Below, piece by piece: positions 1 through 64,000 of a DNA stretch of 64,000 nt; within the stretch, counting starts at the first letter, position 1, and every line of letters starts with the position of its first letter. The notes under the pieces were generated by a model, which was not told the origin of the DNA, ran no database searches, and saw only the letters and a program-made list of their open reading frames with translations. A program made the position numbers and the translations under genes. The DNA comes from Lachnospiraceae bacterium (GTDB lineage: Bacteria > Bacillota > Clostridia > Lachnospirales > Lachnospiraceae). The DNA is taken from contig SVFD01000001.1 of assembly GCA_015057025.1 (NCBI GenBank), positions 248,001-312,000 of the forward strand. Reading direction: 5' to 3'.

Positions 1-1637
1 ATGAAGCGGTAAGTCCGGAAGAGTTTCATGATAGGTTAAAATCGGTCTGTGGAATTGACTGTATTCATGACTATTATGGAATGGTTGAACAGACCGGCTC
101 TATTTATATGCAGTGTGAATGTGGTCATTTGCATACGAGTATCTTTTCGGATGTAATAGCAAGAAGAGCAAAAGATTTTTCGATATGCGATTATGGTGAA
201 ACAGGGATATTGCAGGTAGTATCAACAATACCGGAATCTTATCCGGGACATTCTCTTTTGACGGAGGATGAGGGTGTGATTCTTGGTGAGGATGATTGTC
301 CCTGTGGCAGAAAAGGTAAATATTTTAGAATAAACGGTCGTATAGCTAAGGCTGAAATTAGAGGCTGCAGTGATACCTATGCAGCAGGGTTGAGAAAGAG
401 CGAGCCGGACAGTGAAGAAGTCCATGAAGGCATTTCACTGGTGAGGGAAGTACTCTCTAAGGTGAACTTTCTGGTCGGAAATTCTCGAAATATAACGGAT
501 GCATCCAAAATCAGAGTATTAAAGCCGTTTGATGATTTGGTTGTTGATTTTTTGAACTCCCTGTCAAAAGAACTGATGACAGAAAAACAATCAAGAATGT
601 TTCCGGATGTTGTGACTTTGGGATTTTGGCTCCGTAAATCATCGATTTTATCATTAAAAGACAGATTTATAAGGAATGATAATTCGGTAGGAAGAGGCGT
701 TGCTTTTCATATCGCACCATCAAATGTACCTGTTAATTATGCATATTCTTTATTTACAGGATTAATATGCGGAAATGCTAATATCGTGCGAATTCCATCC
801 AAAGATTTTCCTCAGGTTTCTGTAATAAACAAGGCAATTAATAAAGTATTATCAGAAAAAAAATATGAAAAACTTAGACCTTATATCACGTTGGTTCGCT
901 ATGAACGAGATAAAAAAATCAATGATTATTTTTCAAGTATATGTGATGTAAGAATAATATGGGGTGGTGATAATACCATTATAGAACTTCGCCAATCACC
1001 CATGCCAATGAGAGCAAAGGAAATAACATTTGCTGACAGATATTCGCTTGCCATAATAGATGCAGATTCATACTTAGCTGAAGAAAATAAACAAAGAGTA
1101 GCAATGGATTTTTATAATGATACATATTTGTCAGATCAAAATGCATGTACGAGTCCCAGAGTAGTTGTGTGGATGGGTGAGTGTGTTTCGGAAGTTAAAG
1201 AATTGTTTTGGAAAGAACTTTTAAAATTAGCAGAGTTAAAATATCGTTTTCAAACAATTCAAGGAGTTGATAAGTTATCTCAATTATATATTTCTGCAAC
1301 GCAGTACGGTCAAGTTTCTATAAAGAACAACTATAACAATGTGCTTTATCGAGTGGAGGTGGATAAACTTAGCTCGGAGCTCATGAAATATAGGGGTAAT
1401 TCCGGCTATTTTTATGAATATAGTTGTCATGATATAACGGAACTGGAAGATTTTTGCAATGATACGCATTGTCAGACTGTATGTTTAGTTGGAGACAATT
1501 CGATTATAAAACCTCTAATGGATTCCGGAATAAAAGGTATTGATAGAGTTGTGCCGGTTGGTCATACAATGGATTTTGATTTGTTGTGGGATGGTTATAA
1601 CTTAGTAGAAGAATTGACAAGGAAAATTGTCTACTAA
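1..1637 (+). CDS. LuxE-LuxC fusion: acyl-protein synthetase / acyl-CoA reductase (5' partial)
   Basis: The reading frame is open to the left edge, so the start lies outside the window; 544 residues are visible. The first ~110 residues match the C-terminal end of LuxE-type acyl-protein synthetases, with the YYGMVEQTG motif and two cysteine pairs (CEC and CPCGR). The rest matches LuxC fatty acyl-CoA reductase; the expected catalytic Cys lies in the motif DQNACTSPR, codon at 1146-1148. Known chemistry: LuxE activates a fatty acid as an acyl-enzyme and LuxC reduces the acyl group to an aldehyde with NADPH. LuxE and LuxC are normally separate proteins, so the fusion is notable. No lux luciferase genes are visible. 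Such pairs also occur in surface-glycan and flagellar modification loci, which would fit the genes downstream, but that role is inference. Confidence 0.8.
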   Translation, partial: EAVSPEEFHDRLKSVCGIDCIHDYYGMVEQTGSIYMQCECGHLHTSIFSDVIARRAKDFSICDYGETGILQVVSTIPESYPGHSLLTEDEGVILGEDDCPCGRKGKYFRINGRIAKAEIRGCSDTYAAGLRKSEPDSEEVHEGISLVREVLSKVNFLVGNSRNITDASKIRVLKPFDDLVVDFLNSLSKELMTEKQSRMFPDVVTLGFWLRKSSILSLKDRFIRNDNSVGRGVAFHIAPSNVPVNYAYSLFTGLICGNANIVRIPSKDFPQVSVINKAINKVLSEKKYEKLRPYITLVRYERDKKINDYFSSICDVRIIWGGDNTIIELRQSPMPMRAKEITFADRYSLAIIDADSYLAEENKQRVAMDFYNDTYLSDQNACTSPRVVVWMGECVSEVKELFWKELLKLAELKYRFQTIQGVDKLSQLYISATQYGQVSIKNNYNNVLYRVEVDKLSSELMKYRGNSGYFYEYSCHDITELEDFCNDTHCQTVCLVGDNSIIKPLMDSGIKGIDRVVPVGHTMDFDLLWDGYNLVEELTRKIVY

Positions 1638-1730
1638 TGCTACGATTGTAAATATTAGCTACTAACGGATAATTTACTTATCGTATGAAATGTAAAAAAA
1701 CTGCACGGGAAACAGAAGGGGAGAAAGCAA

Positions 1731-3098
1731 ATGGAAATTATTGAAAATATTTTAACAAATCATCCGTGTTACAAGACGGGGAGAAAAATAGTTGTTCGTG
1801 GGATTATGTTACATAGTGTAGGCTGTCCGCAACCATCAGCGGAGGCATTTATACAGAAATGGAACAAATCGGACGAGAAACGAGCATGTGTGCATGCTTT
1901 TATTGATGGAAATACGGGTAAGGTCTATCAGACATTGCCGTGGGATTATAGAGGATGGCATGGTGGAAGAAGCTCTAATAATACACATATTGGTGTTGAA
2001 ATGTGTGAACCGCCAACCATCAAGTATGTAGGTGGCTATGAATTTCGTGACTTGGACAGACAAACTTCTTTGGGGGTTGTTAAGAGAACTTATGATGCGG
2101 CCGTGGAATTATTTGCTTTTCTATGCATGAAATTTCATTTAGATCCAAAGGAAGATGGAGTCCTTGTCAGTCATAGCGAAGGATTTGCCAGGGGTATTGC
2201 TACAGAGCATTCCGATCCGGAACATTTATGGAACGGTTTACAGAGTGGTTATACAATGGATGGCTTTCGAAGAGATGTAGCTGAGTATATTGCACATGCA
2301 GAGAAGCAACCGCCTGCAGATAAAACCATTCCGAAGATAAATCCGATGGTAATAACGGATGCAATATCGATGGTAGAAACCATATCCACGATCTGCCCCG
2401 GTGTGTTGGTGAGTTTGACCAATGATGCAGTTTATTATAATGGCAAAGAGATACCGTCATGGATTAAAAATGACAGATGGATTGTAAAATCCGTGAACGG
2501 TGATAGATCAGTAATTGATGTAAATGAGAACAAAACCAGATCTATTTGCAGTTCGATAAATATCAAACATTTACAACTTGTATCTGCGGCAGATACGCCT
2601 GTGACACCAATGGATGTACAGGATGCAGGCGGACAAAAACCCGAAGGACAGAAAAAGGATGGCATAAGAAAACAGGTTTCTGATAATGCAGTTGCGCTAG
2701 TTGCAAAATATACAGGTTGCCAATTACAAGCATATCTAGATCCGGCAGGAGTATGGACAATTGGATACGAACATACGCAGGGTGTACAGCCGGGGCAGAA
2801 GCTTTCTTCGGTAGAGGAAGCAAAAGAGCTATTGAAATTAGATTTGCAAAAATATGCAGACTATGTGAATGAATATGTGCATAATGGAACCATTCAGTTT
2901 GCACTTAACCAGAATCAATTTGATGCATTAACCTGTTTTTGCTATGGTTGTGGAAAAGGTAATTTGAGAACGTTGGTAATGGGCAGAGATGCCGCAACCG
3001 TAGCGGATAAAATGCTTCTGTATAATAAAGGCGGTGGTAAGGTCATTTCGGCTTTGGTACGTCGCAGGTCGGAAGAGAGAAGTTTGTTTATTAGTTAG
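1731..3098 (+). CDS. Bifunctional peptidoglycan hydrolase copy 1: amidase + SH3-like linker + GH24 lysozyme with lost catalytic Glu
   Basis: 455 residues, no signal peptide, start preceded by GGGGAGA. Residues ~1-190 are an Amidase_2-type N-acetylmuramoyl-L-alanine amidase domain with the zinc-ligand region LHSVG, the strand IGVEMCEP (Glu90) and SHSEG...HSDPEHLW. Residues ~215-290 resemble a bacterial SH3-type wall-binding segment (VYYNGKEIPSWIK). Residues ~318-455 are a GH24 phage-type lysozyme domain. The catalytic Glu of GH24 is Thr328 here (KYTGC, where the copy at 9532 has KYEGC). The TIGYGH motif reads TIGYEH and a usually conserved Asn before CG is Gly. The lysozyme half is therefore predicted inactive while the amidase half looks intact. 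The gene is monocistronic or follows the LuxE-LuxC gene by 93 bp. It shares long near-identical DNA stretches with the copy at 9532. Confidence 0.85.
   Translation: MEIIENILTNHPCYKTGRKIVVRGIMLHSVGCPQPSAEAFIQKWNKSDEKRACVHAFIDGNTGKVYQTLPWDYRGWHGGRSSNNTHIGVEMCEPPTIKYVGGYEFRDLDRQTSLGVVKRTYDAAVELFAFLCMKFHLDPKEDGVLVSHSEGFARGIATEHSDPEHLWNGLQSGYTMDGFRRDVAEYIAHAEKQPPADKTIPKINPMVITDAISMVETISTICPGVLVSLTNDAVYYNGKEIPSWIKNDRWIVKSVNGDRSVIDVNENKTRSICSSINIKHLQLVSAADTPVTPMDVQDAGGQKPEGQKKDGIRKQVSDNAVALVAKYTGCQLQAYLDPAGVWTIGYEHTQGVQPGQKLSSVEEAKELLKLDLQKYADYVNEYVHNGTIQFALNQNQFDALTCFCYGCGKGNLRTLVMGRDAATVADKMLLYNKGGGKVISALVRRRSEERSLFIS
2853..2933 (+). repeat. 81-bp direct repeat within the lysin genes (copy A)
   Basis: These 81 bases are identical to 10684-10764 in the same orientation. 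They lie in the GH24-coding part of two lysin paralogues and are the longest perfect match I found by eye within two ~1.37-kb related genes. They could support homologous recombination or gene conversion across the intervening 7.8 kb. Confidence 0.9.
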
Positions 3099-3245
3099 CT
3101 TATATAAAAATTTATAATTAAATCTTGTCATAAATCGTCGATATATTGTATTATATTTTTATGTATTGCAATATAAATTGTAATGCATAAACTAAATCCG
3201 TTGCAAAACAGTACTTCTTTTACCCAAAGAAAGGAGATAAAAGAA

Positions 3246-4067
3246 GTGGACAGAAGAAAAGAACGGAAAGAATACGAGGAATATTTATATCAGAGGGAAT
3301 TATCTGCAAGAACTGTTCAAATATATCTGATACAACTTGAGAGATTTTGGGATTTTTTGGGTAAAAGACCAATTAGTAAAAAAGAAACTGTGGCGTATAA
3401 AGCGAGTATGAAAGAAAAAGGATGGAAGGTTACAACCGTAAATCTTTATACTGTAGCAGTTAACAGTTATCTCGTTTATTCCGGTCATTCAGAATGTGTA
3501 TTAAGAACGGAACGGGTGCAGAGAAGGCAGTGTCCGGATGATGTTTTAAGCGGTGGAGAGTATCGTAGGTTGTTGGAGTATACGAAACAAAATGGCAATA
3601 AGAAATACTATTGTCTAATGCGCACACTGGCATTAACCGGCATCAGAATAAGTGAATTGTCAGGCTGCAGTGTGGAATCACTGGAGAACGGTAAATTTAC
3701 GATATGTAACAAAAGAAAAACAAGAGAGGTGTATTTACCTCCGAAGTTAATTGTGGACTTGGAAGATTATTGTCAGATGAGCAATATTGATTCGGGTCCT
3801 ATTTTTCTTGGTAATTGTGGAAATGCCATTAATCGTATATCTGTTTATAAAATGTTGATAAAGCTTGCAGGCAAGGCAGGTGTGCCAAGAGAGAAGGTGC
3901 ATCCCCATAGCTTTCGGCATTTGTTTGCGATTACATATATGAAGACGTATTCAAATTTATTTGAATTGGCAGATATTTTGGGGCATTCCAGTTTGGAGAC
4001 GACAAGAATTTATACGGCATCATCAGCAGAGGAAAAGCGAAGGAGAATTAATTGCTTAGAATTATAG
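3246..4067 (+). CDS. Tyrosine recombinase / integrase (XerC/D-like)
   Basis: I choose the GTG at 3246 (273 residues) because AAGGAG lies at 3231-3236; the frame is open further upstream to an ATG at 3183 that has no ribosome site. The N-terminal ~85 residues fit the SAM-like core-binding domain (YLYQREL...TVQIYL). The catalytic domain shows all expected residues: Arg in GIRISELSG, HSFRH, LGHSSLETTRIY with the nucleophile Tyr near the C-terminus. The family cuts and rejoins DNA at paired short inverted arms through a 3'-phosphotyrosine intermediate. It sits between two lysin genes and just upstream of two repeated 22-bp motifs (4115-4136 and 4269-4290) that could be its sites. It resembles small stand-alone Firmicutes recombinases rather than a large phage integrase; no excisionase or attachment repeat pair was evident. 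Confidence 0.88.
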   Translation: MDRRKERKEYEEYLYQRELSARTVQIYLIQLERFWDFLGKRPISKKETVAYKASMKEKGWKVTTVNLYTVAVNSYLVYSGHSECVLRTERVQRRQCPDDVLSGGEYRRLLEYTKQNGNKKYYCLMRTLALTGIRISELSGCSVESLENGKFTICNKRKTREVYLPPKLIVDLEDYCQMSNIDSGPIFLGNCGNAINRISVYKMLIKLAGKAGVPREKVHPHSFRHLFAITYMKTYSNLFELADILGHSSLETTRIYTASSAEEKRRRINCLEL

Positions 4068-4114
4068 AATAAAAGTGGAAGAGTGCTGTTTTGCAACAGG
4101 AGCAACGGCAGAGT

Positions 4115-4136
4115 TAACACAATACGATAATATGTT
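4115..4136 (+). repeat. Candidate recombinase/regulator site S1 (10 + 6 + 6 architecture)
   Basis: The arms TAACACAATA and TATGTT flank a 6-base core CGATAA. The same two arms at the same spacing recur at 4269-4290 with a different core. The site lies 48 bp after the recombinase stop codon. Function is inferred from position and shape. Confidence 0.5.
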
Positions 4137-4183
4137 GTGGGTGTCAAGTATTTTTTTGAAAAAATATAGAATAAGGCTGTTTT

Positions 4184-4215
4184 GAGTGGATTTCATTGGA
4201 ATCTGCTCTTTTTTT
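4184..4215 (+). terminator. Rho-independent terminator after the recombinase gene
   Basis: A 10-bp stem (4184-4193 with 4199-4208, including three G-U pairs) with a 5-base loop is followed by seven T. It lies between the two repeated motifs S1 and S2 and separates the recombinase from the downstream lysin operon. Confidence 0.6.
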
Positions 4216-4268
4216 ATGGGCAAAAAACAGATAGAAATATGTCGCAAAGTAGCAAAAAATGAGGAGGC

Positions 4269-4290
4269 TAACACAATATCGTATTATGTT
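4269..4290 (+). repeat. Candidate recombinase/regulator site S2
   Basis: Arms TAACACAATA and TATGTT are identical to S1 in sequence, order and spacing, but the 6-base core is TCGTAT instead of CGATAA. It lies 44 bp before the next start codon. Different cores with identical arms would disfavour simple S1 x S2 strand exchange and may mean the motif is a binding site instead. Confidence 0.5.
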
Positions 4291-4295
4291 TTTAA

Positions 4296-4311
4296 CACAA
4301 AGCGCATTGTG
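4296..4311. promoter_or_regulatory. 16-bp palindrome before the lysin operon ribosome site
   Basis: CACAA and TTGTG arms flank AGCGCA, giving a near-perfect palindrome that begins with a third TTAACACAA (4292-4300). It lies directly upstream of AAAGGAGGAG and the GTG start at 4334, so a repressor or structural role in the leader is plausible. The regulator is unknown. Confidence 0.4.
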
Positions 4312-4333
4312 AAAAAAGAAAGGAGGAGCTGAT

Positions 4334-5440
4334 GTGGAAATTGTAGAAAGTTTTCTGACAAGAAATCCATGCTATAAAACCGGGGAGACAATTACTGTTC
4401 GTGGACTTATGCTTCACAGCGTTGGATGTAATCGGCCGGATGCAGGTGTCTTCATACACAATTGGAATAACGAGAGCGTAAGTAGGGCTTGTGTACATGC
4501 TTTTATCGATGGCAATTCGGGGATTATCTATCAGACACTGCCTTGGAACCATAGGGGCTGGCATGGCGGAAGTAGAGTAGCCAATGATAAATATATCGGG
4601 GTTAAAATGTGTGAACCGGCGTGTATTCAGTATAAAGGCGGTACAAAGTTTATCTGTACAGACAGCGAGCAAGCTCTGGAAGTTGTGAAAAAAACATATC
4701 AGTCAGCAGTAGAGTTGTTTGCTTTTCTTTGTACAGTGTATGAGCTGGATCCGTTAGAGGATGGTGTCATTGTCAGTCATAAAGAAGGGTACGAAAGAGG
4801 AATTGCATCAAGATGCTCGGATCCGGAGCATCTGTGGGACGGATTGGAGAGCGGATACACTATGGATGGATTTAGGCAGGATGTGGCTCGGTATTTGGAA
4901 GAACAGAATAAAAGTGACCGGGAAAAAGATGCACCTGATAAATCCGAGGGGAGCTCGGAACTTGTAGCAGTGGAAAATAACACATTAGAGAATCAAGTTC
5001 CAACCAGATTATTATCACCCCGTGGGATTGAGTTTCTCATGCATGAAGAAGGATGTAAATTGAAGGCATCGAAATGTGCAGGCGGAAAATGGACGATTGG
5101 CTACGGTCATACGCAGGATGTTTATGAGGGTCAAACCTTACCGGATGAAGCGGCGGCTAAAGAGCTTTTTATGAAGGATGTGGTGATATATGCAAATTAT
5201 GTAAATGATTACATAAGTAATGGCACTATTACTTTCACGGTAAATCAAAATCAGTTTGATGCACTTGTAAGTTTTTGCTATAACTGTGGCCCCGGTAATT
5301 TGCGAACCTTGGTGAGCGGAAGAGATGCACAGACAGTGGCAGAAAAAATACTTTTATACCGTAAGGCGGCAGGCCGAGTGAATGAAGAATTGGTTGCCCG
5401 TAGACAGAGAGAAAGAGAATTATTTATAAAAGAAGATTAG
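4334..5440 (+). CDS. Bifunctional peptidoglycan hydrolase copy 2: amidase (Glu to Lys) + GH24 lysozyme, no linker domain
   Basis: 368 residues from a GTG start placed 5 bases after AAGGAGGAG. The domain order is an Amidase_2-type amidase (~1-195), a short charged linker, then a GH24 lysozyme (~226-368). The SH3-like middle domain of the other two copies is missing, which explains the shorter length. The GH24 catalytic Glu is present (Glu239 in HEEGCKL), as are TIGYGH and FCYNCG. In the amidase domain the strand IGVEMCEP of the paralogues reads IGVKMCEP (Lys91), replacing the position I align with the catalytic Glu of AmpD. So this copy probably retains muramidase activity but may have lost amidase activity, the reverse of copy 1. 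It is the first gene of the operon that runs to 10929; the next start is 17 bp downstream. Confidence 0.85.
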   Translation: MEIVESFLTRNPCYKTGETITVRGLMLHSVGCNRPDAGVFIHNWNNESVSRACVHAFIDGNSGIIYQTLPWNHRGWHGGSRVANDKYIGVKMCEPACIQYKGGTKFICTDSEQALEVVKKTYQSAVELFAFLCTVYELDPLEDGVIVSHKEGYERGIASRCSDPEHLWDGLESGYTMDGFRQDVARYLEEQNKSDREKDAPDKSEGSSELVAVENNTLENQVPTRLLSPRGIEFLMHEEGCKLKASKCAGGKWTIGYGHTQDVYEGQTLPDEAAAKELFMKDVVIYANYVNDYISNGTITFTVNQNQFDALVSFCYNCGPGNLRTLVSGRDAQTVAEKILLYRKAAGRVNEELVARRQRERELFIKED

Positions 5441-5457
5441 AAATGGAGGAAGAAGAT

Positions 5458-6852
5458 ATGTGTAAAGAAATGGATAAGTATATATTGAAAGCAGATAGGG
5501 AGAAATTAAAGGAATTAGCTAATGGACATAATTATATTTATAGCTTCAGAGAGGCTGGCGAATATACCATTAGATGTCTGTCGAGAGGCGCTGGTGCCAA
5601 ACCGCATTCAATTTTAGCAAAGACTATCAAAACAGTAGGTGTAACAGATAAGAATGAAGAACAGAAAGTGAAAGCTGCTAATGCTGTAATTAATAGGTTT
5701 TTTCAGGACTTTGGTGAAGATAAGGAATTGGCGCAAGGTTTGTTAATGGGTTTGGTTGGATTTTGGGATAAAGGTGAAATTACAGGTATTTATGTTACAA
5801 AATTGGGAGAAGAGAAAATCAAGGAATATGCACATAAGAAAAATGAAAAAGTAAACATTTTTTCAAGAAATAAAGATAACTTGATTCTTGGGAAAGAACA
5901 TGCACGGTATTTAAATCTTGCAAGTAAGGAATTAAAAGCCGGATTAATAGAATGTTATAAAAATATCTCTATTTTAGAGGAAATGCCGGAAAGTATTAAA
6001 AACCTTAATAATATGCAAATGTATCTTTTTAACAGACTATTTTTCAGCGGCGATTATGATATGCATGATTTTTTTGTGGCAGGTAAAACGATGACATCTA
6101 CGTTAGATATGCACGAAATAACGAAAATACAGGAAGAGCTATATGTAGCAAGACAAACGCAAATTACAAACTGGATTTTGTCTGAAATAGAAGGAAACAA
6201 GCAGAAATTGAAAGAAACATTAGCGACAAAACTGCAAGAAGAACATGAAAGCGATTATTACAGAGTTCAGCATGGGCCGCAGTACAATTACATTGCACAG
6301 ATGATAAATGATAATGACGAAATATTGAAAATGTGCAAAGATGAAATGACAGGTAAGATTATGCACAATTATTTTAATACAATTGTAGACGTAGTTGCGG
6401 ATGCTAGTTTTTCTCTACTTGCCTATAAACGTGTAGAGAAAGGAAGTGATGAGGCGGGATGGAGAATAATTCAGAATAAAGACGAGTTAAATCAAATGTA
6501 TGCAGATTGTGGTATGCATATGAAGGAAACTTGGTTGAATCCTTTTGAAATTAAAACACACAAAAACTTTATTCTTAAGCAATTGCTTATTGCATATATG
6601 GATATGCACAAAAAGAAAAGAATCAGTTGGGGCGAAGAGCTGGCTGCAGATATTAAGGCAAAAAAAGGACAGAGTAACGGTGGTACTATAAAAGAAGCAA
6701 TTGCTGAGGAAATGAAAGAATGCATTAATGACGTGCTTGAAAAATATAAGCAAAATCCGCAAGTATTTGAAGCTGCATATGGAGAGGAGTATTCTGAGTG
6801 TTTAGTACGTGCATATGAGGATTTTTTTGGCATAAAGGTCGTTAATAAGTAG
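5458..6852 (+). CDS. Uncharacterised 464-residue mostly helical protein of the lysin/DUF2589 operon
   Basis: I place the start at 5458, because the in-frame ATG at 5443 is embedded in the GGAGGAA ribosome site that serves 5458. I do not recognise a family. The protein is soluble, rich in Lys, Glu and Asn, and predicted mainly helical by composition, with no signal peptide or membrane segment. A central stretch (LNNMQMYLFNRLFFSG) and a region rich in Glu, Lys and Gln suggest helical bundles. It is tightly packed between copy 2 of the lysin (17 bp) and the first DUF2589-like gene (11 bp), so it is probably co-translated with them and functionally linked. No nuclease, ATPase or toxin motif was evident. 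It could be a scaffold or effector; nothing in the sequence decides this. Confidence 0.75.
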   Translation: MCKEMDKYILKADREKLKELANGHNYIYSFREAGEYTIRCLSRGAGAKPHSILAKTIKTVGVTDKNEEQKVKAANAVINRFFQDFGEDKELAQGLLMGLVGFWDKGEITGIYVTKLGEEKIKEYAHKKNEKVNIFSRNKDNLILGKEHARYLNLASKELKAGLIECYKNISILEEMPESIKNLNNMQMYLFNRLFFSGDYDMHDFFVAGKTMTSTLDMHEITKIQEELYVARQTQITNWILSEIEGNKQKLKETLATKLQEEHESDYYRVQHGPQYNYIAQMINDNDEILKMCKDEMTGKIMHNYFNTIVDVVADASFSLLAYKRVEKGSDEAGWRIIQNKDELNQMYADCGMHMKETWLNPFEIKTHKNFILKQLLIAYMDMHKKKRISWGEELAADIKAKKGQSNGGTIKEAIAEEMKECINDVLEKYKQNPQVFEAAYGEEYSECLVRAYEDFFGIKVVNK

Positions 6853-6863
6853 GAGAAAATAGC

Positions 6864-7727
6864 ATGAACGATGACGTAACATATTTAGATGAGCTTAGTA
6901 ATGATGCAGATGATGAAGGCAGCAGGTTTAAAGAAAGCGAATTTATACCCTTAGATGATTTGGTGTATGCTCCGTTATACGCTTTGGCAAAGTCAAATCA
7001 GCATCTTAGAGAGCATATAATTGATGCGATTAAGGGACTGGGAAGTATAAGGCATGATGGAAAAGAAGAAACGGTATGTTTAAATAACTTAAATATTGCA
7101 TATGACCAGATACGTCAGGAGGGAGAAGAGGGCTATAGTGTTGATAATCTTCAGATGCAGGTTCCGCTTTTATCTATCGTACCTGTTACAAATCTGAATG
7201 TGGAAAAGGCAGAAATTGATTTTTCCACAGAGGTAAAAGCCGAAATGAAGGAGGCAGGAAAGTGTTCAGTCAATGCAAGGATTTGTGCACCGGAACAGCG
7301 CGAAAGTGATTTTTTACCAAGAGTTCATTATAAATTACAGGTTGGTTCGATACCGGCGACGGAGGGAGTTATGCGATTAACAGATGTTTTAAGCAGTAAT
7401 CAAATAGCAAAAAAATTGGATACAACACCGGTTGCTGTGGATGGCAACTTAGGATGCGACGAACACAAAAATGTGTGGCAGGAGTTAAACATGCTTCGAG
7501 CAAAAGTAAAGAGGCTGAAGCAATTGTATAAGAAAGTGGTAAATATGATGACGGAACAGGAACAGTTGGAGCATGTGAGTCATGAATATTACACGGAAAG
7601 TACATGTATGTTTGACAGAGAAAAATATCTAATGACACAGTCGGATATTGCCAATCGCATAATGGAATACCAGGATCAGATTATGAATATGGAGATTGAA
7701 CTCGGATTGGAAAGAGATTATGAGTAG
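6864..7727 (+). CDS. DUF2589-like protein A (acidic N-terminus)
   Basis: 287 residues. After an acidic ~30-residue N-terminus comes a segment (IPLDDLVYAPLYALAKSNQ) that aligns with the start of the protein at 7998 (LSMDQLIGGPLSAAADASN). Next is the family hallmark VPLLSIVPVTNLNVEKAEIDF (~102-122), comparable with VPMLAIVPIPNLQVDEVNILF in the second protein, then a beta-rich part and a C-terminal coiled-coil-like segment (~215-287). I assign it to the DUF2589 family by this motif and its order; the family has no established function known to me. Compared with the second copy it has a longer acidic leader and a shorter coiled coil. Its stop overlaps the next start in ATGAGTAG, suggesting translational coupling. 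The two DUF2589 proteins may form a hetero-oligomer (inference). Confidence 0.65.
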   Translation: MNDDVTYLDELSNDADDEGSRFKESEFIPLDDLVYAPLYALAKSNQHLREHIIDAIKGLGSIRHDGKEETVCLNNLNIAYDQIRQEGEEGYSVDNLQMQVPLLSIVPVTNLNVEKAEIDFSTEVKAEMKEAGKCSVNARICAPEQRESDFLPRVHYKLQVGSIPATEGVMRLTDVLSSNQIAKKLDTTPVAVDGNLGCDEHKNVWQELNMLRAKVKRLKQLYKKVVNMMTEQEQLEHVSHEYYTESTCMFDREKYLMTQSDIANRIMEYQDQIMNMEIELGLERDYE

Positions 7728-8028
7728 TGATGAACGAATAGTTTGCATGACAAATCCGGAAAAAATTGTTTTTGAACAAGTGATTTATGAACATTTAAAG
7801 ACCTTGGCAGAGGAGATGAATGTACGATTATTTTGTGATGCTCCGTGGCCTATGGGAGTTGTAATGCAGGTTGAAAAGATAGCAATTACAAGTATTGAGT
7901 ATCCTACATCAGCAAAGACAGAAAAACAAAAAGAGAAACGATTTGAAAGAATCGGGGCGTTTATAAAAAAGAAAATATTTAGAAAGAAGGGATTTTTATG
8001 GCAATCGCAGAACAGTTTGCGGGATTAA
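7720..8028 (+). CDS. Uncharacterised 102-residue protein between the two DUF2589-like genes
   Basis: I choose the ATG at 7720, which overlaps the previous stop by 8 bases; an upstream in-frame ATG at 7696 lies deep in the preceding gene. The 3' end overlaps the next gene by 31 bases, so all three reading frames are interlocked and translation is probably coupled. The protein starts acidic to neutral, has a core around APWPMGVVMQVEKIAITSIEYP, and ends in a strongly basic tail (KTEKQKEKRFERI...KKKIFRKK). There is no recognisable domain and no membrane segment. The basic tail could bind nucleic acid or a membrane surface, but this is a guess. The conserved spacing suggests it works with the flanking DUF2589-like proteins. 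Confidence 0.65.
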   Translation: MSSDERIVCMTNPEKIVFEQVIYEHLKTLAEEMNVRLFCDAPWPMGVVMQVEKIAITSIEYPTSAKTEKQKEKRFERIGAFIKKKIFRKKGFLWQSQNSLRD

Positions 8029-9179
8029 GTATGGATCAGTTGATTGGTGGACCGCTTTCGGCGGCAGCTGATGCAAGCAATCAGTTAGCTTGCTCCACAG
8101 CAGAATTTATTAACAGAGTTGGATTTGATGCAAATGGCAAAGTGCGTACAGTGGCGTTTGGTTATCAGAAACGTAGTGCTAATAACGATGGTACAAGTAA
8201 CTTAGATGAAATGAAGGTGGATGTACCGATGCTGGCAATTGTACCAATCCCAAATTTACAGGTGGACGAAGTTAATATTTTATTTGATATGGAGGTAAAA
8301 CAGAGTGAACGCTCAGAATCTACGTCAGATATGAATGCTTCGGTAAATACTTCGCTAAATTTTGGAGTTGTTAAGGTTAGTGTTACCGGTAATGTCAGCT
8401 CACATCAGTCAAATACAAGAAGTACAGATAATTCTGCAAAATATCATGTAGATGTACGTGCAACGAATCACGGTACCCCGGAAGGTCTGGCCAGAGTGTT
8501 GGACATGATTGCAGCCAGTGTTTCACCGGCGCTTGTGGAAAGTACTTTAAAAGATGGCAATGGACAGGATTTATCTCAGGCGGCAAAGGAAAAGGCAGAA
8601 AGATTGAAAGCATTGAGACACAGTATTTCTGAGCTTGAGAGCCGCGTGAATGCGGCAAGAGATAATTTGCAAAGCAGTATTGCAATGATGAAAAAAATCG
8701 GCAGTGCGCAATTGAATGTTTTTCAAGGTAAAATTACCGGTCTTATCAATGGACTGAACAAAGATGCGGAAGGGTATGAAGGTACTGTAGATGAATATAA
8801 CTCTGTAATAGATGAAATCAATCGCAGCTGGAGTGTATTCCAAGGACAGGCAGGGGATTTTATCAGATTAATCGCAGATTCTAATGATAGCGATGATGGT
8901 ACAAGTTTATCTGCAGTCTTTGGATTAAAAGAGCTTGACCAGGATGCTGAACAGAAATATGTGGTTAAGGTATATGCGGCACCGATAGAAAAAAGAGATG
9001 ATAAGCCGGCAGAAAACAGTTTTAGCAATCAGTACAGTGGTATGGTGACCGCACAGAATAAGGCTGTAGAATCGCAAAAAAGATTAGATGCGGTAGAAAA
9101 GGAATTAAGCGATGCTAAAGCGGAATACAGTAGCTTGTTGGCGGGACAGACTGTAATCGAAAAGAAGGAAGAAGAATAA
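7998..9179 (+). CDS. DUF2589-like protein B with long C-terminal coiled coil
   Basis: 393 residues with a good start (AAAGAAGGG then ATG). The N-terminus (LSMDQLIGGPLSAAADASNQLACSTAEFINRVGF, in part) and the central VPMLAIVPIPNLQVDEVNILF strand pattern (~74-95) match DUF2589 proteins. A Ser/Thr/Asn-rich beta-structured part follows (~100-160), then a long heptad-like helical region (~185-300, KAERLKALRHSISELESRV and onward) and a second helical segment at the C-terminus (~345-393). There is no signal peptide or membrane helix. The layout (beta-rich head plus coiled coil) suggests a self-assembling structural protein. It is the largest and best-conserved-looking member of the cassette. Known function: none. 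The neighbouring lysins suggest a role in crossing or remodelling the wall, which is inference. Confidence 0.7.
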   Translation: MAIAEQFAGLSMDQLIGGPLSAAADASNQLACSTAEFINRVGFDANGKVRTVAFGYQKRSANNDGTSNLDEMKVDVPMLAIVPIPNLQVDEVNILFDMEVKQSERSESTSDMNASVNTSLNFGVVKVSVTGNVSSHQSNTRSTDNSAKYHVDVRATNHGTPEGLARVLDMIAASVSPALVESTLKDGNGQDLSQAAKEKAERLKALRHSISELESRVNAARDNLQSSIAMMKKIGSAQLNVFQGKITGLINGLNKDAEGYEGTVDEYNSVIDEINRSWSVFQGQAGDFIRLIADSNDSDDGTSLSAVFGLKELDQDAEQKYVVKVYAAPIEKRDDKPAENSFSNQYSGMVTAQNKAVESQKRLDAVEKELSDAKAEYSSLLAGQTVIEKKEEE

Positions 9180-9241
9180 TTTTATGATTGCCGGTTTCAA
9201 AATGTATTAAGGAGATATTGAGTAATTAGGAGGAAATTATA

Positions 9242-9517
9242 GTGAACAGGGATGAAAAAACAACCCTATCAGATATTCACTATATAAAATTGGTTCCGAT
9301 AGGAAGCGTCAACCCAAATAATCCGTTATCGGATGAGTCGAAGCTGGCACAGGCTGAATTGCTAAACCGCTGTTTAAATGAATATCCGAAAGGCATTATT
9401 TTGGGGAAGGATGTTACTATCGGAACCTACCAAATTGGTGAACATCAGTTAGTGATGGAAAAAATTACTTATCATGTTGGATTTAAACGTAAACCTGCAT
9501 GGGAAACATCAGAATAA
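9242..9517 (+). CDS. Uncharacterised 91-residue protein of the lysin/DUF2589 operon
   Basis: The start is GTG at 9242, preceded by a strong AGGAGG (9228-9233). The small soluble protein has the core YIKLVPIGSVNPNNPLSDESKLAQAELLNRCL and a likely beta-rich second half (GIILGKDVTIGTYQIGEHQLVMEKITYHVGFKRKP, in part). I recognise no family. It is separated by 62 bp from the upstream DUF2589-like gene and by 14 bp from lysin copy 3, so it is probably expressed with both. Its size and position before a lysin would suit an inhibitor or adaptor of the enzyme, but it has no membrane segment and so is not a holin. Confidence 0.65.
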   Translation: MNRDEKTTLSDIHYIKLVPIGSVNPNNPLSDESKLAQAELLNRCLNEYPKGIILGKDVTIGTYQIGEHQLVMEKITYHVGFKRKPAWETSE

Positions 9518-9531
9518 AAGGAGGAAGTTAA

Positions 9532-10929
9532 ATGGAAATTGTAGAGAAGTTTATGACAAACAATCCATGTTATAAAGCCGGACGAAAAATAGTCGTTCAA
9601 GGGCTTATGTTACATAGTGTAGGATGTCCGCAACCATCAGCGGAGTCATTTATAAAAAGATCGAACAATCCTAACGAGAAACGAGCATGTGTGCATGCTT
9701 TTATAGATGGAAATACCGGAAAAATCTTTCAGACATTACCATGGGATCATAGAGGATGGCATGGTGGAGGCAGTTCTAATAATACGCATATTGGTGTAGA
9801 AATGTGTGAACCTTCAATCATCAAATATATAGGCGGAGCTACTTTTCGATATTCGGACAGACAGGCTTGTATGGAGGTTGTTAAGCGGACGTATGATGCG
9901 GCAGTGGAATTATTTGCTTTTTTATGCATGAAATTTCGGTTGGATCCTATGAAAGACGGGGTGATTATCAGTCATAATGAAGGACATGCAAGAGGAATTG
10001 CAACAGGACATTCGGATCCGGAACACTTGTGGAATGGTTTACAAAGTGGTTATACCATGGACGGCTTTCGAAAAGATGTGGCGGCATGTTTGGCACGGGC
10101 AGAGAATCAACCGCCTGCAGATAAAACCATTCCGAAGATAAATCCGACAGTAATAACGGAAGCAATATCGACGGTAGAAACTGTATCCACGATCTGCCCC
10201 GGTGTGTTGGTGAGTTTGACCAATGATGCAGTTTATTATAATGGTAAAGATATTCCGTCATGGATTAAAAGTGACAGATGGATTGTAAAATCCGTAAGTG
10301 GTGATAGAGCAGTAATTGATGCAAATGAGAGCAAAACCAAAGCAATTTGCAGTCCGGTAAATATCAAACATTTACAACTTGTATCTGCGACAGATACGCC
10401 GGTGACACCAATGGATGTACAGGAGATAAGTAAACCGATAGTTGAGAAGAAGGATACAAGTGAGCAAAATCCGAACGCTCAGAAAGCGGACTACATAAGA
10501 AAACAGGTGTCTGATAACGGCGTTGCGCTAGTTGCAAAATATGAAGGCTGCCAACTACAAGCATATCGATGTCCGGCAGGAGTATGGACAATTGGATATG
10601 GACATACGCAGGGGGTACAGCCAGGGCAGAAGCTTTTTTCAATGGAGGAAGCAAGGAAGTTATTGAAAGCAGATTTACAGAAGTATGCAGACTATGTGAA
10701 TGAATATGTGCATAATGGAACCATTCAGTTTGCACTTAACCAGAATCAATTTGATGCATTAACCAGTTTTTGCTACAATTGTGGAAAAGGTAATCTGAAA
10801 ACGTTGGTAGCGGGCAGAGATGCCGCAACTGTAGCAGATAAAATGCTTTTGTATAATAAAGGCGGCGGTAAAATTCTTGCAGGTCTGACACGTCGACGTG
10901 AAGAAGAGCAAAAGTTGTTCTTAAGTTAA
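9532..10929 (+). CDS. Bifunctional peptidoglycan hydrolase copy 3: amidase + SH3-like linker + GH24 lysozyme, both active sites intact
   Basis: 465 residues, start after AGGAGG. Same architecture as the copy at 1731: amidase (~1-190) with LHSVG, IGVEMCEP (Glu90) and HSDPEHLW; SH3-like segment (VYYNGKDIPSWIK); GH24 lysozyme (~328-465) with Glu338 in KYEGC, TIGYGH and FCYNCG. The T4-lysozyme Asp20 position is Cys (YRCPAG), which I recall as common in clostridial GH24 enzymes. Of the three copies only this one keeps both catalytic Glu residues. The linker between SH3-like and GH24 parts carries a short insertion (SKPIVEKKDTSEQNPNA) absent in copy 1. No signal peptide is present, so release would need lysis, a holin or another export route. 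It is the last gene of the operon; the terminator at 10952 follows by 22 bp. Confidence 0.88.
   Translation: MEIVEKFMTNNPCYKAGRKIVVQGLMLHSVGCPQPSAESFIKRSNNPNEKRACVHAFIDGNTGKIFQTLPWDHRGWHGGGSSNNTHIGVEMCEPSIIKYIGGATFRYSDRQACMEVVKRTYDAAVELFAFLCMKFRLDPMKDGVIISHNEGHARGIATGHSDPEHLWNGLQSGYTMDGFRKDVAACLARAENQPPADKTIPKINPTVITEAISTVETVSTICPGVLVSLTNDAVYYNGKDIPSWIKSDRWIVKSVSGDRAVIDANESKTKAICSPVNIKHLQLVSATDTPVTPMDVQEISKPIVEKKDTSEQNPNAQKADYIRKQVSDNGVALVAKYEGCQLQAYRCPAGVWTIGYGHTQGVQPGQKLFSMEEARKLLKADLQKYADYVNEYVHNGTIQFALNQNQFDALTSFCYNCGKGNLKTLVAGRDAATVADKMLLYNKGGGKILAGLTRRREEEQKLFLS
10684..10764 (+). repeat. 81-bp direct repeat within the lysin genes (copy B)
   Basis: Identical to 2853-2933 in the same orientation, inside the GH24-coding part of lysin copy 3. 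It marks a recent duplication or ongoing gene conversion between copies 1 and 3. Confidence 0.9.
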
Positions 10930-10951
10930 ATTATTTAATATTTTATACCTT

Positions 10952-10986
10952 AAAACTGTAGTGTGCTTCGGACACTACAGTTTTTT
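10952..10986 (+). terminator. Strong rho-independent terminator closing the lysin/DUF2589 operon
   Basis: A 13-bp perfect stem (AAAACTGTAGTGT with ACACTACAGTTTT) and a GCTTCGG loop are followed by T residues. It lies 22 bp after lysin copy 3 and defines the 3' boundary of the island operon. Confidence 0.9.
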
Positions 10987-10989
10987 GGA

Positions 10990-11383
10990 AAAACTAAATA
11001 TCAAACAAATCATGCTAAAATATTCCTGTGGGAACGGTTGCCCCCTTGAGAAAGGGGAGTGCCTATGGGATATGTTACATATGATAATCTCATTCAAGCG
11101 TGATTTCGGCATATTATCAGAAAAGATAGTTTTCGTTACTTTTACCAATTGCTTTTATATTAATCTGATTGTATAATGCACATACAAAGCATATTTTCTT
11201 TTTGCCAGAGCTTCGGGGCACGAATGCCGTAGCTTTGCACAAATCATGGCGTAGCTGTCTCTTATCTTTATTCACAAAGAGTATTTGAAAATCCATGCTT
11301 TAAATTTCACAATAACAAAATAAGCAGGGATTGTAAGGAGACCCTGTGGACTAGGGGGAAGTGTATGGAATACACGAAGTATT
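10990..11383. other. Gene-poor stretch with decayed sequence
   Basis: About 390 bases without an intact gene. It holds the hairpin CCCCCTT/AAAGGGG at 11041-11057, the short remnant reading frame at 11065-11103 and otherwise no recognisable feature. A 71-codon open frame across 10961-11176 overlaps the terminator and has no family resemblance, so I do not call it. Confidence 0.6.
11065..11103 (+). pseudogene. Possible remnant of a holin-like small toxin gene
   Basis: After a hairpin (CCCCCTTGAGAAAGGGG) and GTGCCT, an ATG begins MGYVTYDNLIQA and then stops. From memory, small hydrophobic holin-like toxins of Firmicutes begin with similar V-T-Y-(D/E)-x-L-(I/F)-Q residues followed by a membrane helix; that helix is missing here. 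This is a weak, memory-based resemblance and may be coincidence. Confidence 0.3.
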
Positions 11384-11887
11384 TTGTCACTACACCAGAT
11401 AAAACTGTCGGTGCAAAAGCGGCAGTCGACAGTATATAATATCAATCCCGGAATGAATGAGGCGTTGCAGGAAGCGAGCCAAACGTTAAAGGAATATGTG
11501 CTGTTTACAACCAAGATACGTGAAAATCGAAAAAATATGGCATTAAGAGATGCTGTGAACAGAGCGGTAGAGGATTGCATCAACGAAGGAATCCTTGCGG
11601 AATTTTTGGCATCGCAACGCGCGGAGGTCGTGGCTATGAGTATATTTGAATATGATGCAGAGAAGCATATACGGCTTGAGAAAGAAGAAAGTTATGAGGA
11701 TGGCAAAGCGGAAGGAAGAACAGAAGGCAAGGCGGAGTCTATCCTGATTATATTAAAAGAAAAAGGTGAATTATCAAAAGAAACAGAGCGCAGGATTATC
11801 GAGGAAAGGAATAGTGAAGTTTTAAAACGATGGGTATTGTTAGCTACGTCGTCTGACGATATAAAAACTTTTAAACGGGGAATGTAG
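11384..11887 (+). pseudogene. 3' remnant of an Rpn-type PD-(D/E)XK nuclease/transposase gene
   Basis: The 167 codons from a TTG match only the C-terminal half of Rpn-family recombination-promoting nucleases: a segment like TVYNINPGMNEAL, LKEYVLFTTKIRENRK, AVEDCINEGILAEFL, AEVVAMSIFEYDAEKHIR and the Gly/Lys/Glu-rich tail (DGKAEGRTEGKAE). The N-terminal nuclease domain, with its Asp/Glu and Lys residues, is absent and no ribosome site precedes the frame. I therefore read it as a truncated gene, although expression of the C-terminal part cannot be excluded. It lies between the lysin island and the flagellar cluster, consistent with a recombination-prone boundary. Confidence 0.75.
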
Positions 11888-11938
11888 ATTTACATTCAAA
11901 TACATTCAAATAATTTTTCTATTTTTTCAAAAATCCTC

Positions 11939-11966
11939 TAAACTTTTATCCTAATTTATCCGATAA
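11939..11966 (+). promoter_or_regulatory. Sigma-28 (SigD/FliA-type) promoter of the flaG operon
   Basis: TAAA at 11939-11942 and TCCGATAA at 11959-11966 are separated by 16 bases, matching the flagellar sigma consensus TAAA-N15/16-GCCGATAA closely. It lies 76 bp before flaG and directly after the Rpn remnant. Confidence 0.8.
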
Positions 11967-12042
11967 AAAACATAAGAAAGCGGATATAGTCCGTATGTAA
12001 CCATGTAAACAAGAAGCATATATCACACGGAGGTGATTAAAA

Positions 12043-12456
12043 ATGGCAATTGAAGCATTAGGCGGAGCAATGTCTTATCAGGCACAGCCCGTAGCGAAAC
12101 CCCAGGCAGTAGCACCCCAGCCGGTGACCATGGAAGGTCAGATGGTAGAAACCAATCCTATGGTGGATGCTAACACAGCAGCAGTTGCTCAGGTAAGTGA
12201 GCAGAGTGAATTTCAGAATGGACAGCAGAAGGAACCCAGCAACGAACAGATTCGTAAGGCTGTGGAGGATATCAACAAGAAAGCTAACTATTCGGATGTT
12301 CAGTTTGGTGTGCATGAAGGCACAAACAGAATTACAATTAAGATTGTAGACAGAGAGACTAAGAAGGTTATCAAGGAACTTCCTCCTGAGAAAACTTTGG
12401 ATATGATTGCCAAAGCTTGGGAACTGGCAGGTATCCTTGTAGATGAAAAGAGATAG
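12043..12456 (+). CDS. flaG: FlaG family flagellar protein
   Basis: 137 residues, start after CGGAGGTG. The N-terminal ~60 residues are Gln/Ala/Pro/Val-rich and likely disordered. The C-terminal ~75 residues carry the FlaG signature: VQFGVHEGTNRITIKIVDRE followed by KKVIKELPPEKTLDM. FlaG proteins affect flagellar filament length and stability in several bacteria. The gene is the first of flaG-fliD-fliS-flgN-like, 12 bp before fliD, and is preceded by a sigma-28-type promoter, so it should be a late (class III) flagellar gene. Confidence 0.9.
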   Translation: MAIEALGGAMSYQAQPVAKPQAVAPQPVTMEGQMVETNPMVDANTAAVAQVSEQSEFQNGQQKEPSNEQIRKAVEDINKKANYSDVQFGVHEGTNRITIKIVDRETKKVIKELPPEKTLDMIAKAWELAGILVDEKR

Positions 12457-12468
12457 GAGGAACTTAAT

Positions 12469-13965
12469 ATGTCAGATATGATGAGATTATCCGGATTAAG
12501 TTCCGGTATGGATACGGAAAGTATTGTTTCAGCATTGGTTTCTGCAAAGAAGACTAAGGTTGATGAAGCAAAGCAGGCTCAGACGAAATTAGAGTGGACA
12601 CAGGATGCATGGAAGGATATGAACAGTAAGATTTACGGTTTGTATTCGGGTAAACTTTCTAATATGAGATTTTCGACGGCATACAATAAGAAGTCTACAG
12701 TGACTTCCAACAGCGCATTAAGTGTTGTTTCCGGTGAAGGTGCAGTAACCGGTGCGTATACTGCAAAGATTAAGTCTATGGCAAAAGCCGGCTATCTTAC
12801 CGGTGCTGAAATTTCCGCAAAGGATGGCGGTAAAATCACAGGCGATACCAAGTTGACAGAGTTGGGGATTTTGGAAGGCTCTACAATTGGTATCCAGTTT
12901 GGTGGAAAGACAACACAAATTGCAATTGATGACACAATGACTATGAACCAGTTTGTGAGCAAATTGCGCGAAGCTGGTGTGAATGCTAATTTCGATGAAG
13001 GAAACCAGAGACTTTTTGTTAGTGCGAAAGAAACCGGTGAAGCAAATGATTTCTTGTTTGCAGGTGGTGGAGAAAATGCTACAGATGCATTAAACAAACT
13101 TGGGCTTACTGCATCTTCAGGTGCTACTAGAATCAAAGGTAGTGATGCTGAGTTGGAGTTGAATGGTGCAACCTTTAAATCAAGCACAAATGCTTTTACA
13201 ATCAACGGTTCTACATATACCATCAATGCTATGACAGACGAAGAAATTTCTATCACAACGCAGAATGATACCAGTGGTATCTATGATATGATTAAGAATT
13301 TCTTTGATGAGTATAATGAAACTATCAATGCGATGTCATCTGCATACAATGCGGATTCTGCGAAGGGTTATGAGCCTTTAACAGATGAGCAGATGGAAGT
13401 AATGACAGAGAAACAGATAGAAGATTGGGAAACTAAGATTAAGGATTCGCTTCTTCGCAAGGATTCTACGTTATCTTCTGTTATGACTACAATGCGTAAC
13501 GCAATGAGTCAGGGTGTAGAGATTGATGGTGAGACATATTATTTGTCAGATTTTGGTATAGGAACGGCAAGTTATTTTGAAGCAGAAGATAATGAAAAAT
13601 ATGCATATCATATTGATGGTAATGCGGATGATTCTTATTCTTCTGGCAAAACAGATAAATTAAAAGCAGCAATTGCATCGGATCCGGAACTTGTTACTAA
13701 GTTTTTCACCAAGTTATCGGCAAATCTTTATGACGGTTTAACAGAAAAAATGTCATCATCTGATTATAGCAGTATGTACAAGGTATACAATGATAAGAAG
13801 ATGAAATCCGATTATGATAACTATGAGAAAGAAATCAAGGAACTTGAGAAGAAGTTATCCGCGGCGGAAGACAGATATTACAAGAAATTCTCTGCAATGG
13901 AAACTGCTTTATCTAAATTGAATTCCAGTGCAAATGCAATTTCCGGTTTGTTTACAACAAACTAG
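12469..13965 (+). CDS. fliD: Flagellar hook-associated protein 2 (filament cap)
   Basis: 498 residues. The N-terminus LSGLSSGMDTESIVSALVSAKKTKVDEAKQ is the FliD N-terminal domain motif, and the C-terminus (~365-498) matches the FliD C-terminal domain with a terminal coiled coil (YEKEIKELEKKLSAAEDRYYKKF, in part) ending LNSSANAISGLFTTN. The middle (~90-250) is the variable, surface-exposed part. Known role: the FliD oligomer caps the growing filament and guides flagellin folding. It is exported by the flagellar type III system without a cleaved signal. It lies between flaG and fliS, the classic order. The length is typical for Clostridia. Confidence 0.95.
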   Translation: MSDMMRLSGLSSGMDTESIVSALVSAKKTKVDEAKQAQTKLEWTQDAWKDMNSKIYGLYSGKLSNMRFSTAYNKKSTVTSNSALSVVSGEGAVTGAYTAKIKSMAKAGYLTGAEISAKDGGKITGDTKLTELGILEGSTIGIQFGGKTTQIAIDDTMTMNQFVSKLREAGVNANFDEGNQRLFVSAKETGEANDFLFAGGGENATDALNKLGLTASSGATRIKGSDAELELNGATFKSSTNAFTINGSTYTINAMTDEEISITTQNDTSGIYDMIKNFFDEYNETINAMSSAYNADSAKGYEPLTDEQMEVMTEKQIEDWETKIKDSLLRKDSTLSSVMTTMRNAMSQGVEIDGETYYLSDFGIGTASYFEAEDNEKYAYHIDGNADDSYSSGKTDKLKAAIASDPELVTKFFTKLSANLYDGLTEKMSSSDYSSMYKVYNDKKMKSDYDNYEKEIKELEKKLSAAEDRYYKKFSAMETALSKLNSSANAISGLFTTN

Positions 13966-13994
13966 TTGTAAGTTAGAAGTACAATAAAATACAG

Positions 13995-14026
13995 ACTCCC
14001 TGCTTCGAATGGAGTGGGGAGTTTTC
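13995..14026 (+). terminator. Weak hairpin with T-rich tail between fliD and fliS
   Basis: ACTCCC (13995-14000) can pair with GGGAGT (14017-14022), followed by TTTTCT. The 16-base loop makes it a weak or partial terminator; it could reduce rather than stop transcription into fliS. Confidence 0.45.
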
Positions 14027-14055
14027 TATAAAAGACATCAAGGAGGAAGGCTGAA

Positions 14056-14433
14056 ATGGCACCTAATCCCTATGCAAAGTATCAGAATAGCAAAATTTTA
14101 ACTGCGTCACCTGCAGAATTGACATTAATGCTCTATGATGGGGCAATTAAATTTGGGAACATAGCGATTATAGCTATGAATGAGAAAGATATTGAGAAAG
14201 CACACACTAATATTATTAAGGTGCAGCGTATTATTACAGAGTTCCGTTCCAGTTTAGACCGTAATTATCCCGTGGCACAGGATTTTGATAATATATATGT
14301 CTATCTCTTGCAGAGGCTTCTTCAGGCAAATGTAAAAAAAGATCCGGAGATCATGGAAGAGGTTGTGGGACACTTGCGAACCTTACGCGAGACCTGGGTT
14401 GAAGTGATGAAGAAAGGCAAAGGCGGAGCATAA
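14056..14433 (+). CDS. fliS: Flagellin export chaperone FliS
   Basis: 125 residues. The N-terminus NPYAKYQNSKILTASPAELTLMLYDGAIKF is the FliS signature, followed by the four-helix bundle segments IEKAHTNIIKVQRIITEFRSSLD and LYVYLLQRLLQANVKKD-like. FliS binds the C-terminus of unsecreted flagellin in the cytoplasm and prevents premature polymerisation. Start after AAGGAGG. It lies 90 bp after fliD and 42 bp before the FlgN-like gene, so the group probably forms one late flagellar operon. Confidence 0.95.
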   Translation: MAPNPYAKYQNSKILTASPAELTLMLYDGAIKFGNIAIIAMNEKDIEKAHTNIIKVQRIITEFRSSLDRNYPVAQDFDNIYVYLLQRLLQANVKKDPEIMEEVVGHLRTLRETWVEVMKKGKGGA

Positions 14434-14475
14434 GTGCATAGAGATTGATTTTATATAGGATAGGGAGGTTGCCTT

Positions 14476-14952
14476 ATGGAGAAACAATATATTCAGATGA
14501 TGTTGGAGAGTCTTCAGAAGAAGGAGCAGGTATTAAAATCACTTCTTGATCAAAGTGAAGCACAGAAAACAGTATTGTTAGCGGAAAATGTGGATTGGGA
14601 CGCATTTGATGCATTGACGATTGAAAAGGGAACTCTTATCGATGAGCTGTTAAAACTTGATGAAGGGTTTGAAAGTTTGTTCGAACGGGTAAAAGAGCCC
14701 TTAACAATGAAGAAAGATTTATATAAAACTGAGATTGGCTTTATGCAGGCGACAATACGTTCTTTAACGGACAAAAGTGCTGAATTGGAAGCCTTGGAAC
14801 AACGGAATAAAAAACTGGTAGAAAATAAAATGGCGGAAAGTCGTCAAAGCATCAAACAGTCCAAAATGGGTTCTAAGGCGGCAATGCAATATTATCAGCG
14901 CATGAATAAGATTAATACAATTGATCCGCAATTAATGGACAAGAAGAGCTAA
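14476..14952 (+). CDS. FlgN/FliT-like flagellar export chaperone
   Basis: 158 residues, almost entirely helical with heptad-like repeats (MMLESLQKKEQVLKSLLDQSEAQKTVL, in part; EFMQATIRSLTDKSAELEALEQRNKKLVE-like). The C-terminal part SKAAMQYYQRMNK is typical of the short FlgN-like proteins encoded after fliS in clostridia. FlgN binds hook-associated proteins FlgK and FlgL, and FliT binds FliD; the sequence alone does not tell which partner is used. Position directly after fliS and before the flagellin gene supports an export-chaperone role. Start after AGGGAGG. Confidence 0.75.
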   Translation: MEKQYIQMMLESLQKKEQVLKSLLDQSEAQKTVLLAENVDWDAFDALTIEKGTLIDELLKLDEGFESLFERVKEPLTMKKDLYKTEIGFMQATIRSLTDKSAELEALEQRNKKLVENKMAESRQSIKQSKMGSKAAMQYYQRMNKINTIDPQLMDKKS

Positions 14953-15031
14953 GTGTAAAAACACCGGAAAGAGGCATTTTACAGAAGAAAATAAAAAATT
15001 GAAAAAAATTAAAATTTTTTCAAAAAAGGTA

Positions 15032-15058
15032 TAAAGTATTTCGGAAACGCTCCGATAT
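15032..15058 (+). promoter_or_regulatory. Sigma-28 promoter of the flagellin gene
   Basis: TAAA at 15032-15035, a 15-base spacer, then TCCGATAT at 15051-15058. This is a near-consensus flagellar sigma promoter about 136 bp upstream of the flagellin start, giving a leader of about 125 bases. Confidence 0.85.
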
Positions 15059-15154
15059 ATAATACAAGTAAACAAAATAAGTTACTTATTAACCACCGTA
15101 GTAAGGCGGATGAAGCGTACGGTCACTCAAATTACTACAACCATTAACAAACGA

Positions 15155-15170
15155 GTAGCAAGGATGCTAC
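15155..15170 (+). promoter_or_regulatory. Candidate CsrA-binding hairpin in the flagellin leader
   Basis: GTAGC and GCTAC form a stem that presents AAGGAT in a 6-base loop, matching the CsrA recognition pattern ANGGA in a hairpin loop. A second ANGGA lies in the AAGGAGG ribosome site 10 bases downstream (15180-15186). The paired arrangement resembles the translationally repressed hag leader of Bacillus. A csrA gene is not in the window. Confidence 0.55.
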
Positions 15171-15193
15171 CGTAAATTCAAGGAGGAAAAATT

Positions 15194-16018
15194 ATGATAG
15201 TACAGCACAATCTTACAGCAATGAACTCAAACAGAATGCTTGGTTTAACATCAAGCGCACAGGCAAAGTCTACAGAGAAGTTATCTTCTGGTTACAAGAT
15301 TAACCGCGCAGCAGATGATGCAGCAGGTTTAGCTATTTCTGAAAAAATGCGTAGACAGATCAGAGGTCTTACACAGGCATCTGAAAATGCATCTGACGGT
15401 ATCTCTTGTGTACAGACAGCTGAAGGTGCTTTAGCAGAAGTACACGATATGTTACAGAGAATGAATGAACTTGCAGTTCAGTCAGCAAACGGTACTAACA
15501 TGAGTACAGACCGTGCTTATCTTCAGTCAGAAGTTGCAGCACTTGCATCTGAAATTGATCGTATCGCAGAATCTGTTACATTCAATGAGCAGAAGTTGTT
15601 AGACGGTTCATTCACAGGCAAGCTTCTTCAGGTTGGTTCTGAAGGTGAAGGCAACAACACTATCTCAATTGACATTGATGCTATGGATGCAGGTACACTT
15701 GGTGTAGACGCTATCTCTATCAGCGGTACAGACGGAACAAGTGCTCAGTCAGCAATCGGTACAATTAAGAAAGCTCTTCAGACAGTATCTCAGCAGAGAT
15801 CTGACCTTGGTGCTATCCAGAACAGATTAGAGCATACAATTAACAACCTTGATAACGTAGTTGAAAATACTACAGCAGCTGAAGCTCAGATCCGTGATAC
15901 TGATATGGCAGCTGAAATGGTTAAGTTCTCTAACAACAACATCCTTGCTCAGGCAGGTACAGCAATGTTGGCACAGGCTAACCAGTCAAACCAGAACGTA
16001 TTATCATTACTTGGATAA
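15194..16018 (+). CDS. fliC: Flagellin, compact form
   Basis: 274 residues, start after AAGGAGG. The N-terminal domain ([38 protein letters not shown]) and C-terminal domain ([30 protein letters not shown], in part, ending LSLLG) are complete and canonical. The central part is only ~60 residues, so the protein has D0/D1 domains and essentially no D2/D3 outer domains. The segment [16 protein letters not shown] corresponds to the TLR5-recognised region of bacterial flagellins. Ser/Thr-rich stretches ([16 protein letters not shown]) are possible glycan acceptors. Flanked by a sigma-28 promoter and a strong terminator, it is probably transcribed alone. Codon use is highly biased (GCA, ACA, CTT), as expected for an abundant protein. 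Confidence 0.97.
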
Positions 16019-16036
16019 TCATTGCAAATACTATCA

Positions 16037-16067
16037 AAAAGGTCGCGCAGTAATGCGCGACCTTTTA
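16037..16067. terminator. Strong terminator after flagellin
   Basis: AAAAGGTCGCGCA and TGCGCGACCTTTT form a 13-bp perfect stem around GTAA. It sits between the convergent flagellin and glycosyltransferase genes and can serve both strands. Confidence 0.92.
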
Positions 16068-16078
16068 CTTTGTATAAT

Positions 16079-17131
16079 TTATAAGCCATATTGTTTCAGT
16101 TTCTTCTTTGCCGGTTCGTATTCTCCACAGCTAAGGAAGAAAGCGCAAGCATTCTTTATGTTTCCCATAGCCTCATAGATTAAACCGATATGATAGCGAG
16201 GGAAAGTATTGGTAGTATCCTCGCGCCAATGCTCTTTGGCAGAAAGTGCTTTTAGAAATTCTAAAATTGCTTTTAAGGGTTCGTTGTTTCTGATATAGAT
16301 TAATCCCATTAAACATAAGTAATCTGCAATGTGTTCATAGCTGCTATAAACTTCTGTCAATTGCAGGGCATCTTGATAACGATGTAAGGTTAAAAGTGTT
16401 TCGCCATAAGCTACTGTCATTAATTGTGCATAGTATAATTGCGGATCCGGATTATAAGATAGTCCTTTTTCGTAATATTCGACAGCGCGTTCCGGAGACC
16501 CCGCAAGGGAAGCGGCCTGTCCGAGCTGGTGATATATATAGGGATTATTCGGTTCGGCTTCAAGTGCTTTTAATAACAGTGCTTCGTTTCGTATAGCCTT
16601 TTTCTTTAAATTTTCCGGCGTATCAACATAACCATCATGATATACAGTGATAGGGACTTCGCATCGTTCAATTGCACAACCGCGATTGTCCCGGACTTGT
16701 TCATGGATAATGCCCTCATAATGAAAATATTTTTTGTAAAAAAAACGCTCTACCCAATCATCCATACAAGTATCTGCATTGTTCATTTGATTGCGACGTA
16801 GAATCAGACCGACATAATGATGAAAAATGGGATTCATAAATTCATACAGTTTTTCCATATCAAAGCTTTCCACATACTCATCACAATCTAATACAAGAAT
16901 CCAATCATAGGTTGCTTTACTGATAGAGAAATTTCTTGCTGCAGAAAAATCATTACACCACTCAAAATCATAGATTTTATCGGTATATTTGGCGGCAAGT
17001 TCTTTTGTTTTATCGGTGGAACCGGTATCAATTAGAATAATTTCGGCGTTTAATTTGGAAGCCGCAGATAAGCAACGTTCAATTCGTTTCTCTTCATTTT
17101 TAGCAATTAAACATATTGAGAAGGGATTCAT
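16079..17131 (-). CDS. GT2-TPR glycosyltransferase (probable flagellin glycosyltransferase)
   Basis: 350 residues. The N-terminal ~170 residues are a family 2 (GT-A) glycosyltransferase: MNPFSICLIAKNEEKRIERCL, DTGSTDKT, DFSAARN and the metal-binding LDCDEY. The C-terminal ~150 residues contain TPR-like helices (NPYIYHQLGQAASLAGSPERAVEYYEKGL, in part). This architecture is shared by SunS-like S-glycosyltransferases and by the clostridial flagellin GlcNAc transferase located beside flagellin genes. It is convergent with the flagellin gene and followed by a paralogue on the same strand, so O-glycosylation of flagellin is the likely job (inference from context). The enzyme is cytoplasmic; no membrane segment is present. 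Confidence 0.85.
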   Translation of the reverse strand: MNPFSICLIAKNEEKRIERCLSAASKLNAEIILIDTGSTDKTKELAAKYTDKIYDFEWCNDFSAARNFSISKATYDWILVLDCDEYVESFDMEKLYEFMNPIFHHYVGLILRRNQMNNADTCMDDWVERFFYKKYFHYEGIIHEQVRDNRGCAIERCEVPITVYHDGYVDTPENLKKKAIRNEALLLKALEAEPNNPYIYHQLGQAASLAGSPERAVEYYEKGLSYNPDPQLYYAQLMTVAYGETLLTLHRYQDALQLTEVYSSYEHIADYLCLMGLIYIRNNEPLKAILEFLKALSAKEHWREDTTNTFPRYHIGLIYEAMGNIKNACAFFLSCGEYEPAKKKLKQYGL

Positions 17132-17218
17132 TCGTATTCTCCTTGTACATAAGGTTTATATATAATAAAAAATAATCGGGCTGAAATGTTCAAATTTCAT
17201 GCTAATATTCGTAGCATG

Positions 17219-18274
17219 TTAGTTTAGCGCATCTATTCTTGTCTTTGCGGGCTCGAAATCTCCGCACATTTTATAATATTTCAGGGCCCCTTCTGTTCTT
17301 CCTGTGCATTCATAAATTACACCAATATTATAATATGCTCTATATGAACCCGCCCCGGTTACCTTACATACTTTCTGTTTGGTGGCATTTAAGAATTCCT
17401 GAATCGCCAAATCAAACAGGGCATTATTCATATAAATAAGACCCATCAGGAAGCAGAAGTCTGCATTTATAGCGAATTCTTCATAAACGCCTTCTAAGCC
17501 CAGTGCCTCCTGATAACGTTTGGTGTAGAGCAGTGCATAACCGTAAGATTCCACCATACTTTGCACATATTCCAAACGAGGGTTCAAATCGTACGTTAGA
17601 GCCTTACCATAGGCTTGGACAGCTTTTTCATAATCCTCCATCATAAAATATGCCTGTCCCAGCTGAAACATAAAATAAGTATCGTCAGGATTTTTTTCCA
17701 GTTCTTTTAAAAGTAAATCTGCATTTCGCTTGGAACGCTTTGCTCGTGTTTCGATATCTCCGGCATATGCCATATGGTCAAATTCTGCAGTTAAGGCATA
17801 ATAGGACGCGGTTATACTGCTGTTATTGGGAACAATCTGCTCGTGAATACTACCTTCGTAGTGATATAATTTCTTGGAGAAGAAGCGTCCCATACCTTCT
17901 CTCACGGTTCTTGTTTCGCCTTGCTGTGTATAAGTATCGGTTCGAAATATTCTTCCAATTCCCTTTGGATTTGTTTCAATCATTCTCTGATTCTTATCTT
18001 CGTCCCACTCAGTCAAATACTCATCACTATCCACGGTCAAAATATACTCATTGCTTGCATATTTGATGCATTCATTTCTTGCTGCGGAGAAATCATTACA
18101 CCACTCAAAATGATGTAAGCAGTTGGTATATTTTAATACCATATCACATGTACCGTCGGTAGAGCCGGTATCCAGGACGACAATTTCGTGTCCGAGAGGT
18201 TTTAAGCGGCGCAGACACTCTTCCAAGATGGTACATTCATTTTTTGTGATAATGCAGATTGAGTAAGAAATCAT
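17219..18274 (-). CDS. GT2-TPR glycosyltransferase, paralogue of the preceding gene
   Basis: 351 residues with the same order as the gene at 16079: GT-A fold (MISYSICIITKNECTILEECL, DTGSTDGT, DFSAARNE, metal motif VDSDEYL) and a C-terminal TPR part (FMFQLGQAYFMMEDYEKAVQAYGKAL, in part, and YYNIGVIYECTGRTEGALKYYKMCG). The two genes are on the same strand, 87 bp apart, and are likely an old tandem duplication. Two such enzymes could add successive sugars or modify different sites on flagellin. The gene diverges from the CgeB-like glycosyltransferase gene at 18427, sharing a 152-bp promoter region. Confidence 0.85.
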   Translation of the reverse strand: MISYSICIITKNECTILEECLRRLKPLGHEIVVLDTGSTDGTCDMVLKYTNCLHHFEWCNDFSAARNECIKYASNEYILTVDSDEYLTEWDEDKNQRMIETNPKGIGRIFRTDTYTQQGETRTVREGMGRFFSKKLYHYEGSIHEQIVPNNSSITASYYALTAEFDHMAYAGDIETRAKRSKRNADLLLKELEKNPDDTYFMFQLGQAYFMMEDYEKAVQAYGKALTYDLNPRLEYVQSMVESYGYALLYTKRYQEALGLEGVYEEFAINADFCFLMGLIYMNNALFDLAIQEFLNATKQKVCKVTGAGSYRAYYNIGVIYECTGRTEGALKYYKMCGDFEPAKTRIDALN

Positions 18275-18349
18275 ACAAACGCTCCTAAATTAGTATAAAA
18301 ATATCATATCATTTTCCTATAAAAAAAGAAAGAACCGAGCTCTATTTTA

Positions 18350-18378
18350 TTGACGTAAGTACAAAAAAATTCTATACT
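18350..18378 (+). promoter_or_regulatory. Housekeeping-type promoter of the CgeB-like gene
   Basis: TTGACG (18350-18355), a 17-base spacer and TATACT (18373-18378) match a sigma-A promoter well. It lies 49 bp before the start codon at 18427. Confidence 0.75.
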
Positions 18379-18426
18379 GTTAAGTAAAGCAAGACGTTAC
18401 AAAATAACGAAAAGCAGGGGAAAAAC

Positions 18427-19632
18427 ATGAGAATACTTTTTTATCGGTGGGGGACCTTTAATGAGCCTGTGATCGAAAAGACTTTGCGGGATTTGGGGCA
18501 TTTCGTAAAAGTGGTTTGGGCAGAAAATTATAAGGGTATACAGACCGAGGAACAGATTCAAGATTATGCCAAAGAGGCGTCGGGATATCATGCGGACATA
18601 TTTTTTTCCGTGGATTATTTCCAGACGATTGCAATGGCTGCCAAAAAACTGAATATTATATATTATTCGTGGTTATATCATATACCGCAGTGGAGTTTAT
18701 TTTCATATCCTGCACAACTGCCGAATAATCGAATTATTACTTTTGATTCGGCGCAAATGCAGGAATTAAAACAATATAATGTACATGGTATGCAGTATAT
18801 GTCTCAGGCGGCAGATAAGGAGCTTCTTGCCAATGCCCTGGAGCATGCAACGAGCGAACAGCTGGAGAAATACAAGGCGGATGTTTCATTTGTGGGAACC
18901 TTATATGAAAGTGCTAATAATCTTTTTAATCGTATTTCTGCAGAAGCAAGAGAAAAGGAAGTATACAAAAAGATTATTGCCATGATACGTGATAAACGTT
19001 TTGTTTATGGTAAAGATGTGTTATATCGTGGCGTAACAGAGGAGATGGTAGAATTTTTATTGGAAGAGGTAGAGCAGGCAAAGGATCACTTTTTCTTTGC
19101 CAAACAAGAAGAAATTGCCATACAATCTGTGCTTGCCCGAAAGATTACAGTTGAAGAGCGTAAACTGATGGCCAGGACTCTGGCTAGAGAATTTGATTTT
19201 AAATTGTATACAATTTCCAATACAGATAAATTTCCTAAAATCAATAATTGCGGTCCGGTAGACTTTGCAAAACAGGCACCTCTTATCTATAACGGAAGTA
19301 AAATCAATATTTATGTTACACCCAGAGCGATTCGAAGTGGTATACCTTTACGAGTGCTTGAGATTATGGCATGTCAGGGGTTTGTGTTAGTAAATTATCA
19401 GGAAGATTTAGCTCGTGAGTTTGAAGAAGGTAAAGAGCTGGTAATGTATCGCAGCTTGGAAGAATTAACGGAAAAAGTACGATATTATCTGGAACACGAA
19501 ACGGAGCGTAAGAAAATCGCCAGAGCCGGCTATGAAAAAGTTTTAAGAGAATATAATTATGCTGAAAAACTGCGAAAAATTCTTGAACAGAAGCCTTCGG
19601 GTGTAATTCAGAATATGAGAGATAGTTTTTAG
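18427..19632 (+). CDS. CgeB/DUF3880-type glycosyltransferase
   Basis: 401 residues. The N-terminal half (MRILFYRWGTFNEPVIEKTLRDLGH, IFFSVDYFQ, YYSWLYHIPQW) matches the DUF3880 domain. The C-terminal half is a GT-B donor-binding domain as in CgeB proteins: SKINIYVTPRAIRSGIPLRVLEIMACQGFVL (in part) and a final TPR-free helix. In clostridia such proteins are frequent in flagellin glycosylation loci and spore-coat glycosylation. Its position beside two TPR-GT2 genes and flagellin suggests it extends or modifies a flagellin glycan. It has its own promoter and terminator and so is probably a single-gene transcript. Confidence 0.8.
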   Translation: MRILFYRWGTFNEPVIEKTLRDLGHFVKVVWAENYKGIQTEEQIQDYAKEASGYHADIFFSVDYFQTIAMAAKKLNIIYYSWLYHIPQWSLFSYPAQLPNNRIITFDSAQMQELKQYNVHGMQYMSQAADKELLANALEHATSEQLEKYKADVSFVGTLYESANNLFNRISAEAREKEVYKKIIAMIRDKRFVYGKDVLYRGVTEEMVEFLLEEVEQAKDHFFFAKQEEIAIQSVLARKITVEERKLMARTLAREFDFKLYTISNTDKFPKINNCGPVDFAKQAPLIYNGSKINIYVTPRAIRSGIPLRVLEIMACQGFVLVNYQEDLAREFEEGKELVMYRSLEELTEKVRYYLEHETERKKIARAGYEKVLREYNYAEKLRKILEQKPSGVIQNMRDSF

Positions 19633-19638
19633 GTTGTG

Positions 19639-19664
19639 AAGAGTCCTTTCTATAAGGACTCTTT
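19639..19664 (+). terminator. Terminator after the CgeB-like gene
   Basis: GAGTCCTT (19641-19648) pairs with AAGGACTC (19654-19661) around a 5-base loop, followed by TTTCC. The T tract is short. Confidence 0.65.
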
Positions 19665-19723
19665 CCTGTAGATGACGGGAGAAAAATAAAAAGTGATAGG
19701 AAAATGAAAGATGGAGGAAAAAT

Positions 19724-20401
19724 ATGAAGCGTTCAGAAATTAATAAGGCAATTAAAGAAATGGAAGCTTTGATAGCTAAGCATGGTTTTGCCCTTCCGCC
19801 ATTCTGTAATTGGACCAAAGAAGACTGGGGTTCCAAAGGGAGTGAATATGATGAAATCCGTGATAATATGTTAGGTTGGGATATTACGGATTATGGTCTT
19901 GGCAATTTTGATAAGGTTGGCTTTGCATTGATTACTTTACGAAACGGTAACCAAAATAATCCAAAATATAAAAAAGTATATGCTGAAAAGCTTCTTATGT
20001 TAAAAGAAGGACAGCATTCGCCTATGCATTTTCATTGGAATAAAAGTGAAGATATTATCAACCGCGGCGGTGGAACTTTGATTATTCATGTCTATAATGA
20101 TAAGAATGGTGAACTGGATGATACGGATGTATTGGTGAATGCAGATGGAAGGTCTTATTACGTTAAAGCGGGTACGGGTGTGGAGTTGCGTCCCGGTGAA
20201 AGTATTACACTGTGGCCTCATCAGTATCACGATTTTGATGTATTGGAAGGAACGGGAGATGTTTTGATTGGCGAAGTATCCATGTGTAATGACGATAATA
20301 CGGACAATCGCTTTTATGAACCTGTAGGGCGTTTTCCTGAAATTGAAGAAGATGAGGAGCCTTACAGACTGTTGTGTAACGAATATCCTTCGGTGAAGTG
20401 A
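19724..20401 (+). CDS. D-lyxose/D-mannose ketol-isomerase family cupin
   Basis: 225 residues. The sequence fits D-lyxose isomerases (cupin fold): MKRSEINKAIKEMEALIAKHGFALPPFCNW (in part), the metal-binding HFHWNKSEDI with two His and a Glu, and a later His in LWPHQYHDFDV. Known family members interconvert D-lyxose/D-xylulose and D-mannose/D-fructose. The length is close to the ~225-residue Gram-negative and clostridial enzymes. Here a mannose-fructose activity could feed hexose into the nucleotide-sugar pools, but the substrate cannot be fixed from sequence. Start after GGAGGAAA. The alpha-amylase gene follows in the same direction after 97 bp. Confidence 0.85.
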   Translation: MKRSEINKAIKEMEALIAKHGFALPPFCNWTKEDWGSKGSEYDEIRDNMLGWDITDYGLGNFDKVGFALITLRNGNQNNPKYKKVYAEKLLMLKEGQHSPMHFHWNKSEDIINRGGGTLIIHVYNDKNGELDDTDVLVNADGRSYYVKAGTGVELRPGESITLWPHQYHDFDVLEGTGDVLIGEVSMCNDDNTDNRFYEPVGRFPEIEEDEEPYRLLCNEYPSVK

Positions 20402-20498
20402 GCTAAGAAGGAAAGGTGAATAAATACAAAAGAGATAAAATGCGTAGTTAAGGTAGCTTTTAGATATAATATCTTGGAAGTATGAGGAGTGATTCGGA

Positions 20499-21971
20499 AT
20501 GAAAAATGAAACCATGATGCAGTATTTTGAGTGGGATTTACCGTCAGACAAGCTACTGTGGAAGCGATGCATCGCGCAGGCTCCTAAGTTGAAAGAAGCC
20601 GGGATTACCAAGGTATGGTTGCCGCCTGCCTATAAAGGAATGAACGGTGTCAATGAGGTAGGATATGGAGTTTATGATACATATGATTTGGGTGAGTTTG
20701 AACAGAAAGGAACTATAGCAACGAAATATGGAACCAAGCAGGAGTATCTTAAAGCTGTCAAAACATTGCAAAACAACGGAATTGAGGTGCTTGCTGATGT
20801 GGTTTTGAATCATATGATGGGTGCAGACGCTAGCGAAAAAGTTATGGCGGTGGAAACAGCTGAAAACAATCGAAAACAAACGGTTGGAGGGTTAAAAGAA
20901 ATTTCTGCGTGGACTATTTTTGATTTTCCGGGTAGGAACGGTAAGTATTCGGATTTTACATGGAACAGTAGCCACTTTAATGGTGTAGATTGGGATGATA
21001 ATGCTAAAAGAAATGCCTTATATTTATTCGAGGGAAAACGCTGGGATGGCGAAACCGACGAGGAAAAGGCAAATTATGATTATTTGATGGGTGCAGATCT
21101 CGATATGGAGAATGCTGCGGTCAGAGCGCAACTTATCAAATGGGGCATGTGGTACGAAGAAACCGTAGGTATGGATGGATTTCGTTTGGATGCGGTAAAA
21201 CATATTAATGCAAACTTTTATAAGGAATGGCTTGAAAAAATTCGTGAAAAGACCGGCAAAGACATGTTTGCGGTAGCGGAATACTGGCATGCGGATTTGA
21301 AGCGCCTTTTAAAGTATTTGGATAATGTGGAAAATTGTATGTCATTGTTTGATGTGCCGTTGCATTATAACTTTTATAATGCATCTAATCAAAGCGGTAC
21401 TTTTGATATGCGCTATCTTCTCGACAATACGGTTGTGGAGCACAGAAGCAAAAATGCGGTAACCTTTGTGGATAATCATGACACGCAACCCGGACAGGCG
21501 CTGTGTTCTTTTGTGCAGGGTTGGTTTAAGCCTCTGGCATATGCTTGCATTCTTTTTCGTAGGGAGGGGCTTCCCTGCGTCTTTTATGGGGATTATTATG
21601 GTTTGCCGGCGCACAATATTCCTCCTATGACGGGGTTAAAGAAGATGATAAAGATACGTGAACTGTATGCCTACGGAGAACAAAAAGATTATTTCGACCA
21701 CGAAAATATAATTGGATGGGTTCGTATGGGAGAAAGCGAACATGAAAATTCAGGATTAGCTGTGGTTCTTTCAGATGGTCCGGGGGGAATAAAAAGAATG
21801 TATGTGGGGAAACAATTTGCTGATATGGAATTTAAAGATGTAACCGGCAAATGTTCCGATAGTGTGACAATTGATGCCTTAGGATGGGGTGATTTTCGAG
21901 TAGATGGCGGAAGCGTTTCGACTTGGGTGTGTAAGGCCGCATATGATTATCTTGAGACGGAAGTTATGTAA
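20499..21971 (+). CDS. Cytoplasmic alpha-amylase (GH13)
   Basis: 490 residues, no signal peptide. The N-terminus MMQYFEWDLP...LKEAGITKVWLPPAYKG and the motifs VVLNHM, GFRLDAVKHI (nucleophile Asp), VAEYW (acid/base Glu) and FVDNHDT (transition-state Asp) are the conserved regions of GH13 alpha-amylases of the AmyS/AmyA cytoplasmic type. A C-terminal beta domain (~400-490) is present. Function: hydrolysis of alpha-1,4 links in intracellular maltodextrins or glycogen. A TTGG-poor upstream region shows no clear separate promoter, so co-transcription with the isomerase gene is possible. Confidence 0.93.
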   Translation: MKNETMMQYFEWDLPSDKLLWKRCIAQAPKLKEAGITKVWLPPAYKGMNGVNEVGYGVYDTYDLGEFEQKGTIATKYGTKQEYLKAVKTLQNNGIEVLADVVLNHMMGADASEKVMAVETAENNRKQTVGGLKEISAWTIFDFPGRNGKYSDFTWNSSHFNGVDWDDNAKRNALYLFEGKRWDGETDEEKANYDYLMGADLDMENAAVRAQLIKWGMWYEETVGMDGFRLDAVKHINANFYKEWLEKIREKTGKDMFAVAEYWHADLKRLLKYLDNVENCMSLFDVPLHYNFYNASNQSGTFDMRYLLDNTVVEHRSKNAVTFVDNHDTQPGQALCSFVQGWFKPLAYACILFRREGLPCVFYGDYYGLPAHNIPPMTGLKKMIKIRELYAYGEQKDYFDHENIIGWVRMGESEHENSGLAVVLSDGPGGIKRMYVGKQFADMEFKDVTGKCSDSVTIDALGWGDFRVDGGSVSTWVCKAAYDYLETEVM

Positions 21972-22003
21972 GTATCATGTGCATGAAGAGTGGATAACGA
22001 AAA

Positions 22004-22034
22004 GGACTGAATGAGGTGATACCTGATTCAGTCC
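22004..22034. terminator. Bidirectional hairpin between convergent genes
   Basis: GGACTGAAT pairs with ATTCAGTCC, with an inner AGGT/ACCT extension. There is no clear T tract on the plus strand. It lies between the amylase gene and the oppositely oriented lipoprotein gene. Confidence 0.6.
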
Positions 22035-22073
22035 GTAAAAGCAGTATTATAAAATAATGAAATAGCCGTAGAA

Positions 22074-22982
22074 TTATTCTGCATATTCAATACCATAGGT
22101 GTTTTCTGCAACTGTGTCATTGTGAATTACGGTTCCGGCATCGCAATATACGGTATGGTTATTACTTGTATTTGTAATAACACCACCGTTTAAGTAAAGA
22201 ACAGCAATGTCAGCATTATTATAAACTACCGGGTGGGTTTTGTCGCCGGCTCCGGTAATTGTACCGCTGTTAAAGTACATTTCGCCGGAATTAATTACTA
22301 CAATACAATCAATCTCATCACGGCTGATGGTGCAGTTATCAATATTCATTACACTACCGCCATTATTACTGTTCCAGATTGCAACATTGGCAGTGTGGTT
22401 TTCTACCGTAATGTTATTAATGTTAAGAGTGCCATAATTTACCAGCGATTTAGAGTATTCACCGGAAATGGTATTCGTAATGGTTCCTTCGCCGTTGATA
22501 GTAAGCGTGCCGTTGCAGGTGATTGTATCAAAGCCCTGGCCATCAAGGGTAAAGCCGTTTAAGTTTAAGGTAATGTCAGAACCTATGGGAGTGGCTGCGA
22601 AGCCGTTGTAATCTGCTGTAGTTTCGATGGTTACAGGAGTGGTGTCGGTGACAGAATTGAAAGCATCCTGCAAAGTGGCATAGCCTGTTCCGTTTATTTT
22701 AAAAGGAGAAGCGGTATAGTTAAAATAGATATTAACTGTAGTATCTTTGCTCAGATGTTCTGTAGTAAGCCTCCATTCATTTGTGTCCCAGGCAACAACT
22801 GCCTTTTCGTTATTGCATTCTAACGATACAAAATCGTAGAAATTACGATCCGGAGCAGTGTTGCTTAATGTTCCGTCTATATAATAGTTGACTGTAAGTA
22901 CAGGTTCACTACAACCTGACAAGCAAGTAACGAATACAAAAATTAAAACCAGACTTAATAATGCAGTTTGAATATATTTCAT
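22074..22982 (-). CDS. Beta-helix surface lipoprotein
   Basis: 302 residues from the ATG at 22982, which has an AGGGGG ribosome site; an upstream in-frame ATG would add 20 residues before the signal sequence. The N-terminus MKYIQTALLSLVLIFVFVTCLSGC is a lipoprotein signal peptide with lipobox LSGC. After a ~70-residue domain come repeated short strands such as LTINGEGTITNT, LNINNITVENHT, MNIDNCTI and LYLNGGVITNT, a right-handed parallel beta-helix (pectate-lyase-like) pattern. No catalytic residues are recognisable, so binding or adhesion is as likely as enzymatic action. It is anchored outside the membrane. It is divergent from the TPR-GT2 gene at 23161. Confidence 0.75.
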   Translation of the reverse strand: MKYIQTALLSLVLIFVFVTCLSGCSEPVLTVNYYIDGTLSNTAPDRNFYDFVSLECNNEKAVVAWDTNEWRLTTEHLSKDTTVNIYFNYTASPFKINGTGYATLQDAFNSVTDTTPVTIETTADYNGFAATPIGSDITLNLNGFTLDGQGFDTITCNGTLTINGEGTITNTISGEYSKSLVNYGTLNINNITVENHTANVAIWNSNNGGSVMNIDNCTISRDEIDCIVVINSGEMYFNSGTITGAGDKTHPVVYNNADIAVLYLNGGVITNTSNNHTVYCDAGTVIHNDTVAENTYGIEYAE

Positions 22983-23160
22983 AAAGCCCCCTATGAATAT
23001 GAAACTTATCTCGCATATTGTCGATGTATACTTTGTGGACAACTGCTTTGAAGTTATTTTACACTAATTGTAAAGTAAATTCCAGTATAATATATAAGAA
23101 AACAAATGGATAATGCAGGAAAACCGGGTTAGAGTCTGTGCCGGGCAGAAAGGAATCAAA

Positions 23161-24123
23161 ATGGCTACCATAAGTGTTTGTATGATTGTTAAAAATGAAG
23201 AGAAGGTGTTGGAACGTTGTCTACAGTCTTTGCAAGGTATCTGGGACGAACTGATTATTGTAGATACCGGTTCTTCTGACAAAACCAAAGATATTGCTAA
23301 ATGTTATACGGAAAATGTTTATGATTTTCAGTGGATAGATGATTTCAGTGCGGCAAGAAATTATGCATTTTCCAAAGCAAGCTGTGAATATATTTATTCG
23401 GCAGATGCAGATGAAGTTTTAGACGAGATGAATCAGGAGCGTTTCCTGCAACTGAAAGAAGCATTGATTCCTGAGGTTGAAATTGTGCAGATGTGGTATG
23501 TGACACCGCCTGAATTTAATACAACAGAGAATTTTGACAAAGAATATCGTCCAAAGTTGTATAAAAGGTTAAGGGAATTTAATTGGATTGATCCCATACA
23601 TGAAACAGTGCGTTTGGACCCGGTAGTATTTGACAGCGATGTGGAAATTTTACATCGTCCTCATGATAATCATGCCGGAAGGGATTTTCGCATTTTTGAG
23701 AAGATGATTGCTGAGGGGAAGCCTCTATCAACCAAACTTCATAAAATGTACGCAAGGGAATTAATGTTATCGGGAGAAAAAGAGGATTTGGCAAGTGCAG
23801 AGCGGTTCTTTGCAGAAAGCATGGGGGACGAGGCTCGGGGTGTGGATGAATGGCAGGAAGCGGTTAGTGTGTTGTGCAGACATTACCGATTAGGAAAAAA
23901 GTACGATAGATTTTTAGAATTGGTTTTAACGGGTGTAGCCAATTATCCTTGTTCTGAAATGTGCTATGAGTTAGGAATATATTATTATGAAAAAGGTAGT
24001 TTACAGGATGCTAAGGAATGGTTTGAACGGGCGATGCACAGTACTACAGCTGTGATTGATGCTACTTGTCAGAACGAGAAACCTTTTGAGTACTTGAAGC
24101 AAATAGAAGGAAAGGATGTCTGA
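23161..24123 (+). CDS. GT2 glycosyltransferase with TPR-like C-terminus
   Basis: 320 residues from the ATG at 23161 (AAAGGA upstream); the frame is open back to 23113 but without a ribosome site. The GT-A domain shows MATISVCMIVKNEEKVLERCL, DTGSSDKT, DFSAARNY and the metal motif ADADEV. The C-terminal half (MYARELMLSGEKEDLASAERFF, ELGIYYYEKGSLQDAKEWFERAM, in part) is TPR-like. It belongs to the same SunS-like group as the two genes at 16079 and 17219 but is more distant in sequence. A role in protein or flagellin glycosylation is likely by homology and proximity; the donor sugar is unknown. Confidence 0.82.
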   Translation: MATISVCMIVKNEEKVLERCLQSLQGIWDELIIVDTGSSDKTKDIAKCYTENVYDFQWIDDFSAARNYAFSKASCEYIYSADADEVLDEMNQERFLQLKEALIPEVEIVQMWYVTPPEFNTTENFDKEYRPKLYKRLREFNWIDPIHETVRLDPVVFDSDVEILHRPHDNHAGRDFRIFEKMIAEGKPLSTKLHKMYARELMLSGEKEDLASAERFFAESMGDEARGVDEWQEAVSVLCRHYRLGKKYDRFLELVLTGVANYPCSEMCYELGIYYYEKGSLQDAKEWFERAMHSTTAVIDATCQNEKPFEYLKQIEGKDV

Positions 24124-24214
24124 TAGTAAAAACAAGGTTGCGAGAACGCTTCCTGTGATGTTACAATAAAAAAGTATTTTGTACGTTAAAATATTGGAAA
24201 GAGAAGGTAAATTC

Positions 24215-25078
24215 ATGGAAATAAAAAAATTAATTATTACCGGCGGTAACGGTCAATTAGGTCGTGCCATTAATGAGCTTTATAAGGACAGAGAAGATAT
24301 TGTTTGTATCAATACGGATGTGGACGAACTTGATATAACAGATTTGGAGGCTGTGCAGGATTTTGTTTCTAAAGAAAAGCCTTATGCCGTTGTGAACTGT
24401 GCGGCGCATACCGCAGTGGATGCTTGTGAGGATCAGGAAGCGCTTGCATATCGTATTAATGCTATTGGACCTAGAAATTTAGCGATTGCAGCAAAGCAGA
24501 ATGATGCTAAGCTTATGCATATATCAACAGACTATGTATTTGCCGGAGATGCAAGTAAGCCTTACAGAGAGTTTGATACAACCGGACCGCAGGGAGTTTA
24601 TGGTGCCAGCAAGCTTGCCGGAGAAAATTTCGTAAAGGAATTTGCGGATAAATATTTTATTATCAGAACCGCATGGTTATACGGCGACGGAAAGAATTTT
24701 GTGAAGACTATGCTTCGTTTGGCTGAAACTAAGACGGAAGTCAGTGTTGTGAACGATCAGGTGGGAAGTCCTACCAGCACAAAGGAGCTTGCAAAAGCGA
24801 TGGATACCCTTTTATTTACAGATAATTACGGTGTATTCCACGGAACCTGTGAGGGTGTTTGCAGTTGGGCAGATTTTGCAGAAGAAATTTTCCGCCTGGC
24901 GGGCAAGGATGTTAAGGTGAACAGAATTACCAGCGAAGAATTTGCGGCGAAGGCTAAGCGCCCCGCATATTCGGTATTAGACAATTATATGTTGAAACTA
25001 ACGACTGATTTTATGTTTGCAGATTGGAAAGAGGCTATTGCAGAGTATATGGATTGGCTTCTTGCTAAGGAAGTATAA
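24215..25078 (+). CDS. rfbD: dTDP-4-dehydrorhamnose reductase
   Basis: 287 residues from ATG 24215 with AGAAGG upstream; an in-frame TTG-type extension to 24179 is unsupported. The N-terminal Rossmann motif is TGGNGQLGRA, with NCAAHTAVDACE, STDYVFAGD and the catalytic YGASKLAGE (Tyr-x3-Lys). The enzyme reduces dTDP-4-keto-L-rhamnose to dTDP-L-rhamnose with NADPH. The partner genes rfbA, rfbB and rfbC are not in this window, so rfbD is unlinked here. Rhamnose probably enters the surface polymer or the flagellin glycan. Confidence 0.93.
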   Translation: MEIKKLIITGGNGQLGRAINELYKDREDIVCINTDVDELDITDLEAVQDFVSKEKPYAVVNCAAHTAVDACEDQEALAYRINAIGPRNLAIAAKQNDAKLMHISTDYVFAGDASKPYREFDTTGPQGVYGASKLAGENFVKEFADKYFIIRTAWLYGDGKNFVKTMLRLAETKTEVSVVNDQVGSPTSTKELAKAMDTLLFTDNYGVFHGTCEGVCSWADFAEEIFRLAGKDVKVNRITSEEFAAKAKRPAYSVLDNYMLKLTTDFMFADWKEAIAEYMDWLLAKEV

Positions 25079-25115
25079 GCAATGAAAGGAACTATCTGAT
25101 CCGATAAATAAAAGA

Positions 25116-25147
25116 AAGGCTGTTACAGGAAAACTGTAGCAGCCTTA
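25116..25147. terminator. Bidirectional terminator between rfbD and the YuiD-like gene
   Basis: GGCTGTTACAG (25118-25128) pairs with CTGTAGCAGCC (25134-25144) with a GAAAA loop; A- and T-rich flanks suit both strands. Confidence 0.8.
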
Positions 25148-25165
25148 TTTGATAAATTATAACAA

Positions 25166-25630
25166 TTATTTAATGATTACTAAACAGTATATCAATGCAA
25201 TCGCGATACCGAGAAGTGCACCGACAAATACCTGAAGAGGGGTATGTCCCACAAATTCTTTCAGTTTTTCATCATTGCTTAAATCGCTTCCCATTTTTTC
25301 AATGACTTCTGTGATTTCATTTAAAACCTTGGCCTGAATACCGGCTTCGCGACGAACACCCATTGCATCATACATTACAATGATGGCTTGAATAAAAGCA
25401 ATTGCAAAGAAAGGAGAAGAAATTCCTTCATTTATGATAACGGAAGTGGTTAACGCGCAAACTGTTGCTGAATGACAGCTGGGCATACCGCCACTACCGA
25501 TTAATCGTTCTGCCACGAATTTTTTGGTCAGAATTAGGTGAATGATAGTCTTGATGATTTGTGCCAGCCCCCAGCTTAATCCGGCAGACATGAGTATTTC
25601 ATTGTGTATAAGTTCATACAAAAATGTCAT
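25166..25630 (-). CDS. Divergent PAP2 family membrane protein (YuiD-like, DUF212)
   Basis: 154 residues with about four membrane segments. Hallmarks are GGMPSCHSATVCALTTS (Ser-His pair of a divergent PAP2 phosphatase) and YDAMGVRREAGIQAKVLNEI, as in the YuiD/DUF212 family. PAP2 relatives dephosphorylate lipid phosphates such as undecaprenyl pyrophosphate; activity of this divergent group is not established. A lipid-carrier recycling role would suit the glycan loci on both sides, but this is inference. Confidence 0.85.
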   Translation of the reverse strand: MTFLYELIHNEILMSAGLSWGLAQIIKTIIHLILTKKFVAERLIGSGGMPSCHSATVCALTTSVIINEGISSPFFAIAFIQAIIVMYDAMGVRREAGIQAKVLNEITEVIEKMGSDLSNDEKLKEFVGHTPLQVFVGALLGIAIALIYCLVIIK

Positions 25631-25816
25631 ATGTAAAGCCTCGCTTATTATACTTTCAGTGCTGAAATAAAAATGCTTTCTGCACAGCTAATAAGCATTA
25701 TACCCAAAATTCACAAAAAAAACAATATTTATAAATATATCTTTATGAAAAGAGCGGAATGAAAGTATATAGAGCATATTTTAGATAAAACAAAAGATGA
25801 CGAAGCATGGGCTTTC

Positions 25817-25845
25817 TTGAAATATAAAATATTCTATGGTAAACT
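25817..25845 (+). promoter_or_regulatory. Promoter upstream of the GT-C-like membrane protein gene
   Basis: TTGAAA (25817-25822), a 17-base spacer and TAAACT (25840-25845). It lies 41 bp before the start codon at 25887. Confidence 0.6.
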
Positions 25846-25886
25846 TTAGCGAAAGAGACAATCTTACGTAGAAAGGCTTTTAAGAA

Positions 25887-27524
25887 ATGTCAGAGAAAAC
25901 AATGAAAAAAAACAAAGTGAATATAAATTGGCTTGCAGTTTTTATGATTGTGACACCTTTGCTATTGGCAGGAATTGTGGCGATTTATTATTATTTGCGT
26001 AACGGCGGCATGTCTTGGGTCCCGGGTTTGAAGTGGAATGATGAGGCTGCCTATTATCAGTTGATTAAAACCTGTATCGCCACTGGACAACCGATAGGAT
26101 ATTGGGGTTTTAACGGCAATCATGCGATTATGGGAACCGGTAGCGCATGGAGTCCCGCAATTATTTGGCCCTATGCAATCTGGGCGTATATTTTTCCTTT
26201 GTCTAAAGGCTTTGTATATTTTGTAAATTTATTTTATATTACCTTAGCTAATTTAATTTTTTATTTCTGCGTAAAGCCGAGTAAAGTGCAAAGTATGAAA
26301 CTAATCTTGGCGCAGGCAGGATCTGCGGTTTTTATTGTATATTTGTCTGTGAATATGTCTGAGATGTTTCGTTATGCCATTGCTGTTGTGCTTGCGGGAC
26401 TGTTGTACCAAATTCTCTTTCGAGAAAGTCCTAAAATCATTAAATATATAGTTACGCCTTTGGTAATTCTTGGTGCTGCTCAGGTATATGTATTCTTTGC
26501 ATTTTGTGTACCGATTTATATTTTTGGTATTATGAAGAATACAAAGTTATGGCAAAAGTTAATAGTATCTGTAGGAAGTCTCGGTGTGGTTGCTTTTGGA
26601 AGCTATTATCTGTTGCATCTGATATCGAGTAATTATAATATTCATAAGACGGAAGCTTTGTTAAATGCGATAAAAAGCATGGACATCGCTGGAGCTGTAA
26701 TAGCATTTCTTCGGATGATGAAGCAGGGGGCCGGAGAAGTTTTTCGACTTTGGACTTATGTATATACCAATCCGCTGATTCCGTTTCATGTATTATTCAG
26801 TGTGATTTTGGTTCTGATATCGGTAGGGATTATTATAGCTTATTTCATTAAAGACAGAAAAAATAAGGCAAATACTGAACATATAGAAGCAACGGAAAAA
26901 AAAGAGAAGAAAACTCCGTTGGGTAAGGATGCAATCATTGCAATCATTGTCGTTTACAGTGTGTTGTTGTTTTATTGGATGTATATGACATTATATTCTA
27001 TTGACCCGTTTACATTTATGCGCGGAACGTATATTGTAGTAATCTTTTCCATGTATCTGTTGGCGATGGCGGATTGCAAATGGCTATATACTACGCTGGT
27101 GGCTTTACAGGCAGTAAGTCTGTGCTTTCTTCCGGTGAATATGGAGTATTACATGTCGGACCATTATATGGCAGCAGAAGAGCATGAGGAATGGTCTGAG
27201 TTGGAAACGGCGATTTCGGATGCAATCAAAGTAGATGATTCGCTGGGGCCATGGGAAAATACAGTGGCAATGTATACTATGGAGCCCAAAGCAATTTGTG
27301 CCATGCCGGCGGGAATTGGCGTGAATTTTATTATGGAAGATGGAATATTACCGAAAGAGGCGGAATATTTGTTTTTCTCTCTGGCTCCGGCAAATGAGCA
27401 GAGTACAGAGTGGATTGTCAGGGATTACGAAACTTTTTGTCAGGAATTTGGTGATGAATTAGAAGTCGGTTATGAGGTTATTTTTGATGACGGTCAGTAT
27501 ATTATTTATCAAAAAGCAGAATGA
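25887..27524 (+). CDS. Polytopic membrane protein, GT-C glycosyltransferase-like
   Basis: 545 residues with roughly ten hydrophobic segments and a ~100-residue soluble C-terminal domain. The first extracytoplasmic loop contains an acidic motif (WNDEAAYYQLI), the place where GT-C enzymes carry their catalytic Asp/Glu. No closer family is recognisable. Such proteins use polyprenyl-phosphate sugars on the outer membrane face. A strong terminator follows directly, so the gene appears to be a single transcription unit. It could act with the polyprenyl-phosphate glycosyltransferases encoded further downstream. Confidence 0.6.
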   Translation: MSEKTMKKNKVNINWLAVFMIVTPLLLAGIVAIYYYLRNGGMSWVPGLKWNDEAAYYQLIKTCIATGQPIGYWGFNGNHAIMGTGSAWSPAIIWPYAIWAYIFPLSKGFVYFVNLFYITLANLIFYFCVKPSKVQSMKLILAQAGSAVFIVYLSVNMSEMFRYAIAVVLAGLLYQILFRESPKIIKYIVTPLVILGAAQVYVFFAFCVPIYIFGIMKNTKLWQKLIVSVGSLGVVAFGSYYLLHLISSNYNIHKTEALLNAIKSMDIAGAVIAFLRMMKQGAGEVFRLWTYVYTNPLIPFHVLFSVILVLISVGIIIAYFIKDRKNKANTEHIEATEKKEKKTPLGKDAIIAIIVVYSVLLFYWMYMTLYSIDPFTFMRGTYIVVIFSMYLLAMADCKWLYTTLVALQAVSLCFLPVNMEYYMSDHYMAAEEHEEWSELETAISDAIKVDDSLGPWENTVAMYTMEPKAICAMPAGIGVNFIMEDGILPKEAEYLFFSLAPANEQSTEWIVRDYETFCQEFGDELEVGYEVIFDDGQYIIYQKAE

Positions 27525-27535
27525 TAAGCAGTAAG

Positions 27536-27568
27536 AAAAGACAGAGCAAAAGAATGCTCTGTCTTTTT
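27536..27568. terminator. Strong bidirectional terminator
   Basis: AAAAGACAGAGCA and TGCTCTGTCTTTT form a 13-bp stem with a 6-base loop and a T tract. It separates the membrane protein gene from the convergent Spo0A-like gene. Confidence 0.9.
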
Positions 27569-27596
27569 GTTTATAGAATGCTTAAGTATATTATTT

Positions 27597-27968
27597 TTAA
27601 ACTGCTAAATCTAATCGTATTTTATCGGCTAAACGGCATATGTATTCACTGTTAGTGGGTCGATGCCTTCCTGAATTGGAAGAATATCCAAACAATTCTT
27701 CAAATGTTCTGGCGTTTCCACGTTTCCAGGAGACCTCAATCGCATTCCGAATTGCGCGTTCAACTTTTTGGTCTGTGGTATGGTAGCGTTTTGCAATGGA
27801 GGGGTACAAAAGCTTTGTCACACTGGTAACGGTTTCCATATCCCGTTCTGAAATCAGGATGGCTTCTCTTAAGTAGTGGTATCCCTTGAGATGGGCGGGA
27901 ATGCCCATGTCCAACATGATTTGGGTGACATAGCGTTCCAAATCTAAGGACGACATTCGCTCATGCAT
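27597..27968 (-). CDS. Stand-alone Spo0A-type DNA-binding domain protein
   Basis: 123 residues from the ATG at 27968, chosen because AAAGGAG lies 9-10 bases upstream; the longer frame to 28013 has no ribosome site. Nearly the whole protein matches the Spo0A C-terminal domain: GIPAHLKGYHYLREAI, TKLLYPSIAKRYHTT, the recognition-helix region KVERAIRNAIEVSWKRGN, FGYSSNSGRHRPTNSEYI and LADKIRLD. The phospho-acceptor receiver domain of true Spo0A is absent. Known: Spo0A binds 0A boxes and controls sporulation in Bacilli and Clostridia. This short form could compete for or constitutively occupy such sites. It lies at the head of the surface-glycan locus, divergent from the GT2 gene at 28213. Confidence 0.9.
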   Translation of the reverse strand: MHERMSSLDLERYVTQIMLDMGIPAHLKGYHYLREAILISERDMETVTSVTKLLYPSIAKRYHTTDQKVERAIRNAIEVSWKRGNARTFEELFGYSSNSGRHRPTNSEYICRLADKIRLDLAV

Positions 27969-28109
27969 ATATAAAAACTCCTTTCTGCGACAAATGCTGA
28001 TAAGAAATGCCAACTACCGATTAAACGTACCATATTTGTAAAATTCTGTAAATATGTAAATATCGCGCGAATATTTTGTGAAACTTTGCCGGATAAAAGA
28101 AATAAAAGG

Positions 28110-28138
28110 ATGACGATATTTTAAGAATGTGGTATACT
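28110..28138 (+). promoter_or_regulatory. Extended -10 promoter of the GT2 gene at 28213
   Basis: TGGTATACT (extended -10; hexamer 28133-28138) with ATGACG (28110-28115) at 17-base spacing. The -35 box overlaps the 13-mer GGATGACGATATT, repeated at 28995-29007. Confidence 0.6.
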
Positions 28139-28212
28139 AAAGTGTATTTTTATGACATTTTATAAGAATGCTGTTAATAAAAGACGTGGAATGATACGCG
28201 GAGGAAAAGTTT

Positions 28213-28959
28213 ATGCAGGAAAAAGTAAGCATTATTATTCCTGTTTATAATGCGGCAAATTACATAGAACAAACCATCAGTAGTGTCCTTGCTCAAGACT
28301 ATGAATGTTGGGAGTTGCTTTTGGTGGAGAATGGCTCGACGGATAACAGTATAGAGAAAATAAAAAAATTTGATGATCCACGCATTCGCCTTATCATTCT
28401 CGATGGTAATGCCGGTGCTGCAAATGCCAGGAATGAAGGGATGCGCCTTGCAACCGGCATTTATGTAGGATATTTGGATGCTGATGATTTATGGCAGAGT
28501 AATAAGCTTTCAAAGCAGATTTCTTTTATGAAGGAAAATGGGGCTGCCTTTTGTTTTACCGGATACGAATTCGGTGATGAAAATGCTGTTGGAACCGGCA
28601 AGGTGGTTTATGTGCCGGAAACATTGCGTTATAGACAGGCATTGAGCAATACTACAATTTTTACATCGACGGTACTGTTCGATACGCGGAAAATATCAAA
28701 AGACAGGCTTTATATGCCGAATGTAAAAAGTGAAGATTCTGCGTTATGGTTTCGGGTATTAAGAGAGGGTAACACTGCGTATGGTTTGGATGAGAATCTT
28801 GTTATTTACAGAAGACCCGGAAAATCTTTGTCTTCAAATAAAATTGAGGCTATGAAGCGAATTTGGAATCTGTATCGTAAGCAGGAGAAGCTAAATGTTT
28901 TTTACAGTGTATACTTGTTTGTAGGATGGGCATTTCGAGCGGTGAAAAGAAGAGTGTAG
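28213..28959 (+). CDS. Family 2 glycosyltransferase
   Basis: 248 residues, cytoplasmic GT-A enzyme. Visible motifs are VSIIIPVYNAANYIEQTI, VENGSTDNS, ANARNEGM, the metal-binding LDADDLW and a Lys-Ser-Glu-Asp motif (VKSEDSALWFR) near the acceptor side. Short C-terminus with an amphipathic segment (YSVYLFVGWAFRAVKRR). It resembles glycosyltransferases that add a single sugar to a lipid-linked oligosaccharide. It stands alone between its own promoter and the promoter of the following operon. Confidence 0.88.
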   Translation: MQEKVSIIIPVYNAANYIEQTISSVLAQDYECWELLLVENGSTDNSIEKIKKFDDPRIRLIILDGNAGAANARNEGMRLATGIYVGYLDADDLWQSNKLSKQISFMKENGAAFCFTGYEFGDENAVGTGKVVYVPETLRYRQALSNTTIFTSTVLFDTRKISKDRLYMPNVKSEDSALWFRVLREGNTAYGLDENLVIYRRPGKSLSSNKIEAMKRIWNLYRKQEKLNVFYSVYLFVGWAFRAVKRRV

Positions 28960-29051
28960 CAGGTGTAAATGAAATATTCTTTTTAAGATAATTTGGATGA
29001 CGATATTAAAGAGATTGTTTTTGCGTTTGAGTTGATAACAATATGTAACGA

Positions 29052-29080
29052 TTGAATTTGTACCCTAAAAATGGTATAAT
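29052..29080 (+). promoter_or_regulatory. Promoter of the surface-glycan operon
   Basis: TTGAAT (29052-29057), 17-base spacer, TATAAT (29075-29080) with an extended TGG. It lies 70 bp before the initiating transferase gene and heads a same-strand run to 56365. Confidence 0.8.
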
Positions 29081-29149
29081 AATAAGAATTTGGTTTGCAA
29101 AAAGAATTGTAATTTATAGAACAATAGACAGGAAGGAATTAGATAGACA

Positions 29150-30559
29150 ATGAGAAGAATGGAATCCATTAAGCGCCTTGTGGTATTGCAACTTACTACC
29201 ATTGGCTTGCTGATTCAGGTAGTGGCATATGGATATGTTTGGTACAAATATTATGAACCTGTAATTAAGTTGTTTTTCTGGGGAAGGGGTAACTGGCTTG
29301 TAATCGGATTATATGCTGCACTTTTATTGTTCTTTACATCTGCATACGGAGGAACTAAAATCGGATATTTAAAACCGTTAGATGTATATTTATCTCAAGT
29401 GTTTGCACTTTTAATAGCAAATATATTTTCTTATTTTCAAATTTCGCTAATGTGTGAATGGTTTGCGCCGACTAAGCCGATTCTTATTATGACTGCGATT
29501 CAGTTATTTTTTGCACTTATATGGGTATTTGCCAGTGATTTTTTTTACAAGATGGTATTTCCGCCAAGACAGTTGTTGCTTGTTCATGGTGACAGACCGA
29601 TTGATGATATTTTATATAAATTCGGCACACGAAAGGATCGCTATATTATTACAGAATGTATTAACATAAATAGAGGAATCGAAGTGATTCAGGAAGAAAT
29701 CCTGAAAAGATATGACGGAATCGTGCTCTGGGATATTCCCACAAACGATAGAAATACATTGATGAAATATTGTTACAACAAGTCTATTCGTGTATACATG
29801 ATGCCCAAAATACCGGATGTAATTCTTATGGGCTGTGAAAAAATGCATTTATTCGATACCCCGATTCTGTTAACAAGGGAATATGCATTAAGAATTGAGC
29901 AAAGAATTATCAAAAGAACCATAGATTTGGTTTGTGCCCTGATTCTTGTTATTATCACTTCGCCGATTATGTTAATAACTGCTTTGATTATTAAACTTTC
30001 GGATGGTGGTCCTGTGTTATATAAGCAGGTGCGTTGTACATTGGGCAACAAAGAATTTAAAATTGTAAAATTCAGGAGTATGCGTGTGGATGCTGAAAAA
30101 GACGGAGTGGCAAGACTTGCGTCCAAGGGCGATCCCAGAATTACTCCTTTTGGTCGTTTTATAAGAAAAGTAAGAATTGATGAGTTGCCGCAGTTGTTTA
30201 ATATTATCAAAGGGGATATGTCTTTCATCGGACCCAGACCGGAAAGACCTGAGATTATTGAACAGTATTTAGAGAGTATGCCGGAATTTGCTTTCAGAAC
30301 GAAGGTGAAAGCCGGATTGGCCGGATATGCGCAGGTTTACGGAAAATATAATACAACTCCGTATGATAAGTTGAAATTGGATTTGACATATATTGAGAAT
30401 TATTCTGTGTGGCTTGATATAAAGTTAATGCTTCTTACGCTTAAAGTATTAATAACTCCGGATAGTACAGAAGGGGTTGAACAGAATCAAAAGACTGCCA
30501 TGAAAATTGTTGATAAGTCGGTAGAACCGGTGGAGGAACAGCAAGATAAGGAATCTTAA
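29150..30559 (+). CDS. Polyprenyl-phosphate sugar-1-phosphate transferase (initiating enzyme)
   Basis: 469 residues. Four to five N-terminal membrane segments (~15-130), a degenerate Rossmann-like middle part (~140-240), another membrane segment (~263-285) and the C-terminal bacterial sugar transferase domain (~260-450) with SDGGPVLYKQVRCT, FKIVKFRSMR, DELPQLFNIIKGDMSFIGPRPERPE (in part) and the end motif KLDLTYIENYSVWLDIKLMLLT (in part). This is the WbaP/WcaJ polyisoprenyl-phosphate hexose-1-phosphate transferase class, which loads the first sugar phosphate onto undecaprenyl phosphate. It is the first gene of the locus, 13 bp before the Wzz-like gene, and so defines where polymer synthesis starts. 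The donor (UDP-Glc, UDP-Gal or other) is not decided by sequence. Confidence 0.93.
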   Translation: MRRMESIKRLVVLQLTTIGLLIQVVAYGYVWYKYYEPVIKLFFWGRGNWLVIGLYAALLLFFTSAYGGTKIGYLKPLDVYLSQVFALLIANIFSYFQISLMCEWFAPTKPILIMTAIQLFFALIWVFASDFFYKMVFPPRQLLLVHGDRPIDDILYKFGTRKDRYIITECININRGIEVIQEEILKRYDGIVLWDIPTNDRNTLMKYCYNKSIRVYMMPKIPDVILMGCEKMHLFDTPILLTREYALRIEQRIIKRTIDLVCALILVIITSPIMLITALIIKLSDGGPVLYKQVRCTLGNKEFKIVKFRSMRVDAEKDGVARLASKGDPRITPFGRFIRKVRIDELPQLFNIIKGDMSFIGPRPERPEIIEQYLESMPEFAFRTKVKAGLAGYAQVYGKYNTTPYDKLKLDLTYIENYSVWLDIKLMLLTLKVLITPDSTEGVEQNQKTAMKIVDKSVEPVEEQQDKES

Positions 30560-30572
30560 AAGGAGACGGAAA

Positions 30573-31838
30573 ATGAGATCATCCGAATGCAAATTTTTTA
30601 CATGCAAATATGGAAATGAACCGGCGGATTTAAAGCTTCTTTTGATTTATTTAATTCAAAGAACACGATTTGTGGCATATTTTGTCATATTCGGAGCTTT
30701 GATTTTTGCATCGGTTTATTATTTGAAAACTTTTGTGTTGGTAGAAGAGCATGAGTATGTTGCTACCGGAGAATTGTATCTGGTTTATAATGATGACGTG
30801 CGTTTGGAAAACGTATACATTAATGACTATACATGGCAGACACTTGTGCATACGGATAAAGTTATCGAATATGCTATGAGTCATATTAGTTCCAATGTGA
30901 CGGAAGAAGAGTTGAAGGCAGCGGTAACGGCAGGGCTTGTTTCTGATGTGAGATTTGTAGCGTTGAAGGTTACTACCAATAATCCTGATTTGTCCGTGGA
31001 GATTGCTCAGGCCTTTCAGTTGGCAATCATCGAGATGGCTGAAGAAATGGTGGATATTGATTCAATTACTATATTTACGGAAGCAGATTCTGCGGAACGG
31101 ATTACTACAGATAACCGAACGGTACGTATGGCAGCTACAGGGGCTGTAATTGGCTTTTTATTGTCTTTTATGGGAATAATTTTGCAGTATATTTTTGATG
31201 ATTCCATTTATGTAGCCGGTCAATTTGAAAGAAGATTTGGGATCCCTGTTATCGGCATATGTCTGCACACAAAGGCAAAGGATGCATCAAGAGAAAACAA
31301 AATCGGTCAGAAAAAGGAGTTAGAAGGCTCAAGATTGTGGGGAAGACAAGCCATAAAATTGAATTATAATATCTTTACGAAGGGATGTAAAAAAATAGCC
31401 GTAACCGATACATCATTAAAAGGTAAAACGGAGTTTCCGTATGAAATACTAAAGGATGCAAAAGAAAAGTTAGAGCAGGATGAGTTATTGGCGATTGCTA
31501 TGGGTGATGTTCCGGAAGGAGAAGAGTTTTATACGGCAGGCGATTATAGCATGTTTAAAACAGATTCCATCAATGAAAATGCGCTTGTTGCAGAGGAGTG
31601 CGCGAAGGCTGACGGAGTTATTTTGATGGTTCGCATGGGTGCGCATAACGGAAAATTGCTGGAACGCGCAATCGATTTGTTGAGTAAGCAGGGATGTAAT
31701 ATTTTAGGTGCTCTTTTATATGACGGTGATGCGTCTTTATTAAAAATGTATTACTATGAACCACTCCTGTTTGGTAGTAAAGAACGCAAAGAAACAGAAG
31801 AGGATATTTATCAACAGGAAGATTTTGATTTGCTGTAA
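30573..31838 (+). CDS. Wzz-type chain-length regulator fused to a decayed BY-kinase-like domain
   Basis: 421 residues. Residues ~30-55 and ~185-210 are the two membrane helices of a polysaccharide co-polymerase, bracketing an extracytoplasmic Wzz domain. The C-terminal ~170 residues (LNYNIFTKGCKKIAVTDTSLKGKTEF, in part; ADGVILMVRMGAHNGKLLERA; CNILGALLYDGD) align in order with bacterial tyrosine autokinases. The Walker A motif lacks its first Gly (TDTSLKGKT), no Walker A' (hydrophobic-DxD) is visible and the ATP-site Asp residues appear missing. So the protein probably regulates polymer length without kinase activity. It follows the initiating transferase by 13 bp. Confidence 0.75.
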   Translation: MRSSECKFFTCKYGNEPADLKLLLIYLIQRTRFVAYFVIFGALIFASVYYLKTFVLVEEHEYVATGELYLVYNDDVRLENVYINDYTWQTLVHTDKVIEYAMSHISSNVTEEELKAAVTAGLVSDVRFVALKVTTNNPDLSVEIAQAFQLAIIEMAEEMVDIDSITIFTEADSAERITTDNRTVRMAATGAVIGFLLSFMGIILQYIFDDSIYVAGQFERRFGIPVIGICLHTKAKDASRENKIGQKKELEGSRLWGRQAIKLNYNIFTKGCKKIAVTDTSLKGKTEFPYEILKDAKEKLEQDELLAIAMGDVPEGEEFYTAGDYSMFKTDSINENALVAEECAKADGVILMVRMGAHNGKLLERAIDLLSKQGCNILGALLYDGDASLLKMYYYEPLLFGSKERKETEEDIYQQEDFDLL

Positions 31839-31844
31839 GAGGAT

Positions 31845-32651
31845 ATGGTTATGCGGTTGGAAATGTTGATTTCTGCGGTAAATGCTAAACCGGCGGATTT
31901 AATGGAGAGAATGAAACCGGAATGTGACGCGATTTTAGTTAACCAATGTGACAAGGACGATGAGGAATACCTGATGCGTGATGAATATAAAATTAAAATT
32001 ATTCATCGAAATGAGCGTGGGGTCGGAAGGAGTCGTAATTTGGCATTGGCGAATGCTACAGCAGATATTTTGCTTTTCTGTGATGAAGACATAGAGTATG
32101 CAGAAGGGTATGCTAAAGGCATTATAGATGAATTTGTGAAACATCCGGAAGCGGATATGATTATTTTCAATATAGAGGTCTGCAAGGAGCGTCAGACTTA
32201 TTGGAATGAAGGATTTCATAAGGTACATTGGTATAACAGAGGACGTTACGGAGCCTGTAGCCTTGCCCTGAGGCGTGAAAGATTGGAGAGTGCCGGTGTT
32301 TGCTTTTCAGAATTGTTTGGCGGCGGTGCAAAGTATAGTAACGGGGAAGATAGTTTGTTTTTAAAAGAATGCGCTGATGCGGGCCTGCAGATATATACAA
32401 GTACTTTTTTGATTGGTAAGGAAGTGCCGAGAGAATCAACTTGGTTTAAAGGGTATAACGAGAAGTTTTTCTTTGACAGAGGTGTATTATTTGCATTTTT
32501 ATATGGTTCTTTTGCATGGTTGTGGGCATTGCGGTTTGTATTAACAAAGAAAAATATGTTTCAAGGCGAAATGAAACAAAAAAGAGCATTTCAATTGATG
32601 AAGGACGGTATACGTCAGGGAAAAGAAGAAAAAAAGCAACAAAAAAAATAA
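31845..32651 (+). CDS. Family 2/A glycosyltransferase
   Basis: 268 residues. An atypical N-terminus (LEMLISAVNAKPADLMERM, CDAILVNQCD) leads into RGVGRSRNLALANATADILLFCDEDIEYAEGY (in part), where the CDED acts as the metal motif. FGGGAKYSNGEDSLFLKECADAG is the acceptor-side acidic motif. The C-terminus is hydrophobic (FLYGSFAWLWALRFVL) and then strongly basic (KQKRAFQLMKDGIRQGKEEKKQQKK, in part), suggesting peripheral membrane attachment. It is 6 bp after the Wzz-like gene and 12 bp before epsG, so it belongs to the polymer assembly line. Confidence 0.85.
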   Translation: MVMRLEMLISAVNAKPADLMERMKPECDAILVNQCDKDDEEYLMRDEYKIKIIHRNERGVGRSRNLALANATADILLFCDEDIEYAEGYAKGIIDEFVKHPEADMIIFNIEVCKERQTYWNEGFHKVHWYNRGRYGACSLALRRERLESAGVCFSELFGGGAKYSNGEDSLFLKECADAGLQIYTSTFLIGKEVPRESTWFKGYNEKFFFDRGVLFAFLYGSFAWLWALRFVLTKKNMFQGEMKQKRAFQLMKDGIRQGKEEKKQQKK

Positions 32652-32663
32652 AGGAGGTCGGAT

Positions 32664-33764
32664 ATGGCAATTTATATTATTCTTGCAGTATTTACTTGTG
32701 TGCTTGCCATGCTTGTAGAACAGAATGATTTGGTTGCTGTGTCTGAAAACAGAACCTATCCTTTTCGAAATTCTACCAGACAACAGGTAAAGAATATGAC
32801 ATTAATCAGTATGATTTTTTGTGCGCTGTTTGGTGTTTCGGCCTGTCGAATTGCTATAGGGCATGATTACTGGGAATATACTTCTATTTTTAATCTGATT
32901 GCTCAGAACAGACATGTGTCCACAGAGTTTGGCTTTAACTTATTGGTTAAAGTTTGCCACTTTATTTTTGGAAGTGATAACTATTTGGTGATTTTCGGTA
33001 TCGTTGCCTGTGTGACTGTGTTTTTCTTTCTTAAGGCAATTTGTGATCAATCGGAAAGCTTTGGATATTCCTTTTTTCTCTTTATGGCATTTGGATATTA
33101 TTTATCAAGCTTTAATTCGATTCGTTATTATCTGGTATTGGCGGTTGCGTTATATTCCGTAAAATATATCTTAAAAAAGGATTATGTGCGGTTTGTGCTA
33201 TGTATTTTGTTGGCGGCACCGTTCCATATGGCGGTACTGTTTGTGTTGTTGGCATATCCTCTTGCGCAGATGAGATGGAATAAGTGGAATGTTCCGATTG
33301 TAAGTGTAATTGTGGCGACGCTTTTATTGTTTCCGCAAGTTTATCGAAAAATTATTTTTTTGTTTTATCCGTTTTATGAAGATTCGTTATATGACACGGG
33401 GGAAACTTCGGTTATTAATATTGCCAGATGCATCGGAGTAATAATTTTTAGTTTGATATATTATAAGAGTGCATTAAAGAATAATCGGAAAAATATGTTG
33501 TATTTTAATTTGAATATAGAGGCATTAATTTTATATTCCTGTTGTTCGTTTATTCCGGTTATTTCTCGTATCGGATTTTTCTTAAATATATTTCAGATTT
33601 TTCTGATACCGTCCGTATTGAAGTCTATTCCGAAGAAATGGCAGCGGATTGTATGGACGATTATGATAATAGTGGCAGGAAGTGTATATTACCTGTTATT
33701 TTTACAGTCCTGCAAGGACGACGGTACAAGAATTGTTCCGTATCTGAATTGGATATTGAATTAG
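32664..33764 (+). CDS. EpsG family protein (Wzy-like polysaccharide polymerase)
   Basis: 366 residues with about ten membrane segments, start after a perfect AAAGGAGGT. The EpsG family pattern is visible: FCALFGVSACRIAIGHDYWEYTSIFN (in part), FNSIRYYLVLAVALYSVKYILKKDY and LAAPFHMAVLF. EpsG proteins are the Firmicutes counterpart of Wzy, which joins flipped repeat units into a polymer at the outer membrane face. The codon usage is AT-rich, as is usual for polymerase genes. It is 13 bp before the next glycosyltransferase gene. Confidence 0.85.
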   Translation: MAIYIILAVFTCVLAMLVEQNDLVAVSENRTYPFRNSTRQQVKNMTLISMIFCALFGVSACRIAIGHDYWEYTSIFNLIAQNRHVSTEFGFNLLVKVCHFIFGSDNYLVIFGIVACVTVFFFLKAICDQSESFGYSFFLFMAFGYYLSSFNSIRYYLVLAVALYSVKYILKKDYVRFVLCILLAAPFHMAVLFVLLAYPLAQMRWNKWNVPIVSVIVATLLLFPQVYRKIIFLFYPFYEDSLYDTGETSVINIARCIGVIIFSLIYYKSALKNNRKNMLYFNLNIEALILYSCCSFIPVISRIGFFLNIFQIFLIPSVLKSIPKKWQRIVWTIMIIVAGSVYYLLFLQSCKDDGTRIVPYLNWILN

Positions 33765-33777
33765 GCGGAGAGAAAAT

Positions 33778-34572
33778 ATGGTAAGTTTTACAATAATTAC
33801 TGTGACTTATAATGCAGGCAATAAATTAAAAGAAACAGTATCCGATGTTTTAAAACAGACATATGATAATTATGAAATTGTTATTAAGGACGGATTATCC
33901 AAAGACCAATCATTAGAACTGATTCCAAGGTCAGATCGAATAAGGCTGAAAAGCTGTAAAGACAGCGGGATTTACGACGCAATGAATCAGGCGGTTGAAT
34001 TAGCGACAGGTGACTACATTATTTTCATGAATTGCGGCGACTATTTTTATGATGAGAATGTATTGAAAAATGTTGCTGATATAATTGAGAAACAACCCGG
34101 AAAAGGTATTTATTACGGAGATGTGTGTTCCAGAATCAGTCAGACTGTGGACCATGCGACATCTCAAATAACAGATTTTGTATGTTTTCGTCATATTCCC
34201 TGTCATCAGGCTTGTATATTTGCCCGTGAACTGTTTGCAGAAAGGGCATTTGATTTAGAATATAAAATAAGGGCTGATTATGAGTTTTTTTTGCGGCAAT
34301 ACTATCAAAAAGAAATCAGACCTTTATATACCGGAATCGTGATTGCGGATTATGAAGGCGGCGGCTATTCGGAGACGAAGGAAAATCTTAAAAGAGATAA
34401 GATGGAGCATCGAAAGATTACTTCGTTGTACATTAAAAAGAGTAAGCTGTTATTGTATAGATTGATCATGTTTATTACCTTACAGCCCTTACGTCGTAGA
34501 ATCGCACAGAATAAACATTTGGCGGGCACATATGACAGGGTTAAAACAAAAACTTCCCAAAATAGGAAGTGA
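33778..34572 (+). CDS. Family 2 glycosyltransferase (WcaE-like)
   Basis: 264 residues. Motifs are VSFTIITVTYNAGNKLKETV, VIKDGLSKDQS, DSGIYDAMNQAVELATGDYIIFMNCGDYFY (in part; Asn-Cys-Gly-Asp instead of DxD) and CHQACIFAREL. The DSGIYDAMNKA pattern is characteristic of colanic-acid WcaE-like enzymes that transfer sugars such as fucose. GDP-L-fucose is made by genes at 58953-63418, so a fucosyl donor is plausible (inference). The basic C-terminus may touch the membrane. Confidence 0.85.
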   Translation: MVSFTIITVTYNAGNKLKETVSDVLKQTYDNYEIVIKDGLSKDQSLELIPRSDRIRLKSCKDSGIYDAMNQAVELATGDYIIFMNCGDYFYDENVLKNVADIIEKQPGKGIYYGDVCSRISQTVDHATSQITDFVCFRHIPCHQACIFARELFAERAFDLEYKIRADYEFFLRQYYQKEIRPLYTGIVIADYEGGGYSETKENLKRDKMEHRKITSLYIKKSKLLLYRLIMFITLQPLRRRIAQNKHLAGTYDRVKTKTSQNRK

Positions 34573-34605
34573 TGGGATGAGTTCGAAAGAAAGGAATTTT
34601 CCACA

Positions 34606-35931
34606 ATGAGAGTTTTATGGCTATGTAATCGGTGTTTGCCGGTGATTGCAGCACATTTAAATATGGATGCCGGAAATAAAGAAGGCTGGCTTGCCGGACT
34701 TTCGGAACGTATTTTGGCGGAAAAAAACGATGAACTCACCTTGGGCGTTTGTTTTCCGGCCGGTAAAGAATTGGCAGAGTGGAAAGGCGAATATGAAGTT
34801 ACTGCATATGGCTTTTATGAGGACTTAGGACATCCGGAAAAATATGATGAAGCATTGGAAGTTCGTATGCAAGAGATTGTGGATGATTTCAAGCCGGATA
34901 TGGTACATATTTTCGGAACGGAATTTCCACATACTTTGGCTATGGTGAAGGCTTTTAATAATCCGCAAAGGATGCTTATTGGTATCCAAGGGTTGTGTTT
35001 TGTGTATGCAGATGCTTATTTGGAAGGATTACCTGATGAGGTAATAAAACGATCTACATTGCGTGACTTTTTGAAGAAAGACAATATTTTGGAGCAACAG
35101 AAGAAGTTTTATCGCCGAGGCGCATACGAGCAAAAAGCCTTGGCATTAACCGGAAATGTTACGGGAAGAACAGATTGGGATCGTCATTATACAGCTGAAT
35201 GTAATGCAAATGTTAATTATTATTTTATGAATGAAACTTTGCGTTCGAATTTTTATGAGGGGCAATGGGATTACAAAAAATGTGAGAAATATTCCATTTT
35301 TGTCAGTCAGGGTGATTATCCTATAAAGGGTCTGCATTTCCTGTTGCGTGCCATGAAGGATATTTTGGAAGAATATCCGGAAAGTAAAATATATGTTTCG
35401 GGAAACTGTATTACCGGAGATGACGGATTGAAGAAGAAAGTAAAAATGGCATCCTACGGTAAATACTTAAGAGAGTTAATCGAAAAAAACAGTTTGCAGG
35501 AACATATTGTATTTCTGGGGAATTTAGATGCAGAGCAGATGAAGCAGCGTTATTTAAGCAGTAATGTATTTGTATCCCCGTCTACAATGGAAAATTCGCC
35601 TAATTCCGTGGGTGAGGCAATGATTCTTGGAGTTCCGGTGATTTCCAGCAGAGTCGGTGGCGTTCATAATCTTTTGGAAGACGGAAAAGAGGGTATTCTA
35701 TACGAGCCTACCAATGTGCAGGCTTTAGCGAATGCAGTGATTAAGGTGTTTGATGCCTATGAATATGAAGATGCGTCCAGAATGCGCCCTATCCGTGTAA
35801 AAGAAGAGGAAATTGAAGAGATACGTATGTATCCTGAAAATGCCAGAAAGCATGCAATGGAAACACATAATCCGGACACAAATTATCACAGATTATTGGA
35901 AATTTATGAGGATATTTGTAAATGCGAGTAA
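34606..35931 (+). CDS. Family 4-type (GT-B) glycosyltransferase
   Basis: 441 residues. The N-terminal GT-B domain starts MRVLWLCNRCLPVIAAHLN; a DMVHIFGTEFPHTLAMVKAF segment follows. The C-terminal donor domain contains SQGDYPIKGLHFLLRAMKDIL, a typical Gly-rich region, and FVSPSTMENSPNSVGEAMILGVPVISSRVGG (in part) with the E-x7-E-like acidic pair. GT4 enzymes are retaining and use nucleotide sugars in the cytoplasm. It overlaps the next gene by 10 bases. Confidence 0.88.
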   Translation: MRVLWLCNRCLPVIAAHLNMDAGNKEGWLAGLSERILAEKNDELTLGVCFPAGKELAEWKGEYEVTAYGFYEDLGHPEKYDEALEVRMQEIVDDFKPDMVHIFGTEFPHTLAMVKAFNNPQRMLIGIQGLCFVYADAYLEGLPDEVIKRSTLRDFLKKDNILEQQKKFYRRGAYEQKALALTGNVTGRTDWDRHYTAECNANVNYYFMNETLRSNFYEGQWDYKKCEKYSIFVSQGDYPIKGLHFLLRAMKDILEEYPESKIYVSGNCITGDDGLKKKVKMASYGKYLRELIEKNSLQEHIVFLGNLDAEQMKQRYLSSNVFVSPSTMENSPNSVGEAMILGVPVISSRVGGVHNLLEDGKEGILYEPTNVQALANAVIKVFDAYEYEDASRMRPIRVKEEEIEEIRMYPENARKHAMETHNPDTNYHRLLEIYEDICKCE

Positions 35932-37100
35932 CTTTTGTTTCAAATTATATTAATCATCATCAAATTCCCGTATCAGAGGTTTTGTATGAAAAGTGGGGGG
36001 AAGGATATCATTTTATTCAAACAGAACCTATGGAAGAGGAACGCATTAAACTTGGTTGGAACAATGAAATAAAAGGGATTCCCTACTTGTTATGTTATTA
36101 TGATGACCCTCAAGGTTGTCAGCAGTTAATAGAAGAAAGCGATATTGTTATTTTTGGCGGTACGGATAATGAAGAATATATAAAGAGACGGCTTGAAAGC
36201 GGTAAAATAGTGATTCGTTACTCGGAGCGTTTGTATAAAAATGGACAGTGGAAGGCAATTTCACCCAGAGGTTTATATCAAAAATATAAAGATCATACAC
36301 AATATCGTAATTCACCGGTATATATGCTGTGTGCAGGCGGATATGTAGCACACGATTTTCATATAGTACATGCTTATAAAGGAAAGCGGTTTCGTTGGGG
36401 ATACTTTCCGGAATTTGAAGAAAGTACAAAAGAAGAGCGTTTGCAATGGAAAGCGGAGGGCAGAATCCGAATTCTGTGGGCAGGGAGATTTATTGACTGG
36501 AAACATCCTGAATCGGCATTGGAGGTTGCAAAGGTCTTAAAAGAAAAAGGCCATGATTTTACCTTGACATTCGCCGGCGGCGGTGAAATGGAAGACGAGT
36601 TAAAAAGATATGTGGAAGAACATGGGTTGAAGGAATATGTTCACTTTGAAGGATTTTGTGCGCCTGAACAGGTCCGTAGCTTAATGAGGCGCTCGCATAT
36701 TTATCTTTTTACCAGCGATTATAAAGAAGGCTGGGGAGCAGTTTTAAATGAGGCGATGAATAGCGGTTGTGCAGTAGTGGCAAACCACGGGATTGGTGCT
36801 GTGCCATTTCTTCTAAAGCATAATGAGAACGGATTAATATATCAGAACGGCAATATAAAAGAACTGACGGAACTAACAGAACGGTTATGCCAAAACCGCG
36901 AAGAGAGAATAAGATTTGGTGATGCTGCATATGAAACCATAGCAACGGAATGGAATTCGAAAAACGCAGGTGAGGCGTTGATAGAATTATGTGAGAATGT
37001 AGCGGTTGGGAAGATAGAATTTCGTGAACACGGACCATTAAGCGAAGCACCTATGATAAAACAAAATAAGATGTATCAATATCTTACAAAAAAAGCATGA
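35922..37100 (+). CDS. Family 4 (GT-B) glycosyltransferase
   Basis: 392 residues, beginning 10 bases before the previous stop, so translation is probably coupled. The N-terminus is MRVTFVSNYINHHQIPVSEVL and the donor-binding half contains ILWAGRFIDWKHPESALEVAKVL, HVHFEGF-like and FTSDYKEGWGAVLNEAMNSGCAVV with the EGxxxxxxE pattern. Substrate unknown. Like its neighbour it should add a sugar to the growing lipid-linked repeat unit. Confidence 0.9.
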   Translation: MRVTFVSNYINHHQIPVSEVLYEKWGEGYHFIQTEPMEEERIKLGWNNEIKGIPYLLCYYDDPQGCQQLIEESDIVIFGGTDNEEYIKRRLESGKIVIRYSERLYKNGQWKAISPRGLYQKYKDHTQYRNSPVYMLCAGGYVAHDFHIVHAYKGKRFRWGYFPEFEESTKEERLQWKAEGRIRILWAGRFIDWKHPESALEVAKVLKEKGHDFTLTFAGGGEMEDELKRYVEEHGLKEYVHFEGFCAPEQVRSLMRRSHIYLFTSDYKEGWGAVLNEAMNSGCAVVANHGIGAVPFLLKHNENGLIYQNGNIKELTELTERLCQNREERIRFGDAAYETIATEWNSKNAGEALIELCENVAVGKIEFREHGPLSEAPMIKQNKMYQYLTKKA

Positions 37101-37137
37101 AAGGTGCTCTTGTTGGATAGAGATTAAGGGAGAATTT

Positions 37138-38130
37138 ATGCAGGAACTGATTTCGGTCATTGTACCGATTTACAATGTAAAACAGTATTTGGAGCGCTCG
37201 GTGGGAGCACTTTTGAATCAAACATATCAAAACCTTGAAATTATATTGGTTGATGACGGTTCCACGGATGGAAGTGAAGATATGTGTGATGAGTTTGCAC
37301 GCAGAGATTCTCGTGTAAAAGTGATTCATAAAGAAAATGGCGGTTCCAGTTCGGCAAGAAATTTAGGGATAAGGGCAGCACAAGGTGCTTATATCGGGTT
37401 CACGGATAGCGATGACTATGCAGAATTAGATTTATATGCAAATTTATATCAGGTTTTTCAAAAACACGAAGATGCAGTTATAGTACAGGCTATGTCCAGC
37501 AACTATTTAGAGGATGGTACACAAATTTCAGGACCGTACAGAGATAGCGGAAATACGAACTTTCTGAGTAGAAATGAAATGTTTCGTATGCTTATGATGC
37601 ATGTGGGAGACAGTTCATTTTGCACAAAACTGATTCGTGCGGATTATATGAAACAGTTTGCTTTTTTAGAAGGCGAATTAAATGAAGATTTTGAACTTTT
37701 ACTTCGTATGTTGGATGGTGTAGAAGGTGTCTATTCCGTAGAAAAAAATGGATATAATATTGAGTTGAGAGGCGGTAGTAATTCAAGAAACGTTTTTCGT
37801 AAGGTTTATTATGATGCCATTATTCGTAACAGTAATAAGGCATATAAGATTATGGAAGAAAAATACCCTCAATATAAGGAAGAGGCAGAACGATTTTGTT
37901 TTATTCAACGATTAGATTATCTGCTCCATATTCCTGTTAATCAGATGAAGAAAGATAATGAAGTTTGCATTAATATTTTGAAAGAATTACGGACGGGAAG
38001 AAATAGAATTCGTAAGAATAAGTTGTTGTTGCCAAAGGAAAGAAAAAATCTACTGATATTAAGCTACATTCCCAGATTTAGTAAGCGATGTCATGGTGTG
38101 ATTATGAAGTTAAAAAAACAGAAAAAATAA
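37138..38130 (+). CDS. Family 2 glycosyltransferase
   Basis: 330 residues, standard GT-A enzyme: ELISVIVPIYNVKQYLERSV, VDDGSTDGSEDMCDEFA, NGGSSSARNLGI and FTDSDDYAE with the metal-binding DxD. The C-terminal third is helical and basic (RTGRNRIRKNKLLLPKERKN) and probably contacts the membrane or the lipid-linked acceptor. Start after GGGAGA. It is followed by the ABC flippase gene after 58 bp. Confidence 0.9.
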   Translation: MQELISVIVPIYNVKQYLERSVGALLNQTYQNLEIILVDDGSTDGSEDMCDEFARRDSRVKVIHKENGGSSSARNLGIRAAQGAYIGFTDSDDYAELDLYANLYQVFQKHEDAVIVQAMSSNYLEDGTQISGPYRDSGNTNFLSRNEMFRMLMMHVGDSSFCTKLIRADYMKQFAFLEGELNEDFELLLRMLDGVEGVYSVEKNGYNIELRGGSNSRNVFRKVYYDAIIRNSNKAYKIMEEKYPQYKEEAERFCFIQRLDYLLHIPVNQMKKDNEVCINILKELRTGRNRIRKNKLLLPKERKNLLILSYIPRFSKRCHGVIMKLKKQKK

Positions 38131-38188
38131 AAATATATAAGCAGTATAGTTTAGTCTATAAGAAGTAAGCGGACGGAAGGATTTGACA

Positions 38189-39934
38189 ATGCGTAAGATT
38201 TGGAAAAAACTAATGGTATTATTGGATGGTAAGCAAAAACGAACCATGATTCTTTTAGTTTTTATGATGTTAATCGGTGCGATATTGGAAGTGTTTAGTG
38301 TGGCGACTGTCATACCTGTGGCCAACATCGTTTTTATGCCGGAAGAAATTCATGAAAATAAATTATTATCCGCAGCATATGAAATGTTTGGCTTTGAGTC
38401 GGATAAAGCTTTTGGGATCGCAGTCATGTTACTGTTAATAGTGGCATTTGTATTAAAGAATATATATATTTATTTTATGCAGAAGGCGATGTATCATTTT
38501 GTCTATACGAATCAATTTAGAACATCTGAGCGAATGATGAAAAATTATATGCGCAGAGGTTATGAATTTTATTTGAATGCAGATACGGCGGTAATTCAAA
38601 GAAGTATTACATCAGATGTAAATAATATGTACGGATTGATTTTAGCTTTGTTACAATTGATTTCGGAGTCAATTGTTTTTGTTGTACTATCTGTTGTTTT
38701 ACTTGTATCTGATCCGTTGATGACGATTATCATTGCTTCTTTGCTGGGAATTACATTATTGATTATTAAGGTGGTTATTAAACCAATTATGCATCGCGCC
38801 GGTGAAGACAATCAGGAATATTACAGTAATCTGTTTAAGTGGATAAATCAGACAGTTATCGGCATCAAAGAAGTAAAAATCGGCGGCAGGGAAAAATATT
38901 TTATTGATACATATGCTGAGTACGGAAAGGGATATGTAAATGCCGTTCAAAGATATACATTGTATAATAATATTCCGAGATTGGTTATTGAAACTGTTTG
39001 TGTTGCAGGTATTGTAGCATACTTGCTGTTTTTGTTTTTGAACGGAGGAGAAACCGAAAATCTGTTGGATATTATTGCTGCCTTTGGTGTAGCATTGATG
39101 CGAATGATGCCTTGTGCCAACCGAATCAATAATCAGTTAAACAGTATTTCTTATTTTGAACCGTTTTTTATGGGTGTCTCAGACAATCTGCAGGATGAAA
39201 TTGATGGTAAGAATACCGACGTTTCAGTGTTTGAAGTGCAGAAGGAGAAATTGCCGGTTAAAAATGAAATCGTTATGAAAGATATATCCTATAAATATCC
39301 CAATACTGAAAAGTGGATTTTAAAGGACGCCAACGTTACGATTCCAATTGGCTCTGCAGTTGGTATTGTAGGAGAAACAGGTTCGGGGAAATCTACTTTT
39401 GTGGACGTGTTGTTAGGCCTTCTTGTGATGCAGAAGGGCGAAATAACAGCTGACGGGCAGAACATATTTGAAGGTAACAATTACAGAAAGTGGTTGAAGA
39501 ATGTAGGATATATTCCTCAAACTGTTTTTATGATTGATGATACTATCCGTAAAAATGTTGCATTTGGTATTCCTGAGGATGAAATTGACGAAGAACGCGT
39601 ATGGGAAGTTTTAAAAGAAGCGCAGTTAGATGAGTTTGTAAAATCTCTTCCGGAAGGACTGGAAACAGGTATCGGAGAACGAGGTATCCGATTATCCGGC
39701 GGACAAAGGCAGCGTATCAGTATTGCAAGGGCTTTGTATGATGATCCGGCGGTTTTGGTTTTGGATGAAGCAACTTCTGCCTTGGATAACGACACAGAGA
39801 AAGCGATTATGGATTCCATTAATCATTTGCATGGTAAAAAGACACTGATTATTATAGCACATCGTTTACAAACGATTGAAAAGTGCGATGCGGTATATCG
39901 GATTGAGGGAACAAAAGCGGTACGTGAAAGATAG
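38189..39934 (+). CDS. ABC transporter with fused permease and ATPase (PglK/MsbA-like flippase)
   Basis: 581 residues. I prefer the ATG at 38189 (AAGG eight bases upstream) to the TTG at 38183. Six membrane segments (~15-320) precede an ATPase domain with Walker A GETGSGKST, Q-loop region YIPQTVF, signature LSGGQRQR, Walker B VLVLDEATSALD and H-loop AHRL. Half-size exporters of this kind flip lipid-linked oligosaccharides (PglK) or other lipids (MsbA). No Wzx/MATE-type flippase is visible in the window, so this protein is the best candidate to export the repeat unit to EpsG. It sits inside the glycosyltransferase run, which fits. Confidence 0.88.
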   Translation: MRKIWKKLMVLLDGKQKRTMILLVFMMLIGAILEVFSVATVIPVANIVFMPEEIHENKLLSAAYEMFGFESDKAFGIAVMLLLIVAFVLKNIYIYFMQKAMYHFVYTNQFRTSERMMKNYMRRGYEFYLNADTAVIQRSITSDVNNMYGLILALLQLISESIVFVVLSVVLLVSDPLMTIIIASLLGITLLIIKVVIKPIMHRAGEDNQEYYSNLFKWINQTVIGIKEVKIGGREKYFIDTYAEYGKGYVNAVQRYTLYNNIPRLVIETVCVAGIVAYLLFLFLNGGETENLLDIIAAFGVALMRMMPCANRINNQLNSISYFEPFFMGVSDNLQDEIDGKNTDVSVFEVQKEKLPVKNEIVMKDISYKYPNTEKWILKDANVTIPIGSAVGIVGETGSGKSTFVDVLLGLLVMQKGEITADGQNIFEGNNYRKWLKNVGYIPQTVFMIDDTIRKNVAFGIPEDEIDEERVWEVLKEAQLDEFVKSLPEGLETGIGERGIRLSGGQRQRISIARALYDDPAVLVLDEATSALDNDTEKAIMDSINHLHGKKTLIIIAHRLQTIEKCDAVYRIEGTKAVRER

Positions 39935-39952
39935 GTAAATACGGAGTAAGAA

Positions 39953-40969
39953 ATGAAACTTAGCATTATTTGGCCGGTATACAATATGGCAGCTGATGGT
40001 TCGCTAGATTTTTGTATAAAATCGTTATTAGCGCAGACGATTCGAGATTATGAGATTATTGCCATTGATAATAAGTCAATTGATAATTCGCTTGAGGTTT
40101 TAAAGTCTTATGAAAAGAATTATCCTGATAAAGTGAAAGTAATTGCGTCATCCGATAACAGATATCAGGGTGGAGCTTACAATTTAGGTTTACGGGCTGT
40201 TACAGGAGAGTGGATTAGTTTTATAAATGACAGAGATTGGATTGCTCCGGATTATTTTGAAAAATTATTTGAAAAAGCGGCAGCTACCGGTGCTGATATC
40301 GTAGGATGTAATTACAGCATTAAATATACAAGAGACTACGAAATTGGTGAGCGTATATATAGTGACTATTCCCGGTATACGGGCGAGATGAATGAAGAGA
40401 AGTACAAGGCTACTGTATTAAATGCAGACAGTATAGTTGCGGGAATATATAAGTATTCTATTTTCTGGAATAACGGCATTTGGTTTCCGGAATATATGTT
40501 TTATGAAACGAATACTGTTGACATTTTAGCCATGCTGTATTGCGGCTGTTTTGCTTATGTAGATGAACCTTTATATTATAAGTATGAAGCCTCAATAATG
40601 TACGGTTCGGTTGCGGAAAAGTGCAATGATAGGATGCAAACTATGGAAATTCTGTTGGGAGAATGTTATAAACGAGGTTTTTTGGACGAGTATTCGGAAG
40701 AACTGGAATATCGTTTTACAGATTCTTTTTATGTAACTACATTGTTCACTTATATGAGACAGGTTCCGTTTTATAAAAGAAAACTCTCTTTTTTGAGATT
40801 ATTGCGAGATGGAATTCTGGCATATTATCCTGAGTATGCCACTAACTCTTATTTTGAAGAAAAGCAGGATGTGATGATTAAGAAGACGGCAGATATACAT
40901 TGCAAATCGCCATTTTTGTTCCTTTGGTATTATACAATATTGCATTTTTTTCAAAATAATAAAAAGTGA
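39953..40969 (+). CDS. Family 2 glycosyltransferase
   Basis: 338 residues: MKLSIIWPVYNMAADGSLDFCIKSLL (in part), IDNKSIDNSLEVL, YQGGAYNLGLRAVTGEWISFINDRDWIAPDYF (in part). The metal motif is NDRD, a variant of DxD. A later FYETNTVDILAMLY probably corresponds to the acceptor-side acidic motif. The C-terminal region is rich in aromatic residues. It lies 18 bp after the ABC flippase gene. Confidence 0.85.
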   Translation: MKLSIIWPVYNMAADGSLDFCIKSLLAQTIRDYEIIAIDNKSIDNSLEVLKSYEKNYPDKVKVIASSDNRYQGGAYNLGLRAVTGEWISFINDRDWIAPDYFEKLFEKAAATGADIVGCNYSIKYTRDYEIGERIYSDYSRYTGEMNEEKYKATVLNADSIVAGIYKYSIFWNNGIWFPEYMFYETNTVDILAMLYCGCFAYVDEPLYYKYEASIMYGSVAEKCNDRMQTMEILLGECYKRGFLDEYSEELEYRFTDSFYVTTLFTYMRQVPFYKRKLSFLRLLRDGILAYYPEYATNSYFEEKQDVMIKKTADIHCKSPFLFLWYYTILHFFQNNKK

Positions 40970-41006
40970 AAAGCTATTGAACTTTCGGAGGAAAGGTAAT
41001 AAAAAT

Positions 41007-41933
41007 ATGGATAAGTGTTCGTTGGTAGTTCCTTGCTATAATGAGGAAGAAGCAATACCGCTTTTTTATGAAGAAACTGAAAAAGTAATTCTCAATATGC
41101 CGTATTTGGAATTTGAATATATTTTTGTCAATGATGGCAGTTCTGATAAAACTGCTCAAATTATAAAAGAATTGGCAGAAAAGGATGGAAAGGTACATTA
41201 TGTTATGTTTTCCAGAAATTTCGGGAAAGAAGCGGCTATGTATGCAGGAATGAAAGAGGCAACCGGCGATTACGTAGTTATTATGGATGCAGACTTACAG
41301 GATCCGCCTGAGTTGTTACCGGATATGTATAATTCAGTAATTAATGAAGGATATGATTGTGTGGCAACCCGTCGGGTGGATCGTAAAGGAGAGCCTCTAA
41401 TCCGTTCATTTTTTGCAGGAATATTTTATCGGATTATGAATAAAATGGCTAGGATTGATATGGTGAATGGTGCCCGTGATTATCGTTTTATGAAACGTGT
41501 TATGGTGGATGCTATTTTGGCTATGGAAGAATACAATCGTTTTTCGAAAGGTATATTCGGATGGGTAGGATTTGAAACAAAATGGATTCCTTTTGAGAAT
41601 CGCAAGCGGGTAGCAGGGAAAACAAAATGGAAATTCTTTTCGTTATTTAAATATTCATTGGAAGGTATGGTTGCATTTTCGACAGCACCATTGGTATGGG
41701 CTTCTTTTGTCGGATTATTATTTTGCTTTATTGCCTTTATCGCAGTGTGTATATTAATTGTAAGGGCATTGGTATTTGGAGACCCGGTTGCCGGTTGGCC
41801 CTCTTTGGCATGTATGATTACTTTTTTTGCGGGACTTCAGTTGTTTTGTAGTGGAATTATAGGGATGTATATGGCAAAAGCATATTTAGAAGTTAAAGGA
41901 AGACCGATTTATATTGTTAAAGAAAAGAAATAA
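41007..41933 (+). CDS. Polyprenyl-phosphate glycosyltransferase 1 (GtrB/DPM1-like)
   Basis: 308 residues from ATG 41007; the in-frame ATG at 40977 contains the GGAGG ribosome site and is rejected. GT-A domain: CSLVVPCYNEEEAIPLFYEE, VNDGSSDKT, FSRNFGKEAAMYAGMKEATGDYVVIMDADLQDPPE (in part). Two membrane helices at ~230-255 and ~265-290 are characteristic of GtrB enzymes, which make polyprenyl-phosphate-sugar on the inner face. The next gene encodes a GtrII-type transferase that would use this donor outside the membrane. Together they form a side-chain glycosylation pair. Confidence 0.92.
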   Translation: MDKCSLVVPCYNEEEAIPLFYEETEKVILNMPYLEFEYIFVNDGSSDKTAQIIKELAEKDGKVHYVMFSRNFGKEAAMYAGMKEATGDYVVIMDADLQDPPELLPDMYNSVINEGYDCVATRRVDRKGEPLIRSFFAGIFYRIMNKMARIDMVNGARDYRFMKRVMVDAILAMEEYNRFSKGIFGWVGFETKWIPFENRKRVAGKTKWKFFSLFKYSLEGMVAFSTAPLVWASFVGLLFCFIAFIAVCILIVRALVFGDPVAGWPSLACMITFFAGLQLFCSGIIGMYMAKAYLEVKGRPIYIVKEKK

Positions 41934-41979
41934 ATCTATTAATCACTACGGAAATTGTATCTAAACGGATGGAGAAAAG

Positions 41980-43569
41980 ATGGACGTATTATTTGAAAAA
42001 GTGTGGAGTGTAATCAAACAAAAAAAATATTTGTATCCATTTCTTTTTACAATGGTTGTTGGTTTGCTCACACATATGTTTTTGTTTGTAAATAAGTTTC
42101 CCAATGCGGATGCTATGACCAGTTTTTATTTTGATCAAAATATGGTAGCGTCGGGACGCTGGTTTTTAACCGTGGTCTGCGGAATATCTTCATATTATGA
42201 TTTGAATTGGGTAATAGGTTTTTTGGCAATATTTTATTTGTCAATTGCTGCCGTTTTTGTTTCGGAGTTTTTTGAAGTAAGAAGTGTTGTATGCAGGATT
42301 TGTATAGGAGCACTGCTTGTAACATTTCCTGCGGTGACAGCAACTTTTGCTTATTTATATACTGCAGATGGATATATGTTGGCGTTTCTGTTGGCTGTAT
42401 TAGCTGCGTATTTTACTAAGAAATATAAGTGGGGATTTGGCCTTGGTGCAGTTTGTCTTGCACTCAGTATGGGCTCTTATCAGGCATATTTAGCAGCTAC
42501 AATTTTACTTTGTATAATGTCACTGATTCTTATGTGTTTAAGAAATACAGAAATAAAAAAAATGTGGTCCTTAGCATGGCGTTATTTGGTTATGGGAATT
42601 AGTGGTGGAGTTTTGTACTATATAATTTTGAAGATATGTCTTGCAGTACAGGGAAAACAATTGGATACCTATCAGGGCATTAATGAAATGGGAAAGCTTT
42701 CTTTGCAAAACTTGCCGGGGATGTTGTATGATGCGTATTATGATTTTATCGCTTTTGCCGTAAAGGGGAATATCTTTATAAATAATGGATTTTCACTGAT
42801 ATGTGTGTTATTATTAAGTGTAGTAGTCTGTGTGACTGCTTTGTTTTGTTTTTTAAAATCAAAAAGTTATAAGAAGTGGTATCAGTCACTTCTTCTTTTG
42901 GTGTTTGTAATATTGATACCGCTGGGGACTAATATTATTTATTTTATGTCATCAGATGTTACATTTCATCTGTTAATGCGTCTGCAGTGGATTTTGTTCC
43001 CAATATTTGCAGTTGTTTTGTGCGATACTTATGAAGATGTAAGAAATCAAACAAAGGCCAGCGGGAAAAAAGAAAGAAATGTATTCGGAAAGTTACCTTC
43101 GGCATTAATCGTTTCTTTACTGGGAGTGTTTGCAGCAGCAGGTTTATCTTATCAATTTATGTTAATGGATAATATTGCCTATTTTAATATGAATGAGAGA
43201 TATGAAAAAACATATGCATATTGTTTGCGTTTAGTAGATCGTATAGAGCAGACACCGGGATATTATACGGGGATGCCGGTGGCAATGATTGGTGTAGTAG
43301 ATGAGTCGAAGTATCCGGTTACGGATATAACCGGAGAAGTTACTTCGGGAATATCCGGAACAACAGGAGATATCCTGATATATAAGGGAACACAATATGG
43401 TGCGTTTATGCAACATTATATGAATGTTACGGTTAACTTTATTGAAGGCGAACAAATTATTGAGATATATAATTCAGAGGAATATAGGGAAATGGACAGC
43501 TTTCCGGCTGAAAGTTCTGTTCGTATTGTTGATGGGATTATGTATATAAAAACAGAACCCATGGAATAG
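41980..43569 (+). CDS. GtrII-like membrane glycosyltransferase
   Basis: 529 residues with about ten to eleven membrane segments. FPNADAMTSFYFDQNMVASGRWFLT (in part) near residues 40-60 is the GtrII hallmark (acidic catalytic region and SGRW). The C-terminal ~120 residues are soluble and likely extracytoplasmic. GtrII enzymes move a sugar from a polyprenyl-phosphate donor to the surface polymer on the outer face. It follows the GtrB-like gene by 46 bp and precedes a second GtrB-like gene by 13 bp. Confidence 0.82.
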   Translation: MDVLFEKVWSVIKQKKYLYPFLFTMVVGLLTHMFLFVNKFPNADAMTSFYFDQNMVASGRWFLTVVCGISSYYDLNWVIGFLAIFYLSIAAVFVSEFFEVRSVVCRICIGALLVTFPAVTATFAYLYTADGYMLAFLLAVLAAYFTKKYKWGFGLGAVCLALSMGSYQAYLAATILLCIMSLILMCLRNTEIKKMWSLAWRYLVMGISGGVLYYIILKICLAVQGKQLDTYQGINEMGKLSLQNLPGMLYDAYYDFIAFAVKGNIFINNGFSLICVLLLSVVVCVTALFCFLKSKSYKKWYQSLLLLVFVILIPLGTNIIYFMSSDVTFHLLMRLQWILFPIFAVVLCDTYEDVRNQTKASGKKERNVFGKLPSALIVSLLGVFAAAGLSYQFMLMDNIAYFNMNERYEKTYAYCLRLVDRIEQTPGYYTGMPVAMIGVVDESKYPVTDITGEVTSGISGTTGDILIYKGTQYGAFMQHYMNVTVNFIEGEQIIEIYNSEEYREMDSFPAESSVRIVDGIMYIKTEPME

Positions 43570-43582
43570 AAAGGATAGTACA

Positions 43583-44506
43583 ATGAGCATGTTATCGGTG
43601 ATTATTCCTTCGTACAATGAGGAGGCTAATATAGAAAGAACTGCCGAAACAATCGGAAGGATTCTTTCCGGTGCCGGAATTGAATATGAGCTTTTGTTTG
43701 TCAGCGACGGCTCTAAGGATAAAACATATGAGTTGGTTTGTGGATTGTCGCAGAAGGATCAACATATCAAAGGTATCCAATTTAGCCGTAATTTTGGGAA
43801 AGAAGCGACTATATTTGCAGGCTTATCTTGTGCAAAAGGAGACTGTTGTGCAGTAATTGATTGTGACTTACAGCATCCGCCTGAGACTTTGGTTGAAATG
43901 TATCACCTTTGGGAAGAAGGATATGATGTAATTGAGGGAATTAAGTCTAATCGTGGTAAAGAAGGTATCTTTCATAAAATGTTTGTAGGTATCTTTTATG
44001 GCATTATGAGTAAGCTTATGAAGCTGGATATGAATGCAACATCGGATTTTAAGCTGATGGACAGAAGAGTGGTGGAAGTGCTTTTATCCTTAACGGAAAA
44101 AAATACGTTTTTTAGAGCATTGACTTTCTGGACCGGATTTAAGTCCACTACAGTAACCTTTGAAGTGCAGGAGCGTGTGGCAGGAAAAAGTAAATGGTCT
44201 TTTAGGAGCCTTGTAAAATATGCAATCTCCAATACAACATCATTTACGACGGCGCCCCTTCAGCTTGTAACCTTTATGGGAACGTTAATGATTATTTTTT
44301 CGGCTGTTTTAGGAATACAGACCTTGGTAAGATATTTTATGGGAACAGCTGTGGAAGGCTTTACAACAGTCATCCTGCTTTTATTGGTAATTGGTGGTTG
44401 TATTATGATTAGTCTTGGAATTATCGGCCACTATCTTGCACGTATTTACGAAGAGGTAAAAGGGCGTCCTAAATATATTATTCGTGATAAAACGGATAAT
44501 TTATAA
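43583..44506 (+). CDS. Polyprenyl-phosphate glycosyltransferase 2 (GtrB/DPM1-like)
   Basis: 307 residues: MLSVIIPSYNEEANIERTAE, VSDGSKDKT, FSRNFGKEATIFAGLS, the metal motif IDCDLQHPPE and a C-terminal pair of membrane helices (~232-255, ~265-290) ending in the YEEVKGRPKYIIRDK tail typical of GtrB. It is clearly related to the enzyme at 41007, but differs enough that a different sugar or acceptor is possible. It precedes an acyltransferase and a GT-C-like protein. Confidence 0.92.
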   Translation: MSMLSVIIPSYNEEANIERTAETIGRILSGAGIEYELLFVSDGSKDKTYELVCGLSQKDQHIKGIQFSRNFGKEATIFAGLSCAKGDCCAVIDCDLQHPPETLVEMYHLWEEGYDVIEGIKSNRGKEGIFHKMFVGIFYGIMSKLMKLDMNATSDFKLMDRRVVEVLLSLTEKNTFFRALTFWTGFKSTTVTFEVQERVAGKSKWSFRSLVKYAISNTTSFTTAPLQLVTFMGTLMIIFSAVLGIQTLVRYFMGTAVEGFTTVILLLLVIGGCIMISLGIIGHYLARIYEEVKGRPKYIIRDKTDNL

Positions 44507-44529
44507 ATAGCAACTCAACGGAGAATTTT

Positions 44530-45657
44530 ATGGCACAGGAAAAAGTAAAGGTAAGACAATCAAATATGGAACTTTTGCGCATACTTGCCATGCTTATGAT
44601 TATAACCCTTCATTATTTGGACAAGGGAAATGTACTAGTGCCTTTCGGTGAAATGACCACGCTGAATCATTACGTTGCATGGATTCTGGAGGCGTTTTGC
44701 TATGTTGCGGTTAATGTCTATGTATTGATAAGCGGATACTTTTTAGTACAGTCAAAATTCACGTTTAAAAAACTTGTAGTGCTATGGTTGCAGATTTTAT
44801 TTTATTCTTGGTTAATTGGCGGTATTTATATTTTAAGCGGCATGGTTGATAAAGAAGCGTTAAATCTCTATGAGCTTATTTTTGTTGTATTTCCTGTTAC
44901 AGCCGGACATTATTGGTTTGCAACCATTTATGTGTTGTTATTTGCAACATTTCCTTTTTTGAATGCTGCAGTATCAAAAATGAGCCGGCAACAGCATAAA
45001 GCTTGTATCATTGTTTTGGTGGTTATTTTTTCTGCTTGGAAAACTATTCTTCCCTTTACAATACCCATTACGGATCAGGCCGGAATGGATATTGCATGGT
45101 TTGTGTGTCTTTATGTGATTGCGGCTTATTTGCGTAAATATCCGGAATGCATGAAACATAAAAAATATTTGTATATGTTGGGCTATTTGCTTTGTAGTAT
45201 TACAATATTTTTAGTCGGCCTTATAATCCTCTATGCAGATAAGATAACGGGGAAACTGGGAGGATATGCTACAAATTGGTATGATTATAACAGTTTGCCT
45301 GTTTTGTTAGGTAGCGTATGTCTCTTTGTTGTTTTTGTAAAAACGGATCTAAAAGGAAAAAATATTAATAAAATAATTAATACGCTGGCGGGAGCTACCT
45401 TTGGAGTGTATTTAATACATGAGCATAGATATATTCGTTATGAATGGCCACAGTGGCTGAATGTCGAACAAAATGCCGGTCAACCGTGGATGCTCCTTCA
45501 TTTAGTCGGAAGTATAATTGTTGTTTTTCTTGTTTGCTCATGTGTGGAATTAGTGCGTAAATGGATTTTTTCTCTGATTACGGAACGTAAATGGTTTCAA
45601 AAACTCTTTAAGCCCTTGGCGAAAGTGGAAAGCAAGATAAACGGAGATGCAGAATGA
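44530..45657 (+). CDS. Acyltransferase family 3 (membrane O-acyltransferase)
   Basis: 375 residues with about ten membrane segments. The N-terminal MELLRILAMLMIITLHYLDKGN carries the conserved His of acyltransferase-3 proteins, and a helix-rich C-terminus contains GVYLIHEHRYIRYEW. Members move acetyl or succinyl groups to sugars on the outer face, as in O-antigen and exopolysaccharide modification. Its stop codon overlaps the next start (ATGA). The acyl donor and target sugar are unknown. Confidence 0.88.
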   Translation: MAQEKVKVRQSNMELLRILAMLMIITLHYLDKGNVLVPFGEMTTLNHYVAWILEAFCYVAVNVYVLISGYFLVQSKFTFKKLVVLWLQILFYSWLIGGIYILSGMVDKEALNLYELIFVVFPVTAGHYWFATIYVLLFATFPFLNAAVSKMSRQQHKACIIVLVVIFSAWKTILPFTIPITDQAGMDIAWFVCLYVIAAYLRKYPECMKHKKYLYMLGYLLCSITIFLVGLIILYADKITGKLGGYATNWYDYNSLPVLLGSVCLFVVFVKTDLKGKNINKIINTLAGATFGVYLIHEHRYIRYEWPQWLNVEQNAGQPWMLLHLVGSIIVVFLVCSCVELVRKWIFSLITERKWFQKLFKPLAKVESKINGDAE

Positions 45658-47390
45658 ATGCAGTAAAAAAAATAGAAAATTGGATACAATCGCATAAAAA
45701 AATGCTTACCCTGATATGCACCAGTATTCTTGTATTGCTACCATTTTTACATGTTAACAGTGGTGTGGAGTTTACAGATACCGGGTATAGCTTAGGAAAT
45801 TATGAAAACTTTGCACAATCAAAGGGGACTTGGGCACTGGCTACGTTTTTGGCTAATGTAACCGGCTGGTTATTTACAAAGTTACCTTTCGGACATACTA
45901 TGCTGGGTATGCAGATATATTGTAATGCAGTACTAAGTATTATATTGGTTGTATCCTTTTTGAAGTTAAAAGAATTTCTCCCTGCGAGATATGTTTTTAT
46001 TGGTGAAGTATTAGCATGGGCATTGTGTTGGTGTCCCCGCGTAATTCTGTATAATTACCTAACGTATTTGTTTTTTGCATTGGGAAGTCTCATACTTTTA
46101 AAAGCAGTGAAAACACAGAAAAAGAAGTATTTCTACGTTGCGGGTATTATGCTTGGAATCAGTTTGTTTGTAAGATTTCCCAATCTTACACAGGCTGCAC
46201 TGATTGTGGTGGTTATTTATGATGCGATTTTAAGAAGAAAAAGTATAAAGAGTACATTGCAATGTATCGGAATTTGTATACTGGGATATTTAACAGCTGT
46301 TTTGGTGATTCTCGGGGGTATCGCGCTCTTTTATGGCGGAAGTGAATATTTTGCCATGATAAAAAGTCTGTTTGCTATGGAGAATACAGAGAGTTCATAT
46401 TCGCTTGTAAGTATGATTACAGCTCCTCTTTATGTATATATATCACAATTAAAATGGCTTTGGATAATTCCGGTAGCGGTTGGAATCGGCATCATATTAT
46501 ATCGTTTCTGCAAAAAGCCCATTGCAAAATATATTTTTAGTGGTGTCTTCCTGGCGGGAATGTTGGCTATTGTTTTAGCCTATTATAAATTAGGAATATT
46601 CTGGAGAGATTATAATAATTATAATTGTTTCATAATATGGGCAGTTGCATTTATTTTATTTACATTAGGACTTGCAGTATTTGTGATATGTTCTAAAAAA
46701 GCAAGTCAGTTTGAGAAATGTTTTGCTTGTATGGTGATTGTGATTATTTTGATTACACCCTTAGGAAGTAATAATGCACTATATCCGGTGTATAATAATC
46801 TTTTTCTGATTGCACCATTTACCTTTACAATGACAATGAAATATGTGGGGCACAGAAGAAATGATGTATTATGGCCTTTTAAGATTGCTTTATCTGTATT
46901 TTGCACTGTACTAATGATACAAAGTTTATTGTTCGGATGGGTTTTTACATTCCGGGATGCCGGTTTTACAACAGGAATAAATGCTACAATTACAGAAAAT
47001 AGGGTATTAAAAGGAATGCGCACGACTTCTGAACGTGCGGAGCGGATAGAAGAATTATCGGTATATATATACGAAAATGATTTGTGTGGCAGAACAGTAT
47101 TACCATATGGAGATATTCCTTTTGTATCCTATGCGTTTGAAATGCCAAGCGCATTAAGCAGTAGCTGGCCGGATTTAGACACTGTACTGAATCTCCAAGG
47201 CATGACAGAAGAGATGGAAGCAATGGAAGAAGAACCGATTGTGATTATTGCGACTGACTATTACAATGACTTACTGAATTATCCGGATACGGACAACGAA
47301 AAGGCATTGTTAATATCAGCCTATATGCAGGAGCATTCTTATCAGGAAACATTCAGGAATGCAAAATTTGTAGTATATCTTCCGCAGTAA
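45654..47390 (+). CDS. Polytopic GT-C-like glycosyltransferase
   Basis: 578 residues starting in the ATGA overlap with the acyltransferase gene. It has about ten to twelve membrane segments and the acidic first loop FTDTGYSLGNYENF typical of GT-C catalytic loops. A soluble C-terminal domain follows (~455-578). No exact family is recognisable. Its proximity to the GtrB-like gene at 43583 suggests it uses that donor outside the membrane. Confidence 0.65.
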   Translation: MNAVKKIENWIQSHKKMLTLICTSILVLLPFLHVNSGVEFTDTGYSLGNYENFAQSKGTWALATFLANVTGWLFTKLPFGHTMLGMQIYCNAVLSIILVVSFLKLKEFLPARYVFIGEVLAWALCWCPRVILYNYLTYLFFALGSLILLKAVKTQKKKYFYVAGIMLGISLFVRFPNLTQAALIVVVIYDAILRRKSIKSTLQCIGICILGYLTAVLVILGGIALFYGGSEYFAMIKSLFAMENTESSYSLVSMITAPLYVYISQLKWLWIIPVAVGIGIILYRFCKKPIAKYIFSGVFLAGMLAIVLAYYKLGIFWRDYNNYNCFIIWAVAFILFTLGLAVFVICSKKASQFEKCFACMVIVIILITPLGSNNALYPVYNNLFLIAPFTFTMTMKYVGHRRNDVLWPFKIALSVFCTVLMIQSLLFGWVFTFRDAGFTTGINATITENRVLKGMRTTSERAERIEELSVYIYENDLCGRTVLPYGDIPFVSYAFEMPSALSSSWPDLDTVLNLQGMTEEMEAMEEEPIVIIATDYYNDLLNYPDTDNEKALLISAYMQEHSYQETFRNAKFVVYLPQ

Positions 47391-47413
47391 AAGCGGTTAA
47401 ATGGAGGCGAAAA

Positions 47414-48541
47414 ATGATTCGATTTAATGTACCACCCTATACAGGGAAAGAACTTGACTACATCAAAGTTGCAGTGGAAAATCAAAAAATATGTGGTGAC
47501 GGTGAGTTTACCAAGAAGTGTAACGAGTGGATTGAAGATAAGACAGAGACTAAAAAAGCCTTATTAACAACATCATGTACTCATGCAACAGAGTTGGCAG
47601 CGATTCTTGCGGATATTAAGCCGGGGGATGAAGTTATTATGCCGGCATATACTTTTGTATCTACTGCAGATGCGTTTGTTTTGCGTGGAGCAACAGCTGT
47701 TTTTGTGGATATCCGTCCTGATACCATGAATATGGATGAAAATTTAATTGAAGCGGCAATTACGGATAAAACCAAAGCAATTGTTCCGGTGCATTATGCA
47801 GGGGTTTCCTGTGACATGGATAAGATTATGGAAATTGCTAATAAATATAATTTGGTTGTTATTGAGGATGCTGCTCAGGGTATCATGTCTACATATAAGG
47901 GGCAGGCATTGGGAACCATCGGAGATTTTGGTTGTTTTAGTTTTCATGAAACTAAGAACTTTTCCATGGGAGAAGGCGGTGCGCTTTTGATTCGCGATGA
48001 AAAAGATGTGGAAAACGCGGAGATTATTCGTGAAAAGGGAACAAATCGCGCAAAGTTTTTCCGTGGACAAATTGATAAATATACCTGGGTTGAAAAAGGC
48101 TCATCTTACTTGCCCAGTGAAATGAATGCGGCATATTTATATGCACAATTAGAGCTGGCAGATGAAATTACGGCAGACCGTATGTCAACATGGAATCTGT
48201 ATTATAATGCCCTTGAAGAACTGGCAAAGGCAGGTAAAATAGAACTTCCTTTTATTCCGGAGGATTGTACACATAACGCCCATATGTTCTATTTAAAGTG
48301 TAAGGATTTAGAAGAAAGAACTGCGTTGATTCAGTTCTTAAACAAGAATAATATTATGGCGGTATTCCATTATGTACCCTTGCATACTGCACCGGCAGGT
48401 TTAAAGTATGGTCGTTTTCACGGAGAAGACAAATATACAACCAAAGAGAGTGAACGATTGGTGAGATTGCCGTTGTATTATGGATTAGAGAAGGAAAAGA
48501 CAGAATATATTATTTCCAAAGTTAAAGAATTTTATAGATAA
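47414..48541 (+). CDS. Sugar aminotransferase, WecE/RffA-like (dTDP-4-keto-6-deoxyhexose transaminase)
   Basis: 375 residues, PLP-dependent DegT/DnrJ/EryC1/StrS fold. The N-terminus VPPYTGKELDYIKVAVENQKICGDG (in part), DAAQG and the Lys-bearing FHETKNFSMGEGGAL match WecE/RffA, where FHETKN contains the PLP Lys. Known reaction: transamination of dTDP-4-keto-6-deoxy-D-glucose with glutamate to dTDP-4-amino-4,6-dideoxyhexose (galacto or gluco). A GNAT acetyltransferase gene follows after a membrane protein, fitting N-acetylation of that amino sugar. The 4,6-dehydratase (rfbB) that supplies the substrate is not in the window. Confidence 0.88.
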   Translation: MIRFNVPPYTGKELDYIKVAVENQKICGDGEFTKKCNEWIEDKTETKKALLTTSCTHATELAAILADIKPGDEVIMPAYTFVSTADAFVLRGATAVFVDIRPDTMNMDENLIEAAITDKTKAIVPVHYAGVSCDMDKIMEIANKYNLVVIEDAAQGIMSTYKGQALGTIGDFGCFSFHETKNFSMGEGGALLIRDEKDVENAEIIREKGTNRAKFFRGQIDKYTWVEKGSSYLPSEMNAAYLYAQLELADEITADRMSTWNLYYNALEELAKAGKIELPFIPEDCTHNAHMFYLKCKDLEERTALIQFLNKNNIMAVFHYVPLHTAPAGLKYGRFHGEDKYTTKESERLVRLPLYYGLEKEKTEYIISKVKEFYR

Positions 48542-48585
48542 ACTATAATGGCAGTTGTTGAAGAATAAGAAAGGAGTGTGCAGAA

Positions 48586-50322
48586 ATGAAAAAATATTTG
48601 AAACAGCATTGGTTTGAATATGTTTTTGCATTGCTTCTGATAATTATAATTTCAATTATAGTTAACTTCAAATTTGGTTATGTTTATAGTACAAATGATG
48701 ACACTATGCTTAAGAATATTATTAATGGGAATTTTACAGGAACCCCGGATAGTCATATGATTTTTATTGCTTTTCCGTTAGCAACTGTCTGGAAGTTACT
48801 GTATAGTGTATTTTCGGATGTGTCATGGTATGATTTTTTTATGGTAGGCTTACATTATTTATGTTATTTTTTGATTATTGTGCGTTTGGGGCAACAGGTA
48901 GAAGCAAAGAATAATAAAGCAATTATAATGTTAAGTGCCACTTTATTGCTCGGGCTGGTTGACTTGAAATATTTAATAATGCCTCAGTTTACTATTATTA
49001 GTGCTCAATTAGCAAGCATATCGCTTTTGTGGATGTTTACGGGTAAAACACAAACAAGGTTTGAATGTTGGTTGGATTATAGTGTTATAGTGTCTACATT
49101 GTTATTATCAGCTATGTATAGAAGGGAGCCCTTTTTACTATCATTGCCAATTCTATGTTTAGCTATCTTATATAGAATATGGAAAAACTCAAGCTGCAAA
49201 AAGAAAATTGTTAAAAATATAGTTGTATGTATAGGTGTATTATTTATTTTATACTTATTAATAAGTATAGTTGATAATCTTGCATATAGTAGTCCTACAT
49301 GGTCTGAATTTTCTCGTTCACAAGAAGCGCGAGTTCAAATATATGATTATTCAGGTGTGCCCCAATATGATGATAATCAAAAGGAATACGAAAGTTTATG
49401 TATTAGCCATGCAGATTGGTTAGCAATAGACTATTATAATTGCGAGTTCGCAGACGACTTTGATGCAGAAAAGATGGAAGGAGTATCTCGAATGTCCCTG
49501 CGAATTTGGAATAATGCAAGTAGTCTATTAAGTATTATCAAGCGAAGCATTTTTTCCTTTTCGGTTAATTTGTTTGAAAATTCGATACAGCCGATTGGGC
49601 TTATTCTGGTTGTTGTATATTGCATTGTTTTTCTGTTGTGTTATTATGCAAATGATAAAAAAACGTTAATAATTATATTAAGTATCTTATTGTTTAATAT
49701 AATTGTATCAGTCTTTCTTATCGGACGTGGACGCTTTCCGGAACGGGTATTATATGGTATGTTATTTAATCAATTAGTATGTCTAATGGCGATTGGCTCA
49801 GATTATGCAGAACAGATTTATGAAGGTCTTAGAAAGAAAAAAGAATGGTTAAGTGTAACACTTATAGTGTGCGTTTTAGCTGTGGGATTCTCATCTATAT
49901 ATACATGGCAGATGGTCAAATCTGAACAAACTGCATTGTTGGAAAATGCTGAGGATTGGGAATATATTAATAATTATTTTCAATTTAATCCTGACAATAG
50001 ATATTGTATTGATACTAAGTCATTCGTTTTCTCGACAGAGAAGTTGTTTTCCGAAGATGTAGAGAGTGAAAATATGATTCGATTGGGTGGATGGATTTTA
50101 AATAGCCCGTTGCAGGAACAAAGAATGCAGAATCAAGGAGTTGAAAATTTAGTTCGGCAGGTTGCGGAGGATGAACATTTCTATATTGTTCAGGAGGAAA
50201 GCAAAGGGACTGAATGGATAAATATAATCTGGAATGAAAAGGGATATGATGTAGAAGCCATCGTAGTGGATATTATAGAAACACCTAATGGACGAACGTT
50301 TGAAGTGATACAAATGCAATAA
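48586..50322 (+). CDS. Polytopic membrane protein, GT-C-like, unassigned
   Basis: 578 residues with about ten membrane segments and soluble C-terminal ~140 residues. The first loop has STNDDTMLKNI, an acidic pair in the position of a GT-C catalytic motif, and later GRGRFPERVLYG. No named family is recognisable. The gene is visibly more AT-rich than its neighbours (many ATA, TTA and AAT codons), a usual sign of exchange within polysaccharide loci. It sits between the aminotransferase and the GNAT gene and may use the 4-amino sugar. Confidence 0.6.
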   Translation: MKKYLKQHWFEYVFALLLIIIISIIVNFKFGYVYSTNDDTMLKNIINGNFTGTPDSHMIFIAFPLATVWKLLYSVFSDVSWYDFFMVGLHYLCYFLIIVRLGQQVEAKNNKAIIMLSATLLLGLVDLKYLIMPQFTIISAQLASISLLWMFTGKTQTRFECWLDYSVIVSTLLLSAMYRREPFLLSLPILCLAILYRIWKNSSCKKKIVKNIVVCIGVLFILYLLISIVDNLAYSSPTWSEFSRSQEARVQIYDYSGVPQYDDNQKEYESLCISHADWLAIDYYNCEFADDFDAEKMEGVSRMSLRIWNNASSLLSIIKRSIFSFSVNLFENSIQPIGLILVVVYCIVFLLCYYANDKKTLIIILSILLFNIIVSVFLIGRGRFPERVLYGMLFNQLVCLMAIGSDYAEQIYEGLRKKKEWLSVTLIVCVLAVGFSSIYTWQMVKSEQTALLENAEDWEYINNYFQFNPDNRYCIDTKSFVFSTEKLFSEDVESENMIRLGGWILNSPLQEQRMQNQGVENLVRQVAEDEHFYIVQEESKGTEWINIIWNEKGYDVEAIVVDIIETPNGRTFEVIQMQ

Positions 50323-50352
50323 ATGTCAATATTTTATGTAAGGAGACTTTAC

Positions 50353-50892
50353 ATGAAAAAAGTAATTGAAAACGATAAAATTTTTCTTCGAAAAATTGAA
50401 TATTCCGATACGGCTAATATTATAAAATGGCGTAATTCCGATTTTGTAAGAGAGCATTTTATTTATCAGGCGCTTTTTACCAGAGAGTCGCACGAAGCGT
50501 GGATGAAGAATATGGTCGAAACCGGTAGGGTGGATCAGTTAATCATTTGCCTTAAGGATGAAACGGTAGAAGGTGTGCCGGTAGGAAGCGTGTACATCCG
50601 AGACATAGATCGAAATCATAATAAAGCAGAGTACGGTATTTTTATTGGAGAAGAATCTGCAAGAGGTCAGGGTATCGGAAGTATGACAGCCGCTCTGATG
50701 GTGGAATATTGTTTTAAACAGTTAAGATTACATCGTTTATTTTTGCGTGTATTTGCAGATAACCATCAGGCAATTCGAAGTTATGAGAAAGCAGGTTTTG
50801 TAAAAGAAGCATATTTAAAAGATGATGTAAAAATAAACGGAAAGTATAGGGATATTGTACTTATGGGGATAATAAATCCGGAGGAAGAATAA
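50353..50892 (+). CDS. GNAT N-acetyltransferase (RimJ/RimL-type, probable sugar amine acetyltransferase)
   Basis: 179 residues from ATG 50353, which follows AGGAG; the frame extends upstream into the previous gene's end without a site. The fold shows IFLRKIEYSDTANIIKWRNSDFVREHFI (in part), the acetyl-CoA loop ESARGQGIGSMTAALMVEY and LRVFADNHQAIRSYEKAGFVKEAYLKDD (in part). RimJ/RimL-like GNATs include WecD-type enzymes that acetylate dTDP-4-amino sugars. Context (aminotransferase 1.8 kb upstream and an ArnC-like transferase directly after) supports that role. Its stop overlaps the next start by one base. Confidence 0.82.
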   Translation: MKKVIENDKIFLRKIEYSDTANIIKWRNSDFVREHFIYQALFTRESHEAWMKNMVETGRVDQLIICLKDETVEGVPVGSVYIRDIDRNHNKAEYGIFIGEESARGQGIGSMTAALMVEYCFKQLRLHRLFLRVFADNHQAIRSYEKAGFVKEAYLKDDVKINGKYRDIVLMGIINPEEE

Positions 50893-51836
50893 TGAGTTTG
50901 GTTAGTTTTGTAATACCTTGTTATCGCTCGGAAAATACATTGCCGGCAGTAATTGAGGAAATTAATGATGCAATGAATAAGTTGGATGGTTACGACCATG
51001 AAGTAATATTAGTGAATGATTCATCCCCGGATGGAACAATTAATACCATTCGCGAATTATGTAAAAAATATTCTAATATTACGGGAATTGATCTTGCTAA
51101 AAATTTTGGTCAACATGCGGCATTAATGGCAGGTATGCGTCAGGCAAAGGGGGACATTGTAGTTTGCCTTGATGATGACGGACAGACTCCTGCTGATGAA
51201 GTGGACAAGCTTTTAGATAAGTTAAAAGAAGGCTATGATGTGGTATATGCAAGTTATGGAAAAAAGAAACATAGTTTATTCCGCAATTTTGGCAGCAAAG
51301 TAAATGAACTTATGACCAGAGTAATGTTAGGGAAACCGAAAGAATTGTATATTTCCAGCTACTTTGCCGTAAAACGTTTCATTGTGGATGATATGCTCCG
51401 TTACGAACATTCTTACGCTTATGTCATTGGTTTGGTGTTAAGAGCAACTAAGAATATTACTAATGTGGAAGTGAGACATAGAGCAAGGGCAGAAGGTACT
51501 TCGGGATATACTTTAAAGAAGTTGTTGGGGCTATGGTTTAACGGATTTACGGCCTTTTCTATCAAACCTTTAAGAATTGCAACTGTAATTGGTGTGTTAT
51601 GCGCCGGAGGCGGCTTTTTATATGGAGTATATACTATTGTAAAACGATTATTGTTACCGGATGTTCAGGCCGGTTTCTCGGCATTGATGTCTATGCTGGT
51701 TTTTATGGGCGGTATGATAATGTTAATGCTTGGGCTGATTGGAGAGTATATAGGAAGAATTTATATTAGTATGAACAGTTCTCCACAGTATGTGATTCGT
51801 GAAGTGATAGGAAGAGACGTTACAGGAAAAGAGTAA
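50892..51836 (+). CDS. Polyprenyl-phosphate glycosyltransferase 3 (ArnC-like)
   Basis: 314 residues: LVSFVIPCYRSENTLPAVIEE, VNDSSPDGTINTIRELC, LAKNFGQHAALMAGMRQAKGDIVVCLDDDGQTPADE (in part) and two C-terminal membrane helices. The CLDDDGQTP motif and the aminosugar genes beside it recall ArnC, which attaches a 4-formamido-4-deoxyarabinose to undecaprenyl phosphate. I infer it makes a polyprenyl-phosphate-4-acetamido-sugar donor. The stop-start junction with the next gene is TAAATG, so the two are tightly coupled. Confidence 0.9.
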   Translation: MSLVSFVIPCYRSENTLPAVIEEINDAMNKLDGYDHEVILVNDSSPDGTINTIRELCKKYSNITGIDLAKNFGQHAALMAGMRQAKGDIVVCLDDDGQTPADEVDKLLDKLKEGYDVVYASYGKKKHSLFRNFGSKVNELMTRVMLGKPKELYISSYFAVKRFIVDDMLRYEHSYAYVIGLVLRATKNITNVEVRHRARAEGTSGYTLKKLLGLWFNGFTAFSIKPLRIATVIGVLCAGGGFLYGVYTIVKRLLLPDVQAGFSALMSMLVFMGGMIMLMLGLIGEYIGRIYISMNSSPQYVIREVIGRDVTGKE

Positions 51837-53063
51837 ATGAAAGAAAAGAAAGAGTTGCATAAATATAATATCGTTAAAGTGCTTGTTAAAGTGATTTGGG
51901 GAGCCTTGTTAACTGCGTATGGTATTGCGTGTACTTATTTATATTATATGCAGTCAAATCATAAAGGTGAATTATATTTTGAATCTGATTTACCTTATCA
52001 TATCGATATGGCACTGGATGGCTGGGGTTATAGTGTAACAGCAATTATATATCGTCTGTTGGATTTATTTCCGATGCGAAATATGTTAATTGCAATTTTC
52101 TTATCTTTGTGTACGGTGGGAACAATTCTTATCACATATTATGTATTAAGACCGTATATTAACAATGAAATATGTAGAATAGCGGTTGCTACAATATGTG
52201 GCATTGTTATGCCATTTTTTATTCGAGAAATTCATTATCAACGATATATCGGCTATCAGTCAGCTTCCATTTGGCATAATTCGACATATATAGTTTTAAA
52301 ACTGGTTGCTATTATAACGTTGTTTCTTTGTTTTGATATTGCAAGAAAATATAGCGAAAAATTAGACTGGAAGAAGTGTGTTCTATTTGCAGTATTGCTT
52401 GCTCTGACGACTGCTGTGAAAACCAGCTTTGTTGTTGTATTTGCACCGGCGGCTTTATGTATATTAGTTGCGGATGGCTTTGCAGGTGTACCGGTAAAAA
52501 GGTTATTTGCAGTGGCAACAACAGTTGTACCAACGATTTTGGTTGTTTTATTTCAAGAAGCTGTTTTGTTTGGTGAAGATACCGGTAATGGTATCGTAAT
52601 TGAATTCGGATATACCGTTTTTTCGAGAGCAGACAAGCCCCAATATACCATGATATTGTCTGCGTTATTTCCGGTTATAATCTTTTTATTTAATATTATT
52701 CCGGTCGTTAAGGATACCTGGAAGGATTTTAAGGTAAAGAAAAAGGGATTGACGCATAGAGAATTTCTTCTTGGCTGGACGATGTGGTTTTTTGGTGCCG
52801 TGGAGTTGTTGTTTTTGAAAGAAACCGGCGCAAGAGAAAAGGATGCAAATTTTGCATGGGGATACAGTTTCTGTTTATTTATTTTATTTATGATGAGTTG
52901 TATCTATTTTGTACGTAATCTTCAAAATAAAGATTTTTTGGGAGGAAGTAAAGCAGCGAAGGTTATTTATGGTATCGTAATGTGCGGAATTTTGGGATAC
53001 CATGTATATTGTGGTATTTACTTTTTTATGTGCTTGTTGGAAGGTACAACATATTTTATGTAG
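51837..53063 (+). CDS. Polytopic membrane protein, GT-C-like
   Basis: 408 residues with about ten membrane segments; the first loop carries ESDLPYHIDMALDGWGYS, an acidic pair in the GT-C catalytic position. It starts immediately at the end of the ArnC-like gene, which strongly suggests it is the outer-face partner using that donor. It lacks a large soluble C-terminal domain, unlike the other membrane glycosyltransferases here. Family unassigned. Confidence 0.62.
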   Translation: MKEKKELHKYNIVKVLVKVIWGALLTAYGIACTYLYYMQSNHKGELYFESDLPYHIDMALDGWGYSVTAIIYRLLDLFPMRNMLIAIFLSLCTVGTILITYYVLRPYINNEICRIAVATICGIVMPFFIREIHYQRYIGYQSASIWHNSTYIVLKLVAIITLFLCFDIARKYSEKLDWKKCVLFAVLLALTTAVKTSFVVVFAPAALCILVADGFAGVPVKRLFAVATTVVPTILVVLFQEAVLFGEDTGNGIVIEFGYTVFSRADKPQYTMILSALFPVIIFLFNIIPVVKDTWKDFKVKKKGLTHREFLLGWTMWFFGAVELLFLKETGAREKDANFAWGYSFCLFILFMMSCIYFVRNLQNKDFLGGSKAAKVIYGIVMCGILGYHVYCGIYFFMCLLEGTTYFM

Positions 53064-53086
53064 AAAATAATTCAGAGGATTTAAAT

Positions 53087-53968
53087 GTGAAAAGAGGAAC
53101 GATAAAAGAAAAAATTGCATTTGGCATCATTTCGTTGATTAGTGCATTATCGTTATGGTTTACAACATTTATTGGTGCACAAAAGGTGTATCCGCTCAAT
53201 GATGAAGAGTGCATGCGAATTCTTTTTTTGGGAGACAGTAATTACGCATATGAATACGATGGATATACGATTCCTCAACGTATTGGAGAAGCATTGAATG
53301 CTGAGATATATAATTGTGCTGTAGGAGGAACGACAGCTGCAAAGCTACCCACGGCGGATTATATAGATACAAAAATGGATATGTTTTGTTTGCATAATAT
53401 GGTACGGTTGATGGAAACGTCTGATTTACAAAGTGTTCGCGATTTTCATGGTATTTTTAATGATTATGAGTATCATGGTTTGATTAAAGCAACGATTCTT
53501 ACGGATATTGATTTAAAGCAAATGGATTATATTGTTATCTCATATGGAGTTAATGATTATACCAGTGGTTTGCCGTTGTATGGTGAAAGTAATTATGACG
53601 AGAAGACTTACACTGGTGCATTACGAAAAGCAATAGAAAGGATACAGAACTTGTGTCCGGATGCAAAAATTATTTTATCTTCAATTACGTATTGTGCGCT
53701 TATAAACGAGAAAGATTATCAGGATGGATATGAAGTATCATGGGGCGGCGGAACAATAGATGAATATCGGGATGCAATGCAACTTGTTGCGACAGAGTAT
53801 AAAAACGTATATTTTATAGATAATTTAAATGAATTACCGATTGCATATGAAAATTTTGAACAATATTTGAGTGACGGATTACATTTAAATGCAACCGGAC
53901 AACAGGTTTATGCAGAACATTTTGTGTCTTTGATAAAGGAAATAGAGAGTGACGTAAATGAAAAGTAA
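53087..53968 (+). CDS. Membrane-anchored SGNH hydrolase (probable polymer O-acyl transferase or esterase)
   Basis: 293 residues from GTG 53087 (AGAGGA upstream). The frame is open further upstream only through the end of the previous gene. A signal anchor (~8-30) precedes block I FLGDSNYAY with the catalytic Ser, block III GVNDY, and block V DGLHLN with the Asp-x-x-His pair. SGNH proteins of glycan loci remove or transfer acyl groups on extracellular polymers. It lies between two GT-C-like genes, overlapping the next by 11 bases. The target polymer is presumed to be the locus product. Confidence 0.82.
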   Translation: MKRGTIKEKIAFGIISLISALSLWFTTFIGAQKVYPLNDEECMRILFLGDSNYAYEYDGYTIPQRIGEALNAEIYNCAVGGTTAAKLPTADYIDTKMDMFCLHNMVRLMETSDLQSVRDFHGIFNDYEYHGLIKATILTDIDLKQMDYIVISYGVNDYTSGLPLYGESNYDEKTYTGALRKAIERIQNLCPDAKIILSSITYCALINEKDYQDGYEVSWGGGTIDEYRDAMQLVATEYKNVYFIDNLNELPIAYENFEQYLSDGLHLNATGQQVYAEHFVSLIKEIESDVNEK

Positions 53969-55376
53969 ACTGATGAAATGGTCGGCGCTAATAGGACGGG
54001 CCGTTCTTTGTGGAGTTGGCGGGCTTCAGATTTTATATGCACTACGATGGGCGTGGGAGAATGGTAGCAATATACAGGATTTTTATGATTCCGGTATATA
54101 TCTTGGCAATGCTTTAACTATGTGTAGTGATGGATGGCATTTAGTTGGGTATTCGTGTCTATTGAAAATCTTTATGTTGTTTGAGGGCGTGCTTGGAAAT
54201 AGCTATATTATTTTGTTGTATATTTTTCAAGTAGTCACTTCATTATTGTGTTTTGCTGCAGGATATCAAAGTATTAGTAGGCATTTATTTGATTGTACTA
54301 TTTCGTATTCTAAAGCGATTTTGCCGGCAATATATATATTGACATTACCGGTTATTTGGCAAATGCAGTTTGCAGTATTGCCGGATGCTTTATGTTTGAG
54401 TCTAATCGTTTTAGTTATGGCGAAGTTATTAGAAAATATTGCTGAAACAAAGAAAATAAACATATACTCATATTTGGCTATTTTAGGAAGTGGTTTGTTG
54501 ATGGGTGTATTAAAATATCATTACTTTTACGGGTTTATTTTCTTGTTGATATTTTATGTCTGCATCATGATTTTTAAAGTTCTCACTTCAAAAAAGAAAA
54601 TGAGACTTTATATCAATAAGATAATTGCCTTAGTGATAATTTTAGTAATGTTACCGATAACGGTGAACGGCATAAATAAATCTGTGCCAGAGACTGGTAA
54701 CTATACGTCATACTGCATATCTGCAGAGTTGCTAAGCAGATTTGTTTATCCTAATATTGGGGAGGATTATCAATATTATTCCGAAGAGATAAAAGAAGCT
54801 TTGCCGCAAGAAAAAGTAATGAATCCAATTATCTACTATGAAACATATTATGAAGAATTTGGAGTTTTAATACAAAATGTTGAAAAGGAAAACGGCTGTA
54901 AATTGTTTTTTGAAATGGCAAAGACAGGTTTTGAGCAGCACACAGAAAGTTTTATTAAGGGGACGATAAAAGAAGTTATATTATACACTTTTGCACCACT
55001 TTCGATTGTAAAAAATATGTATAACAATGGAAATTCTCTATATGGACATAATTATACGAAAATGTATGAAATGAGTCCGGGATTAACTGCAGATTATATG
55101 CATATTGGGATGAATGGATTATTGCTCACATGTTTGATTGGTATACTAATTGTTTTGTTGGAAATTATTTTCGGCAGACAGTATCTGAAGAGGAATATAG
55201 TAATTATTATATTTATGTTTTTGAATATATGGAGTGTTACATTTTTTATGATGTTATTTTCTATAATGAAATTTGATTATAGGATTGGATTGTTTTCAGT
55301 ATTTATTTGGGCGGTGACATCATTAATATATATCAATGATATTGGTAAAGAATTGAATGGATTAAGAAGTAAATAA
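53958..55376 (+). CDS. Polytopic membrane protein, GT-C-like
   Basis: 472 residues with about ten membrane segments, starting 11 bases before the SGNH stop codon. The first loop DFYDSGIYLGNALTMCSDGWH carries acidic residues typical of ArnT/GT-C enzymes. AT-rich codon usage stands out, with many ATA and TTA codons. It is followed by a fourth polyprenyl-phosphate glycosyltransferase gene after 47 bp, so the two may form another donor-transferase pair. Confidence 0.62.
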   Translation: MKSKLMKWSALIGRAVLCGVGGLQILYALRWAWENGSNIQDFYDSGIYLGNALTMCSDGWHLVGYSCLLKIFMLFEGVLGNSYIILLYIFQVVTSLLCFAAGYQSISRHLFDCTISYSKAILPAIYILTLPVIWQMQFAVLPDALCLSLIVLVMAKLLENIAETKKINIYSYLAILGSGLLMGVLKYHYFYGFIFLLIFYVCIMIFKVLTSKKKMRLYINKIIALVIILVMLPITVNGINKSVPETGNYTSYCISAELLSRFVYPNIGEDYQYYSEEIKEALPQEKVMNPIIYYETYYEEFGVLIQNVEKENGCKLFFEMAKTGFEQHTESFIKGTIKEVILYTFAPLSIVKNMYNNGNSLYGHNYTKMYEMSPGLTADYMHIGMNGLLLTCLIGILIVLLEIIFGRQYLKRNIVIIIFMFLNIWSVTFFMMLFSIMKFDYRIGLFSVFIWAVTSLIYINDIGKELNGLRSK

Positions 55377-55423
55377 TATATGAAACATAAATTGGTTACT
55401 GAGAAAAGAAAGGATATCGGGTT

Positions 55424-56365
55424 ATGGATAAAATAGCAGTTTTGATACCATGTTATAATGAAGCGCAAACAATTGAAAAAGTAGTAAAAGACGCTCGTGC
55501 GGCGTTGCCTGAGGCAGTTATATATGTGTATGATAATAACTCAACGGATGGCACGGCTGAAATTGCAGAGAATGCGGGGGCTGTCGTAAGGCATGAGTAT
55601 CAACAGGGAAAAGGAAATGTAATTCGTACGATGTTCCGTGAGATTGATGCACAGTGTTATATTATGATTGATGGTGATGATACTTATCCCTTGGAATTTG
55701 CAAGAGAAATGGCAGATGCCGTTTTAGAGCGAAATATGGATATGGTGATAGGTGACCGCTTGTCATCAACTTATTTTCAGGAAAATAAGAGACCCTTTCA
55801 TAATCTGGGAAATAGTGTGGTAAGGGCCGGTATTAATCGTATGTTTGGCTGTAAAATAAAAGATATTATGACCGGATACAGGGCATTTGGATATGGATTT
55901 GTCAAAACCTTTCCTGTATTGTCCAAAGGCTTTGAAATCGAAACGGAGATGACCATACATGCTGTTTCAAATAACATGTCCATGGAGAATGTGGTGATAG
56001 AGTATCGTGATCGTCCTGATGGAAGTGTATCAAAATTGAACACATATTCCGATGGTCTCAAAGTTATTTTTACAATGGTTAGATTATATAAAAACTATAA
56101 GCCTTTTGCTTTCTTTTCTTGGCTTGCAGGAATATTGACTGTATTGGCGGTAGGTTTTATGGTTCCGGTTTTCGTTGATTATATTAATACCGGATTGGTG
56201 GAGAGATTCCCTACATTGATTGTATGTGGTTTTGTTGAGTTGGCAGCAATACAATCTTTCTTTGCAGGAATGATATTATCGGATATGACAATAAAAAACA
56301 GAAGAGATTTTGAGTTTAGAAGAAATTTAATGCAAAAGGATATAAATAAAATAAGAGAAGAATAA
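55424..56365 (+). CDS. Polyprenyl-phosphate glycosyltransferase 4 (DPM1-like)
   Basis: 313 residues: DKIAVLIPCYNEAQTIEKVV, DNNSTDGTAEIAENAGA, QQGKGNVIRTMF and the metal motif IDGDDTYPLE, with GYRAFGYGFVKTFPVLSKGFEIETEMT (in part) and two C-terminal membrane helices. It belongs to the DPM1/GtrB family but to a different branch (DGDDTYP) from the three others here, closer to uncharacterised bacterial dolichol-phosphate-mannose synthase-like enzymes. It is the last gene of the run before the terminator at 56372. Confidence 0.9.
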   Translation: MDKIAVLIPCYNEAQTIEKVVKDARAALPEAVIYVYDNNSTDGTAEIAENAGAVVRHEYQQGKGNVIRTMFREIDAQCYIMIDGDDTYPLEFAREMADAVLERNMDMVIGDRLSSTYFQENKRPFHNLGNSVVRAGINRMFGCKIKDIMTGYRAFGYGFVKTFPVLSKGFEIETEMTIHAVSNNMSMENVVIEYRDRPDGSVSKLNTYSDGLKVIFTMVRLYKNYKPFAFFSWLAGILTVLAVGFMVPVFVDYINTGLVERFPTLIVCGFVELAAIQSFFAGMILSDMTIKNRRDFEFRRNLMQKDINKIREE

Positions 56366-56371
56366 TAATAT

Positions 56372-56399
56372 AAAAAGTCGAGAATGTTCTCGACTTTTT
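56372..56399. terminator. Bidirectional terminator ending the surface-glycan operon
   Basis: AAAAAGTCGAGAA and TTCTCGACTTTTT form a 13-bp perfect stem with a two-base loop flanked by A and T tracts. It serves the glycan operon and the convergent SGNH-like gene. Confidence 0.92.
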
Positions 56400-56410
56400 G
56401 TTTTGAAAAA

Positions 56411-57418
56411 TTATTCTTTTATTATTCTTGCATTGATAAAACCGGAAATACGTTCCGCAATCATTATGCGTCCTTCATCATTTGGTGTGATGCCGTCATT
56501 CAATAAGTATTTATCAGCTGTTTCGGCATTAATTTTAATTCCATAGAAGTTATCTACATAAGAAACACCATAATTTTGCGCCTGCGTTTGTAAGGTGGTC
56601 ATACAGGTGGGAAGATTTCCATGCCCTAAATCTGCCAGATCGCAGCCCTCCAACTTACCGTCTTCCGTTGTTACATAGCAGAATGTAGGAGAAATTAACA
56701 TTGCCTGCATATTTGGATAGTTAATAGGATAACGTTCAAAACAACCTGTAAAACTTCCTTCCATTGTAGTAACATCATATATGTTTGTAGGATTTGCAAT
56801 GGGATTTCTGTTTAAATAATCGTGTCCGTCGTAGTAGATAATTAGTAAATCCACAGAAGCATAATCAATGGTCTTCATGAAGTCAATTGTTTCTGTATAG
56901 GATTTTTTGTCAATATTATCAGGGAGTAAAGGAAGGGCTTTATATTGTAAATCCCAGTTCCCTGTTTGTATACTGTCAGAAATCCAAAAGAAAGAAAATG
57001 CATCAAGGGGATTTTCTTCAATATTGGTAACTGTTGGCTGCAAGGCTGCCATATAGGAACCTTCCAATGCACAATTGTATACCGTTGCTCCGGTTTGTTC
57101 TGCAATTTGTTCTGCAATATTTATGCCGCCTTTGTCATAAGCCAAAGTATCATTTCCTAATGCTAAAATAGTCAATTTCCCATCGTCGTTATTATCTGTA
57201 TATATGGAAGGATCCATAAAGAAGATGAGATCTTCCGGCTCACTTTCTACGTCAACGGATTCATCGATAATATACTCCTGCCCCTGATTCCATATTATAA
57301 GGCGCACCACTCCGATAATTAAAATAATGAGAATAAGTATACCTAATGCAATAGGAATAACCCGGTGATAATTTAATTTTCGTTTTGTTTTCTTTTCAGT
57401 AGGCTGTTGATTATCCAT
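56411..57418 (-). CDS. Membrane-anchored SGNH-like protein lacking catalytic residues
   Basis: 335 residues: basic N-terminus, one membrane anchor (~22-45), then a domain that aligns in order with the SGNH enzyme at 53087. Block I reads ALGNDTLAY against FLGDSNYAY, so the Gly-Asp-Ser-Asn signature is lost. Block III reads YDGHDYL against YGVNDYT. Block V reads DGITPNDEG against DGLHLNATG, so the catalytic His is missing. The fold is probably kept (YNCALEGSYMA against YNCAVGGTTAA), but hydrolysis is unlikely. It could be a binding or regulatory pseudoenzyme acting on the same glycan. Confidence 0.7.
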   Translation of the reverse strand: MDNQQPTEKKTKRKLNYHRVIPIALGILILIILIIGVVRLIIWNQGQEYIIDESVDVESEPEDLIFFMDPSIYTDNNDDGKLTILALGNDTLAYDKGGINIAEQIAEQTGATVYNCALEGSYMAALQPTVTNIEENPLDAFSFFWISDSIQTGNWDLQYKALPLLPDNIDKKSYTETIDFMKTIDYASVDLLIIYYDGHDYLNRNPIANPTNIYDVTTMEGSFTGCFERYPINYPNMQAMLISPTFCYVTTEDGKLEGCDLADLGHGNLPTCMTTLQTQAQNYGVSYVDNFYGIKINAETADKYLLNDGITPNDEGRIMIAERISGFINARIIKE

Positions 57419-57555
57419 TTTGCTGCCTCATTTCTTAAATTAATATGTGTCAATATCTTGACCATTTGATTTGAAAAATATTCTACTATTTTTTCTTATA
57501 AAAGTCCAGCAAAATCATTTTTTATAAAACCATAGATAAAATAATTTATACAACG

Positions 57556-57783
57556 TTATTTGCGTTTATAACGTGAAATATACAGTGTCTGCATTTTTTG
57601 TAAAGCAGTGGGATCGCCACATTGCCTCTGTAGTTCCAAACGCTCATTGCGACTTAGCCTGATATATGACTCATAAGTTACGGACAATTCCGTAAGTTTA
57701 CCGTCGCAGGCAGGGCAACGAAGTCTGTGACCGCTTAAAATATGAATTCGTTCGCAAGGATGACAAAAATGAAGATACAACAT
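57556..57783 (-). CDS. Small zinc-ribbon-like protein
   Basis: 75 residues from the ATG at 57783, supported by AAAGGAG eight bases upstream; a 6-residue longer form has no ribosome site. Two Cys pairs (FCHPC near residue 7 and RCPAC near residue 25) make a zinc ribbon. The C-terminal half is basic and helical (IRLSRNERLELQRQCGDP, ISRYKRK). No named family is recognisable. Such short proteins may be regulators or RNA-binding factors. It is a single gene between two intergenic gaps. Confidence 0.72.
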   Translation of the reverse strand: MLYLHFCHPCERIHILSGHRLRCPACDGKLTELSVTYESYIRLSRNERLELQRQCGDPTALQKMQTLYISRYKRK

Positions 57784-57914
57784 AAGAAAAACTCCTTTCA
57801 AGGTAAATTTTGTCTCATTTGTATCTTGTAATAGGGAATGTATGCTTTTGTAAAACTGCGACTTCTATTATGTCATTTTTTGCGATATAAGTCAATATGA
57901 AAAGAAATAAAGAG

Positions 57915-58787
57915 CTATTTGCCGTTCATCCATCCTCGTCGGAAATCTCCCGGGGAAATGCCTTCTATTTTTTTAAATAATCTGGCAAAATAATTGGGAT
58001 CATCAATACCGCATTCGGATGCAATTGCTTCAATGGTTTTGTTAGAAAAGCGTAACAGATGCTTGGCATGGGTAATTCGCAAATTCTGCAGATAAGTGTT
58101 AATGGTAATGCCATATTGTTGTCTGAAACGACGTGTCAGATAGTACTTGTCAATGAAAAAAACTTTGGATAACTCTTCCAAACTGATTTTTTGGGAGAAA
58201 TTTTCATCCAGATAATCTTTTATATCGGCAATGACAAGAGCTTTTAAGGGTATTATTTTATTGGTATCATACGGCTCGCAGTCAAGCATAATATTGGCAA
58301 GTAATCCCATGATTTTTTCACAAATCATCATATCTTTAGCGGTGCAGGAAGCAGAAGTAAGTGTCTGAAGTTCCGTTAATATTCTTTCGTAGTCATGTGT
58401 ATGACCGGGATGAAAAACAGGAGAGGGATGTTCGTTGAAAAATTTTTCATATATTTTATTCAAATTAGGACCGTAAAAATGTGCCCAGTGCAGTGACCAT
58501 AAATCAGTGGAAGTTTTGTGCGAATACGATTTATTGCAATCTAAAAAAACGCAGTCTCCTGCTGTAAGTGCATATGTATTTCCTTCATATATAAGTTCTC
58601 CGGAGCCGGATTTAATATAAAAGAAAAGAAAAGAGGCTAAACCGGAGCGTTTACTGGTATGCTCTGATAATGCCTGTAATGTTCCGATTTCCTGTAAATG
58701 AATTAAATTGTTTTTTGCAAAGGAGGATGGAGTATATAACACTCGATTGGAAGTTACCATTTTATCCTGAAATAATGTATTTTTCAT
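57915..58787 (-). CDS. AraC-family transcriptional regulator
   Basis: 290 residues. The N-terminal half is a cupin-type sensor domain (FLFFYIKSGSGELIYEGNTYALTAGDCVFLD, in part). The C-terminal ~100 residues carry two helix-turn-helix motifs: ISLEELSKVFFIDKYYLTRRFRQQYGITINTYLQNLRI (in part) and IEAIASECGIDDPNYFARLFKKIEGISPGDFRR (in part). The ligand is probably a small molecule such as a sugar. It diverges from the gmd operon at 58953, so control of that operon is possible but not shown. Confidence 0.9.
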   Translation of the reverse strand: MKNTLFQDKMVTSNRVLYTPSSFAKNNLIHLQEIGTLQALSEHTSKRSGLASFLFFYIKSGSGELIYEGNTYALTAGDCVFLDCNKSYSHKTSTDLWSLHWAHFYGPNLNKIYEKFFNEHPSPVFHPGHTHDYERILTELQTLTSASCTAKDMMICEKIMGLLANIMLDCEPYDTNKIIPLKALVIADIKDYLDENFSQKISLEELSKVFFIDKYYLTRRFRQQYGITINTYLQNLRITHAKHLLRFSNKTIEAIASECGIDDPNYFARLFKKIEGISPGDFRRGWMNGK

Positions 58788-58952
58788 ACAAAATACCTCT
58801 TTAAAATACTGATTTTACTACTTTTTAATAATATAACATAAAAGTCAATATTGTGCTAGTAAAACACAAAAAAGACACTGATTATGTTTTTAAAACAAGT
58901 GTACAATACTCACAGTGATTAAAAGTTTATAATAAGAAAAGAGGATAAAGCA

Positions 58953-60011
58953 ATGGCAAAAAAAGCATTGATTACAGGTATAACAGGTCAGGACGGTTCC
59001 TATTTGGCAGAGTTTTTATTGGACAAGGGATATGAAGTGCATGGTATTACCCGTCGTTCATCTATTTCCAATACGGGGCGTATTGATCATTTGATAGCAA
59101 AGGGCAGTATTAAATTACATGATGGGGACTTGACAGATTCTTCTTCGTTGATCCGCATTATCCGTATGGTGGAACCGGATGAAATCTATAATCTTGCGGC
59201 ACAGTCTCATGTTCAGGTGTCCTTTGATGTGCCCGAGTATTCCGGAGATGTGGATGCCTTGGGAGTGTTGCGTATTCTGGAAGCCGTACGAATGTTGGAT
59301 ATGACGAAAAAGACCAGAATTTATCAGGCTTCAACCTCGGAACTGTTTGGTAAGGTGGAAGAAGTACCTCAGAGAGAAACTACGCCGTTTCATCCATACA
59401 GTCCCTATGCCGTAGCGAAGCAGTATGGCTTTTGGATTACAAAAGAATATAGGGAAGCCTATGGAATGTTTGCAGTAAACGGTATTCTTTTTAACCATGA
59501 GTCGGAGCGACGCGGCGAAACATTTGTAACCCGTAAAATTACTTTGGCAGCAGGACGTATTGCAGAAGGACTTCAGGACCATTTAGAGCTTGGCAATATG
59601 GATTCCTTGCGCGATTGGGGATATGCAAAGGATTATGTGGAATGTATGTGGCTGATGTTACAGCATGACACTCCGGAAGATTTTGTTATTGCTACCGGTG
59701 AACAGCATACGGTTCGTGATTTTACCGAGAAGGCATTTGCGTCTAATGGAATTACGATTCGCTGGGAGGGCAAAGGATTGGATGAGAAGGGCTATGATGC
59801 CAATACCGGTAAAATGCTGGTTTGTGTGAATCCGGCATGGTTCCGCCCTACAGATGTGGATAATTTATGGGGAGACCCGACAAAAGCAAAGACGGTCCTT
59901 GGTTGGAATCCGCAGAAAACAAGTTATGAGGAACTGGTTCGGATTATGGCAGAGCATGACAGGGCACTTGCAAAAAGGGAAGCAGCTTTAAAGAAAGCCT
60001 TGGAAGCATAG
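58953..60011 (+). CDS. gmd: GDP-mannose 4,6-dehydratase
   Basis: 352 residues. Short-chain dehydrogenase fold with N-terminal [32 protein letters not shown], the active-site Thr/Glu [14 protein letters not shown] and Tyr-x3-Lys in [11 protein letters not shown], then [20 protein letters not shown] (in part). These are the Gmd hallmarks, including the arginine region binding NADP. It converts GDP-D-mannose to GDP-4-keto-6-deoxy-D-mannose. It is the first gene of gmd-fcl-manC-manA. Confidence 0.97.
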
Positions 60012-60075
60012 ATAAATAATATTATTATACGTAGGATAGAAGAGTATAAAAGTTATAACAAAACGGAGAACGACA

Positions 60076-61020
60076 ATGATGGAATCGGATGCAAAAATAT
60101 ATGTGGCAGGACACAGAGGAATGGTAGGTTCTGCCATAGTGAGAGAATTACAGAGGCAGGGATATACCAATATTATTACCAGAACCCATAAAGAATTGGA
60201 TCTATGCAGGCAGGAGGCGGTAGAGGCCTTTTTTGAAAAGGAAAAGCCGGAGTATGTTTTTTTGGCAGCAGCCAAGGTGGGTGGTATTGTAGCCAATCAA
60301 AGTGCACTTGCTGATTTTATGTATGAGAATATGATTTTGGAAATGAACGTGATTCATTCTGCATGGAAGAACGGTTGTAAAAAGTTAGAGTTTTTAGGGT
60401 CTTCCTGTATTTATCCAAGAATGGCTCCCCAGCCTATGAAGGAAGACTGTCTCTTAACATCGGAGTTGGAAAAGACCAACGAGGCATATGCACTTGCAAA
60501 AATATCCGGCTTAAAATATTGTGAATTTTTAAATAAACAATATGGAACGGATTATATTTCTGTCATGCCGACAAATCTGTACGGACCTAATGATAATTAT
60601 CATCCTACTCACAGTCATGTGTTGCCGGCATTGATTCGCAGGTTTCATGAAGCAAAGGAAAGCGGAGCACCTTTTGTAACCTGTTGGGGCGACGGTAGTC
60701 CTTTAAGAGAGTTTTTGTACGTGGATGATTTGGCAAATTTGTGTGTTTTCTTAATGAATCATTATAGCGGTAATGAAACCGTAAATGCAGGAACCGGTAA
60801 GGAATTGTCAATCAAAGAGTTGACGGAACTGGTGGCTAAGGTAGTGGGTTATACAGGAGAAATCAAATGGGATACCACAAAACCCAACGGTACGCCGAGA
60901 AAACTTCTTGATGTTTCAAAGGCCACGGCTTTGGGCTGGACTTATAAAACAGAATTGGAAGAGGGAATCCGTTTATCCTATGATGATTTTTTGAATAATC
61001 CAATGCGTGCAGAACGATAG
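60076..61020 (+). CDS. fcl: GDP-L-fucose synthase
   Basis: 314 residues. The motifs are YVAGHRGMVGSAIV (Rossmann), AAAKVGGIVANQ, LGSSCIYPRMAPQPMKE, Tyr-x3-Lys in YALAKISG and PTNLYGPNDNYHPTHSHVLPAL (in part). The enzyme epimerises and reduces GDP-4-keto-6-deoxymannose to GDP-L-fucose with NADPH. It follows gmd by 64 bp with a CGGAGA ribosome site; the pair is the standard de novo GDP-fucose route. Confidence 0.96.
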   Translation: MMESDAKIYVAGHRGMVGSAIVRELQRQGYTNIITRTHKELDLCRQEAVEAFFEKEKPEYVFLAAAKVGGIVANQSALADFMYENMILEMNVIHSAWKNGCKKLEFLGSSCIYPRMAPQPMKEDCLLTSELEKTNEAYALAKISGLKYCEFLNKQYGTDYISVMPTNLYGPNDNYHPTHSHVLPALIRRFHEAKESGAPFVTCWGDGSPLREFLYVDDLANLCVFLMNHYSGNETVNAGTGKELSIKELTELVAKVVGYTGEIKWDTTKPNGTPRKLLDVSKATALGWTYKTELEEGIRLSYDDFLNNPMRAER

Positions 61021-61083
61021 CTTTTGCGTAATTATAACAGCAGTTTTATTAAAAATATATTTTAAAACATAGGGAGTTGCTAA

Positions 61084-62400
61084 ATGAATATTGTTTTATT
61101 GTCCGGCGGTTCGGGAAAAAGACTTTGGCCTTTGTCCAATGATATACGCTCTAAACAATTTATAAAAATTTTTAAAAAAGAAACCGGTGAATATGAATCT
61201 ATGGTACAGCGGGTGTATCGGCAGATAAGAAATATTGATGCAGATGCTAAAGTAACCATTGCTACTTCAAAAACACAGGTATCGGCCATTCATAATCAGT
61301 TGGGAGCTGATGTGGGTATTTCTTTGGAACCGTGCCGCAGGGATACTTTTCCTGCTATTGCATTGGCAACCGCTTATCTACATGATGTGCAGGGAGTATC
61401 CGAAGAAGAAGCGGTAGTAGTATGTCCGGTGGATCCTTATGTGGATGAGTCTTATTTTAAGGCGTTGAAGGATTTGGGAGAACTGGCCCAAAATGATACG
61501 GCTAATTTGGTGTTGATGGGTATTGAGCCTACCTATCCCAGTGAAAAATACGGCTATATCATTCCTTCCGGGAAAGAAAATGTGAGTCAGGTGGACACTT
61601 TTAAGGAGAAGCCGGATGAAAAAACTGCCAAAGAATACATTGCCAAAGGAGCACTTTGGAATGGGGGTGTTTTTGCCTATAAGTTAAAATATGTTTTGAA
61701 GCGTGCCCATGAACTCATTGATTTTAAAGATTATTATGATTTGTTTGATAAATACGAAACCCTGACTAAGATAAGCTTTGATTATGCAGTGGTAGAGAAT
61801 GAGAAAAGCATAGCTGTTATGCGCTTTGCGGGAGAATGGAAAGATTTGGGAACATGGAATACCTTAACTGAGGCTATGGAAGAGTCTGTTGTGGGCAAGG
61901 GGATTTTAGATGAAACCTGTGAAAATGTGCATGTGATTAATGAACTGGATGTGCCGCTTTTGTGTATGGGATTAAAGGATGTGGTGGTTTCTGCAAGTCC
62001 TGACGGTATTTTGGTTTCTGATAAAAATAAATCCAGCTATATTAAGCCTTATGTGGACAACATCGACGGGCAGATTATGTATGCGGAAAAATCCTGGGGC
62101 AGTTACCGTGTTATGGACGTGGAAGAAGGCAGTATGACAATTAAGGTAACCTTGAATGCCGGACATCAAATGAATTACCACAGTCATGAAAGAAGGGATG
62201 AGGTATGGACTATTATATCCGGCACGGGGAAGACTGTTGTAGACGGAATGGAGCAAACGGTTAGTGCGGGAGATGTCATTACCATGCAGGCAGGATGTAA
62301 GCATACAATTGTTGCAACTACAGAGCTTAAGCTGATTGAAGTGCAACTTGGCAGGGAGATTTCTGTTGATGACAAATATAAACACGAGCCCGAGTACTAA
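61084..62400 (+). CDS. manC: Mannose-1-phosphate guanylyltransferase (with C-terminal cupin part)
   Basis: 438 residues. The nucleotidyltransferase signature LSGGSGKRLWPLSND is at the N-terminus, with RSKQFIKIF, VVCPVDPYVDESYF, FKEKPD and WNGGVFAYK. The C-terminal ~120 residues (LNAGHQMNYHSHERRDEVWTII, in part) are the cupin phosphomannose-isomerase-like domain of the ManC type, but the protein is slightly short for a fully bifunctional enzyme. It makes GDP-mannose from mannose-1-phosphate and GTP. A separate manA overlaps its 3' end. Confidence 0.93.
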   Translation: MNIVLLSGGSGKRLWPLSNDIRSKQFIKIFKKETGEYESMVQRVYRQIRNIDADAKVTIATSKTQVSAIHNQLGADVGISLEPCRRDTFPAIALATAYLHDVQGVSEEEAVVVCPVDPYVDESYFKALKDLGELAQNDTANLVLMGIEPTYPSEKYGYIIPSGKENVSQVDTFKEKPDEKTAKEYIAKGALWNGGVFAYKLKYVLKRAHELIDFKDYYDLFDKYETLTKISFDYAVVENEKSIAVMRFAGEWKDLGTWNTLTEAMEESVVGKGILDETCENVHVINELDVPLLCMGLKDVVVSASPDGILVSDKNKSSYIKPYVDNIDGQIMYAEKSWGSYRVMDVEEGSMTIKVTLNAGHQMNYHSHERRDEVWTIISGTGKTVVDGMEQTVSAGDVITMQAGCKHTIVATTELKLIEVQLGREISVDDKYKHEPEY

Positions 62401-63418
62401 GGGTGAAATCGGACAAGTGAATAAGGGTGAAGGTATAGAACCATTTCTTTTAAAACCGGCATGCAAGGACTATCTTTGGGGAGGAGAGAGGCTTGCAACG
62501 GAATACGGCAAAGAGTATGGAATCAGACCTTTGGCTGAAACGTGGGAATGTTCGACGCATTCTGACGGAGTCAGTATCATAGACAGTGGAATTTATAAAG
62601 GTATGCCGTTAGATATCTTCATTAAACAACATCCGGAGTGTCTCGGAAGGCATCCTGTAAAAGTCAGTGGTAAAAATGAGCTCCCTATTCTTGTAAAGCT
62701 TATTGATGCAGGAGCAAAAGCTTCTGTTCAGGTCCATCCGAATGATGAATATGCATTTAAACATGAGCAGGGACAAAACGGCAAGGCAGAAATGTGGTAT
62801 GTATTAGATGCCTGTGAGGATTCCAGGTTGGTGTATGGTTTTTATCAGGATACGGATGTGCAGACTGTAGAAAACAGTATAAAAAACGACACAATTGAAA
62901 AATATTTACGTAAAATAAAGGTAAAAAAGGATGATGTCTTTTATATAAAGCCCGGATGCGTACATGCTATTGGGGCAGGGGTGTTGATAGCTGAAATACA
63001 GCAGAATTCCAATTTGACCTATCGGTTATATGATTATAACCGTAAGGATAAGGACGGAAAATTTCGTGAACTTCATGTAAAAAAGGCCTTAGAAGTTGCA
63101 GAATTGCGTGGCGATAGTGAACCGAAGCAACCCATGCGTATACTGAAGTATCAACCGGGATGCGCTACGGAACTTTTGTGCCGTTGCAAACATTTTCAGG
63201 TGGAAAGAATGTTAGTAAATACAGAAGACAGGGCAAAAGGAGTGGAATTATCTGCGGATGAGGAATCTTTTATTGTATTGATGTGTATAGAGGGAACGGG
63301 TATTATAAAGAGCAGAGATGATATTCATTTTCATAAAGGACACTGTATTTTTGTACCGGCAGGCTGTAGAGATATTGAGATTACAGGTAGAATGCAGTTT
63401 TTAAAAATAAGATGCTAG
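62369..63418 (+). CDS. manA: Mannose-6-phosphate isomerase, class I
   Basis: 349 residues from ATG 62369, which overlaps manC by 32 bases and follows AGGGAG; the longer frame from 62336 has a weaker context. The motifs are LKPACKDYLWGGERLATEYGK, AETWECSTHSDG, LPILVKLIDAGAKASVQVHPNDEYAF (in part) with zinc-binding His, NGKAEMWYVLDA with Glu, and PGCVHAIGAGVLIAEIQQNSNLTYRLYDYNR (in part). It converts fructose-6-phosphate to mannose-6-phosphate, the entry to the GDP-mannose and GDP-fucose route. No phosphomannomutase gene is in the window. Confidence 0.95.
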   Translation: MTNINTSPSTKGEIGQVNKGEGIEPFLLKPACKDYLWGGERLATEYGKEYGIRPLAETWECSTHSDGVSIIDSGIYKGMPLDIFIKQHPECLGRHPVKVSGKNELPILVKLIDAGAKASVQVHPNDEYAFKHEQGQNGKAEMWYVLDACEDSRLVYGFYQDTDVQTVENSIKNDTIEKYLRKIKVKKDDVFYIKPGCVHAIGAGVLIAEIQQNSNLTYRLYDYNRKDKDGKFRELHVKKALEVAELRGDSEPKQPMRILKYQPGCATELLCRCKHFQVERMLVNTEDRAKGVELSADEESFIVLMCIEGTGIIKSRDDIHFHKGHCIFVPAGCRDIEITGRMQFLKIRC

Positions 63419-63420
63419 TA

Positions 63421-63457
63421 AAAAGGAGAGTCTGTAAAAAACAGATTCTCTTTTTAC
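63421..63457 (+). terminator. Terminator after manA
   Basis: AAAAGGAGAGTCTGT (63421-63435) pairs with ACAGATTCTCTTTTT, including two G-U pairs, with a short A loop and a T tract. Confidence 0.85.
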
Positions 63458-63528
63458 TTTTTATTTCCAATTACGAAATGTTACAAATAGGATACATATT
63501 TTACCATATAATTAAAATTGAAAAAATG

Positions 63529-63557
63529 TTGAAACGTGTATATTAACATGCTATAAT
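63529..63557 (+). promoter_or_regulatory. Promoter of the terminal gene
   Basis: TTGAAA (63529-63534), 17-base spacer, TATAAT (63552-63557): a near-consensus sigma-A promoter 71 bp before the start at 63629. The motif AATGTTAC occurs three times around it (near 63476, 63555 and 63567). Confidence 0.8.
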
Positions 63558-63628
63558 GTTACGGAAATGTTACAATGCAGATAAAATGCATATTGTATGG
63601 TCTATTTTTAAGATAAAGGAATGGTAAA

Positions 63629-64000
63629 ATGGTAAGAGATAATTTAAATTTAGAGGAACTGGAATGGTCTGATGAAGAAGATTTCAATTTGGACGAGGAA
63701 ACGTTGGTTCGTTCAACCGTGGAAACTTTGCAGGCCAATGATGTAAATTCTGTTGATGTGGATGCGACAAAAGTAATTCCTTCTGTTGAAATAGAAGCGC
63801 AGGTTACTGAAGCACAGAATGCAGATGTGGAGGAACTTCTGGATCTTATTGATACACAGTTTAGTGAAACAAAGGTAATGCCTGAGTTATCGGAAACAAC
63901 GAAGGCAGAAGAGATGCAGGAAAAGGACTTGGGAGCGACACGTGTAATTCAGGCGGCTGTTATAAATGATGCTTTTGAAGATGATGAGATTGAATTGACG
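63629..64000 (+). CDS. Acidic protein of unknown function (3' partial)
   Basis: The ATG at 63629 follows AAGGA and opens 124 codons with no stop before the right edge, so the gene continues outside the window. The visible part is strongly acidic, rich in Glu, Asp, Val and Thr (NLEELEWSDEEDFNLDEE, DVEELLDLIDTQFSE), with no hydrophobic segment, and is probably disordered. Two short similar phrases, ATKVIPSV and ATRVIQAA, hint at internal repeats. A membrane protein with an acidic cytoplasmic leader is one possibility. No family can be named from this part. Confidence 0.7.
   Translation, partial: MVRDNLNLEELEWSDEEDFNLDEETLVRSTVETLQANDVNSVDVDATKVIPSVEIEAQVTEAQNADVEELLDLIDTQFSETKVMPELSETTKAEEMQEKDLGATRVIQAAVINDAFEDDEIELT

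Follow-up and report, generated by a model that had tools for sequence, protein, structure and literature searches.

The window analysed here, a 64,000-nucleotide stretch of a Lachnospiraceae bacterium contig, contains seven co-directional forward-strand genes between positions 4334 and 10929, followed by an intrinsic terminator at 10952..10986. We re-derived the coordinates given in a preliminary description of the locus (seven genes on one strand, a terminator at 10952 and a pair of DUF2589-like proteins among the products), and all of them agreed. The gaps and overlaps listed there were likewise reproduced (+11, -8, -31, +62 and +14), with the 17-bp gap holding when the second gene starts at ATG 5458 (464 aa); the alternative ATG 5443 yields a 469-aa product and a 2-bp gap. 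The preliminary description missed the upstream recombinase gene (3183-4067), an extra lysin gene (1731-3098) and an inverted-repeat segment (4115-4290). The features of the region are as follows.

1731..3098 (+), lysA, extra Amidase_2 + GH24 protein 5' of the recombinase (Pfam)
3183..4067 (+), Xer-type tyrosine recombinase, proposed invertase (Phage_integrase, 1e-21)
4115..4136 (no strand), left recombination site, contributing the -10 of the present-orientation promoter (inverted repeat; core in 13 loci)
4119..4147 (-), promoter-like TTGACA-17-TATTGT, directed toward the recombinase and away from the lysin (promoter pattern and geometry)
4184..4208 (+), terminator-like hairpin and T run within the segment (pattern scan; 5 region matches vs 4.3 by chance)
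4269..4290 (no strand), right recombination site with TATTAT toward the lysin (inverted repeat; core in 13 loci)
4334..5440 (+), lysB, Amidase_2 + GH24 lysin, GTG start, first gene past the segment (Pfam; GH24 triad intact)
5458..6852 (+), 464-aa cargo-like protein (same-operon relatives in L034, L036 and L087; nucleotidyl-cyclase-effector-like motifs by eye)
6864..7727 (+), DUF2589-A (Pfam, 1.6e-16)
7720..8028 (+), 102-aa protein with a cationic amphipathic C-terminus (synteny, composition)
7998..9179 (+), DUF2589-B, with an N-terminal helix, long beta strands and a coiled-coil tail (Pfam, 5.1e-40; AlphaFold2 model)
9242..9517 (+), 91-aa protein, recurrent DUF2589 partner (in 34 of 39 loci)
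9532..10929 (+), lysC, the operon's other lysin, likewise Amidase_2 + GH24 (Pfam; GH24 triad intact)
10952..10986 (+), intrinsic terminator (hairpin -17.2 kcal/mol, z -5.2)

The terminator at 10952 was absent from the output of a simple pattern scan. The closest flanks of the operon are LuxC/LuxE-like and FlaG genes, with further flagellar frames recognized by eye; neither phage structural nor packaging genes were found among these nearest neighbours.

Both operon lysins combine the Amidase_2 and Phage_lysozyme domains, and the window lysins match phage endolysin PHROGs. GH24 enzymes follow the catalytic triad rule E-x8-[DC]-x5-T; the triad is complete in lysB and lysC and absent from lysA, which shares 82% DNA identity with the lysC region and has Thr at the position of the catalytic Glu. 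In line with the claimed lack of signal peptides on the lysins, none of the nine window proteins tested has a hydrophobic N-terminus. Their highest 19-residue hydropathy value is 1.61 (lysA), no membrane-like segment was found by this measure in the window operon proteins, and none of 166 DUF2589, lysin, 91-aa and 102-aa proteins of the loci described below has a 19-residue stretch above 1.8. No holin was detected in the window operon, and the sole holin-family match among the loci (L050) is weak and below the cut-off (0.062). With no holin in the operon, membrane crossing would thus rest on its uncharacterised proteins.

DUF2589-A and DUF2589-B are paralogous proteins which pass the DUF2589 profile (PF11655) with 61.4 and 137.8 bits, respectively, against a gathering score of 23. 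The AlphaFold2 model of DUF2589-B contains beta strands and coiled coils at middling confidence (mean pLDDT 72), and a fold search with this model returned generic coiled coils alone. No Pfam family above cut-off was found for the 464-, 102- and 91-aa proteins. The 91-aa protein is present in 8 of 397 genomes of the family, in all 8 adjoining a DUF2589-type match, and the DUF2589 pair itself spans phyla, often together with this partner. In the literature searched, PF11655 was not found and the name DUF2589 appears in one paper.

A DUF2589 search yielded 39 loci, mostly from Lachnospiraceae. A peptidoglycan hydrolase and the 91-aa protein were each detected by tblastn, anywhere in the fetched stretch, in 34 of the 39; the adjacency of the module genes was seen by inspecting gene order. 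The linkage of DUF2589 with lysins, which the preliminary description suggested searching for, recurs over genera and is not specific to the window, and the module order with open frames recurs in many species. The DUF2589 pair remains constant as the hydrolase varies (Amidase_2+GH24, GH24, PF11860 muramidase, GH108 or Amidase_2). SpoIIE-type and STAS-type genes occur in 24 of the 39 loci, and a LytTR gene without the recombinase in 6. In the genome of the window the usual downstream SpoIIE-type gene was not found, apart from one weak match of 28%, and a congener (G120) lacks both DUF2589 and the 91-aa protein.

Upstream of lysB, two inverted Xer-like sites bracket a segment of 137 bp. The repeat matches at 17 of 20 positions, compared with a maximum of 15 in 60 shuffles; a genome-wide scan of the same genome with the site pattern gave 8 matches, and the control equally many. 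The adjoining recombinase carries the R, HxxR, GH and Y motifs of tyrosine recombinases and matches the XerA-like NCBIfam model at 3e-41, below the cut-off of that model. The window has such an inverted pair, as do 12 of the 13 other loci with this recombinase. In all 13 paired-site loci, TTGAC(A/T) is separated from a hexamer of the left site by exactly 17 bp and is directed away from the lysin, and a lysin-facing -10 hexamer sits in the right site; this hexamer is nearer to TATAAT in 9 loci, equal in 3 and worse in 1. L034, with the left hexamer TATTAA, fails the full promoter rule, and weaker promoter-like matches toward the lysin occur in L024, L034 and L051. As 18 segment pairs outscored their shuffles and 4 of these score higher inverted than forward, segment similarity alone leaves the orientation unfixed, and the OFF assignment follows from the position of TTGAC(A/T). 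A promoter enclosed by inverted sites, with the gene of a site-specific recombinase adjoining, is the arrangement of an invertible promoter, which the 137-bp segment, judged from its sequence, resembles; it appears OFF in all 13 loci. With one assembly per locus and the ON orientation in 0 of 13, inversion has not been observed, and we class the segment as working like a switch rather than as a proven member.

Some operons hold accessory genes whose products lack N-terminal export signals, namely jacalin lectins, an HExxH protein and the 464-aa protein of the window. The Jacalin domain (PF01419, cut-off 22) was confirmed in L025 (56.6 bits, 4.9e-15) and L089 (60.0 bits, 4.4e-16); the same check gave no Pfam match in L055. 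Accessory genes unrelated to each other recur within the operon (L025, L034, L036 and L023), in some cases separating the two lysin halves or being the first gene past the segment, and 29 of the 39 loci have no counted accessory gene. The corresponding operons of L034, L036 and L087 encode relatives of the 464-aa protein; another, in genome G149, is not near DUF2589 among the frames listed. Class II nucleotidyl cyclases (ExoY-like) have an active site of two Lys, D-x-D and His. In the 464-aa protein, K53, K60, D204-Y-D206 and H277 are invariant in four relatives, and a fifth relative retains GDYDLHD and QHG. Neither a Pfam cyclase profile nor a PDB sequence up to E 10 was matched; the resemblance to nucleotidyl-cyclase effectors is by motif only.

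We propose that the locus is a domesticated, phase-variable release module derived from phage lysis, which would work like a type 10 secretion system with no detectable holin; we give this reading an even chance of being right. The Xer recombinase would act on its two sites and invert the 137-bp segment that they enclose. As the segment now lies, the promoter would point away and leave the operon off, and a flip in few cells would let the -10 hexamer of the right site complete a promoter toward lysB. Such a cell would make the lysins, DUF2589-A and -B, the two small proteins (102 and 91 aa) and the 464-aa putative cargo. The DUF2589 pair and the small proteins might stand in for a holin, allowing the signal-less lysins to reach the wall. 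The module probably makes these few cells burst or leak, which would free cytoplasmic cargo proteins. Several of the results above speak against this reading: the ON orientation in 0 of 13 loci, the site-pattern matches no more numerous than in the control, the exceptions to the promoter rule, the many loci with no counted accessory gene, the six with a LytTR gene but not the recombinase, the lack of a holin, the SpoIIE-type gene not found in the genome of the window, the observations on G120 and G149, and the cyclase resemblance without profile or PDB-sequence matches.

The preliminary description offered a wall-crossing release or killing device and a degenerate prophage lysis module as two readings. 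The former is better supported, though unproven, by the linkage, the cargo-like genes and the switch-like promoter, and the latter found no support at the locus. Phage ancestry of the module is plausible, because DUF2589 pairs occur in IMG/VR contigs (L069-L071) beside small putative membrane proteins, with phage structural matches in both of these contigs that were scanned. These phage regions encode homologues of DUF2589-B and -A (B at 42-43% identity), yet their DUF2589 proteins are short, an adjacent 91-aa match was not found, and they lie within phage contigs. A degenerate or captured prophage cassette with no present release role would accord with these contigs, with the endolysin PHROG matches and with the lost GH24 Glu of lysA; we nevertheless consider it improbable, given the order and open frames kept over many species and the conserved switch geometry. 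In addition, among the PHROG matches listed for 94 of 204 flanking proteins (L020-L034; 25 of 74 families), none is to a capsid, portal or terminase, the genome's own prophage-like region lacks the module over the 20 kb fetched, and 50,697 phage records gave one match.

The loci without a counted accessory gene would also suit a programme of self-lysis or of wall remodelling (for DNA release, kin effects or development) that has no dedicated cargo, the accessory genes being passengers, and the SpoIIE-/STAS-type genes hint at stress or developmental control; the recurrence of unrelated accessory genes inside operons makes this unlikely. We are slightly more sceptical of the DUF2589 pair as a dedicated translocator or particle that takes cargo through the wall, with lysins acting locally and no cell death. 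Its two paralogous proteins, of which the larger has beta strands and coiled coils in its model, and their spread over phyla, often with the 91-aa partner, fit such a role, but the core proteins have no membrane segment and the middling-confidence model matched generic coiled coils only. Finally, the lysins could free contractile particles or tailocins encoded elsewhere, as the genome has a contractile sheath gene; this seems very improbable, since a search of 10 genomes found a sheath in 4, and the one here lies within a prophage-like gene order.

The release module that we favour has likenesses among known systems. The definition of type 10 secretion includes a holin in the cassette. The phage-type endolysin that it also involves is present here according to Pfam and PHROG, and, as in the release of Yersinia entomophaga YenTc, a phage-type peptidoglycan hydrolase is encoded beside putative cytoplasmic cargo. 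The mode proposed here is release from a subpopulation, and T10SS-dependent lysis of subpopulations has been described (PMC10847048). In contrast to that system, no holin was detected, and the locus has the DUF2589 pair, the 91-aa protein and a recombinase-flanked promoter segment instead. TtsA is a GH108 enzyme, and a hydrolase of this family occurs in one DUF2589 locus (L068), whereas the window has Amidase_2+GH24 lysins, extra core proteins and the putative switch. The dedicated role of TtsA is that of a muramidase for toxin passage through the wall (PMC6996933). In Clostridioides difficile, DNA inversion 5' of an operon underlies the phase-variable RecV flagellar switch (PMC7446863, PMC9286219). 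The segment upstream of lysB is similarly placed and may similarly invert, but its recombinase is adjacent and the -10 hexamer lies within the recombination site.

A device of this kind was not found described in the literature searched. More broadly, and at less than even odds, the module may represent a new effector-release class of gut Lachnospiraceae and some proteobacteria, in which a core of DUF2589-A/B and the 91-aa protein would replace the holin and serve an exchangeable hydrolase and signal-less effectors or lectins, with an invertible promoter committing a rare subpopulation in part of Lachnospiraceae. To our knowledge, few routes are known by which large folded effectors leave Gram-positive gut commensals. 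If our reading is true, a switchable lysin module with lectin- or enzyme-like cargo would be such an exit route, and DUF2589 would gain a function. Were it a pure self-lysis switch instead, it would still be a notable case of phase-variable programmed lysis in commensals.

On re-checking, all seven genes of the operon, the spacings and overlaps between them and the terminator agreed with the preliminary description, and the two DUF2589-like proteins proved to be genuine DUF2589 matches in Pfam. LysB and LysC each carry Amidase_2 and GH24 domains, and no Pfam match above the cut-off was obtained for the 464-, 102- and 91-aa proteins. The lysins had been described as lacking a signal peptide; indeed, neither a signal-peptide-like hydrophobic stretch nor a membrane-like hydrophobic segment is present in any of the nine window proteins tested. 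The cluster and its flanks in this 2.65 Mb genome are organized as follows:

81-1637, left flank: LuxC/LuxE-like gene, the C-terminal part of LuxE fused to LuxC (acyl-CoA reductase)
1731-3098: lysA
3183-4067: Xer-type tyrosine recombinase gene
4116-4136 and 4270-4290, between the recombinase gene and lysB: inverted repeat, 86% complementary, 133 nt spacing
4334-10929, + strand: lysB, 464-aa protein, DUF2589-A, 102 aa, DUF2589-B, 91 aa, lysC
10952-10986: terminator
right flank: 167-aa frame without above-cut-off Pfam match, then FlaG, then flagellar-looking frames (the last by eye)

The lysA gene, located upstream of the recombinase gene, is a near copy of lysC. Since a Thr replaces the presumed catalytic Glu of the other GH24 domains, its muramidase half is probably inactive. 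In lysB (4334-5440), the Amidase_2 motif reads IGVKMCEP, as opposed to IGVEMCEP in every other copy where the motif was located.

The DUF2589-B query retrieved at least 39 loci, the majority from Lachnospiraceae MAGs and the remainder from one Lacrimispora isolate, Brenneria, Pectobacterium, a Defluviitaleaceae MAG and some otherwise-labelled MAGs; the closest DUF2589 relatives of the window, among the matches listed, come chiefly from Lachnospiraceae. DUF2589 is uncommon: matches occur in 6 of the 299 genomes searched at family level and in 2 of the 249 at phylum level (the own genome counted in both). The 91-aa profile matched 8 of 397 family genomes, the own genome among them. A DUF2589-type match adjoins the 91-aa gene in all eight, that of G467 being readable at the coiled-coil end only (29% identity), and the sole congener searched (G120) has neither DUF2589 nor the 91-aa protein. 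The preliminary description had made its case dependent on linkage in relatives, and the neighbourhood search revealed genes that are patchy in distribution, yet linked. By tblastn over the fetched stretches, a hydrolase resembling our queries was found in 34 of the 39 listed loci (in L050 by querying with the Amidase_2 of that locus), and the 91-aa protein likewise in 34 (in L055 about 8 kb away from DUF2589-B). Three of the five lysin-less loci begin at a contig end (L029, L040, L045) and two genuinely lack the gene (L042, L048); the five loci without the 91-aa protein comprise two at contig ends (L036, L058), a short one (L044) and two genuine absences (L053, L057). The usual order in Lachnospiraceae is lysin, DUF2589-A, a protein of about 100 aa, DUF2589-B and the 91-aa protein. 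Four loci (L034, L036, L025, L058) encode the amidase and GH24 parts of the lysin as two genes; in three of these loci an accessory gene separates the two.

SpoIIE-type and STAS proteins were each matched in 24 of the 39 listed loci, and a protein of about 360 aa, GNAT-like by eye and without a Pfam match, in 18. The SpoIIE-type representative contains dCache, HAMP, SpoIIE and HATPase domains (Pfam) and gave just one weak match in the own genome, which covers the HAMP part at 28% (E 4.1e-6). Neither the STAS nor the ~360-aa protein was seen by eye downstream of lysC in the window. The window copy of the module is thus atypical, with a second lysin, lysC, in the place of these neighbors. A LytTR match without a recombinase match was observed in six of the 39 loci.

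Outside this family, the core (DUF2589-A, DUF2589-B and the 91-aa protein) is present on one Deltaproteobacteria plasmid, with a PF11860 muramidase 1.6 kb further on, and on two Vibrio plasmids, where no hydrolase was identified within the module. In Pectobacterium and Brenneria a GH24-like protein adjoins the core, and the IMG/VR contig L068 encodes a GH108 protein. L069 (portal, tail/virion matches) and L071 (major head match) are phage contigs; L070 resembles both, the phage-gene matches coming from scans of L069 and L071. In all three, DUF2589-B and -A are adjacent, with small proteins nearby, some with an apparent membrane segment and one with a phrog_937 hemolysin match (0.0027); L069 has a lysozyme-like frame upstream (by eye). 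This arrangement suggests that the DUF2589 pair may be derived from, or common to, phage lysis regions. As for the bacterial loci, capsid, portal, terminase and tail families are all missing from the 25 of 74 matched PHROG families listed for 94 of 204 candidate flanking proteins (from L020-L034). A prophage-like region apart from the module (L129, G000:C10:112000-131900) has a contractile sheath match in the same genome, the rest being judged by eye; no match to the module proteins, including DUF2589 and the 91-aa protein, was found over the 20 kb covered, a stretch in which no lysin of the region itself was seen either.

Reading of gene order identified non-core genes within the operon, or immediately adjoining its end, in 10 of the 39 listed loci (L020, L021, L023, L025, L034, L036, L046, L048, L051, L055); the window, L087 and L089 likewise have accessory genes. 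Accessory proteins of L025 and L089 contain a Jacalin domain (Pfam), and that of L055, without a Pfam hit, shares 49.6% identity over 121 aa with the L025 protein. The first gene after the segment in L023 encodes a 262-aa HExxH protein (motif by eye), L048 has a DUF4135 protein (4896-6497) between the 91-aa gene and DUF2589-B, and L020/L021 and L046/L051 hold two unrelated pairs of unknown proteins. Hydropathy of ten accessory proteins reached an N-terminal maximum of 0.84, with one internal stretch of 1.83 (L034). Accessory GC is lower than lysin-gene GC in eight of nine loci (window, L020, L023, L034, L036, L046, L051, L087) and intermediate between the two lysin genes in L025. Relatives of the 464-aa protein are encoded in L034, L036 and L087; two lysines and the motifs GDYDxHD and QHGxQYN are conserved across the four sequences. 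In a fifth relative GDYDLHD and QHG are present, but the final Asn is not. By eye, this pattern resembles that of class II nucleotidyl cyclase effectors; neither Pfam profile nor PDB-sequence searches supported a cyclase identity. The effector family is described in PMC9223806 and PMC5150216. In L123, a further locus, a 464-aa-protein relative (6548-7597) lies away from DUF2589 and two genes from a 636-aa protein (9826-11736) whose N-terminal leader looks similar by eye; this may be a different effector context.

The inverted repeat delimits a putative invertible promoter. Site cores TACGATA (left) and TATCGTA (right) recur in 12 of the 13 further loci that encode this recombinase; L032, the remaining one, has a single site. 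All 13 paired-site loci (window counted; partly non-independent, L034 and L036 being close relatives) carry TTGACA (11) or TTGACT (2) within the segment, exactly 17 bp from the left-site hexamer and directed away from the lysin. Twelve of them match the full promoter rule in this place; L034, with TATTAA as left hexamer, does not. On the right site, the hexamer that faces the lysin is nearer to TATAAT in nine loci, equal in three and worse in one; inversion should thus join the same -35 to a good lysin-directed -10. All 13 loci are in the OFF orientation, as a costly function would lead one to expect, and the inverted (ON) form was seen in none. Several observations count against a switch: weaker promoter-like matches toward the lysin in L024, L034 and L051, sigma-70-like matches in the region overall no more numerous than by chance (22 vs. 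27.5), better alignment upon inversion in 4 of 18 notable segment pairs, and eight matches to the site pattern in the own genome, the same number as for the control. The sole exact match among these is the left site; the right site, with two mismatches, is tied with one other place, and outside the two sites the TACGATA core is retained in one 3-mismatch place. A terminator-like hairpin lies within the segment, the count of such matches being near chance. The Xer-site segment of L020 (6380-6865) is 452 bp long and contains an additional long inverted repeat, perhaps an inserted element.

PF11655 was not found in the open-licence literature as far as its searchable text extends, where the name DUF2589 occurs in one paper. 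That literature also yielded no paper mentioning an invertible promoter together with Xer and Lachnospiraceae, and none in which such a promoter appears alongside endolysin, lysis and secretion; the one paper combining it with Lachnospiraceae and phase variation was a review on microbiota and pain. An earlier description outside the open-licence literature is possible.

By analogy, a release module working like the type 10 secretion system (T10SS) would be the best fit. We take a holin to be a defining part of the T10SS, whereas none was found when searched for in the module, which is therefore not classed as a T10SS; DUF2589 would stand in for the holin. The AlphaFold2 model of DUF2589-B (mean pLDDT 72, pTM 0.53; residues 103-143 below 50) shows an extended helix at the N terminus, four long strands, and three more long helices at the C terminus, and fold comparison returned coiled-coil matches and nothing informative beyond. 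In the T10SS, lysis of a subpopulation is reported to free cytoplasmic cargo (PMC10847048), and a non-lytic T10SS is reported for Salmonella (PMC13284979), so that the module may act through either lysis or leakage.
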